In this document: in pieces, positions 1 through 36,738 of the stretch | How the letters are laid out: every line of letters begins with the position of its first letter | Position numbering within the stretch: position 1 is the first letter of the stretch | Translations under genes and position numbers: made by a program | The notes under the pieces: model-generated | Databases searched by the model: none | Seen by the model: the letters and a program-made list of their open reading frames with translations, nothing else | What the model was told of the DNA's origin: nothing | NCBI GenBank assembly: GCA_001577025.1 | Contig: LSCF01000008.1 | Coordinates: 1 to 36,738, forward strand | Origin: Fidelibacterota bacterium TCS55 | GTDB lineage: Bacteria; Fidelibacterota; Marinisomatia; Marinisomatales; TCS55 | Direction: 5' to 3' | DNA length: 36,738 nucleotides

Positions 1-63
1 CCGATTAAGTAAATAAGCGGCTGTTAATCCAGATATGCCTGTACCAACAATTGCAATTTTCAT
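1..63 (-). CDS. FAD/NAD-binding oxidoreductase, N-terminal fragment
   Basis: Only the first 21 residues lie in the window; the gene runs off the left edge. They are a beta strand followed by GTGISG, the GxGxxG dinucleotide-binding turn, and then a hydrophobic helix (LTAAYLL). This is the usual start of an amine-oxidase or COG2907-type flavoprotein. The ATG is at 61-63 on the minus strand, 5 nt after the lipocalin stop, so the two are probably co-transcribed. In many bacteria a COG2907 flavoprotein sits with DUF2878, lipocalin and cyclopropane-fatty-acid-synthase-like genes, which fits the next three genes. The Rossmann fold is clear, but the exact subfamily is inferred from context only. Confidence 0.75.
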   Translation of the reverse strand, partial: MKIAIVGTGISGLTAAYLLNR

Positions 64-68
64 CGGCT

Positions 69-608
69 TTAGTCCCACTCCTGAGGTATTTTTTGAATCT
101 TTGTCACATCATAACCTACCTCTGATAGCTTTTGAATGATTTCCTTGTAATTTTCATCAGGTAAGTATGGCTTACGAGCCATAATCCAAACATATTTTCT
201 GTTAGGAACGCCGACAACGGTATGGCTGTAATCATCTGCTAGATAAATGATGAGGAAGGGTGCTTTAAATGGCCATAAAAATTGCATTCGCCACTCTGCA
301 TTAGTTTCCGCGTTGAAGATAAAACCAGTTGGCCTATACACTTTTCTCTTACCACTTGGGTTATTCTTATAAAATGTGAATGTGGTCTCAATTTCACCAT
401 CACTATTCAGACGATAAGATTCAATTGCGTTAGTAGCACCTTTTTCAATAAAAGTGGGGATATTTGCAATCACATACCAATCCCCCATAAAGCGCTCTAT
501 ATCTACATATGGCACTGTCTTCAACAATTGATTATTTTTATTATCACTAGCATTGCATGCTATTGTGCAGAATAAGATTATTGGCAGGCTATATTTTCTA
601 ATATTCAT
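69..608 (-). CDS. blc: Outer-membrane lipocalin (Blc family) lipoprotein
   Basis: A 179-residue Blc-type lipocalin. The N-terminus is a short hydrophobic signal ending in a lipobox-like CTIAC (Cys18), predicting a lipid anchor. The lipocalin signature MGDWYVIANIP is near residues 41-51, and the C-terminal half carries the Blc-like stretch around VGVPNRKYVWIMARKP. Bacterial Blc binds fatty acids or lysophospholipids at the outer membrane; that role is family knowledge. It lies 3 nt downstream of the START-like gene and 5 nt upstream of the FAD oxidoreductase start, so it is probably in one operon concerned with membrane lipids. Length is normal for the family. Confidence 0.9.
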   Translation of the reverse strand: MNIRKYSLPIILFCTIACNASDNKNNQLLKTVPYVDIERFMGDWYVIANIPTFIEKGATNAIESYRLNSDGEIETTFTFYKNNPSGKRKVYRPTGFIFNAETNAEWRMQFLWPFKAPFLIIYLADDYSHTVVGVPNRKYVWIMARKPYLPDENYKEIIQKLSEVGYDVTKIQKIPQEWD

Positions 609-611
609 TGT

Positions 612-1310
612 CTAATCACTAAAACTATTTTTTGTAATTACCTCAGTTTCAACATCTCGTAACAAACCCACGATACTACTTTTGTTGATTTTTTCTACAA
701 CAAATTCAGGTATAGAACCTCCAGGGTGCATAGTCAAAATATAGGAAATTTTAATTCGACCAGATTGACCTTGTTCCCACTTCCATAGCCCAGCGCCTTG
801 CTTGAGATAAATGGCATTATCAGAAAGAGTTAGATTTTTCTGGTCATGCTTGGGATCAAGTAGTAGCCAATAACACATTACTTGTTGAAATTGGTAATCA
901 AATGGATTTTGGCTCATATAGAAATAGTATTCACGATCGTCAAAAAACGGTAAGTTTACATTAATGCGCTGATAACCAATTAAACCATCTGAAGTATTTT
1001 TAATTATTTCGCTTTTCAGTGATTTGGCATTAGAAAGAAAAGAATTATAATTGCCAACATCCATAATAATCTCTGTGAAATACTTCGGTTCAATATCATA
1101 AACTTTTTCCACTTTGATGGCATTTAGCTCCAAACCCGAAATTGTTTTTTCACTAATTGAAATGGAGTCGTTTGTCACTTCAATAATATTCCAATTGGCA
1201 TTGCTATGAAGTATGCTAAGTAGTTCGCGGTTTTTAGAATTTATATTTTCACTAAAGACGCTTGAAATCTGTAACAAAATAACAATTACAAAATGGCTAA
1301 ATTTTTTCAT
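612..1310 (-). CDS. Exported START/SRPBCC-like lipid-binding protein
   Basis: A 232-residue protein with a cleavable-looking signal peptide (residues 1-20, hydrophobic VIVILLQISSVFS). The body resembles START domains: EKVYDIEPKYFTEIIMDVGNYNSFLSN is the typical helix and strand entry, followed by a DDREYYFYM strand and the KWEQGQSGRIKISYILTMHPGGSIPEFVV strand-loop near the end. The final helix (VGLLRDVETEV) fits the amphipathic lid helix of the fold. START-like proteins bind lipids or other hydrophobic ligands. Its start overlaps the DUF2878 stop by 4 nt, indicating translational coupling. The ligand cannot be read from the sequence. Confidence 0.7.
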   Translation of the reverse strand: MKKFSHFVIVILLQISSVFSENINSKNRELLSILHSNANWNIIEVTNDSISISEKTISGLELNAIKVEKVYDIEPKYFTEIIMDVGNYNSFLSNAKSLKSEIIKNTSDGLIGYQRINVNLPFFDDREYYFYMSQNPFDYQFQQVMCYWLLLDPKHDQKNLTLSDNAIYLKQGAGLWKWEQGQSGRIKISYILTMHPGGSIPEFVVEKINKSSIVGLLRDVETEVITKNSFSD

Positions 1311-1822
1311 TTTTGGATCACAATCTTTCTATTTAATAAAAATAATATTGGTATAACTAAGCCCCATACCATAGATAATATGGTAATGGATATGAGCGAT
1401 ATCTTGAAGTTAATAGCACCAAACTTGTATCCCGCAATGTATGACAATGGACCAAATACAGCCCCCATAAGGAATGAATAAAACCACTTACCGTCTAACC
1501 ATGCCAGAGAATGATTAAGTGTCGCTGAAAAGCCTAGCCACATTGCAACAATCCATAGGGGCGCCAAAGATGAAAGGGTTAGCCCTTCATAGTAAATAAA
1601 TGATGACTGTAAAAATGCGGTGTCAACCAATAGGCCAACTAGTCCAACAGCAATGATAAAGTTTATTTCAGATCGGTTTCTGCCAGTGAGGAATAGGTGA
1701 ACCGCTAGGTAAAAAGCCATGACTGCTGGACCAAAGTACAAATACCCTTTTTGAACACCCAATACACAGGTCCACCAGGCTAGCTGAAATCCAAGTATAT
1801 TGAATATGTTTTTGACATTCAT
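1307..1822 (-). CDS. DUF2878 integral membrane protein
   Basis: A 171-residue very hydrophobic protein with about five or six membrane segments. Features typical of DUF2878 are an N-terminal FQLAWWTCVLG, a GLLVDTAFLQSSFIYY segment, a Pro-Leu-Trp segment (LAPLWIVAMWLGFSATLNHSLAWL) and a GPLSYIAGYKFGA turn. The function of the family is unknown; it recurs beside COG2907, lipocalin and cyclopropane-fatty-acid-synthase-like genes. It is the first gene of the minus-strand cluster and overlaps the START-like gene by ATGA. A pair of short direct repeats lies 46 nt upstream of its start. Confidence 0.8.
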   Translation of the reverse strand: MNVKNIFNILGFQLAWWTCVLGVQKGYLYFGPAVMAFYLAVHLFLTGRNRSEINFIIAVGLVGLLVDTAFLQSSFIYYEGLTLSSLAPLWIVAMWLGFSATLNHSLAWLDGKWFYSFLMGAVFGPLSYIAGYKFGAINFKISLISITILSMVWGLVIPILFLLNRKIVIQK

Positions 1823-1867
1823 AACGACAGAAATTAAAACACAAAACTAATGGATACAAAATATACT

Positions 1868-1884
1868 TGAGCGTTATGAGCGTT
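1868..1884. repeat. Tandem 8-bp direct repeat upstream of the DUF2878 cluster
   Basis: TGAGCGTT occurs twice, at 1868-1875 and 1877-1884, separated by one base (period 9). It sits in the only gap between the M20 stop and the DUF2878 start, just upstream of the probable minus-strand promoter of the lipid cluster. Direct repeats at such spacing can be activator or extracytoplasmic-sigma sites. This is inference; no regulator is identified. Confidence 0.35.
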
Positions 1885-1891
1885 TTATTAT

Positions 1892-3331
1892 TTAGTTCCT
1901 ATAATCTAATGGTGGGTTTCTTTCTCCAAGCATTGAGTAATAATTAAAGTTTGGTCCTCTTCGCTCTATAAGTTCAATTTTTGCATCTTTTACAATTTTT
2001 GGGTTTTCGTAAATATCAACCGCAGCACCAGCTATAGTTTTTGCAGCTACCATCATTCCTTTCATACCTATACTCATGCCACCGGCGGCAACTGCCTGCC
2101 AAGTGTGAGCCGATGTGCCTGGAACCCAAGTGGCAGTACGGAGACCCGCAGTTGGAACCATCCAGCTTACATCTCCCACATCTGTTGAGCCTTTCCCTCT
2201 TGAAAATTTATATGGCTGAATTGTAGCTGAGGATTCTAACTCTATATTCGGATTTCGCAACGTTGAATATATTTGTTTGGCGAAATCTTTTTCCTGACGA
2301 GAATAAGATACACCACCAATGGCTGTAAGGTTATTATACATGATCTTTTGAGTGACTTCATTAGCTAAAACTGGTCTGTTACCATGAATTATCTCGTATT
2401 CAAGTCGGGTATCAGTGCCAAGTGCGGCCCCTTCTGCTGCCTTGATTAAACGACTCCAGATATTTTCCAAAATGTCTACATTAAAATCACGAACATAATA
2501 AAATACCTCTGCATAATCTGGTACAACATTAGGCGCATTTCCGCCACGAGTTATAACATAATGGATACGTGAACCATCGGGAATATGCTCCCGCATAAGA
2601 TTCGCCATATGATTCATAGCCTCTACGGCATCCAATGAAGATCGACCCTTTTCTGGAGCGCCCGCCGCATGTGCAGAATAACCATAAAAACGAAATTTCG
2701 CAGAACGGTTAGCCATAGTTGTACCAGGATTTGCGGCATTACGATCGGATGCGTGCCAATGCAAAACAATATCCACATCATCAAATAATCCTGCACGAAC
2801 CATATACACTTTCCCAGAACCACCCTCTTCTGCTGGTGTGCCATAAAGACGTACGGTCCCTTTTTGACCAGTGGTTTTTAAATAATCTTTTACTGCAATG
2901 GCCGCCGCCATGGAGGCAGTGCCAAATAAATGATGGCCACATGCATGGCCGGCCCCGCCTTCAACTATTGACTTTCGTTCTGTGGCCACTGCCTGAGAAA
3001 TACCCGGCAGTGCATCGTATTCTGCTAAAATACCAATAATGGGCTTACCGGAACCATATTCTGCTACGAAAGCAGTTGGAATTTCTGCCACACCCGATTC
3101 AATGCTAAATCCTTCATCAGATAAAGTTTGTTTGAGCAAACCGGCACTTTTTTCTTCCTGATATCCTACTTCTGCCCATTCCCAAATTGATGTGGCGATT
3201 TGTTCATATTCCTTTGTTCGTTTTTCAAGGGACTTATTAACAGCCTTTTTGCTGGTTTGGCCAAAACTAAATTGAGAAATGAGAAAGATGATAGACAATC
3301 CATAGGCCAACAATCGTTTGAATTTTTGCAA
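1892..3331 (-). CDS. Exported M20D-family amidohydrolase (AbgB-like)
   Basis: A 479-residue M20 metallohydrolase of the AbgB / p-aminobenzoyl-glutamate hydrolase type. Residues 1-25 form a signal peptide, so it acts in the periplasm. Metal-site motifs visible are GHACGHH (Cys131, His133), PAEEGGSG (Glu168, Glu169) and HWHASDRN (His191 and His193). A lid domain (SAHAAGAPEKGRSSLDAVEAMNHM) and the late TSAHTWQAVAAGG motif with the distal His follow. The family cleaves amide bonds of acylated amino acids or short peptides. The start is TTG at 3329-3331, chosen because AGGAGG lies 5 nt upstream and the signal peptide begins there. It is probably part of a peptide-use group with the DUF885 peptidase and NSS symporter further left to right in the window. 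Confidence 0.88.
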   Translation of the reverse strand: MQKFKRLLAYGLSIIFLISQFSFGQTSKKAVNKSLEKRTKEYEQIATSIWEWAEVGYQEEKSAGLLKQTLSDEGFSIESGVAEIPTAFVAEYGSGKPIIGILAEYDALPGISQAVATERKSIVEGGAGHACGHHLFGTASMAAAIAVKDYLKTTGQKGTVRLYGTPAEEGGSGKVYMVRAGLFDDVDIVLHWHASDRNAANPGTTMANRSAKFRFYGYSAHAAGAPEKGRSSLDAVEAMNHMANLMREHIPDGSRIHYVITRGGNAPNVVPDYAEVFYYVRDFNVDILENIWSRLIKAAEGAALGTDTRLEYEIIHGNRPVLANEVTQKIMYNNLTAIGGVSYSRQEKDFAKQIYSTLRNPNIELESSATIQPYKFSRGKGSTDVGDVSWMVPTAGLRTATWVPGTSAHTWQAVAAGGMSIGMKGMMVAAKTIAGAAVDIYENPKIVKDAKIELIERRGPNFNYYSMLGERNPPLDYRN

Positions 3332-3336
3332 TTTAA

Positions 3337-3342
3337 CCTCCT
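3337..3342 (-). promoter_or_regulatory. Ribosome binding site fixing a TTG start
   Basis: AGGAGG is placed 5 nt (TTAAA) before the TTG at 3329-3331. No ATG in frame precedes the signal peptide, so this Shine-Dalgarno sequence decides the start of the M20 hydrolase. Confidence 0.7.
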
Positions 3343-3411
3343 ACAATGTTCATTAATTACCTACGGAAGTTATGGGACACAAGTGAAATTCTAAAGAAAC
3401 AATGACAAATG

Positions 3412-3456
3412 GCCGGGGCATCATCTTGAAGGGCAGTGTGACGAGTCAGCCCCGGC
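3412..3456 (-). terminator. GC-rich inverted repeat, possible terminator
   Basis: GCCGGGGC (3412-3419) and GCCCCGGC (3449-3456) form a perfect 8-bp stem with a 29-nt loop in the gap after the DUF5916 gene. On the minus strand the stem is followed by a loose T-rich tract rather than a clean T-run. It could be the DUF5916 transcription terminator or an unrelated structured repeat. Confidence 0.4.
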
Positions 3457-3460
3457 ATTA

Positions 3461-3480
3461 ACTTATTCAATTGAATAAGT
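3461..3480. repeat. Perfect 20-bp palindrome across the DUF5916 stop codon
   Basis: ACTTATTCAATTGAATAAGT reads identically on both strands with no loop. It covers the last codons and TGA stop (3467-3469) of the DUF5916 gene and abuts the GC-rich inverted repeat. The lack of a loop makes a terminator hairpin less likely than a protein-binding site, or it may be chance within AT-rich sequence. Confidence 0.6.
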
Positions 3481-5698
3481 ATTGAAATTTCATAAAGTAT
3501 TGCCTTGTATTTAGACGCCCATCACGAAATGCATCAACAGATATGGTATTCACTTCTTGGTTTTGAGAAGAACCAATATAGAAGATAGTAAATGGACTGG
3601 GCTGATATGTGAGAAGTGGTTGAAATATAAATGAATTACTAAAATCATTGTACTGGCCCAAGACTTTAATACCCAACGATTCATTAAATTGATAATTTAT
3701 CCGACCCACGCTAGTATATCCTGAGAAGTATTCCTCTGATTGATTCATGGTTGTCATTTTCTGATAATTATAAGAAAAACCCAAATTCAACTTATCGGAT
3801 GCTTGGAACCGACTCCATAAACCATGAGTGAAGAATTTGCCTTCTTCAGGGACGGACAAAAACCGGACCGGCGCATTATGTTGACTTATGCTGAAACCTA
3901 ACCTCACCCGTTTATTGATTTGACTATTTACTTGCAATCTCAGATCATAAAGTCCATTGAGTTCCGTATCCTTAAAGCGGTATTGGAATCGTTTTCCATA
4001 CATGAGATTCACACCCGTTTGCCGTGGTAAATCTAAATTGAAAAAACTGACTAAAAATCGTTCTTTTTGGACACCATCCATATTTTGAGTATTGCTAACC
4101 ATAAAACCGGCAACATACTTGCTGATAAATCCATCGGGAAAGCCAAACCAAAAACTTTTCACCTCATGTTGCTGTCGATTATTTCCTGTAATAAATCCAT
4201 TTTCCGCGCGAAATGTGGGTGTTGAATGATTGTATTCATACTCCAAATTCCATGATTCTGTCCGGCGACTACCGGACAATCGAACCGCATTCCCCTGAAA
4301 AGATTCACCATCGAATGTGAATGAGTGATCATCCCCAAAACGATTCCCGGATACTAAAAGTGAATCATGGGGCTCTTGGGTTTGACTCAAGAGTGTTTGA
4401 AATTCCAATTGATACATGTCATTATGGCGATATCGTCCATCAACTCCCACAACAGTACCACTTCCATTATTATCTAACATTTTTCTATTTGTAGCCAAAA
4501 CACCAAAAAAAGATGCATTCTCTAAAGATCGTTTATACCGTACAATATTAGAAAGACTCCTGCCGCCCATCGCTGAATAACTACGTTCCTCTCCAGGGAC
4601 AATATAAGGTGAATCTTCATCCAATGCAGAAAGAATGGACCAAGAATGGTTCTGTCCGCGATTAATTATTCTCCCAGCAGTGATGGGATTGTTAATGGAT
4701 CGGGTATAGACGACATTGATTTCGGTATCGAATAAATCAGCCCCTTCATTAAAGAACGGACGTTTTTCAGGAAAAAACAAAGCAAATGTCGTATTGACAT
4801 CCACCTGTTCTTCGTCTGCTTCTACTTGGCTGAAATCTGGATTAATAGTGACCTCTGCATTACGATCTGAACTGAAACTGTATTTGATGCCGAGAGATCC
4901 TTCACCGAAAGGATCGCTATCCACCATGGAGCCATCTATCATTTCTGAAGATTGGGAACCCACTACCGTTGGCAGAAATTCTACTCTGCCCTTTTGGGTA
5001 ATGCCTTCAATACCTTTTAATGTTCCCATTTGACATAACCAACACTGATTTGATCGATCCAGGCCACCCCAAACAATCTGGTGACGATTATTTCTAGGCA
5101 AATTTCTAAAAAAGGTCACCTTCCATTCTTGGACATATCGCTTGGGGAAGGACAAGCTAGTAAATGGTATAGCCATTTCCACTTGGTACCCCGAATCTGT
5201 AATTTTTCCTTTTGAATCAAAAATGATATCAAAATCTTCATCCTCATCATCGTCCCCTTTATTCAAGGCATCCAATTGGATGCCGAAAGGGTTGGCACCA
5301 ATCATGACAGCAGAATTGGCATCTCCGTATGTATCAATGATAATGGAAATGAAGTCATCATCCCAAACCCGATCCCGCTTTTGAACCGATGCACGAATCT
5401 CTTCTGGTTTAGATTCTGCAATGAAGCCAACGTATAAATAATCATTATCGTATGTGAGTTTTACTTCTGTTCGATAAGGCGGCTGAACATTGTCACCCGG
5501 TTGAAATTCTAAAAAATGATCTGTTGCTGTGGCGGATGCCCAAGCAGCATCGTTCAATTCGCCATCAATAACAATGGGTTGATCTACTTTTGTTATGAAG
5601 AGCTCTCGTGCTTTCAAATCGTCAGAATTGACTTTTGGTGCCCCCGCTCCTAGAATTCCGATGCCCAGTAAGGCAGGTATCCATTGTTTAATTTGCAT
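3467..5698 (-). CDS. DUF5916 protein with N-terminal CBM9-like domain
   Basis: A 743-residue exported protein with a signal peptide at residues 1-25 (short hydrophobic ALLGIGILGAG). A CBM9-type domain covers about residues 30-220: IVIDGELNDAAWASA, the LYVGFIAESKPEEI strand, the RDRVWDDDFISIIIDT turn and AMIPFTSLSFP-like features (residues AIPFTSLSFPKR). The remainder is a DUF5916 domain, with the conserved EKRPFFNEGADLF segment and then many alternating beta strands ending in an aromatic LFN, consistent with an outer-membrane barrel. Such proteins are common in Bacteroidetes and relatives; their substrate is unknown. AGGA lies about 8 nt upstream of the ATG. Its end overlaps a 20-bp palindrome. 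Confidence 0.88.
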   Translation of the reverse strand: MQIKQWIPALLGIGILGAGAPKVNSDDLKARELFITKVDQPIVIDGELNDAAWASATATDHFLEFQPGDNVQPPYRTEVKLTYDNDYLYVGFIAESKPEEIRASVQKRDRVWDDDFISIIIDTYGDANSAVMIGANPFGIQLDALNKGDDDEDEDFDIIFDSKGKITDSGYQVEMAIPFTSLSFPKRYVQEWKVTFFRNLPRNNRHQIVWGGLDRSNQCWLCQMGTLKGIEGITQKGRVEFLPTVVGSQSSEMIDGSMVDSDPFGEGSLGIKYSFSSDRNAEVTINPDFSQVEADEEQVDVNTTFALFFPEKRPFFNEGADLFDTEINVVYTRSINNPITAGRIINRGQNHSWSILSALDEDSPYIVPGEERSYSAMGGRSLSNIVRYKRSLENASFFGVLATNRKMLDNNGSGTVVGVDGRYRHNDMYQLEFQTLLSQTQEPHDSLLVSGNRFGDDHSFTFDGESFQGNAVRLSGSRRTESWNLEYEYNHSTPTFRAENGFITGNNRQQHEVKSFWFGFPDGFISKYVAGFMVSNTQNMDGVQKERFLVSFFNLDLPRQTGVNLMYGKRFQYRFKDTELNGLYDLRLQVNSQINKRVRLGFSISQHNAPVRFLSVPEEGKFFTHGLWSRFQASDKLNLGFSYNYQKMTTMNQSEEYFSGYTSVGRINYQFNESLGIKVLGQYNDFSNSFIFQPLLTYQPSPFTIFYIGSSQNQEVNTISVDAFRDGRLNTRQYFMKFQYLFN

Positions 5699-5775
5699 TT
5701 ATTTATCCTACACCTTTTTAGTTAAACACCCCTTAGACAGGATGGTTTCAAAAAGGTTGTCAGGTTATTTACAAA

Positions 5776-7278
5776 TTAATTATTTAATGGATTATCCAAT
5801 CGCTGATTGATCCACCGATTTAAACCGTAGAATACAACAATAACAATCCCCCACTGGAGCACACAGGTGGCCACACTATAAAGGGAGGTGGGGTCATACC
5901 AATCATCTGGAGCATAGACGGCTGCAGAAAGCCACATCCACCATGAAAAAATGGCAACACCAATGACTGGGACAACATAGTTAATGACCGGTTGCCACCA
6001 CCTCGGGAATAACCAATCATCTTCACTGTCGAGGGTGACCTCCGTAATGATTTTTTGCAAGCCATATTTAATGGCAGCGAATGCCACAAATACACCTGCC
6101 AGCATGAGGGCAACTCCCCATACAAAGTCCTGATTGCTCAATAAATCTAAATTTTTTGCAGAAGGAATACCCATAATAAAACAAACACCAACAATCCAGC
6201 CGACTGCCGTTTTGCGAGGAACACCCATATCTCTCAGATTCCTTACCGCCAATTCCAACATGGAAATCAAAGATGAAAACCCTGCAAAAGTAAGCCCCAA
6301 GAAAAAGAGAATGGCCAATGGCTTACCGAAAGCCATTTTTGCAAATAATTGGGGCATCCAAATGAAAGTCAATCCAGTAGCGGCAGGACCGGATGTTTTC
6401 ATGACTCCCAAAATTTCACCTTTGGCCATGCCCATTTCATTTCCTAGGATGGAGAATACTGTACTGAAAACCATTATGGCGGCCAATAGGGAAACGAGGT
6501 TATTTCCAATTGCTGTTGTGAAAGCATTTTTTATTAATCCATAACGCTTACGGATATAAATGGCATATGTGAGGAATAAACCCCAGCCGGCCCCTGTATC
6601 CCATGCATTTTGGGTCAAGGCTTCTAACCAGATGCGCGGATCCCGCAGTTGCCCCCAATCGGGAGTAAATAAGTATGAAATGCCGGACATGGCGCCGGGC
6701 AGTGTAATGGCCCGAATCACCGAAATCAGAACAATCCCCAATAAAGTAGGAATTAAAATTTTATTCACTTTTTCAATAGACGAGACACCTTTATAAATAG
6801 CAAATCCCCCCACACTCATGGCCACTGCATGAAACAGGATGGGGAAGGAACCATTTTGGAATTGATTCCATAATGACATGGATGCATCGGTGGTATTAGG
6901 CAAGTCTGAAAAGGTCATACTGCCAAAATAGAAGATATTCCAACCCACCACGACTGAATAGTAAAATGCAATAGCTGTGGCAACAAAACCGATGAATCCC
7001 CCTAAAAATGCAAATGGCTTTCCCATAAAATGGGCGAATGCACCGATGGTGCCTTTTCTAGACGTCCGCCCCATGACGTATTCAACGATAATAAGGGGGA
7101 TACTCCACAAAAAGAGAAAAATAATCCATGCAATGAGGAATGAGCCAGCACCATCATCCCCGCCATTAGAAGCGGCAATCCGTGGGAAGCGCCAGATATT
7201 CCCAGTACCAACGGCAATACCCAGGGCGCTGACTAAAAATGCAAATCGTGATGAAAATCTCGGTGTTGAATCAGACAT
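5776..7278 (-). CDS. Sodium-dependent neurotransmitter:sodium symporter (NSS) family transporter
   Basis: A 500-residue inner-membrane protein with about 11-12 hydrophobic segments and the LeuT-fold signature GIAVGTGNIWRFP at about residues 19-31, which forms the Na+ and substrate site in TM1. Also visible are PLIIVEYVMGR in TM2 and AFYYSVVVGWNIFYF in TM3. The family couples Na+ entry to uptake of amino acids or similar compounds. The conserved NGGGAF loop after TM1 is here NGGDDGAGSF, with extra residues. It lies 11 nt downstream of the DUF885 peptidase start region on the same strand, suggesting uptake of products released by the exported peptidases. Substrate is inferred only as an amino acid. 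Confidence 0.92.
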   Translation of the reverse strand: MSDSTPRFSSRFAFLVSALGIAVGTGNIWRFPRIAASNGGDDGAGSFLIAWIIFLFLWSIPLIIVEYVMGRTSRKGTIGAFAHFMGKPFAFLGGFIGFVATAIAFYYSVVVGWNIFYFGSMTFSDLPNTTDASMSLWNQFQNGSFPILFHAVAMSVGGFAIYKGVSSIEKVNKILIPTLLGIVLISVIRAITLPGAMSGISYLFTPDWGQLRDPRIWLEALTQNAWDTGAGWGLFLTYAIYIRKRYGLIKNAFTTAIGNNLVSLLAAIMVFSTVFSILGNEMGMAKGEILGVMKTSGPAATGLTFIWMPQLFAKMAFGKPLAILFFLGLTFAGFSSLISMLELAVRNLRDMGVPRKTAVGWIVGVCFIMGIPSAKNLDLLSNQDFVWGVALMLAGVFVAFAAIKYGLQKIITEVTLDSEDDWLFPRWWQPVINYVVPVIGVAIFSWWMWLSAAVYAPDDWYDPTSLYSVATCVLQWGIVIVVFYGLNRWINQRLDNPLNN

Positions 7279-7289
7279 TTACTTTCCTT

Positions 7290-9053
7290 TTAATTTTTAT
7301 GTGTAGCTACCCAATCTTTGACTTGGTCTTCCAATACTCCCAATGGTACGGAACCGCTGCCGAGTACTGTATCATGGAAATCTCTTACATCAAATTGTTT
7401 CCCCAATTCTATTTCAGCATATTGTCTCAATTCTTTTATTTTCAGCTCACCTATTTTATAGGACAATGCTTGACCGGGCCATGCGATATATCGATCCGTT
7501 TCTGTTGTGCATTCATGGATAGGTAAAGCAGTATTGCTGGATAAATAATCAATTACCTGTTGCCTTGACCATCCCATTGCATGGAGCCCTGTATCTACGA
7601 CTAAACGACAGGCTCGCCACATTTCGTAGGTCAAGCGGCCAAAATTGCTGTATGGATCAGTATAAAAGCCTGCTTCGATCCCAAGATATTCACTATACAG
7701 ACCCCACCCTTCACCAAATGCGGATAAGTATAGATCTTTACGAAATTCAGGAAGGTCGGTCAATTCAGATGCGATCGAATTTTGAAGATGGTGTCCGGGC
7801 ACACCTTCATGCAGTGTCAAAGCTTCCAGGTTATATAAAGGACGTACATCCAACTTATAGGTATTTACCCAATAATATCCCGGTTCTTTGCTCCCTTCTG
7901 CTGGACCCACATATCGTCCCCCCGTGTACTTTGGTGCCAGATCATCTGGTACCGGGGCCACGCCATAGGGTAACCTCGGTAATTTATTGAATAAGGAAGG
8001 CAATTTTGCATCCATACGCTTTGCAATAAAGGAAGCTTCTTTTAATAACGCTTGTGGTGTTTTGGCATAAAACTGGGAATCTGTTCTGAGAAAATTAAGG
8101 AAATCAGAGAAGCTACCCTCAAAATCGACGGATGCTATTATATCATCCATTTCACTGCGTATCCTGGCTACTTCTTTTAAACCAATCTCATGAATCTCCT
8201 GAGCAGACAAATCCAATGTAGTAAAATGGTTAATCTTGAAATTATAATAGTCAATTCCCCCTGGTAATTCAGATGCACCTAAAGTTTTACGTGCATTGGG
8301 ATAATATTCATTTAGAAAAAATTCAAGGAAAGCAGCATATGCGGTTACAGCACCATTCATCACTGCATGCTTACCCCGTTCCTTTATTTCTGATTGTTGC
8401 GCGCCAGTAAACGAATTAGGTAATGAGTGGAATGGTTCATAAAAAGCACTTTGTTCAGGAGAATCCACCACATGGGTTTTCATGGTTACTTCATATCCAT
8501 TTAATACCACTTGAGGAATGGTAATGCCCAACTTAATTCCAATACGCATATTAGCAATTTGCTCATTGAAATATCTTGGAAAGTCTAACAGGCGACCAAT
8601 ATAGTTTTCATAATCCTCAATCGTATTAAAGGACATGGCCTTATGCAATCGGGCCAGTCCCGTATGAAAACCGGAATCAGCATTAAAAGGCATCAAATGA
8701 TCTTTATATTCGATTCCCTTAATACGGCTGTTAACAATCCGTCTAAATATTTTATGGTTTACCCTATCTTTTTTTGACAGAGTTTTTAATTTAATTATAT
8801 CTAAACGATCTAAAATAGACCGCCAGAAATTCAGATTATTTTCCATTTGATTTTCCGAGACAGATGGCATGCGATCATTGGACGTGTGGATTCCAGCATA
8901 TGTGGCACTGATTGGATTTGAATCCAATTGGTATTGTCGGGCATCGGAAAAAATTTGATATAATTCGGCGGTTGAATCCTGCTTCACACATGACAGGAAT
9001 AAGACCATGAGCCAAAAGTGGATATACCCTTTTATTGGGATGCTATGTTTCAA
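7290..9053 (-). CDS. DUF885 family metallopeptidase-like lipoprotein
   Basis: A 587-residue DUF885 protein. The signal peptide ends in a lipobox LFLSC (Cys22), so it is probably membrane-anchored outside the cytoplasm. The family zinc motif HEGVPGHH begins at His415, with a second acidic site in GEGWGLYSEY (Glu448), as in gluzincin-like carboxypeptidases. Functions of the family are little characterised; peptidase activity is inferred. The start is TTG at 9051-9053: AGGAGG lies 5 nt upstream, and the signal sequence follows directly. It sits between a small lipoprotein and an amino-acid-type symporter, consistent with peptide degradation followed by uptake. Confidence 0.88.
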   Translation of the reverse strand: MKHSIPIKGYIHFWLMVLFLSCVKQDSTAELYQIFSDARQYQLDSNPISATYAGIHTSNDRMPSVSENQMENNLNFWRSILDRLDIIKLKTLSKKDRVNHKIFRRIVNSRIKGIEYKDHLMPFNADSGFHTGLARLHKAMSFNTIEDYENYIGRLLDFPRYFNEQIANMRIGIKLGITIPQVVLNGYEVTMKTHVVDSPEQSAFYEPFHSLPNSFTGAQQSEIKERGKHAVMNGAVTAYAAFLEFFLNEYYPNARKTLGASELPGGIDYYNFKINHFTTLDLSAQEIHEIGLKEVARIRSEMDDIIASVDFEGSFSDFLNFLRTDSQFYAKTPQALLKEASFIAKRMDAKLPSLFNKLPRLPYGVAPVPDDLAPKYTGGRYVGPAEGSKEPGYYWVNTYKLDVRPLYNLEALTLHEGVPGHHLQNSIASELTDLPEFRKDLYLSAFGEGWGLYSEYLGIEAGFYTDPYSNFGRLTYEMWRACRLVVDTGLHAMGWSRQQVIDYLSSNTALPIHECTTETDRYIAWPGQALSYKIGELKIKELRQYAEIELGKQFDVRDFHDTVLGSGSVPLGVLEDQVKDWVATHKN

Positions 9054-9058
9054 TTTAC

Positions 9059-9064
9059 CCTCCT
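9059..9064 (-). promoter_or_regulatory. Ribosome binding site fixing a TTG start
   Basis: AGGAGG followed by a 5-nt spacer (GTAAA) and TTG at 9051-9053. The geometry is the same as at the M20 hydrolase gene, supporting TTG as the genuine start of the DUF885 gene. Confidence 0.7.
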
Positions 9065-9153
9065 CATAGGGGTCTAAGTGTAATGTAAGCCCGTACTTTT
9101 TACAATATATAAAATCTATCTGATATAGATTTAAATCCCTAAGGATGAAAAGG

Positions 9154-9570
9154 TTATTGACTCAGCTTAAATCCACCAGATGAGCTAACACCTGCAAAGG
9201 TGCTCCAATGCCACCCGCCACTAATTACTTCACTAAAATATGCAGTTAAGAATACATTATTATCTGCCCATCTGGGATTCAAATTGACATAGAATTGATC
9301 ATTTTTGATATAACCAGAGAGTTTGCCGCTACCCACCTGAGGACCTATTTCTTTTTGAGTAAAACCATCTTTCGCTTCGATGGTCCATGTCCCTGTTAAT
9401 GTGGAATCGGGTTCAATGGTGAATTCAATTGTCCCCTCGGCACAAACACGGAGACTCTTACCATAATAGGCGATGTATTGGTAGGGTTTATCTTCTGCCC
9501 TTTCTTCTTCGCAGGCGGTGAAAATCAATAATGAAAGTAAGAGTAATTGGAATTGTCTCTTAAAGTTCAT
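9154..9570 (-). CDS. Small hypothetical lipoprotein
   Basis: A 138-residue protein not recognised as a named family. A strong lipoprotein signal (LLLLSLLIFTAC, Cys20) is followed by an acidic linker and then alternating short beta strands with Gly turns (YIAYYGKSLRVCAEGTI, TGTWTIEAKDG, GSGKLSGYIKNDQFYVNLNP), suggesting a small beta barrel or lipocalin-like sandwich. Its ATG overlaps the stop of the upstream aminotransferase by 4 nt, so the two are translationally coupled. Function is unknown. Confidence 0.75.
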   Translation of the reverse strand: MNFKRQFQLLLLSLLIFTACEEERAEDKPYQYIAYYGKSLRVCAEGTIEFTIEPDSTLTGTWTIEAKDGFTQKEIGPQVGSGKLSGYIKNDQFYVNLNPRWADNNVFLTAYFSEVISGGWHWSTFAGVSSSGGFKLSQ

Positions 9571-10814
9571 TCTACTCCAACATCCCTTTTATATGCTTCA
9601 TATACTTCTCGAAAGAGTTGAATATCCGATTCAAAAGATTCGGGAAGCAGCGGCCCAAATGAAAATCGAAAGAATCGGTCATAAGGTGATTGATATCTGG
9701 GATCCTTCGAGTGAGGACGTCCCATATCACAATCAAATGCACAGAGAATAGCCGCACCATTTTTAAATAATCGTTTGTTTAATTCATCACTGTTCATCCC
9801 CTCCGGCAATTCGAGCCAATGGTAGAATCCACCATTCCCGGTATATACACCTAAGCCCATTTCCTTGAAAGCGTTGCCGTAACGCTCTCGTTGCCAATTG
9901 TAGTGTTCCTCCACCGCTTTGCGCGCTTTTTTCACACGATTTGGTTCTAGCAGGTCCACAGCGTAATGTTGAGAAGGATGGCTCACGCCCCCCATCCCAA
10001 AACTGGAATAATTGGCCATAATTTCAATATTGGCTTTGCTAGCGATAATCCATCCAATGCGAATTCCTGGAGATTGGAGCCCCTTTGTGCACGCACCGGC
10101 AAGAAATACATTGCTGTTGTCTAAATCCTGCACATACTCGATACCGCTCACCGATGGCGAGTGAAACATTTCATATGCTTCATCCAGTAAAATACCATTC
10201 CCCGGCTGTTCAGCCATTTTAATCAATGCGTTCAATTCCTCACCATACCGTGTTTGGCCGGAAGGGTTCTGCGGATTAGATATAATTGGCATCAAACCGG
10301 TACCGCCCTCAAGACCTGATCGGTCAAAATACTCTTGATTACTGGGGTGAAAATTATTTTCTTTGGTGAAAGGAACAGTTTCATATGCCGTATCCGTATT
10401 GGTCAAGATGTCCAAATATGCAGGCCATTCGATATTGCCGATTCTAACTTTTACATGTTTTTTGAGGAAGGCCATGACTGTATAAATTCCCGGTCGGCCT
10501 CCGGCAAATACCATAATATTTTCTGGCGTAATAGATGAGCCGTATTGGGAATTGTAATAATCACCAATCGCCTCCCGCAACTCAGGGTGCCCCCATGCTT
10601 TGGGATAAAATCGATCTTCCCAGGTGACTGTTACACTTGCAGGCAATTCGGGCCCGCCAAATTTCTCTAATGGTGTGGTCAGGGGAAATCCTTGAGACCA
10701 TGGATGGGTTCCTTCTTCCCCCATAAATCGGCCAAAAGAATCCTTGAAAGCATAGAGTGTTTCGTAAATGCCCATGGGCGGAATGTGATTTAAAAAAGAT
10801 TGATAGCTTGACAT
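9567..10814 (-). CDS. Class I/II PLP-dependent aminotransferase
   Basis: A 415-residue fold-type I PLP enzyme. Motifs visible are SNPQNPSGQ (residues 179-187, substrate and cofactor Asn), LLDEAYE (Asp211, pyridine-N contact), ACTKGLQSPGIRIGW (Lys244 for the Schiff base, Arg252 for phosphate) and the late RFSFGP motif with the carboxylate-binding Arg. It probably transaminates an amino acid in the cytoplasm; the donor cannot be read from sequence. It heads a small unit with the lipoprotein at 9154-9570 (ATGA overlap). Subfamily members are often simply annotated as pyridoxal phosphate-dependent aminotransferases. Confidence 0.9.
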   Translation of the reverse strand: MSSYQSFLNHIPPMGIYETLYAFKDSFGRFMGEEGTHPWSQGFPLTTPLEKFGGPELPASVTVTWEDRFYPKAWGHPELREAIGDYYNSQYGSSITPENIMVFAGGRPGIYTVMAFLKKHVKVRIGNIEWPAYLDILTNTDTAYETVPFTKENNFHPSNQEYFDRSGLEGGTGLMPIISNPQNPSGQTRYGEELNALIKMAEQPGNGILLDEAYEMFHSPSVSGIEYVQDLDNSNVFLAGACTKGLQSPGIRIGWIIASKANIEIMANYSSFGMGGVSHPSQHYAVDLLEPNRVKKARKAVEEHYNWQRERYGNAFKEMGLGVYTGNGGFYHWLELPEGMNSDELNKRLFKNGAAILCAFDCDMGRPHSKDPRYQSPYDRFFRFSFGPLLPESFESDIQLFREVYEAYKRDVGVE

Positions 10815-10832
10815 AGTTTCTTTCTAATTATT

Positions 10833-11156
10833 TTAATTGAACCACACGCCAAAACCTTGATTCCGCAATTGCTCTGCGACCATTTTTTCGATGGCTTCTG
10901 CATCCTTTCGGGTAGGAATAGGATTGTATTTTTCATAGAGATCGGGGCGGAGTTTAAGTCCAAACTTTTTTGCATATCGATTGGACTTATACCCTTCTTT
11001 ATGCTGCTCAAACCTGACATCAGGCTTTCGGGATGATTGCCCCACATAAACACAAGGGTTGTTCATAAAATATTTTGGGTTTTCTTTGCGAAATTTTTTG
11101 ATATCCGCCACCGTAGAATCTAATTCAATGACATATACGTAATATTTTTTCTTCAA
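10833..11156 (-). CDS. GIY-YIG-like nuclease domain protein
   Basis: A 107-residue protein that looks like a divergent GIY-YIG domain: YVYVIEL at residues 6-12 for the first strand, CVYVGQSS at 35-42 for the second, then PDVRFEQHKEG with the catalytic-type Arg48 and His52, and an Ala/Glu-rich helix DAEAIEKMVAEQL (Glu87 or Glu90) for the metal site. About 20 residues are inserted between the two strands compared with the minimal domain. The start is TTG at 11154-11156, 8 nt after the glutaredoxin stop; no clear Shine-Dalgarno is visible. Whether it cleaves DNA is unknown. The pairing with glutaredoxin is probably operonic. Confidence 0.7.
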   Translation of the reverse strand: MKKKYYVYVIELDSTVADIKKFRKENPKYFMNNPCVYVGQSSRKPDVRFEQHKEGYKSNRYAKKFGLKLRPDLYEKYNPIPTRKDAEAIEKMVAEQLRNQGFGVWFN

Positions 11157-11164
11157 AGAAGATA

Positions 11165-11389
11165 TCAGCCGTATAATTTCATCAAATCATCATATCCGCC
11201 AATGGCTTCACCATCAATCACGATTTGAGGCACGGTCATGGCTTTCCCCACTTCTAATAACTTAGATCGATCCCAGCCTTTTTCTTCAATATTAATTTCT
11301 TCAAATTCCCAGCCTTTTTCTTCAAAAAACCGCTTGGCTGATTTGCAGTACGGACACCAGTTGGTGGTATATATTTTAATATCTTTCAT
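11165..11389 (-). CDS. grxC: Glutaredoxin (GrxC type)
   Basis: A 74-residue, full-length minimal glutaredoxin. The active site is Cys12-Pro-Tyr-Cys15 in TTNWCPYCKSAKRFF, followed by the cis-Pro loop TVPQIVID and the GSH-binding IGGYDDL turn. It is a dithiol cytoplasmic thiol-disulfide oxidoreductase. A purine-rich AGGGGG stands 6 nt before the ATG. It is followed at 8 nt by the GIY-YIG gene. GSH dependence is assumed from the family. Confidence 0.93.
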   Translation of the reverse strand: MKDIKIYTTNWCPYCKSAKRFFEEKGWEFEEINIEEKGWDRSKLLEVGKAMTVPQIVIDGEAIGGYDDLMKLYG

Positions 11390-11523
11390 ATTATCCCCCT
11401 GATAAATTTTTAATTCTATTTCTGATTCTGGTCATTTAATCCCAATCATAATTATGAAATTTAATTCAATATGTGGAATTTATTTTAGGCTTATCCTATT
11501 CATTCCTTTGCTGTATTTAAGTT

Positions 11524-11567
11524 ATAAATAAAAAAGCCCCATCCGGTTCCATTCAGATGAGGCTTTG
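11524..11567 (-). terminator. Intrinsic terminator after the 32-residue ORF
   Basis: On the minus strand AAAGCCTCATC (11557-11567) pairs with GATGGGGCTTT (11533-11543), with one U-G pair, around a 13-nt loop, and runs into TTTTTTATTTAT. It lies 20 nt after the stop of the small membrane protein and insulates glutaredoxin from it. Confidence 0.8.
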
Positions 11568-11587
11568 AAATTGAGTGGGGCTGGCAA

Positions 11588-11686
11588 TCAGCCTTCATAT
11601 TTTTCTGCAACGAGGATGAGTTTATGAATGGCAAATAATCCACCCAGAGATAAAACCCATCCAATCACAAAATAAAATGTTTCCAT
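11588..11686 (-). CDS. 32-residue single-span membrane protein
   Basis: A short ORF, ATG at 11684-11686, stop TGA at 11588-11590. The product starts METFYFVIGW and is one hydrophobic helix (about residues 4-28) followed by a charged tail EKYEG. AGGAATT lies about 6 nt before the ATG, and a good intrinsic terminator follows 20 nt after the stop. This makes a self-contained one-gene unit between the glutaredoxin and DUF4249 genes, which supports it being real. Gly-Trp and Gly-Gly in the helix are common in small membrane regulators. No family recognised; function unknown. Confidence 0.6.
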   Translation of the reverse strand: METFYFVIGWVLSLGGLFAIHKLILVAEKYEG

Positions 11687-11826
11687 TGATTTAATTCCTT
11701 TTGGTTGCTAAAAATTGTCGGCGAATTTAGGACATTCAGTTTTTCTACGAAATAATTCCTTTTACTCAAGCAGATTAGAACAAAAGCTAAATTAGTTAAA
11801 TGTATCGTATTCTTCCAAAAAAATAA

Positions 11827-12681
11827 TCATTCCTGTGCTTTTAAAACAATCGATACTGTATCGCTGTTGAATGCAGTAAACATACCCAGACCACCTTTAA
11901 TATTTGAATAAGGCTCATTAAGGTCTCTTGAATTTTGCCCACTGGATTGATAGAGCAAAACATAGTCGGATTGGACGTGAAACAGAACTATATCATGACG
12001 ACCAAAGTGAGTGATATTACTGGCAAGCATCGTATAGGTAGTATCAACAAACGGTTGTGAAATAAATCGACGCCATCTGGGAGGCAATTGTTTTTCTATA
12101 GACTGGGGATCTGTTTCTACATTATCCATTATTAGATAATGATAGGCATTATCTGGATTATCCCAATACAAGCGTACAATATTTGAATCAGCAAAAATCC
12201 ATCTCACATAGTCGATATTTCGTTTAAACTCTGGTACCCAAAGCGTATCTATTGAAGCTTTAAAATTGTCTGGAGCCGTTGGAACTAAAGTTTCTGCAGT
12301 TAACTGTTGTCCAGCATAATTTATTTCTAAATTAAAGGAATCTCCTTGAACTACAACTAAATCTGAATCTGGATAAGCATATGTAATATCAAAAACGGTA
12401 TCCGTTTCAGTTGTGTCATAGTGATATACGGGCTCTAGGGTCCAAGATTCTACACCCCTTTTCAATATTACTTCAGCTGAATCGATCGGTACAGCTTTTA
12501 TACTCTCATCATCCAAGGCTAAAGTAGACATTAAATTTATATCTTTGACCGGTTGACCTGCATAAATGTATGCACGCACAACGATTAAATCTTCATCCGG
12601 AACAGGTGCCAAATTGTCTTCGCAACTGAATGTGAGTATTGCGATTAACATTATAATAAAATAAAATGATTTTTCTCTCAT
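11827..12681 (-). CDS. DUF4249-type lipoprotein partner of the TonB receptor
   Basis: A 284-residue lipoprotein with signal IIMLIAILTFSC (Cys20). The body has the DUF4249 pattern: an LIVVRAYIYAGQPVKDINL strand, a repeated VILKRG/ETL-type beta sandwich, and YTYAYPDSDL followed by LEINYAGQQLTAETLVP. Such proteins stand next to TonB receptors with N-terminal regulatory domains in Bacteroidetes and relatives and may act like surface substrate-binding partners; that role is inference. Its ATG is 9 nt after the receptor stop, so it is the last gene of the Spy-like/receptor/DUF4249 operon. Confidence 0.78.
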   Translation of the reverse strand: MREKSFYFIIMLIAILTFSCEDNLAPVPDEDLIVVRAYIYAGQPVKDINLMSTLALDDESIKAVPIDSAEVILKRGVESWTLEPVYHYDTTETDTVFDITYAYPDSDLVVVQGDSFNLEINYAGQQLTAETLVPTAPDNFKASIDTLWVPEFKRNIDYVRWIFADSNIVRLYWDNPDNAYHYLIMDNVETDPQSIEKQLPPRWRRFISQPFVDTTYTMLASNITHFGRHDIVLFHVQSDYVLLYQSSGQNSRDLNEPYSNIKGGLGMFTAFNSDTVSIVLKAQE

Positions 12682-12690
12682 TTTAACCTC

Positions 12691-15129
12691 TTACTTCAAG
12701 GAAACTTTAAAGAAAAAAGTGATTGTCATGGGTAATAACAAATTATCCGATACGATTACAGGTATCACATCTAAATCGTATTCTCGATAATTAACATTTT
12801 TTCGATTATATAGGTTAAAAACGGATAAGCCCACATCCCAGTTAAAGTCAGGTGTTTGCAATTGCCTAAAAATGCTTACATCCATGCGATGATAAACTGG
12901 TAAACGGTACGAATTTTTGTCGCTCACATGAATATAATTGTATTCATCCCCATTTAATAGTGGTAGATAGTATCTACTTTCAGGGGTAGTGTAAGGCGTA
13001 CCGGTCGCATATATTAATGCTGTAGCAAAATTCCAGGGGCCCCATTTATAAGTCCCAACTATTTTTGCTTCATGAGTTTTATCATGGCTCGCTGGATAGG
13101 GTTCTGGTGCCAGTGCACCAAAATCATAATTTACATTGGCATAGGTGTAACTGATCCATCCATTAAAGGCTCCGGATTTCTTTTGAGCAAGAATTTCAAC
13201 CCCTTCTGCATAGCCATCTCCGAAAAAAAAGTAATTTCCATAATCGGCTAATTCTTGAAAGCGTCGGGTATATTCAATTAAACCATCTAAATGTTTTCGA
13301 TATCCTTCAATTTCAAATAAGTAGTTCCGTGTCTCATAGCTCATCCCAAGAACCTGATGTTCTGCAGATCCAGCAGGTATATTGTCATCGGAAACAAGCC
13401 AAAAATTTGAATTGCCCTGAAGAACATCTTCTAGAACAATATTATTTATAAATTGAAAATAATTACCCCATGCCCCTTTAATTGAAAAGTTCTCGGTTAC
13501 ATTCCAATTAAATGAAACTCTCGGAGAAACAAATACCGAGTCAGTGGCCAAATCCATAATATATAAACTATCCAGTCCTGTTTGTGAAGTAGCACGGATA
13601 CCCAATCCTATTGTAAGTGTAGGGATTACTTTCCATCGATCTTCAAAATAGAGACTTGTCAGCATTGTATTGGATTCAAGATCTAATATCTGTAATGTAT
13701 CAAATAGAGCAATATCATAGTGCGTCCCTAAATTGGTTAATTCCAAACCAAATTCTAAAATATGCTTTTCATTGGCATGAAGTACATTATCTATCCTAAA
13801 TGATTGATCTCTTGCACCATTTCCCTCATTTATTTTGAAGGTTCTACCTCCACCACCTAAAGAGTATAAATGGCGGCCATAATTACTTTTAAATCGAGAA
13901 GAACTGAATAAGGCCTGCGTAGAAAATCGATCCGTCCATCGATGGTTCCAGCGCAAACTCATCGCTAGATTTCCCCAATCTGTTTTATTGTCATCAATTC
14001 TAGTCACGGTTTGTTCATTCCCTCCACCAAATCCACCACCACCGCCAGGACGACGCCTAACCCCTTGTGTTTCACGGGATTCATTTAAAAAGTCTCTCCC
14101 ACCATACATACTGATACTGATCACATCTCGGTTCCCCGGAGTGAAAGTGACTTTATTGTGAAGGTCATAAAAGTAAAATTTGGGGAAAATTTGCTGCTGG
14201 AAGGCTTCATCCTGATTTGGATTATTGGGGTTGACCCTTCTCCGGTTATTGGTCGGGACATCATCATCGCCTGTGACAAACTCATACATTTTATCAAAAA
14301 ATGGGCTAGACATAAAATCTGAATAAGATCTGCGAAAGGAAAACAGCCAACTCCCTCCCATTATGATAGGTGTTTCATATAGCAATTGAGAGGACATGAG
14401 GTTTACACCAAGTCCGAATTGGCGGCGAGTGAGATCACCATTTTTTCCCGTCATATCAATCACACTAGAAAGGCGTCCGCCATACTTTGCCGGGAATCCT
14501 CCTTTATAGACCTGCACATCCTTAATGGCATCGGCATTAAATGCACTAAACATACCGAAAAAGTGATCTACATGATAAATATTCATCCCATCCAAGAGAA
14601 TCATATTTTGGTTAGATGAACCGCCACGGACATTGATGCCGGAAGAACCATCTCCCGTACTGCTAATCCCCGGGAGGAGCTGTAATGAACGAAAAATATC
14701 CACTTCACCCATGTTGGGCAGGAGAGCCAATTGGCGTGGGGATAAAGTGATTTTGCTGATTTCATCACCTGAACTTTTAATAATTTGATATTCATCTGCG
14801 ATCACATCCACAGCCTGAAAGTTTAATGCTTCCATCTTAAGACGAATATCCAATGACCGGCCTGGTTGAGAATTATCGTAGCCAATCTTGACAGAACGAT
14901 AACCAATATATGAAATGATTAATGAACAGGGTTCAGCCGGAATATCCACCAGAACAAAATGGCCATCTGAATTGGAAGTAATACCGCGCCCCATATCCTG
15001 AACCACTACATTGGCATAGGGTAAGGGCTCAAGGTTGTCCACATCTACGATGATACCAGAAATATCCTGGGTGGCTTTCTGCCCAAAAATTATAGATATA
15101 AATAAAAAACTGATGAAATATTTTTTCAT
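12691..15129 (-). CDS. TonB-dependent outer-membrane receptor with carboxypeptidase-regulatory domain
   Basis: An 812-residue receptor. A signal peptide (1-16) is followed by a CarboxypepD_reg domain (about 22-105: DISGIIVDVDNLEPLPYANV, SNSDGHFVLVDIPAE), a plug (about 125-235: LLPGISSTGDGSSGINVRGG, LLDGMNIYHVDHFFGMFSAFN, VQVYKGGFPAKYGGRLSSV) and a long beta barrel ending in MTITFFFKVSLK with a terminal aromatic pattern. A Gly-rich, Arg-flanked loop (RRRPGGGGGFGGG) is probably extracellular. TonB receptors import nutrients using the proton motive force; the substrate is unknown. It starts 1 nt inside the stop of the Spy-like gene (TAATG), so the two are coupled. Confidence 0.92.
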   Translation of the reverse strand: MKKYFISFLFISIIFGQKATQDISGIIVDVDNLEPLPYANVVVQDMGRGITSNSDGHFVLVDIPAEPCSLIISYIGYRSVKIGYDNSQPGRSLDIRLKMEALNFQAVDVIADEYQIIKSSGDEISKITLSPRQLALLPNMGEVDIFRSLQLLPGISSTGDGSSGINVRGGSSNQNMILLDGMNIYHVDHFFGMFSAFNADAIKDVQVYKGGFPAKYGGRLSSVIDMTGKNGDLTRRQFGLGVNLMSSQLLYETPIIMGGSWLFSFRRSYSDFMSSPFFDKMYEFVTGDDDVPTNNRRRVNPNNPNQDEAFQQQIFPKFYFYDLHNKVTFTPGNRDVISISMYGGRDFLNESRETQGVRRRPGGGGGFGGGNEQTVTRIDDNKTDWGNLAMSLRWNHRWTDRFSTQALFSSSRFKSNYGRHLYSLGGGGRTFKINEGNGARDQSFRIDNVLHANEKHILEFGLELTNLGTHYDIALFDTLQILDLESNTMLTSLYFEDRWKVIPTLTIGLGIRATSQTGLDSLYIMDLATDSVFVSPRVSFNWNVTENFSIKGAWGNYFQFINNIVLEDVLQGNSNFWLVSDDNIPAGSAEHQVLGMSYETRNYLFEIEGYRKHLDGLIEYTRRFQELADYGNYFFFGDGYAEGVEILAQKKSGAFNGWISYTYANVNYDFGALAPEPYPASHDKTHEAKIVGTYKWGPWNFATALIYATGTPYTTPESRYYLPLLNGDEYNYIHVSDKNSYRLPVYHRMDVSIFRQLQTPDFNWDVGLSVFNLYNRKNVNYREYDLDVIPVIVSDNLLLPMTITFFFKVSLK

Positions 15130-15533
15130 TAACCGCGACGCCCCCTGCCACCTCTACGATTACCACCGTCTCGACTTCCCCTTTGTCTCATTTGTGAATT
15201 TCGCTGGGATTTTAATTTTTTCTCAAATTTTTTTAATTGTTTTTTCGATAATACACCCTTTACAGCCGCATCCCGTTTTTCCATAATTTCCATGGCTATT
15301 TCGCGCATGGCCATCCGGTTGTTACCACCGCTGTTTCGGATATCCATAAATTCACTGCGGAAATTATCTTGAATGATTTGCATCTGTTTGGCCTGTTCTT
15401 TAGAAAGGTCCAATTCCTTTTCCCAATTGATGGGAGGTGGCTGCATGGCTCCACCGCGCTGCATGTTTTGTGAAAAACCTATGGATAGGCAAAGCATAAA
15501 TAATAATGATTTTATTGCGAGTGAACGTGTCAT
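15129..15533 (-). CDS. Spy/CpxP-like periplasmic helical protein
   Basis: A 134-residue exported protein, signal peptide 1-21. The central part is helical with two LTxxQ-like motifs (LSKEQ near residue 44 and LSKKQ near 96), as in Spy/CpxP chaperones or metal-sensing relatives. The C-terminus is an Arg/Gly tail (GGNRRGGRGRRG) unlike E. coli Spy. It is the first gene of the receptor operon, overlapping the receptor start by one base. It may chaperone or regulate the envelope components encoded next to it; this is inference. Confidence 0.65.
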   Translation of the reverse strand: MTRSLAIKSLLFMLCLSIGFSQNMQRGGAMQPPPINWEKELDLSKEQAKQMQIIQDNFRSEFMDIRNSGGNNRMAMREIAMEIMEKRDAAVKGVLSKKQLKKFEKKLKSQRNSQMRQRGSRDGGNRRGGRGRRG

Positions 15534-15589
15534 AATCCTTCCTTGGTTTTAAATAATTTAGGCGATTAGACAGACCTAGTCCAAAATAG

Positions 15590-15621
15590 TTAAAAAAAAG
15601 GGCGAAATATTCGACCCTTTT
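15590..15621 (-). terminator. Intrinsic terminator after msrB
   Basis: On the minus strand AAAAGGG pairs with CCCTTTT, with an inner CGAA/TTCG continuation, and is followed by a run of eight Ts (15592-15599 on the plus strand are A). It lies about 25 nt after the msrB stop. Confidence 0.85.
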
Positions 15622-15643
15622 ATGGACACGGAATTATAATGAT

Positions 15644-16129
15644 TTATTTTGCCGGCACAAAATTCAATGCCAAGGAATTGACACAGTATCGCAATCCCGT
15701 TGGTTTGGGACCATCTTCAAATACGTGACCCAAATGAGAATCACAAGTGGCACAGGTAATTTCAGTTCGGATCATACCAAAACTTAAATCTCGTTTGGTA
15801 TTCACTTTGGTTTCATCAAATGCGTCAAAAAATGCAGGCCACCCTGAACCGGAATCGTATTTGGTTTCAGAACTGAATAATTCAGACTCGCACCCGGCAC
15901 AGGTATAGGTCCCTTTTTCTTTATGCTTATAATATTTCCCTGTAAAGGCGGCTTCCGTACCTTTTTCTCTCAGGATTTGGTATTCTTCAGGCGTGAGGCA
16001 GGTTTGCCATTCTGCATCGGTTTTAACGACTTTTTCCATAAGCTGTCCTTTGGGTACCTTGTTTTGGGTTTGGCCGAAGAGAATAGTCCCTGCCAATAAG
16101 AGTGAAGCGATGTTTAGTGATTTTTTCAT
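15644..16129 (-). CDS. msrB: Exported peptide-methionine (R)-S-oxide reductase MsrB
   Basis: A 161-residue MsrB with an N-terminal signal peptide (about 1-20), so periplasmic. The zinc-binding pairs are Cys77-x-x-Cys80 (TYTCAGC) and Cys126-x-x-Cys129 (ITCATC). The catalytic Cys149 is in GLRYCVNS, and [11 protein letters not shown] and [10 protein letters not shown] are the substrate-pocket motifs. It repairs methionine-R-sulfoxide in proteins. Repair in the envelope fits an oxidative environment. It has its own terminator, and the Arg-rich mini-ORF precedes it. Confidence 0.95.
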
Positions 16130-16184
16130 AACAGATTTTCCGTTTTTGCTCCGTTATACGAATTTACAAAAAACACATCCATCT

Positions 16185-16355
16185 TTATTCATTCCGTCTA
16201 TCCAGTCCTGACCTTCGTTCATTTTTCTGGCGGCGTTCCTGGCCGGATCTTCTATCAGCTGACACAGGTTGATCTTGATTTCGCCGGTCGTTGCCATTTC
16301 GACGTTCTCCTTGACGTCGATCGTTGCCACGATTATTTATTGAATTTATCATCAT
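16185..16355 (-). CDS. Arg-rich repeat mini-protein (56 residues)
   Basis: A 56-residue ORF, ATG at 16353-16355 (a second ATG follows at 16350-16352), stop TAA at 16185-16187. After an Asn-rich start the product is built of NDRR, GERR, NDRR, ADRR, QERR, NERR and LDRR units spaced roughly every 4-8 residues, i.e. (D/E)RR repeats with Gly and Asn linkers. The pattern resembles disordered DRR-rich tails found on some signalling proteins. No strong Shine-Dalgarno is visible, so translation is uncertain. It lies alone between the MsrB gene and the large exported protein. Confidence 0.45.
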   Translation of the reverse strand: MMINSINNRGNDRRQGERRNGNDRRNQDQPVSADRRSGQERRQKNERRSGLDRRNE

Positions 16356-16405
16356 AAATTAATACCATATTTTTGTTACGGTAAAACATACATCATAATT
16401 TCGAT

Positions 16406-19273
16406 TTATTCAAAAACCAATTGCACCCCGCCTTGTCCTGTATTTGGCTGGTAATAATAGTTAAAAGTAATGGGCATGGGCAATCTCAAATCGAAAAATC
16501 CACCGAGATCAAAAGTAATACCTGCACCCACTGAAATCATGGTCCGTTGAGAATCCACACTCGCTACATGACCAAATATATTTCCCCGAATACGTTTAAG
16601 ATAGGTTAAACCAAATGGGGCGGACCAATCTGGGTAGACCAATGGTAATTTATAGCGCAACCTGCCCTGCCAACCGGATGAAAAGGATCGCCAGGAATAA
16701 CCAGAAGGAAAATGGAATTTGGACAGAAAAATGTGATCGCCCTTATTGGACTCATATTGGAATCGAGTATCAATAAAATCATGCTTCCAAAATCCTTTAA
16801 ATCCATAAATCAGTCGCAAAAATATCTGCTGACCTTGCCATAAACCGCCAAATGGAGAACTGCCACCATATCCATATATTTGCCAGCCGGGATTACCCAA
16901 ATCTCTTATTGCGGCTTCATCCAAAGATGAATAAGCACCTTCCACATAAATAGGGAGAATTCCTCCATTCCGATCATCCATTGATTTAGAAGAGGCTACT
17001 TTTACATTGGGGGGAACATGTAAAAAATCAAAATGGTACATGGTTTTTTTCCGCAACGTGTATATGGAGCCTAATTTGACGTAAGCAAATCGGTTATTGA
17101 TTCCCCTAATTTGATTCGCCAATGGCAGAGATGTGGATAATTTGATGACAGATTCTGACCACTTTTCATTTAGGTGAAAGACCAATGAGTCTTTCACTCG
17201 TCCTTCATCAAATTTTTGGACGAATTTTCCATGATTTATATTTCGATTCATCCACCCAAATTCCACATCAATGATCGGATAAAATTTGCGAATTGTGGAT
17301 CGTAATCGATTTTCTCTTATCCCTTCATTCTGATTGAAAACCATTTCACCAGTGAATGATAATGTACCTAAAATATTATCAGACTGAATCCCAAGTGTAG
17401 GATCAAAATCATCATTGAAAATATATCGGCTATGGAAATTAAAAAGTGTATTCACTCCATTATAATCTGTCACTTTATAGTTTTGTTCGGGCATATCCTG
17501 ATCAAAAATAGAATGGGTATTATATTCTGTTAAATGACCGGTACGAACTGTTCGGTAATCTGAATCAATTTTCGTCCAACTGGATGGCTGAAGTGGTAGG
17601 ATCCCAATCCCATCACCCATTTGGGAATAATCATTAAACAGTAAATATCCTTCTGGTGTCACTGATGGATTATATGCGCCAATCGGTCTGGATGTAATTT
17701 GAAATACCTCTTCGGTTTTAACATGTCTTGCCAATATTTGGTCGATGCCATTGATTTGGGATTCATATAGTATAAAATCCTGATAAAATATGGGATGGTT
17801 AATCTGTTGCCAAGTTTCAGGAATCACCACATCAAATTGCCTATCTTTAATTCGATAAATATATAAGGCCCGCCCATTGTATTTTTGAGATGTCAATACA
17901 ATTTTCTTCCCATCGACCGACCAGGATGGTTTCATAATTAATCCACCATTGGGCGCTTCTACCTGATCAATTATTTTTCCAGTTTTTGCATTTAGAATGA
18001 CCAATAATGCATGTCGCTCTTCTGAGAATGAAACAGCGGTAACTTGCTCTCCATCAGGAGAAATACTGGGCTGATAAAATCGTTTTTTCTCCGTAATTAC
18101 TTTTGTCTCTCCCGACTTGAAATCCAAGACCCTGATATTGGACCAGCTCCTTTTCGTCCACCGAATATCCGGATCATAACCAGACCATACTGCTTTAAGC
18201 CCATTAGAATGATACCCTAAATATTCGACTAGACTTGGGATGGTAGCCAACACTTGTGCTTCACCATCTTTGATTTTTACAATTGCAGTCACCTCACCCA
18301 ATCCTGATTTCAGTGCAACAACATCCCCTTTATTATCCATGACTGGATATCGAAAATGGGTAGTTGTGATTTTTTCTGGCGTCAATAATTCAGCTTGCTT
18401 GGGTTTCAATCCGTTCTGCTGAATTTTCCAGGCCATTTCCAAATCGTAAAAGGTATCGTAATAAATCTGGGGTAAAGATGAACCGGTAGAAGTCTTCATG
18501 GCTCGGGAAAAAGGATAAATCGGATTAGAGGTAAATGGCCATCTCAATGCTTTTTGAATAATCTTAGGCCATGCATGTTGACCATATTCTTTTTTCACAT
18601 GACTTGTGAGATAGTATCCCAATTCATAATGATTAGGGTACTCTTTTTTGTATGATCCATATAAAGCATTCCGGTAGGTGAACCGATTACCAGCTAAAAT
18701 ATGGGCTCTTGCTATTCGTGAAAAATAAGCCGATCTCCCTCGACCGGAGTGAGTCAAGGCCGTTTCAATATCAACTGCATCCCCTTCCCAATACCAATTT
18801 GGAATCATGAAGTGTGTATAAAAAGATTGTGTATTCTGACCAAACAATTTGTGAAGGATACCGCTTACGCCTTGGTTCATGGCATTGAACTGGGCAATAT
18901 GTCTCCCCTCATGTATAGCCAAGTTGCGATACCATTCCGTGTGACCCATTTCGCGATCTAAAAGTGGCACATTATACCATTCAGACATCCATGGCGCTTG
19001 CATGACGTATCCATTAGGCATTGCACCACGATTGGAGAGTACAATGGGTATTTTCTTATGTTGAATGTTGTCCAGAGAATCATAAAGGGCGTGATGAACA
19101 TGATCTATTGTATTGGCCACTCGATTGGCTTCTGATCGGAGCTCCGAAGGAAATATGATCTGATAATGATCGGTCTTAATTTGCTGCCAATGAATGCCAG
19201 GCGGCTCTTGTCCCGTGAGCAGGGATAAGAAAAGGAGGAGAAACCCTAAGGTTTTGCGTAAGTGATTATTCAT
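16406..19273 (-). CDS. Exported zincin / WD40-like propeller / outer-membrane barrel protein
   Basis: A 955-residue protein with a signal peptide (LRKTLGFLLLFLSLLTG). Domain 1 (about 25-290) carries HEGRH (121-125), a HExxH zinc motif, and downstream NWYWEGDAVD (Glu163), matching the peptidase MA-like zincin pattern. Domain 2 (about 310-600) has TolB/PD40-type propeller repeats (ISPDGEQVTAVSFSEER, PSWSVDGKKIVLTSQ, PSVTPEGYLLFND). The C-terminal third is an outer-membrane barrel, ending GAGITFDLGGFFDLRLPMP and a terminal aromatic strand. The start is Met at 19271-19273; an open frame continues 34 codons upstream, but it runs through an intrinsic terminator and gives no signal peptide at its own start. 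Function unknown; probably surface-located. Confidence 0.82.
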   Translation of the reverse strand: MNNHLRKTLGFLLLFLSLLTGQEPPGIHWQQIKTDHYQIIFPSELRSEANRVANTIDHVHHALYDSLDNIQHKKIPIVLSNRGAMPNGYVMQAPWMSEWYNVPLLDREMGHTEWYRNLAIHEGRHIAQFNAMNQGVSGILHKLFGQNTQSFYTHFMIPNWYWEGDAVDIETALTHSGRGRSAYFSRIARAHILAGNRFTYRNALYGSYKKEYPNHYELGYYLTSHVKKEYGQHAWPKIIQKALRWPFTSNPIYPFSRAMKTSTGSSLPQIYYDTFYDLEMAWKIQQNGLKPKQAELLTPEKITTTHFRYPVMDNKGDVVALKSGLGEVTAIVKIKDGEAQVLATIPSLVEYLGYHSNGLKAVWSGYDPDIRWTKRSWSNIRVLDFKSGETKVITEKKRFYQPSISPDGEQVTAVSFSEERHALLVILNAKTGKIIDQVEAPNGGLIMKPSWSVDGKKIVLTSQKYNGRALYIYRIKDRQFDVVIPETWQQINHPIFYQDFILYESQINGIDQILARHVKTEEVFQITSRPIGAYNPSVTPEGYLLFNDYSQMGDGIGILPLQPSSWTKIDSDYRTVRTGHLTEYNTHSIFDQDMPEQNYKVTDYNGVNTLFNFHSRYIFNDDFDPTLGIQSDNILGTLSFTGEMVFNQNEGIRENRLRSTIRKFYPIIDVEFGWMNRNINHGKFVQKFDEGRVKDSLVFHLNEKWSESVIKLSTSLPLANQIRGINNRFAYVKLGSIYTLRKKTMYHFDFLHVPPNVKVASSKSMDDRNGGILPIYVEGAYSSLDEAAIRDLGNPGWQIYGYGGSSPFGGLWQGQQIFLRLIYGFKGFWKHDFIDTRFQYESNKGDHIFLSKFHFPSGYSWRSFSSGWQGRLRYKLPLVYPDWSAPFGLTYLKRIRGNIFGHVASVDSQRTMISVGAGITFDLGGFFDLRLPMPITFNYYYQPNTGQGGVQLVFE

Positions 19274-19319
19274 GAAAATTGGTGGATAATTTATTACAGC
19301 TATCGGATGGACTATAAGT

Positions 19320-19354
19320 AAAAAGCCCCACCCCAATTTCTTGGGACAGGGCTT
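19320..19354 (-). terminator. Intrinsic terminator of the structured RNA
   Basis: A 14-bp stem on the minus strand, AAGCCCTGTCCCAA (19341-19354) with TTGGGGTGGGGCTT (19323-19336), GAAA tetraloop, some G-U pairs, then TTTTT. It ends about 46 nt before the start of the zincin/propeller gene. Confidence 0.85.
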
Positions 19355-19433
19355 AAAACAACCAAAGCACATCAAGGAGTACTCTGTTGTGCTTTTCTCT
19401 TCGCAGAGTCCTTCCTCATAACCTCCTGAAAGA
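19320..19433 (-). ncRNA. Unassigned structured RNA, about 114 nt, with promoter and terminator
   Basis: The predicted transcript starts near 19433 and ends at the terminator. Inside, AAGGACTCTG (19404-19413) can pair with CAGAG-TAC-TCCTT (19374-19386), while AAAGCACA (19388-19395) can pair with TGTGCTTT (19364-19371). The order of arms is that of a pseudoknot, but the last connecting loop is only 2 nt, so the pairings are more likely alternatives. CTCT-GCGA-AGAG is a third possible hairpin. No match to tmRNA, RNase P, SRP or a riboswitch that I recognise. It may be a free small RNA, or a leader controlling the gene downstream. Confidence 0.5.
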
Positions 19434-19439
19434 GGAAAG

Positions 19440-19468
19440 AGTTTAACATCTAATTAATTTATTGTCAA
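19440..19468 (-). promoter_or_regulatory. Sigma70-type promoter of the structured RNA
   Basis: TTGACA (19463-19468, perfect consensus) is followed by a 17-nt spacer and TAAACT (19440-19445, 4 of 6 matches to TATAAT). Transcription would start about 7 nt further, near 19433. Confidence 0.6.
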
Positions 19469-19574
19469 ACATGAAATTCAATTTTTATGTACTAATTAAA
19501 GTTTAATTGATTTAACCTGTAGTTTGCATACTGGCGGCATTGCCATTGATATTGAGCAATATGGATTGGCTAAG

Positions 19575-19797
19575 TTATTTATAGGCATTTTTGATCTATT
19601 CGAATTCCTCTTTTTCACCGTTTCATTGCATTACCACGGGTTAAGTGAATTTCATCCCAATCTTTTGCTCTTTTGGTATATTTGGAGAAACCACGTAGGT
19701 GCTCATTTATTCTTATTTGTAGATGTTGGGTTTGACCAATATATAATCTGTCCAAAGTTTCACTATAGAGTGCATAAGTGTAATACAGGGTATAAAT
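19575..19797 (-). pseudogene. Decayed GIY-YIG endonuclease-family gene
   Basis: Reading the minus strand from 19797 gives an in-frame match to the short GIY-YIG family: YTYALYSETLDRLYIGQTQ, then LQIRINEHLRGFSKYTKRAKDW and RGNAMKR, followed by TGA at 19615-19617. There is no start codon: an in-frame TAA stands at 19798-19800 directly before the conserved strand. Removing one base after AMKR would restore EKEEFE and then IKNA, as expected for the family end, but with a further stop. Lost start, frameshift and nonsense codons together indicate a pseudogene. It sits directly behind the tRNA-Asn terminator. It is a different subfamily from the gene at 10833. Confidence 0.75.
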
Positions 19798-19799
19798 TT

Positions 19800-19827
19800 A
19801 AAAGGTCCAACTTGCGTTGAACCTTTT
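19800..19827 (-). terminator. Intrinsic terminator after tRNA-Asn
   Basis: AAAAGGTTCAAC and GTTGGACCTTTT form a 12-bp stem (one G-U) around a GCAA tetraloop on the minus strand, followed by T-rich sequence. The plus strand reads as a terminator too. It lies 10 nt after the tRNA 3' end. Confidence 0.8.
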
Positions 19828-19836
19828 TGCTTTTTG

Positions 19837-19909
19837 CTCCGGAGGAGGGACTCGAACCCCCGACCTGGTGGTTAACAGCCACTCGCTCTACCAACTGAGC
19901 TACTCCGGA
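19837..19909 (-). tRNA. tRNA-Asn (anticodon GTT)
   Basis: A 73-nt cloverleaf on the minus strand: 7-bp acceptor stem TCCGGAG/CTCCGGA with discriminator G, D arm GCTC-AGTTGGTA-GAGC, anticodon loop CTGTTAA with anticodon GTT, and T arm GGGGG-TTCGAGT-CCCTC. The outermost anticodon-stem pair is A-C, leaving four clean pairs. CCA is not encoded. It has a TATAAT box upstream and its own terminator. Confidence 0.96.
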
Positions 19910-19924
19910 ATGTGACAATTATCA

Positions 19925-19930
19925 ATTATA
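19925..19930 (-). promoter_or_regulatory. -10 box of the tRNA-Asn promoter
   Basis: A perfect TATAAT on the minus strand, 15 nt before the tRNA 5' end. The -35 region at the usual spacing is TTATTT, a weak match. A GC-rich GCGCCGC lies just upstream of the -10 box. Confidence 0.5.
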
Positions 19931-19975
19931 AAAGCGGCGCGAATTTAAAATAATTAATCCGCCTCCGCCAATTAA

Positions 19976-21838
19976 TTACATTTCTTTTTCTGCTTTTAAT
20001 TCCAATCCTTCTACAAATTGGCCGTGGTCCAAATGTGTGGGGTTGATATACACAATACCATCCTCGCTATGAGGTGCGCCATACACTGAATGGGCGGACT
20101 TCAATCCACCCAGCCACCATCGGCCATCCTGAACATAGACTAGGTCACCGGGGTTCGCTTTCATGCGATCCATATCACGTTTGGAAAATCGCATCACATT
20201 TTCTTCCGTATCATCAACGAGCCAACTGACAATGGCATCCTCTCCCTTTTCTTCATTCACAGCAGACCCCTTGAATATTGCCTTCAATTTATGAACGTCA
20301 AAAATGGTTAAACCTTCCAGATTTTGATCTGATTTGGGCTTGGTCAACAATGCAACAATTACCCCAACACCGGCACAAACAACAATATTATACAAGGCAC
20401 CGATGTACGAATAGCCGCGGCCGGGGCGCAATTCAATCCCATGAGAGAATGGACTGATCAACTCTGGATTAAACTGGCCTAAGATCATTAAAAAAGCACC
20501 ACCGATAAATGTGGCAATCACCGCTTGGGATGTAAATCGTTTCCAGAATATGCCCAAGAAAACACCCACTACCAATGGTGGTGTGAATGTGGAATGGAAC
20601 CATCCATGTGCTTCGTAGATGGAATCAAACGAATTGAAAAATGGAACCAGAATCACCGCAATCACTTTTACACCCACTGATGTCCATCGGGCAAAATCCA
20701 ATTGCTGTTTCTCTGACTTAACTTTTTTGGTTAGGGGTCGATAAATATCGTTTACAATAATGGCGGATGATGCATTCACCAATGTGTCGGCTGTGGACAT
20801 AAGGGCCGCACAGAGTGCCGCAATGATGAACCCAAATACGCCGGGAGAAGAAACAATATTTGTCACCGCCACAAACACATCATTGGCCGCAAGGCCTTCG
20901 GGCAATACACCCGGGACTGCATTAAAAATGGCCCTACCAATCCAACCTGCATTTGAGACCACAATGGCTGAAATGGGTAATACCAAAAGTACATTTACCG
21001 CAGCGGCTTTCCGCCCCTCATTTACACTTTTCGCCGCCATGAACCGCATAATGAGTCCTTGATTTAAAAATAAAAACCCGATGGAACCGGCGATACCATC
21101 TTGCCAGAAAATACCCACAAAATTAAAGTCCGGGGGATGATTAAAATGAGCCAAAGGCAACTTTTGCTCCGGCGATAGATTCATCCAGAAAGACTTTAAC
21201 CCTGAGAGTGCTGTATGGTCACCTAAATACTGAATCCCCAAGAAAAATAGAAACATCCCGGCAAATATCAGAATGAATCCTTGGAGCAAATCAGTAAAGA
21301 TTACAGACGTCTGCCCCCCAAAGTGCATATAAATGGTGGTAGCAATAGCGATGAGGATAACCGTCAGCATGAGCGGAATGCCATAAATCCGATAGAGGGC
21401 CGTGGCTAAGGTCAAAAACTGGATGGCGATGTAGCCGATCATGTAGAGTAGCGTCATCATGGTGGCCAAATAGCGGGCCGTCCTGTTGAAGCGCCGTTCG
21501 AAATATTCCGGAATGGATTTTACTTTTGTATAATAGATAATGGGTAGCCATCCGAACATGAAAAGAGGCATGAAAAACCAATCATTCATGTAGGTCATGG
21601 TGGACGACAATCCATACTGATAGGCCTTGGTAGAATATTTTACAAAGCTATGAGATCCCACCCCGGTAGCCACAATGGAGATGGTGATAAGCCACCAAGC
21701 AAAACGACGTCCGCCAAAGAAATAATCTGTGGTGTTTTTACTATACTTACCAAAGTAAGCGCCAAAACCCATGACCAATGCAAAATAGACCAAAATGACC
21801 ACACGATCTAAGGAGGTGCCGACAGCAATATCCATCAT
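19976..21838 (-). CDS. Sodium:solute symporter (SSS family)
   Basis: A 620-residue inner-membrane transporter with about 13 membrane segments. SSS hallmarks are KYSKNTTDYFFGGRRFAWW after TM1, the SIPEYFERRFNRTARYLA loop and the signature ALMSTADTLVNASSAIIVNDIYRP. The last about 105 residues are hydrophilic (VSWLVDDTEENVMRFSKRD, NPGDLVYVQDGRWWLGGLKS), an extension beyond the core fold. The start chosen is the first ATG of an ATGATGA (21836-21838), which overlaps the stop of the 70-residue membrane protein by 4 nt; the longer frame upstream only overlaps that gene. Substrate not identifiable from sequence. Confidence 0.9.
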   Translation of the reverse strand: MMDIAVGTSLDRVVILVYFALVMGFGAYFGKYSKNTTDYFFGGRRFAWWLITISIVATGVGSHSFVKYSTKAYQYGLSSTMTYMNDWFFMPLFMFGWLPIIYYTKVKSIPEYFERRFNRTARYLATMMTLLYMIGYIAIQFLTLATALYRIYGIPLMLTVILIAIATTIYMHFGGQTSVIFTDLLQGFILIFAGMFLFFLGIQYLGDHTALSGLKSFWMNLSPEQKLPLAHFNHPPDFNFVGIFWQDGIAGSIGFLFLNQGLIMRFMAAKSVNEGRKAAAVNVLLVLPISAIVVSNAGWIGRAIFNAVPGVLPEGLAANDVFVAVTNIVSSPGVFGFIIAALCAALMSTADTLVNASSAIIVNDIYRPLTKKVKSEKQQLDFARWTSVGVKVIAVILVPFFNSFDSIYEAHGWFHSTFTPPLVVGVFLGIFWKRFTSQAVIATFIGGAFLMILGQFNPELISPFSHGIELRPGRGYSYIGALYNIVVCAGVGVIVALLTKPKSDQNLEGLTIFDVHKLKAIFKGSAVNEEKGEDAIVSWLVDDTEENVMRFSKRDMDRMKANPGDLVYVQDGRWWLGGLKSAHSVYGAPHSEDGIVYINPTHLDHGQFVEGLELKAEKEM

Positions 21839-22047
21839 TGACTCCCAATGGCCAAGTAAATAAACAGGGCATGTAATCCTGCATAAAAAAGGAAACCATA
21901 AAGTAGGACATATACCCACTTTTTATGGCGGTGGAATGTAGTGCGGAGTGCATTGGTTCTTAAAATCAGAACCATCCCCAATACGAAAGCAATGCCCCCT
22001 ACACCATATAAATATAAAAATGGGAGCCAGGTACGTGCAAAATCCAT
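21835..22047 (-). CDS. Two-helix membrane protein, probable symporter partner
   Basis: A 70-residue protein with two hydrophobic segments (about 7-29 and 44-66) joined by a basic loop RTNALRTTFHRHKK. It is coupled to the SSS symporter through an ATGA overlap. Several SSS transporters have small two-helix accessory proteins encoded just upstream, so a partner role is likely but inferred. It does not obviously match a named family. It starts 3 nt after the HIT gene stop, so the three form one operon. Confidence 0.75.
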   Translation of the reverse strand: MDFARTWLPFLYLYGVGGIAFVLGMVLILRTNALRTTFHRHKKWVYVLLYGFLFYAGLHALFIYLAIGSQ

Positions 22048-22050
22048 TTT

Positions 22051-22542
22051 TTACTTCAGTTTATTGAATTCAGTTTTGAGTATGTCGTATGTGTCTAACA
22101 GGCCATCAACCATGACTTTAGTCTGGCCGATGACGGGCATGAAGTTAGTATCCCCTACCCATCTTGGCACTATATGAAAATGAATATGATCTGCAATGCC
22201 TGCTCCACCTGCAACACCGATATTGGCGCCGAAATTAAACCCCTGTGCTTTCATGGATTTTCGAAATATGTTCATAGATTGATCTGCTAGTGCCATGATT
22301 TCGGTCATACAGTCTTTGGATAAGAATTCTGTCGTCTCCACATGCTCATAAGGACAAATCATGATATGGCCATTATTATAAGGATATAGATTCATGAGAA
22401 CAAATGCGGACCCACCGCGAAAGAGGACAAGGTTATCTCTATCCGTATCTTCTTCTGATTTAATACAGAAAACGCACCCTTCTTCCTTATCCTTTTTGGC
22501 GCGGATATACTCCATCCGCCATGGGGCCCATAGTTTATCCAT
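22051..22542 (-). CDS. HIT family nucleotide hydrolase/transferase
   Basis: A 163-residue HIT protein of the Fhit/AP4A-phosphorylase-like branch. The histidine triad HIHFHIVPRW is at His119, His121 and His123. Conserved NNGHIMICPYEHV (residues 56-68) and the Cys23-x-x-Cys26 pair, as in zinc-binding HIT proteins, are present. N-terminal LWAPWRMEYI is typical of the widespread bacterial HIT group. It probably hydrolyses or phosphorolyses dinucleoside polyphosphates in the cytoplasm. It follows the EF-G-like gene by about 55 nt. Confidence 0.93.
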   Translation of the reverse strand: MDKLWAPWRMEYIRAKKDKEEGCVFCIKSEEDTDRDNLVLFRGGSAFVLMNLYPYNNGHIMICPYEHVETTEFLSKDCMTEIMALADQSMNIFRKSMKAQGFNFGANIGVAGGAGIADHIHFHIVPRWVGDTNFMPVIGQTKVMVDGLLDTYDILKTEFNKLK

Positions 22543-22597
22543 GGTGCATATAAGAAAGATGATGGGTTAAGAAGTGGTCAATAAATATATTTTCCCC

Positions 22598-24679
22598 CTA
22601 TTCTTCTTGTGCGGCTTTCGCTTCGGCGGTCACCTTTGCTTCCATGTCCCGTGGAACTTCTTCATAATGACTGATTTCTTCAGAATGAATCCCGCGACCG
22701 CCGGTTAAGGAACGCAATGTGGTCGAATAATGATACATTTCCGACTGGGGGACTTGGGCTTTAATTTTCTGAAATGCCCCTTCCGAATCCATGCCCATAA
22801 TCTTACCGCGACGACTGGAGATATCACCCATCACATCACCCATGTAATCTTCCGGGACTTTGATATCCACCACCAACACCGGTTCCAATAAACAGGGTTG
22901 GGCTGCCATAAATGCCTCCCGAAAGGCTTGCTTGCCTGCCATTTGGAATGCAATATCCTTGGAATCAACCGGATGCTGCTTTCCATCATAAAAATCGACT
23001 TTGAGATCCACTACGCGATAGCCCGCAAGCACACCATCGACACAGGCCGCATTGACACCTTTTTCAACGGAAGGAACAAATACGCGATCCACATTTTGCC
23101 CCACCAAGGATTGGGTAAACTCCACCCCTTCGCCCCGCTGCTTCGGCTCAATTCGCATCCATACTTCGGCAAATTGTCCTGCTCCACCACTTTGTTTTTT
23201 ATGGCGATATTTGGATGCACCATTACTGCGGATCGTTTCGCGATAAGGAATCCGTGGTTTAAATGTTTCCACATCTACATTGAATTTTCGTTTAAGCCGA
23301 TCAATAGATACTTGCAGATGGAGCTCACCTTGTCCGGATAGGACCGTTTGGCGCAGTTCCGAATCTACATTGTATATAAAGGTGGAATCCTCTTCATGAA
23401 GGGTGGCCAACCCAGTAGCAATTTTTTCTTCATCTCCTTTGGATTTAGACCGAATCCCCAAATGGATATTGGAATTTGGTAGTTTAACCTCCGGCAGTTT
23501 CACCTTATTGGACTGCCCCGTCAGGGTATTCCCCGTATGAGTGTCCTTTAGTTTCACTACGGAACCGATATCCCCCGCGTTTAAATTGGTGACACTGGTT
23601 CGATCTTTACCGTTCATCAAAAACATCTGGCCAAATCGTTCTGAATTTCCTCTGGCAGTATTATATAAATCCGCACCGGTGGATATGGAACCGGAATAGA
23701 CCCTAAAAAAAGAAAGCTCACCAACGTGAGCTTCACTAATTGTTTTAAATACATGCACAACAGGGTTGCTGCCATCCAGTGCCACTTCAACCGCATCTCC
23801 AGAATTGGCATCCTTGGCTTGAATGGTGGCGCGATCAACAGGAGAAGAACCATATTTGGAAATGAAATCCATTACCCGCGCTGCACCAATATTTTTGATA
23901 GCGGCCGTGCAAAACATGGGAATCAATACTTGATTTTGGATGGCATGATGGAGCCCTTCTCTCATTTCTTCTTCACTCAAATTCCCCTGCTCAAAAAATT
24001 TCTCTAAAAGGCTATCATCGGATTCGGCCACATATTCGATCAATTCTTGATGGAGTGCTTTGACCTGTTCTTCCCATTCCTCTGACAATGGCTCTTCTTT
24101 AAACTGCCCTGAACCATCGGTACTATACGTAATGAGTTCACTCCTGAGCACATCCACAATCTGGTTAAAACCGGGCCCTGAATTCACAGGCAACTGCATG
24201 GGAAATACATTAGAGCCAAAATGATCTTTTGCCTGCTGAAGTATGGAATCAAATTTGGTATGTTCACGATCCAAACCATTGACCACCAGCACTTTGGGTA
24301 AGCCAAAATCGGTGGCATAATTCCACACTTGCTCTGTGCCCACCTCAATACCATTCACCGCATGGATAACAATGACGGCTGCATCCACAACCGCTAAAGA
24401 AGAAATGGTTTCGCCGATGAAATCTAGATATCCTGGTGTATCAATTAAATTGAATTTGGTGCCTTTCCATTCTAAATGGAGCGGCGAAGAATGGATGGAA
24501 ATCTGGCGATCATGCTCATCCTTGTGATAGTCTGAAACGGTGGTTCCCGCTTCGATAGATCCAATGCGATTCACCTCGCCCGATCGGGACAGCATGGCTT
24601 CAGATAGAATTGTTTTTCCAGATGCACCATGGCCAACCAGGGCAAAATTGCGAATGTCTTTGGCTGCGTAGTCTTTCAT
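22598..24679 (-). CDS. EF-G-like translational GTPase (FusA2 group)
   Basis: A 693-residue EF-G paralogue. From the chosen start, G1 is GHGASGKT (16-23), G3 is DTPGYLDF (80-87) and the G4 position is NGLD (134-137) instead of NKxD. Domains II-V follow, with the domain IV segment GGAGQFAEVWMRIEPK and the domain V end DISSRRGKIMGMDS. The switch I region (VSDYHKDEHDRQISI) departs from the EF-G RGITI. The start is ATG at 24677-24679 because AGAGG stands 5 nt upstream and the sequence then matches the family start; the frame is open 14 more codons. The role of EF-G2-type proteins is uncertain; they may act in ribosome rescue, recycling or stress. Confidence 0.9.
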   Translation of the reverse strand: MKDYAAKDIRNFALVGHGASGKTILSEAMLSRSGEVNRIGSIEAGTTVSDYHKDEHDRQISIHSSPLHLEWKGTKFNLIDTPGYLDFIGETISSLAVVDAAVIVIHAVNGIEVGTEQVWNYATDFGLPKVLVVNGLDREHTKFDSILQQAKDHFGSNVFPMQLPVNSGPGFNQIVDVLRSELITYSTDGSGQFKEEPLSEEWEEQVKALHQELIEYVAESDDSLLEKFFEQGNLSEEEMREGLHHAIQNQVLIPMFCTAAIKNIGAARVMDFISKYGSSPVDRATIQAKDANSGDAVEVALDGSNPVVHVFKTISEAHVGELSFFRVYSGSISTGADLYNTARGNSERFGQMFLMNGKDRTSVTNLNAGDIGSVVKLKDTHTGNTLTGQSNKVKLPEVKLPNSNIHLGIRSKSKGDEEKIATGLATLHEEDSTFIYNVDSELRQTVLSGQGELHLQVSIDRLKRKFNVDVETFKPRIPYRETIRSNGASKYRHKKQSGGAGQFAEVWMRIEPKQRGEGVEFTQSLVGQNVDRVFVPSVEKGVNAACVDGVLAGYRVVDLKVDFYDGKQHPVDSKDIAFQMAGKQAFREAFMAAQPCLLEPVLVVDIKVPEDYMGDVMGDISSRRGKIMGMDSEGAFQKIKAQVPQSEMYHYSTTLRSLTGGRGIHSEEISHYEEVPRDMEAKVTAEAKAAQEE

Positions 24680-24797
24680 ACTAACCTCTTTTTTTGGGTC
24701 AAAAAGTTCATGTTTTCCCACCTCGGATAAAGGATGGCAGGTCCAAGTGTAAAGATGGTAAAGGCTTTATTTCAAGGAAATAAAACAGCCGAAGCCA

Positions 24798-25067
24798 TTA
24801 GAAAATATTTTGCTGTATTTCCTCTATGTAGGCCCGTAAGGCCGGCGGAACGAACACATTACGTAAATTTAATTTTGAAAATTCACGGCCCAATACACCC
24901 AAGCGCTGGTCAATGGGTTTAATTTTATTTACTACAATATAAGATTCATTATTTACAGAACACATACCACCTTGAAAATCTCCTTTGCCTTGCACAATGT
25001 GGATCTCCATTTTTTCTGCCAACTCTTCAAATAAAGTGAGGAGCTTCTCCGGTTTGATTTTTCCCAT
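24798..25067 (-). CDS. Small conserved-looking cytoplasmic protein (89 residues)
   Basis: Not recognised as a named family. The product has an N-terminal helix (KPEKLLTLFEELAEKMEI), a strand and Gly-rich turn (VQGKGDFQGGMCSV), another strand (SYIVVNKIKP) and two helices with an aromatic/Pro end (VFVPPALRAYIEEIQQNIF). No signal or membrane segment is seen. It starts 3 nt after the stop of the mannose-1-phosphate guanylyltransferase gene and is probably co-transcribed with it. The compact alpha/beta layout and good ORF placement make it a real gene. Confidence 0.75.
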   Translation of the reverse strand: MGKIKPEKLLTLFEELAEKMEIHIVQGKGDFQGGMCSVNNESYIVVNKIKPIDQRLGVLGREFSKLNLRNVFVPPALRAYIEEIQQNIF

Positions 25068-25070
25068 GAA

Positions 25071-26129
25071 TTATAAAAGATCGTTTCGTTTATGTTTCTC
25101 TAAATAGGCCACCAATGATTTTACATCTTCCACTTTATCTTTGGGGATAATCAGAGTGGCATCAGGGGTATTCACCACCACAAGGTTGCTGGCACCTACA
25201 ACGGCAGTAAAGTGGCCATTGGATTGGATAAAATTATTTTCACCGTCCATAATCACCCCATCACCGCGGACCACATTTTGACCTTTCGACTTTGGTGATA
25301 CTTCAAAAACCGAATCCCATGAGCCCAAGTCATTCCAATTGAATTCCGCTTTGACTACATAGATATGTTCTGATTTTTCCATTAGGCCATAATCAATGGA
25401 TTCGGGTTCAATATTATTCCACAATCTTGACCAGTTTTGTTTGTCGTCTATCCGTTTTTTGATTTTGCCCAGTTGATCATTCAAGTCGGGCATGTGAGAT
25501 TTGAGCTGATTAAAAAAGGTGTCGACCTTCCAAACAAACATGCCACCATTCCACAAAAAATCACCACTGTCTAAAAACCGTTTGGCCAATTCTTTATGGG
25601 GTTTTTCTGCGAATGTCTTTACCTTAAAACCATTCAAATAATCTTCTGGACTATTTCGGTCATACTGGATATATCCATAACCGGTGGCTGGATAAGTGGG
25701 CTCGATACCGATGGTAACCAGTGATTCATTTTTATTGGCCAATTGAATGGCAGAACGAACAGTTTTTGCAAATTTTTGGGCACCCACAATCATATGATCT
25801 GCAGGGAATACACCCATGATTGCATCTTCTCTTAATTCTCGGATACGAAGTGCTGCCAATGCAATGGCTGGGGCGGTATTTTTTCCGCTAGGCTCAACAA
25901 TGATATTTTTGGGTTTCACACCTTTGATCATTTTTTTAATCTTCGGCGCTAAATCTTCTCCTGTAACGATAAATACATCATCTACATTTTTCATCTTTTG
26001 TAAACGATCTACCGTCATTTGCAGCATCGTCTCATTACCGATAATATTGAGAAGTTGTTTTGGATTTTCTTTTCGGCTGGATGGCCAAAATCGGGTACCA
26101 CGCCCCCCGGCCATGATTACACCATACAT
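25071..26129 (-). CDS. manC: Mannose-1-phosphate guanylyltransferase
   Basis: A 352-residue nucleotidyltransferase. The signature GGRGTRFWPSSRKENPKQ near residues 8-25 binds GTP, and later motifs are FPADHMI, GYGYIQYD, FAEKPH and FLWNGGMFVWK. The product is GDP-mannose from mannose-1-phosphate and GTP, for surface polysaccharide and glycan synthesis. Only the transferase domain is present; there is no fused phosphomannose isomerase domain, which is normal for this length. It follows the Ig-like lipoprotein gene by 4 nt. Confidence 0.93.
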   Translation of the reverse strand: MYGVIMAGGRGTRFWPSSRKENPKQLLNIIGNETMLQMTVDRLQKMKNVDDVFIVTGEDLAPKIKKMIKGVKPKNIIVEPSGKNTAPAIALAALRIRELREDAIMGVFPADHMIVGAQKFAKTVRSAIQLANKNESLVTIGIEPTYPATGYGYIQYDRNSPEDYLNGFKVKTFAEKPHKELAKRFLDSGDFLWNGGMFVWKVDTFFNQLKSHMPDLNDQLGKIKKRIDDKQNWSRLWNNIEPESIDYGLMEKSEHIYVVKAEFNWNDLGSWDSVFEVSPKSKGQNVVRGDGVIMDGENNFIQSNGHFTAVVGASNLVVVNTPDATLIIPKDKVEDVKSLVAYLEKHKRNDLL

Positions 26130-26133
26130 AAGT

Positions 26134-27798
26134 TTATTGCTCTCCTACCCGGATTGACCCCACATCGATATCCCAGTTGGCCCGCACTTCAAATGTATCG
26201 GGATGCACATAAAACCATTCGCTGGGTAAAAAGGGGCTGGCCTTACCAAACGTATATGCACCACTTTGATCCACATCATCGATGATCATTAATCGATAGG
26301 GTCCTTCAGGTATGTTTTGAAACTGGAATTGATAGTTAGAATTTACGCCAGAATGAAAAATTTCGGGCTCTTTTTCCATGGATGTCAATTGAATGACGGT
26401 GATCATATCCGGCCGCTCGAATTGACCATTTAATCCACCGTACCCCATTTTTTTCTCAGAATTTATGGTTACCCATGTGATAGAATCTTTTAAGGATTTC
26501 CCTTCTATGGGGATCAGTTTTTCTGAAAAAATCTTTAATTTATATTTCATTTTTTCGGCCCAGCCATTTGGCGGAATAAAAAGAGCCGTTACCGGATTCG
26601 CCCAATCCAAATTCACCACAACCGTGTCTGTATCCGCCACCATAATAAATGCATTGTCCGATGCGCTTATTATGGGTTTTGAAAAATGGATGGGGATAAT
26701 AGGACCACCATCGGACTGTAGTCGAATTGACGCGGACCCATCCGGGCTGACTTTTTTGGTATGGGAGGTATCCCGTTTGGCCGACACGCGAAAACTGATT
26801 TTTCCATCTGTTAATGTTTGATTGCCGGACTTTACTTCGCCTAAGGTTAGGGCGGCTCTCCCTGCTGCCAGCGTATCATCAGCAATAATTAAAAATCGTT
26901 TTTTATCATCCAAATCCTGATGAATGGTGGGGCGGATTGAATCCTCACCTACATCCGTAATGACCAAATCTTTAACAGTAGCTGAATCCAACTCCTGATT
27001 AAAATGCATCCAGCCCCATTTTTGCCCTACCCATTCTCCATGGGTTAATTTCAATGATGGTGTCTCACGGCGGGTTCGAAAGGGAATCCCTGAAACCGTT
27101 TCATTGATCCCAATGGTGTATGTTGCTTGCGTACCGACGCCATAAGCCATCCGTTCCGGAACTAGTTTTGCCCCCGAAGCACTTCGCTCCACTGCCAACA
27201 TCACATAATCACCAGGGGCCAGATATTTAAATTCAAAATGACCTGAATCATTCGCTTCTGAAACATATTGAGGGTCCGTAAAAAATATGGAGTCAGAAAA
27301 GGTATCGGATGATTTCCATAAATGAACCGCATAACTTTCATCACCATGAACCTGACCAATGATCATTCCCTCATCGATCACATCACCCGTGCTGAATGCA
27401 ATTTGGATCGATTGCTCTAAGGGCACTCGCCGTTCATCCTTCAGATTGCGATTAATTGAAATGACATAAGTTTGATCTGGCAATAAGTCCTCCGGGAACT
27501 GGAGCAAAATGGCATCGTCATCATATATAGCTTCGATTTCTGGATCTATTTTTGGCGAAATGGTAACAGCATTTAATAATGATTTTTCATCGATGTATTC
27601 TGAAAAATTGAGCGTAACCAACCCGCCTTCAAAATGGAGGGACCCTGCTTCCGGATTAGTTGATGTAAGTTTTGGGGGTGTGATGTCTTCAGGACCGCCG
27701 TCTGGTGCAGACACGGATGCACAGGCGTAAATGATAAAAGAAAATCCCGCTCCAATCAGAAGCTTAAAGTGATGTGTAAGGAAATGTAACGGATTCAA
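26134..27798 (-). CDS. Ig-like (Big_5) domain lipoprotein
   Basis: A 554-residue exported lipoprotein. The hydrophobic signal ends in IIYAC (Cys26), followed by ASVSAPDGGPEDITPP, the Pro/Asp linker usual at the start of this FCB-group family. A Big_5 Ig-like domain (TSTNPEAGSLHFEGGLVTLNFSEYIDE) comes next, then several beta-sandwich domains. The last part resembles prealbumin-like domains (FQFQNIPEGPYRLMIIDDVDQSG). The start is TTG at 27796-27798 since no ATG is available ahead of the signal; no clear Shine-Dalgarno is visible. Members are sometimes linked to gliding or type IX secretion in Bacteroidetes, but this link is not shown here. Confidence 0.8.
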   Translation of the reverse strand: MNPLHFLTHHFKLLIGAGFSFIIYACASVSAPDGGPEDITPPKLTSTNPEAGSLHFEGGLVTLNFSEYIDEKSLLNAVTISPKIDPEIEAIYDDDAILLQFPEDLLPDQTYVISINRNLKDERRVPLEQSIQIAFSTGDVIDEGMIIGQVHGDESYAVHLWKSSDTFSDSIFFTDPQYVSEANDSGHFEFKYLAPGDYVMLAVERSASGAKLVPERMAYGVGTQATYTIGINETVSGIPFRTRRETPSLKLTHGEWVGQKWGWMHFNQELDSATVKDLVITDVGEDSIRPTIHQDLDDKKRFLIIADDTLAAGRAALTLGEVKSGNQTLTDGKISFRVSAKRDTSHTKKVSPDGSASIRLQSDGGPIIPIHFSKPIISASDNAFIMVADTDTVVVNLDWANPVTALFIPPNGWAEKMKYKLKIFSEKLIPIEGKSLKDSITWVTINSEKKMGYGGLNGQFERPDMITVIQLTSMEKEPEIFHSGVNSNYQFQFQNIPEGPYRLMIIDDVDQSGAYTFGKASPFLPSEWFYVHPDTFEVRANWDIDVGSIRVGEQ

Positions 27799-27812
27799 AA
27801 GTGAATTTTTAA

Positions 27813-28520
27813 TTATTCAATAGGCTCCAAATTTACAGGAATTTCTTTTCCAAATCTCATTTCAGTTTCATTCACTTTAGTGGTGACGCACCAGACATTC
27901 ACACCGGCATTTTTTGCCTCAAGCAAGGTTTTTGAAAATTTTGGATCTCGGTCCCACATGGGTGAAAACTGATCTGCATCCGGTCGCTGACAAACAAAGA
28001 GGATGCCCGCACCCTCTCCTGATTTTACAATGTCTCTTAATGCCAACGCGTGACGGGCACCTCTTTCGGTCACCGCATCAGGAAATTTGGCCAATCCTTT
28101 TTCTACATAAGTCACGGACTTCACTTCTAAATAAAATGGCTTTTCATTCTGATCATTCAACAGAAAATCGAAACGATGGTTCCCATGGGCTACTTCTGCT
28201 CGCACCAATTCATAATTTCTGAACATGGGCAATTCATTATCTTGCAGTGCTTCCAAGATGAAACGGTTTGGGAGGGCTGAAACTAGTGAAATTAGGTTTC
28301 CTTCATGTCGAACCATCACTGTAGAGTATTTTGTTTTTCGTTCTGAACCTATTGGTGCCGGGCGGAGCAACAGTTCTGCGCCCGAGCGGAGTAACTCTTT
28401 CAGTCGCCCTGGATCGGGTAAATGGGTGCGAACGATTTTTCCATCTACTTCTGCCATGACAATAAAGCGGTTTGGACGGTCAACAAATTTTCCCTGGATG
28501 AGGGGGCCTTCAATTTTCAT
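27813..28520 (-). CDS. sfsA: SfsA family DNA-binding/nuclease protein
   Basis: A 235-residue SfsA. Family segments visible are EGPLIQGKFVDRPNRFIVMAEVDG at the start, HLPDPGRLKELL, FDFLLNDQ with the acidic nuclease-like site, and YLEVKSVTYVEKGLAKFPDAVTERGARHA, where Glu-x-Lys is the PD-(D/E)xK-type core. SfsA was named for sugar fermentation stimulation in E. coli; nuclease activity is suggested for homologues. It is the last minus-strand gene before the divergent regulator, 144 nt away. Confidence 0.93.
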   Translation of the reverse strand: MKIEGPLIQGKFVDRPNRFIVMAEVDGKIVRTHLPDPGRLKELLRSGAELLLRPAPIGSERKTKYSTVMVRHEGNLISLVSALPNRFILEALQDNELPMFRNYELVRAEVAHGNHRFDFLLNDQNEKPFYLEVKSVTYVEKGLAKFPDAVTERGARHALALRDIVKSGEGAGILFVCQRPDADQFSPMWDRDPKFSKTLLEAKNAGVNVWCVTTKVNETEMRFGKEIPVNLEPIE

Positions 28521-28601
28521 TTTAATATCCGTAAATCATGCGGCAGAAGTTAGGCGATATAAAACAATCTTCGAATTCATATTCTCAAATCAGTATTATA
28601 T

Positions 28602-28630
28602 TTGGTTTATATATGTTATAACTATATATT
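28602..28630 (+). promoter_or_regulatory. Probable promoter of the Lrp/tyrosine-catabolism operon
   Basis: TTGGTT (28602-28607), a 17-nt spacer and TATATT (28625-28630, 5 of 6 matches). The spacer contains the 8-bp palindrome GTTATAAC (28615-28622), in the position where an Lrp-type autoregulator could block transcription. The regulator's ATG is 35 nt downstream. The operator role is inference. Confidence 0.45.
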
Positions 28631-28664
28631 CTTCCCCTATATTAAGTGATTTACGAATAATATT

Positions 28665-29123
28665 ATGCAATTAGACAAAACAGACAAAGGATTATTGGCT
28701 GAACTCCAGACCAACGCCCGCATTACCAATGCGGAATTGGCCAAACGTGTGAATCTTTCCCCTTCTAGTACCTTAGAACGAGTAAAAAAGTTAGAGGCCA
28801 GCGGACTCATTGATCGATACATAACTTTATTGAATGCTCGAAAAGCCGGATATACCTGCATGACATTTGTAGAAGTCACTTTAGAACGTCATGGGGAAAC
28901 ACCGGTAGAAGATTTTTTTACATCCATTGCGGATATGGATGAAGTCCTCGAGTGTCACCACATTACTGGCGAAGGCGATTTTTTGCTGAAAATTGCCACG
29001 CGAGACATTCCACATTATGATGAATTAATCCTTCATGGATTATCTGCACTATCCAATGTTCGCCATTTAAAAACATCGGTGGTGCTTTCTACATTTAAAC
29101 ACCAAACCAAACTCCCTGTTTAA
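28665..29123 (+). CDS. Lrp/AsnC family transcriptional regulator
   Basis: A 152-residue Lrp/AsnC protein. The N-terminal winged helix-turn-helix is DKTDKGLLAELQTNARITNAELAKRVNLSPSS-like, with the recognition helix LSPSSTLERVKKLEASGLI; the C-terminal RAM domain (VEVTLERHG to HHITGEGDFLLKIATRDI) would bind an amino acid. It probably senses an amino acid such as tyrosine or phenylalanine and controls the operon that begins with it; effector is inferred from the neighbouring genes. One base separates its stop from the aminotransferase ATG. It is divergent from sfsA. Confidence 0.93.
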   Translation: MQLDKTDKGLLAELQTNARITNAELAKRVNLSPSSTLERVKKLEASGLIDRYITLLNARKAGYTCMTFVEVTLERHGETPVEDFFTSIADMDEVLECHHITGEGDFLLKIATRDIPHYDELILHGLSALSNVRHLKTSVVLSTFKHQTKLPV

Positions 29124-29124
29124 G

Positions 29125-30210
29125 ATGGCCCTTGTTCCTTCCTATATCCAAAGTCTGGCTAACTATGTACCGGGGAAGCCTATTGAAGAAGTCCAGCGTG
29201 AATTGGGTATGGATCATGTAGATAAGCTCGCTTCCAATGAAAATCCTCTGGGCCCTTCGCCCAAAGCCGTTGAAGCCATGGCCAAATCTTTATCGGAACT
29301 TCACCGTTACCCCGATGTATTCGGTTTTGAATTAAAGACCAAATTGGCGAACCGGTTCAATATCAAAATAGATAACGTTATTCTGGGCGGTGGCAGTGAA
29401 GGCATCATGTCTACCATCATGCGGACTTTTTTATTGAGTGATGATGAAATGGTATCCGCAGCGAATTCCTTTATCGGATTTCGCGTTCTGGCCAATGCCT
29501 CTGGACGTAAAATCCACTGGGTCCCTATGAAAAATCACCATTATGATTTACAAGCCATGGCGGATAAAGTAAATGATTATACTAAAATTATTTATATTGC
29601 CAACCCGGATAACCCCATGGGCACATATATCACCCGAAAAGAATTTGACGAATTTTATGCCCACATACCGGAGCGGGTCCTCATTATTTTGGATGAAGCC
29701 TATTTTGAATTTGCCCAGCACAATGCAGATTACCCTGACTCCATGACTTACCGCTATGACAATGTGATTACACTGCGTACATTTTCAAAGGCTTATGGCT
29801 TGGCAGGCCTTCGGATCGGTTATGGGTTTGCCCATGATGAACTCATTGGCAATTTGAATAAAGTAAAAGAACCATTCTCGCCCTCCCTCATCGCCCTCAC
29901 TGCCGGTTCTGCCGCTTTGGATGATGAGCCGTTCCTCCAAAAAACATTGGAGATAAATCATACTGGATATACATTTTTCAAGAATGAACTAACAAAACTT
30001 GGCATACAATGGGTCCCTTCAGTTGCCAATTTTATCACCACTGTGTGGGATTCCGAATCACAGGCTTCAAATGTGACCAAATCCTTATTAAAACAAGGTA
30101 TCATCGTAAGAAACTTAAAACCTTTTGGCTGGCCTGACTGCATTCGGATCTCTATAGGAACATCAGATGAAAACAGCCGGTGCATTAACGCATTAAAAAT
30201 CATTCTATAA
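29125..30210 (+). CDS. HisC-like aminotransferase, probably for aromatic amino acids
   Basis: A 361-residue class II (HisC-fold) PLP enzyme. Motifs are LASNENPLGPSPKA at the N-terminus, IANPDNPMGTY (Asn160 region), IILDEAYFEF (Asp190), TFSKAYGLAGLRIGY (Lys222 Schiff base, Arg230) and RISIGTSDEN at the end. By sequence it belongs to the histidinol-phosphate aminotransferase group, but there are no his genes here and the following genes are HPPD and homogentisate enzymes. The likely role is tyrosine to 4-hydroxyphenylpyruvate. HisC-like enzymes with aromatic activity are known. Confidence 0.85.
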   Translation: MALVPSYIQSLANYVPGKPIEEVQRELGMDHVDKLASNENPLGPSPKAVEAMAKSLSELHRYPDVFGFELKTKLANRFNIKIDNVILGGGSEGIMSTIMRTFLLSDDEMVSAANSFIGFRVLANASGRKIHWVPMKNHHYDLQAMADKVNDYTKIIYIANPDNPMGTYITRKEFDEFYAHIPERVLIILDEAYFEFAQHNADYPDSMTYRYDNVITLRTFSKAYGLAGLRIGYGFAHDELIGNLNKVKEPFSPSLIALTAGSAALDDEPFLQKTLEINHTGYTFFKNELTKLGIQWVPSVANFITTVWDSESQASNVTKSLLKQGIIVRNLKPFGWPDCIRISIGTSDENSRCINALKIIL

Positions 30211-30223
30211 ATATGAGGTAAAA

Positions 30224-31312
30224 ATGAACAATTATAAGATTTACGGTTTTGACCACTGCGAACTCTATGTAAGTAACGCGAAGCAAGCAGCCCATTATTA
30301 CCGAAGCTGCCTTGGGTTCCAACCCATTGCCTATCAAGGATTAGAAACGGGAAATCGCGAAAAAGTCAGTTATGTGATGAAGCAAAACCAAGTGCGATTT
30401 GTACTCAGTTCGCCTCTCACTCCCGGCACTGAAATGGGTGCCCACATTGATAAACATGGCGACGGTGTCAAGGATGTGTCATTTTCAGTGGATAATGCAG
30501 AAAATGCTTGGAAGGAAACCACATCCAGAGGTGCAAAAAGCGTAGCTGAACCCCAATTGGTCGAAGATGAAAAGGGTGAAGCAGTTGTTGCTACCATCAA
30601 AACTTATGGGGATACAATCCATACATTTGTGGAACGAAATAATTATAATGGTGTATTTCTACCGGGATATGAAGTCATGGATGTAAATATGGTTGCGGAT
30701 CCGGTTGGTATTGTCCATATTGACCATGTGGTAGGGAATCAACCAGATCAGGCAATGGAACCTGTTTGTGATTTTTATGAAAAGGTATTTGGATGGCACC
30801 GGTTTTGGTCTGTGGATGATAAAGATGTTTCGACCGAATACAGTTCTCTTCGCTCTGTTGTTATGGCCAATGATAATGAGAAAATAAAAATGCCCATTAA
30901 TGAACCCGCCGCAGGGCTTAGAAAATCCCAAATCCAAGAATTCGTTGACTTTTATAAAGGAGCAGGCGTACAGCACATTGCCATGTCTACGATGGATATT
31001 ATCAAAGCTGTGACCAAACTTAAGGCCAATGGGGTGGAGTTTTTACACACCCCAAAAATCTATTATGAAACTTTGAAAGAGCGGGTGGGTGAATTCGATG
31101 AGGATATTAATATCCTAGCTGATCTGGGGATTCTTGTGGATGCAGATGAAAATGGTTATATGCTTCAGATTTTCACCAAACCGATTCAAGATCGCCCTAC
31201 ATTATTCTATGAAATCATCCAGCGGAAAGGATCCAATAGTTTTGGAAAGGGTAATTTTAAAGCCCTTTTTGAATCTATCGAGAAAGAACAAGAAAACAGA
31301 GGAAACCTCTAA
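30224..31312 (+). CDS. hppD: 4-hydroxyphenylpyruvate dioxygenase
   Basis: A 362-residue HPPD with two vicinal-oxygen-chelate domains. The likely iron ligands are His168 (HIDHVVGNQ), His251 (VQHIAM) and Glu330 (RPTLFYEIIQR). The C-terminal FGKGNFKALFESIEKEQ is diagnostic for the family. It converts 4-hydroxyphenylpyruvate and O2 to homogentisate and CO2. GAGG lies 6 nt before the ATG. Its stop abuts the start of the next gene (TAAATG), so the FAH gene is strongly coupled. Confidence 0.96.
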   Translation: MNNYKIYGFDHCELYVSNAKQAAHYYRSCLGFQPIAYQGLETGNREKVSYVMKQNQVRFVLSSPLTPGTEMGAHIDKHGDGVKDVSFSVDNAENAWKETTSRGAKSVAEPQLVEDEKGEAVVATIKTYGDTIHTFVERNNYNGVFLPGYEVMDVNMVADPVGIVHIDHVVGNQPDQAMEPVCDFYEKVFGWHRFWSVDDKDVSTEYSSLRSVVMANDNEKIKMPINEPAAGLRKSQIQEFVDFYKGAGVQHIAMSTMDIIKAVTKLKANGVEFLHTPKIYYETLKERVGEFDEDINILADLGILVDADENGYMLQIFTKPIQDRPTLFYEIIQRKGSNSFGKGNFKALFESIEKEQENRGNL

Positions 31313-32299
31313 ATGAAATTTGCAACCTACTTACAGGAAAAAGAATCAGAATCGCGATTTGGTTTTAAAAAAGAAAATTACATCATTGATATAACCAGAG
31401 CTGCTCAATGGGCCAGCGAAGTAAAGGATGATCCTAAATTTTTGGAAATTCCCGCCACGCTGAAAGAAGCCCTAGGGGATTGGAAAACACATTTTACCAA
31501 ACTCAAAGAATTGGAAACATTACTTGGAAAGAATGACTTTCAATCTCAATCAACCAATGGAGCATCCATTGCAGTCTTGGAAGAAGAAGTGCAATTGCTT
31601 TCTCCCATACCAAATCCTCAATCCTTTCGGGATTTTTATGCCTTTGAACAACACGTTCGTTCTGCACGAAAGCTCCGCGGTCTGGATATGCACCCTGATT
31701 GGTTCAAGATTGCCATTTTTTATTTTTCCAACCCGGCAGCTCTATACGGACATGGAGAAGAGATCCCATATCCTCGCGCTACGGAAGAATTAGATTTTGA
31801 GCTTGAGTTTGCTGTAGTGATTGCCAATGGCGGTTCCGATATCTCTGAAAAAGATGGGGACAAATATATTGCTGGTTATATGATCTGTAATGATTGGTCA
31901 GCCCGAGATCTGCAGAGGGAGGAAATGGCCATGAGCCTTGGCCCGGCAAAAGGTAAAGATTTCGCCTCAAGCTTTGGACCTTACCTGGTCACGCCTGATG
32001 AACTGGAAGATGCGTGGGGAGATGACGGCAAACTTCACCTAAGAATGACATGCCATGTTAATGGCAAACTGATTTCTGATGGAAATACCAACGATTTGTA
32101 TCATCCATTCACCAAAATGATCGAGCGAGCATCAATGAATGCAAATCTTCTTCCTGGAGATATATTAGGATCTGGAACGGTTGGTACTGGCTGCATTCTA
32201 GAGCTCCGTCCGGAAAATACAGGTGGATGGATCAAGAAAGGCGATGTGGTTAGAATGGAGGTGGAACGATTGGGTGTTTTAGAAAATAAGATTGTGTAA
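31313..32299 (+). CDS. fah: Fumarylacetoacetate hydrolase family protein
   Basis: A 328-residue FAH-family protein. Metal-site residues are in LDFELEFAVVI (the E-x-E pair) and CNDWSARDLQ (Asp); GPAKGKDFASSFGP carries the conserved Lys, and GSGTVGTGC is the late substrate loop. DFYAFEQHVRSARKLRG is the typical bacterial version of the substrate lid. In this operon the expected reaction is fumarylacetoacetate to fumarate and acetoacetate, the last step of tyrosine degradation. The superfamily also includes other diketone hydrolases, so the substrate rests on context. It lies between HPPD and homogentisate dioxygenase. Confidence 0.88.
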   Translation: MKFATYLQEKESESRFGFKKENYIIDITRAAQWASEVKDDPKFLEIPATLKEALGDWKTHFTKLKELETLLGKNDFQSQSTNGASIAVLEEEVQLLSPIPNPQSFRDFYAFEQHVRSARKLRGLDMHPDWFKIAIFYFSNPAALYGHGEEIPYPRATEELDFELEFAVVIANGGSDISEKDGDKYIAGYMICNDWSARDLQREEMAMSLGPAKGKDFASSFGPYLVTPDELEDAWGDDGKLHLRMTCHVNGKLISDGNTNDLYHPFTKMIERASMNANLLPGDILGSGTVGTGCILELRPENTGGWIKKGDVVRMEVERLGVLENKIV

Positions 32300-32379
32300 A
32301 ATTTGCACTTAAATAGAAAGGTTGCAGAGATCATAAATATTATTGTTGCTAAATTTTGTGAACTCCGTGGATAAATAAT

Positions 32380-33528
32380 ATGCCATTTTATCAAAAAAGG
32401 GGAGAAATCCCGAACAAACGCCATATCCAATTCCGAGATGACTCCGGGAATCTTTACTGGGAAGAACTTATTAGCCGAGAAGGATTCAGCCATGTCTATT
32501 CCAACGTATATCATATCCACCCTCCCACCGCCGTAGAAGCTGTGGGCGAAATGAAAAAGATTAAATTAAATTCTGCAGATCAAACTCATCGTCACCATCA
32601 CATTCGCACGGCAAATGTATCATCTAATGGAGATGCAATTTCGTCTCGAATTCCCTTATTTTTTAATTCTGATGTAGTGATTTCTAAAGCACATGTGACA
32701 GATTCCATGACATCTCTTTACAGAAATGGGCATGCAGATGAAGTACTATTTATTCACCATGGCTCAGGCACATTTAAATCCAATTTTGGAAATATGGACT
32801 TGAAGCCGGGAGATTATGTCGTGCTCCCTCGTGGCGTCATTTGGCAAATTGATGTAACAGATCCAATGCGAGTTCTTGTTACAGAATCCACTAGCCCCGT
32901 GGAAACACCCACACGATATCGGAATAAATTTGGCCAACTGTTAGAACATTCTCCTTTTGCCGAACGTGATTTTCGCACACCTGATTTTATAGCCCCAGTT
33001 ACAGATACTCCAATTGAAGTAGAAGTAAAACTCCAGAACGGCATCCAGACCTATGGCTATGAGCACCATCCTTTTGATATCGTGGGATGGGATGGTTATT
33101 ACTATCCTTACATTTTTAACATTAATGATTTTATGCCTATTACTGGAAAGATTCACCAGCCGCCGCCGGTGCATCAAACTTTTCAGGGTCAGGGTTTTGT
33201 AATTTGCTCCTTCGTTCCGCGTTTATTTGATTATCATAGTGAATCTGTACCGGCACCTTATGCCCATAGCAATGTGGATTCTGATGAGATTTTATATTAC
33301 GTGGAAGGGAATTTTATGAGCCGTAAGGGTATCGAAGAAGAATCAATTTCCTACCACCCCATGGGATTGCCTCATGGTCCCCAACCGGGAAAAATTGAAG
33401 AATCACTTGGGGCTAAAGAAACGAACGAACTGGCAGTAATGATTGATACATTTAATCCGCTGAACATGACAGAGGCAGCCCTAAGTATAGATAATAAAGA
33501 TTATCCTTATTCCTGGAAAGAATCATGA
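32380..33528 (+). CDS. hmgA: Homogentisate 1,2-dioxygenase
   Basis: A 382-residue cupin-fold homogentisate dioxygenase, shorter than the roughly 440-residue proteobacterial and human forms but typical for Bacteroidetes-like versions. The probable iron ligands are His296 (YAHSNVDSDE), the acidic residue Asp302/Glu303 and His332 (LPHGPQPG). Also visible are an N-terminal cupin (VLFIHHGSGTFKS, LKPGDYVVLPRG) and the DIVGWDGYYYPYIFN segment. It opens homogentisate to maleylacetoacetate. Its stop overlaps the flavin reductase start by ATGA. Confidence 0.95.
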   Translation: MPFYQKRGEIPNKRHIQFRDDSGNLYWEELISREGFSHVYSNVYHIHPPTAVEAVGEMKKIKLNSADQTHRHHHIRTANVSSNGDAISSRIPLFFNSDVVISKAHVTDSMTSLYRNGHADEVLFIHHGSGTFKSNFGNMDLKPGDYVVLPRGVIWQIDVTDPMRVLVTESTSPVETPTRYRNKFGQLLEHSPFAERDFRTPDFIAPVTDTPIEVEVKLQNGIQTYGYEHHPFDIVGWDGYYYPYIFNINDFMPITGKIHQPPPVHQTFQGQGFVICSFVPRLFDYHSESVPAPYAHSNVDSDEILYYVEGNFMSRKGIEEESISYHPMGLPHGPQPGKIEESLGAKETNELAVMIDTFNPLNMTEAALSIDNKDYPYSWKES

Positions 33529-34145
33529 TCTTAGACCCAAATGAAATTCCTTTTCAGGAAACACATAAACTTATGATCGGGTCCATAGTGCCTCGACCCA
33601 TCGCTTTTGTTTCCACTCAATCCAAAGATGGCAAAAATAATGTTGCCCCATTCTCATACTTCAATGGTGTCTGTTCTAAACCTCCAACAATTATGTTCGC
33701 CCCAGCACGACGAGGTTGGGATGGCGAAGAAAAGGATACGCTGATTAACATCCGGGACACGGAAGAATTTGTGGTCAATATAGTGTCCGAATCCTTTGCA
33801 GAAAAAATGGTTATGTGTGCCACGGACTTCGATTCAGATGTGGATGAATTTGAAATCTCCGGACTGAACACAGCCGATTCTCAAAAAATAAAACCACCCC
33901 GAGTCGAAGAAGCGAAAATCAGCTTTGAATGCAAATTGAACCAAATTGTAGAAATTGGTGATGGAAGTGCAGGAAGTGGATTTGTGGTCATCGGAACCAT
34001 TGTTCTTTTTCATATAGATGATGATATATATGATAATGGTCGCATTCTTTTGAATCAACTGAAACCCCTGGGGAGACTCGCAGGAAACTGGTATACCCGG
34101 TTAACGGATACATTAAAAATTGTTCGAAAGGTAAAACCGGACTAA
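33525..34145 (+). CDS. Flavin reductase family protein (FMN-binding split barrel)
   Basis: A 206-residue protein of the flavin reductase / DIM6-NTAB group. The split-barrel features are LMIGSIVPRPIAFVSTQSKDG at the start, NNVAPFSYFNGVCSKPPTIMF for FMN contacts, and DTLINIRDTEEFVVNIVSE. The family binds FMN and sometimes supplies reduced flavin to monooxygenases. It overlaps hmgA by 4 nt and so is a true member of the tyrosine operon, although HPPD and homogentisate dioxygenase need no flavin; its role in the pathway is unclear. Confidence 0.88.
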   Translation: MILDPNEIPFQETHKLMIGSIVPRPIAFVSTQSKDGKNNVAPFSYFNGVCSKPPTIMFAPARRGWDGEEKDTLINIRDTEEFVVNIVSESFAEKMVMCATDFDSDVDEFEISGLNTADSQKIKPPRVEEAKISFECKLNQIVEIGDGSAGSGFVVIGTIVLFHIDDDIYDNGRILLNQLKPLGRLAGNWYTRLTDTLKIVRKVKPD

Positions 34146-34155
34146 TCCTACAAAT

Positions 34156-34196
34156 AAAAAACCCCGCTTAGAATCAATAAAGCTCCAATCGGGTTA
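34156..34196 (-). terminator. Minus-strand terminator-like hairpin with alternative pairing
   Basis: On the minus strand AACCC (34191-34195) pairs with GGGTT, with a partly paired interior (G-C and TT/AA after a bulge), followed by TTTTTT (34156-34161). Upstream, GGGTTA at 34205-34210 can pair perfectly with TAACCC at 34191-34196, which would compete with the terminator. No minus-strand gene ends nearby; the closest is the sulfatase, 1.0 kb away. On the plus strand there is no T-run, so it does not look like a terminator for the tyrosine operon. Confidence 0.4.
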
Positions 34197-34296
34197 TGAG
34201 GCCCATCTAACCCCCTCCTATACCCAAACATAATTAATATCACGATGAAAATAGAAAACTCCGCAATTTTGGGATTTTTCTTAATTAATTTTTTAC

Positions 34297-35223
34297 ATGA
34301 AAACCAAACTTCAAAAACGAATTTATAAAGCCCAGTGCATAGGAAATGTTGAACCCATTGAACATATGGTTCCTTACCCCAATCTTCGCGCTTTGGTGGA
34401 TGGACAGAATGTAAAGTATGGCGAAAAGATGGTGTATGGAGATTTGGGCCTTACATCAGATAAAGTATATCGCCTGGCCCAACAAACGGCCAATTGGCTG
34501 GTGGCCGAAGGTGTTCAACCCAAGGATAGAATTCTCATCGATCAATTGCCTTTCCCCCAATGTGAAATCCTTGCTTTTGGTATTTGGACTTTGGGCGCAT
34601 CTATGGTGCTCACCAGTGAAGGTGACTTAGATGTCGCCATCCCATTAACAAAGCCAACCATGACCATCACAAGCGAAACCGATTATTTCGAGAAGATTAA
34701 ATCGTTTTCTGAAGATCACAATCCCACATTCAAACCACTATTGGCCGATGAGGCCATGGTATTTTGGGATTCAGAAAAGGGCATTCAACTCAGTCATTAT
34801 AATCTATTGGTGAATGCCAACGGGATCCAGCATGCTATTGATTTATATGAGGATCAAACCTATTATACCCAACTCCAGCCCAATTCCATGGCGTGGGTAA
34901 TTTTACAAACCATGTTGCCATTATATACGGGTGCACCACTTACTTCCGATAATCCTGATATGACATTGGGAACTGCCGCAGACGATTTTGAAATCCAATG
35001 GCATTGGGATACTTTAGATGAGACGTCGCCACCATCACTCTACACCTGCAACGAGAATACGGCTTTTCTCTCTATGAATAAAATGCCCATTCATTTAACC
35101 GCTATGAACGATGATACTCGCCCTTCTTTAATTTCCGGGCATTCGGTCATGATGGGTTATTTAGAAGATGAACGGAATGAAAAGGTATTTCAAAAAGATG
35201 CTTTGAAAATCAAAGCATCTTAA
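34297..35223 (+). CDS. Truncated, degenerate ANL (AMP-binding) superfamily protein
   Basis: A 308-residue protein related to acyl-CoA synthetases. N-terminal features match the ANL fold: KMVYGDLGLTSDKVYRLAQQTANWL (residues 44-68, the usual ltY.eL helix) and FGIWTLGASMVLT (94-106). The P-loop region is collapsed to FWDSEKGIQLSHYNLL (156-171): the TSGTTGxPKG motif is missing while the SHxNLL helix is kept. ISGHSVMMGYLEDERNEKVF (279-298) matches the later GP.vm.GY strand. There is no YGxTE motif, hinge Asp or C-terminal lysine domain, so ATP-dependent activity is unlikely. It lies 151 nt after the flavin reductase; a regulatory or binding role is possible. Confidence 0.7.
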   Translation: MKTKLQKRIYKAQCIGNVEPIEHMVPYPNLRALVDGQNVKYGEKMVYGDLGLTSDKVYRLAQQTANWLVAEGVQPKDRILIDQLPFPQCEILAFGIWTLGASMVLTSEGDLDVAIPLTKPTMTITSETDYFEKIKSFSEDHNPTFKPLLADEAMVFWDSEKGIQLSHYNLLVNANGIQHAIDLYEDQTYYTQLQPNSMAWVILQTMLPLYTGAPLTSDNPDMTLGTAADDFEIQWHWDTLDETSPPSLYTCNENTAFLSMNKMPIHLTAMNDDTRPSLISGHSVMMGYLEDERNEKVFQKDALKIKAS

Positions 35224-36738
35224 TTTGTTGAAGTAATAATCGAATCTTGAAGTTGAGTCTGTAATTTATATAACTCATTTTTTACCACATTGATTTCTGA
35301 CTCATAATTCGGGTCATTATAGATATTATATAATTCATTGGGATCATTTTTCAGATCATAAAATTCCCAAGCATCAATATCATCGTAAAAGTGAATAAGC
35401 TTAAAACGGTCCGTTCTAATACCGTAGTGCTTCTTTACAAAATGCCACCCATGTGGGAATTCGAAATAATGATAATACATCGATTCACGCCATTTAGTTT
35501 TTTGCCTACCATATACCAGATTCTTCATAGAATACCCTTGCATACTTTTGGGTATTTGTAGTCCTGCGAAATCGAGTAATGTTGGAGCAAAATCAACATT
35601 AAGTACAATTTCATCTAATTCCTGCTGTGGCTTAATTGCTTTTGGATATCTCATTACCAAGGGCATGCTTAAAGATTCTTCATACATGAATCGTTTATCA
35701 AACCAACCATGCTCCCCTAGGTAGAATCCTTGATCAGATGTATAAATGACTATTGTATTATCTGCCAAATCATTCTCTTCTAAATAATCTAAAATTCTAC
35801 CAACACTTTCATCTACAGAAAGAATCGTACCTAAATAATCCTCCAAGTAACGCTGTAATTTCCATTTGAGCAGATCTTTTCCTTTTAGTTTTGCTTCACG
35901 ATAATTCACACTAATGGAATCATAATATGCTTCCCATATTTTTCTTTGGTCTTCATTCATCCATTCCCTATATGAATCCCGAATCATTCCAGAAACTTTC
36001 CCACTTCCACCGCTTCCAGTTTCTTTTTCGATATCTTCAGGCCGTAATTTCATATCCCAAGTCAAAAACATATTATCAATTCGCATATCAGAATCGACCG
36101 CAGCTGATGTTCGTGAAGAATAATCATCATAAAATGTTTCAGGAATTGGAAATGTTTTTCCCTTGAAGGCTCCAAGGTGTTTCAGATTGGGCATCCAATT
36201 TCTGTGTGGTGCTTTATGGTGCATTAGCATAGCAAATGGTTTACTATGGTCACGGCTATTTAGCGTTTCAATGGCCAAATCAGTAATGACATCTGTCACA
36301 TAACCTGAAATATTTTTCTCACCAGATTCATCAATGATTAATGGATTATAATATTCACCTTGGCCTTTAAGTACTTTCCATGTATCAAATCCAGTCGGTT
36401 CACTTTTCAGATGCCATTTTCCAATCATAGATGTTTCATACCCTGCTTCTTGGAGCAATTTTGGAAAGGTTTCCTGCCCACCATCAAAAACCTGACTATT
36501 ATCCAAAACACCATTTAAATGACTGTACTTTCCAGTTAATAAAACGGCTCGGCTGGGTGCGCAAATTGAGTTTGTAACAAAACTGTTATTGAACCGAACA
36601 CCTTCATGTGCAATTCTATCAATATTCGGTGTTGCCACTAAATTACTGCCATAGGCACTTATTGCCCGCTCCGAGTGATCATCACTCATAATAAAAATTA
36701 TATTCGGTTTTCTAGATGCAGTTAATTCACATGATAGA
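35220..36738 (-). CDS. Sulfatase (type I Cys), 5' end cut by window edge
   Basis: The frame is open to the right edge, and the visible part starts LSCELTASRKPNIIFI followed by MSDDH. LSC looks like a lipobox, so this is probably a lipoprotein; the Met at 36687-36689 lies inside the conserved NIIFIMSDDH strand and is not the start. SICAPSRAVLLTGK carries CxPSR, the formylglycine site of type I sulfatases. MHHKAPHRNW and YTSDQGFYLGEHGWFDKR hold further metal and sulfate-binding residues. It removes sulfate esters, probably from sulfated glycans, in the periplasm or on the surface, and needs an FGE encoded elsewhere. Its stop shares TTAA with the stop of the convergent ANL-like gene. Confidence 0.93.
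   Translation of the reverse strand, partial: LSCELTASRKPNIIFIMSDDHSERAISAYGSNLVATPNIDRIAHEGVRFNNSFVTNSICAPSRAVLLTGKYSHLNGVLDNSQVFDGGQETFPKLLQEAGYETSMIGKWHLKSEPTGFDTWKVLKGQGEYYNPLIIDESGEKNISGYVTDVITDLAIETLNSRDHSKPFAMLMHHKAPHRNWMPNLKHLGAFKGKTFPIPETFYDDYSSRTSAAVDSDMRIDNMFLTWDMKLRPEDIEKETGSGGSGKVSGMIRDSYREWMNEDQRKIWEAYYDSISVNYREAKLKGKDLLKWKLQRYLEDYLGTILSVDESVGRILDYLEENDLADNTIVIYTSDQGFYLGEHGWFDKRFMYEESLSMPLVMRYPKAIKPQQELDEIVLNVDFAPTLLDFAGLQIPKSMQGYSMKNLVYGRQKTKWRESMYYHYFEFPHGWHFVKKHYGIRTDRFKLIHFYDDIDAWEFYDLKNDPNELYNIYNDPNYESEINVVKNELYKLQTQLQDSIITSTN

Follow-up and report, generated by a model that had tools for sequence, protein, structure and literature searches.

The window analysed here, a stretch of 36,738 nucleotides from the Fidelibacterota bacterium TCS55, carries on its minus strand a gene (16406..19273, ATG at 19273) that encodes a secreted protein of the HEXXH (zincin-like) type bearing a TolB-like propeller; an HEGRH motif can be read in its translation. 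The protein has only weak matches in Pfam and NCBIfam (PD40, TolB fragments), is present in 15 of the 40 genomes of the family, and has its relatives in named records among Marinimicrobia/Neomarinimicrobiota MAGs. Upstream of this gene and in the same orientation lies a unit consisting of a promoter, an RNA, and a terminator, which runs on the minus strand from 19468 to about 19318. Further upstream, a tRNA-Asn gene is found at 19836-19909.

The gene preceding the RNA varies among relatives, and can be ppc (G012), a cystathionine-gamma-synthase-like gene (G005), or an aminotransferase-like gene (G006), as judged from their translations, or tRNA-Asn (G030). A phosphoenolpyruvate carboxylase-like C-terminus (LSQSILLNINGNAASMQTTG, followed by a stop) survives as a remnant at positions 19513-19575 of the window (minus strand). 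The RNA of G012 (L024) is immediately preceded by a long, open ppc-like frame that ends in the same way; the remainder of this gene has thus apparently been lost from the window.

The unit begins with a sigma-70-type promoter, TTGACA-17-TAAACT (19440..19468, minus strand), identified by motif scan and already described in the earlier note. One such promoter-like match was found in the region against 1.8 expected, which alone is not above chance. The hexamers and their spacing are nevertheless kept in homologues, where TTGAC-17-TAAnCT recurs upstream of the RNA with the same 17-nt spacing in G005, G006, and G007, and with 18 nt in G030, suggesting that the RNA has its own promoter, conserved in place. 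Judging from the -10 box, a transcript start near 19433 is plausible. Ahead of the promoter is found an upstream box, TACA-N7-TGAATT (19475..19491, minus strand), which precedes the -35 element by 5-6 nt in G000, G005 (with one variant base), G007, G008, G010, and G030. The full pattern TACA-N7-TGAAT-N6/7-TTGA occurs a single time in the genomes of G000, G005, G007, and G010, in each case at the RNA locus. This box is likely an activator site. In some relatives, the region of the box also shows an imperfect dyad, TTAAGTACA-N7-TGAATTAAA.

At the other end, a 14-bp intrinsic terminator with a GAAA loop and a T tail (19323..19354, minus strand), also proposed in the earlier note, is oriented in the direction of the RNA. 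The stretch from promoter to terminator measures about 85 nt, and the small RNA would be roughly 110-130 nt long. Its sequence folds better than its shuffles (z -3.4), although the terminator contributes much to this value. From 5' to 3', the RNA is predicted to comprise a purine-rich segment, a small hairpin (P1), a second helix (P2) with an ACUCCUU loop, and the terminator.

The purine-rich block AGGAGGUUAUGAGGA (19413..19427, minus strand) includes GGAGG at 19426-19422 and GAGGA at 19417-19413; it is conserved in eight homologues, with AGGA invariant. The P1 hairpin CUCU-GCGA-AGAG (19397..19408, minus strand) has a GNRA loop in G000 and G005. A local hairpin can form at this position in G000, G005, G006, G007, and G012, with differing sequences, and is weak in G030. 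P2 pairs AAAGCACA (19388..19395, minus strand) with UGUGCUUU (19364..19371, minus strand). Unguided RNAalifold on a MAFFT alignment returned this helix (AAGCAC/GUGCUU) together with the terminator, and the consensus energy of the hand-aligned core (-7.6, against -2.3 +/- 1.7 for column shuffles) was better than in 299 of 300 shuffles and was matched by the remaining one. Homologues show compensatory changes for the terminator, where all seven pairs with double-sided changes are located, and no resolved one for P2, which is supported by its invariance; the P2 strands of G010, on contig PAIR01000046.1, read AANANACA/TGTANTTT, contain ambiguous bases and are compatible with two compensatory changes.

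The earlier note had proposed two long helices competing with each other. One of them is P2, and is conserved. The other, pairing 19413-19404 with 19386-19374, was not confirmed, as it is mostly destroyed in G005, a 91% identical copy: its 3' strand reads AUGAUUACUCC in place of CAGAGUACUCC, and most of the CUCUG/CAGAG pairing is gone. The proposed competition falls with it, since the argument requires this 10-bp helix, which is not preserved in homologues. A shorter pairing is possible instead between the GGAG at 19426-19423 and the anti-Shine-Dalgarno-like motif ACUCCU of the P2 loop (19375..19380, minus strand), with 4-6 bp in most copies and as many as 9 bp in G006. Between this pairing and the P2 3' strand there remain 4-5 nt, enough to cross a helix of 4-5 bp, so that this pseudoknot and P2 could coexist. 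The CUCC is kept in G000, G005, G007, and G030, shifted as CCUCC in G006, and lost in G008, G010, and G012; a CUCC-type seed is thus present in five of the eight copies, G006 included.

The unit is found as a single copy in each of eight genomes, which belong to one Neomarinimicrobiota family and represent two of its genera. It always lies directly upstream of the same zincin/propeller gene and in the same orientation. DNA searches of relatives retrieved it from G005, G006, and G030, and reading upstream of the gene at 15 loci added G007, G012, G010, and G008. The same reading revealed a degraded element in G001 and none upstream of the gene in G002, G003, G004, G009, G016, and G025. The RNA is missing from about half of the gene-bearing genomes. 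Two search models were used, one including the terminator (R1) and one restricted to the core without it (R2). Over 245 genomes of the phylum, R2 recovered exactly the eight copies at 46-72 bits, with the next match at 22 bits and no credible match in the other 237 genomes. The R1 matches ranking under the true copies reached at most 39 bits, many of them on the terminator part only; those inspected were terminators or coding sequence in which the conserved core is missing. A match in G018, given by both models, lies inside a coding frame. When as many as three mismatches were allowed, a 23-nt pattern matched only the RNA locus, in five genomes. No copy was found in the phages searched, and a pattern match on a viral contig (L072) was discarded as chance, being antisense within a repeat-rich coding frame.

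Placed on the protein tree, presence and absence of the RNA require five changes. The simplest history is that of an old element lost several times, although gains by transfer are also conceivable. In four of the loci devoid of the RNA (L014, L016, L018, and L020), tRNA-Asn and a terminator adjoin the zincin/propeller gene upstream. The order at L019 is tRNA-Asn, terminator, RNA, and second terminator, an arrangement that makes loss of the RNA by recombination between terminators conceivable.

Where the element is intact, its sequence shows constraint. A 20-nt block towards its 3' end (ACUCCUUGAUGUGCUUU...) is nearly invariant among intact copies. The corresponding block CUCCUUGAUGUGCUUUGGUUGUU (19379-19357, minus strand), which contains the P2 3' strand, differs by one base between G030 and G000, though the adjacent protein is only 46% identical. 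Between G000 and G005, the RNA core is 92% and the terminator 97% identical, whereas identity at the third codon positions of the gene start is 61%.

No Rfam 15 family matches the RNA at the gathering cut-off, tRNA-Asn being the only hit in the neighbourhood. The earlier note's suggestion of a new small RNA is supported by a conserved promoter-RNA-terminator unit that has near-invariant blocks in two genera and matches no known family. At a relaxed threshold PyrR, the PyrG leader, NsiR1, and psRNA2 appeared, all far under gathering. The PyrR-binding leader, the PyrG leader, and NsiR1 share with it a weak likeness of shape, a hairpin followed by a terminator, but score 22-25 bits against gathering values of 39-65, and no pyrimidine gene lies downstream here.

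Parallels are also found among C-rich base-pairing small RNAs of Bacillus, where RoxS and FsrA work via C-rich regions; RoxS targets Shine-Dalgarno sites, including that of ppnKB, and has a G-rich sponge RNA as counterpart, RosA (PMC8216469). Like RoxS/RsaE and FsrA of Bacillus and Staphylococcus, the RNA described here is short, has its own promoter and terminator, and presents a CUCC/C-rich loop that could be set against Shine-Dalgarno sequences; the absence of Hfq among the findings for the genus is a further point of likeness. Unlike them, it has no Rfam match, comes from a different phylum, and carries a single CUCC motif that is missing from some copies.

The small RNA gene at this locus, equipped with a promoter and a terminator of its own, is very probably real. 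The preferred reading goes further, and takes it with reasonable though not high confidence as a free-standing small noncoding RNA gene, most likely acting in trans by base pairing. Transcription would start at a sigma-70-type promoter that belongs to the RNA itself and is probably regulated, and would end at the strong intrinsic terminator. The P2 loop ACUCCUU, which resembles the 3' end of 16S rRNA, would act as an anti-Shine-Dalgarno look-alike, pairing with GGAG-type ribosome-binding sites on target mRNAs, while the GGAGG in the 5' segment of the RNA itself may mask this loop through the long-range (pseudoknot) pairing. Sites of the GGAG/AGGA type precede 10 of the 29 genes in the window. 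Pairing in trans is the leading mechanism because of this Shine-Dalgarno-facing loop, the RoxS/FsrA precedent, and the lack of detectable Hfq and CsrA in the genus. Pairing of the RNA with the mRNA of the downstream gene stayed within shuffles in five species. Since CUCC is lost in three copies, an anti-Shine-Dalgarno role would not cover all of them. The preferred reading is also weakened by the failure to find Hfq or CsrA, by the lack of the RNA in about half of the genomes with the gene, and by the fact that P2 is backed by invariance instead of compensatory change.

The main competitor, to which a minor share of probability is given, is a cis-acting leader of the zincin/propeller gene, either a pseudoknot-type riboswitch or a protein-responsive attenuator in which the GGAG/CUCC pairing and P2 set terminator readthrough. 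The eight copies keep their place directly before this gene despite the varying upstream gene, as expected of a cis element, and this constant adjacency to a single gene speaks for a possible cis role; the two pairing options in pseudoknot order also fit. Yet no antiterminator is conserved, the 5' arm of the terminator lies outside both pairings, and its upstream pairing is inconsistent between species. Furthermore, a -10-like GTAATAA, part of TGTAATAAATTA, is located between the terminator and the ATG (19291..19297, minus strand). TGTAATAAATTA or close variants are found in most gene-bearing genomes (a variant in G001, G002, and G003), and this box is probably the gene's own promoter. RNA-less genomes such as G025 are among them, as are some in which tRNA-Asn with its terminator immediately precedes this stretch. 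In six genomes, moreover, the gene occurs although the RNA is absent. A promoter-like box kept where the RNA is gone and the lack of a conserved antiterminator, together with the varying upstream neighbours, favour a free-standing RNA gene over a riboswitch leader, and the leader switch contemplated in the earlier note is accordingly not favoured. H-type pseudoknot leaders, known from the preQ1-II and SAM-II riboswitches, likewise place two helices in pseudoknot order close to the start of a gene. Here, by contrast, there is no Rfam match and no antiterminator, the gene's ribosome site is not sequestered, a promoter-like box belongs to the gene itself, and the terminator is independent. A related and more doubtful reading uses the same GGAG/CUCC pairing and P2 in an undescribed pseudoknotted regulatory RNA that would sense a ligand or the anti-Shine-Dalgarno tail of the ribosome, and would act either in trans or on the adjacent gene for the secreted protease-like protein.

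The five presence changes, the decayed copies in G001 and G012, and the diverged copy in G008 could also reflect a fading, lineage-limited element, once functional, on which selection has relaxed in several lineages while short divergence preserves the others. This is improbable, given that in intact copies some 20 nt have hardly changed across long divergence and the promoter spacing has been kept as well. Still less credible is the translation of a short leader peptide, or of a small protein, from the ATG at 19419 (MRKDSAKRKAQQSTP) with AGGAGG as ribosome site. AGGAGG stands two bases ahead of this ATG in G000 and G005, and a similar open frame exists in G006, G012, and G030. However, this spacing is too short, the ATG becomes TTG in G006 and AAG in G010 and G030 and is lost in G007, and the frame of G008 ends after three codons; start codon and peptide vary across homologues, leaving no conserved open reading frame in the RNA. 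Finally, the conserved 5' block, with its two or three GGA motifs, evokes a CsrB/RsmZ-like sponge titrating an RNA-binding protein, which is highly implausible given that CsrA was detected in control genomes but in none of 13 from the genus; a different GGA-binding protein could still be the partner of such a sponge.

The free-standing small RNA gene thus apparently represents a real, narrowly distributed, and undescribed family. Non-exhaustive word searches of the literature brought up no work on Marinimicrobia/SAR406 small RNAs. This family would give a concrete and testable small RNA system in a marine phylum that is widespread and uncultured, and in a genus for which searches detected neither Hfq nor CsrA; its defined promoter box and near-invariant 20-nt block would serve as probes for metatranscriptomes.
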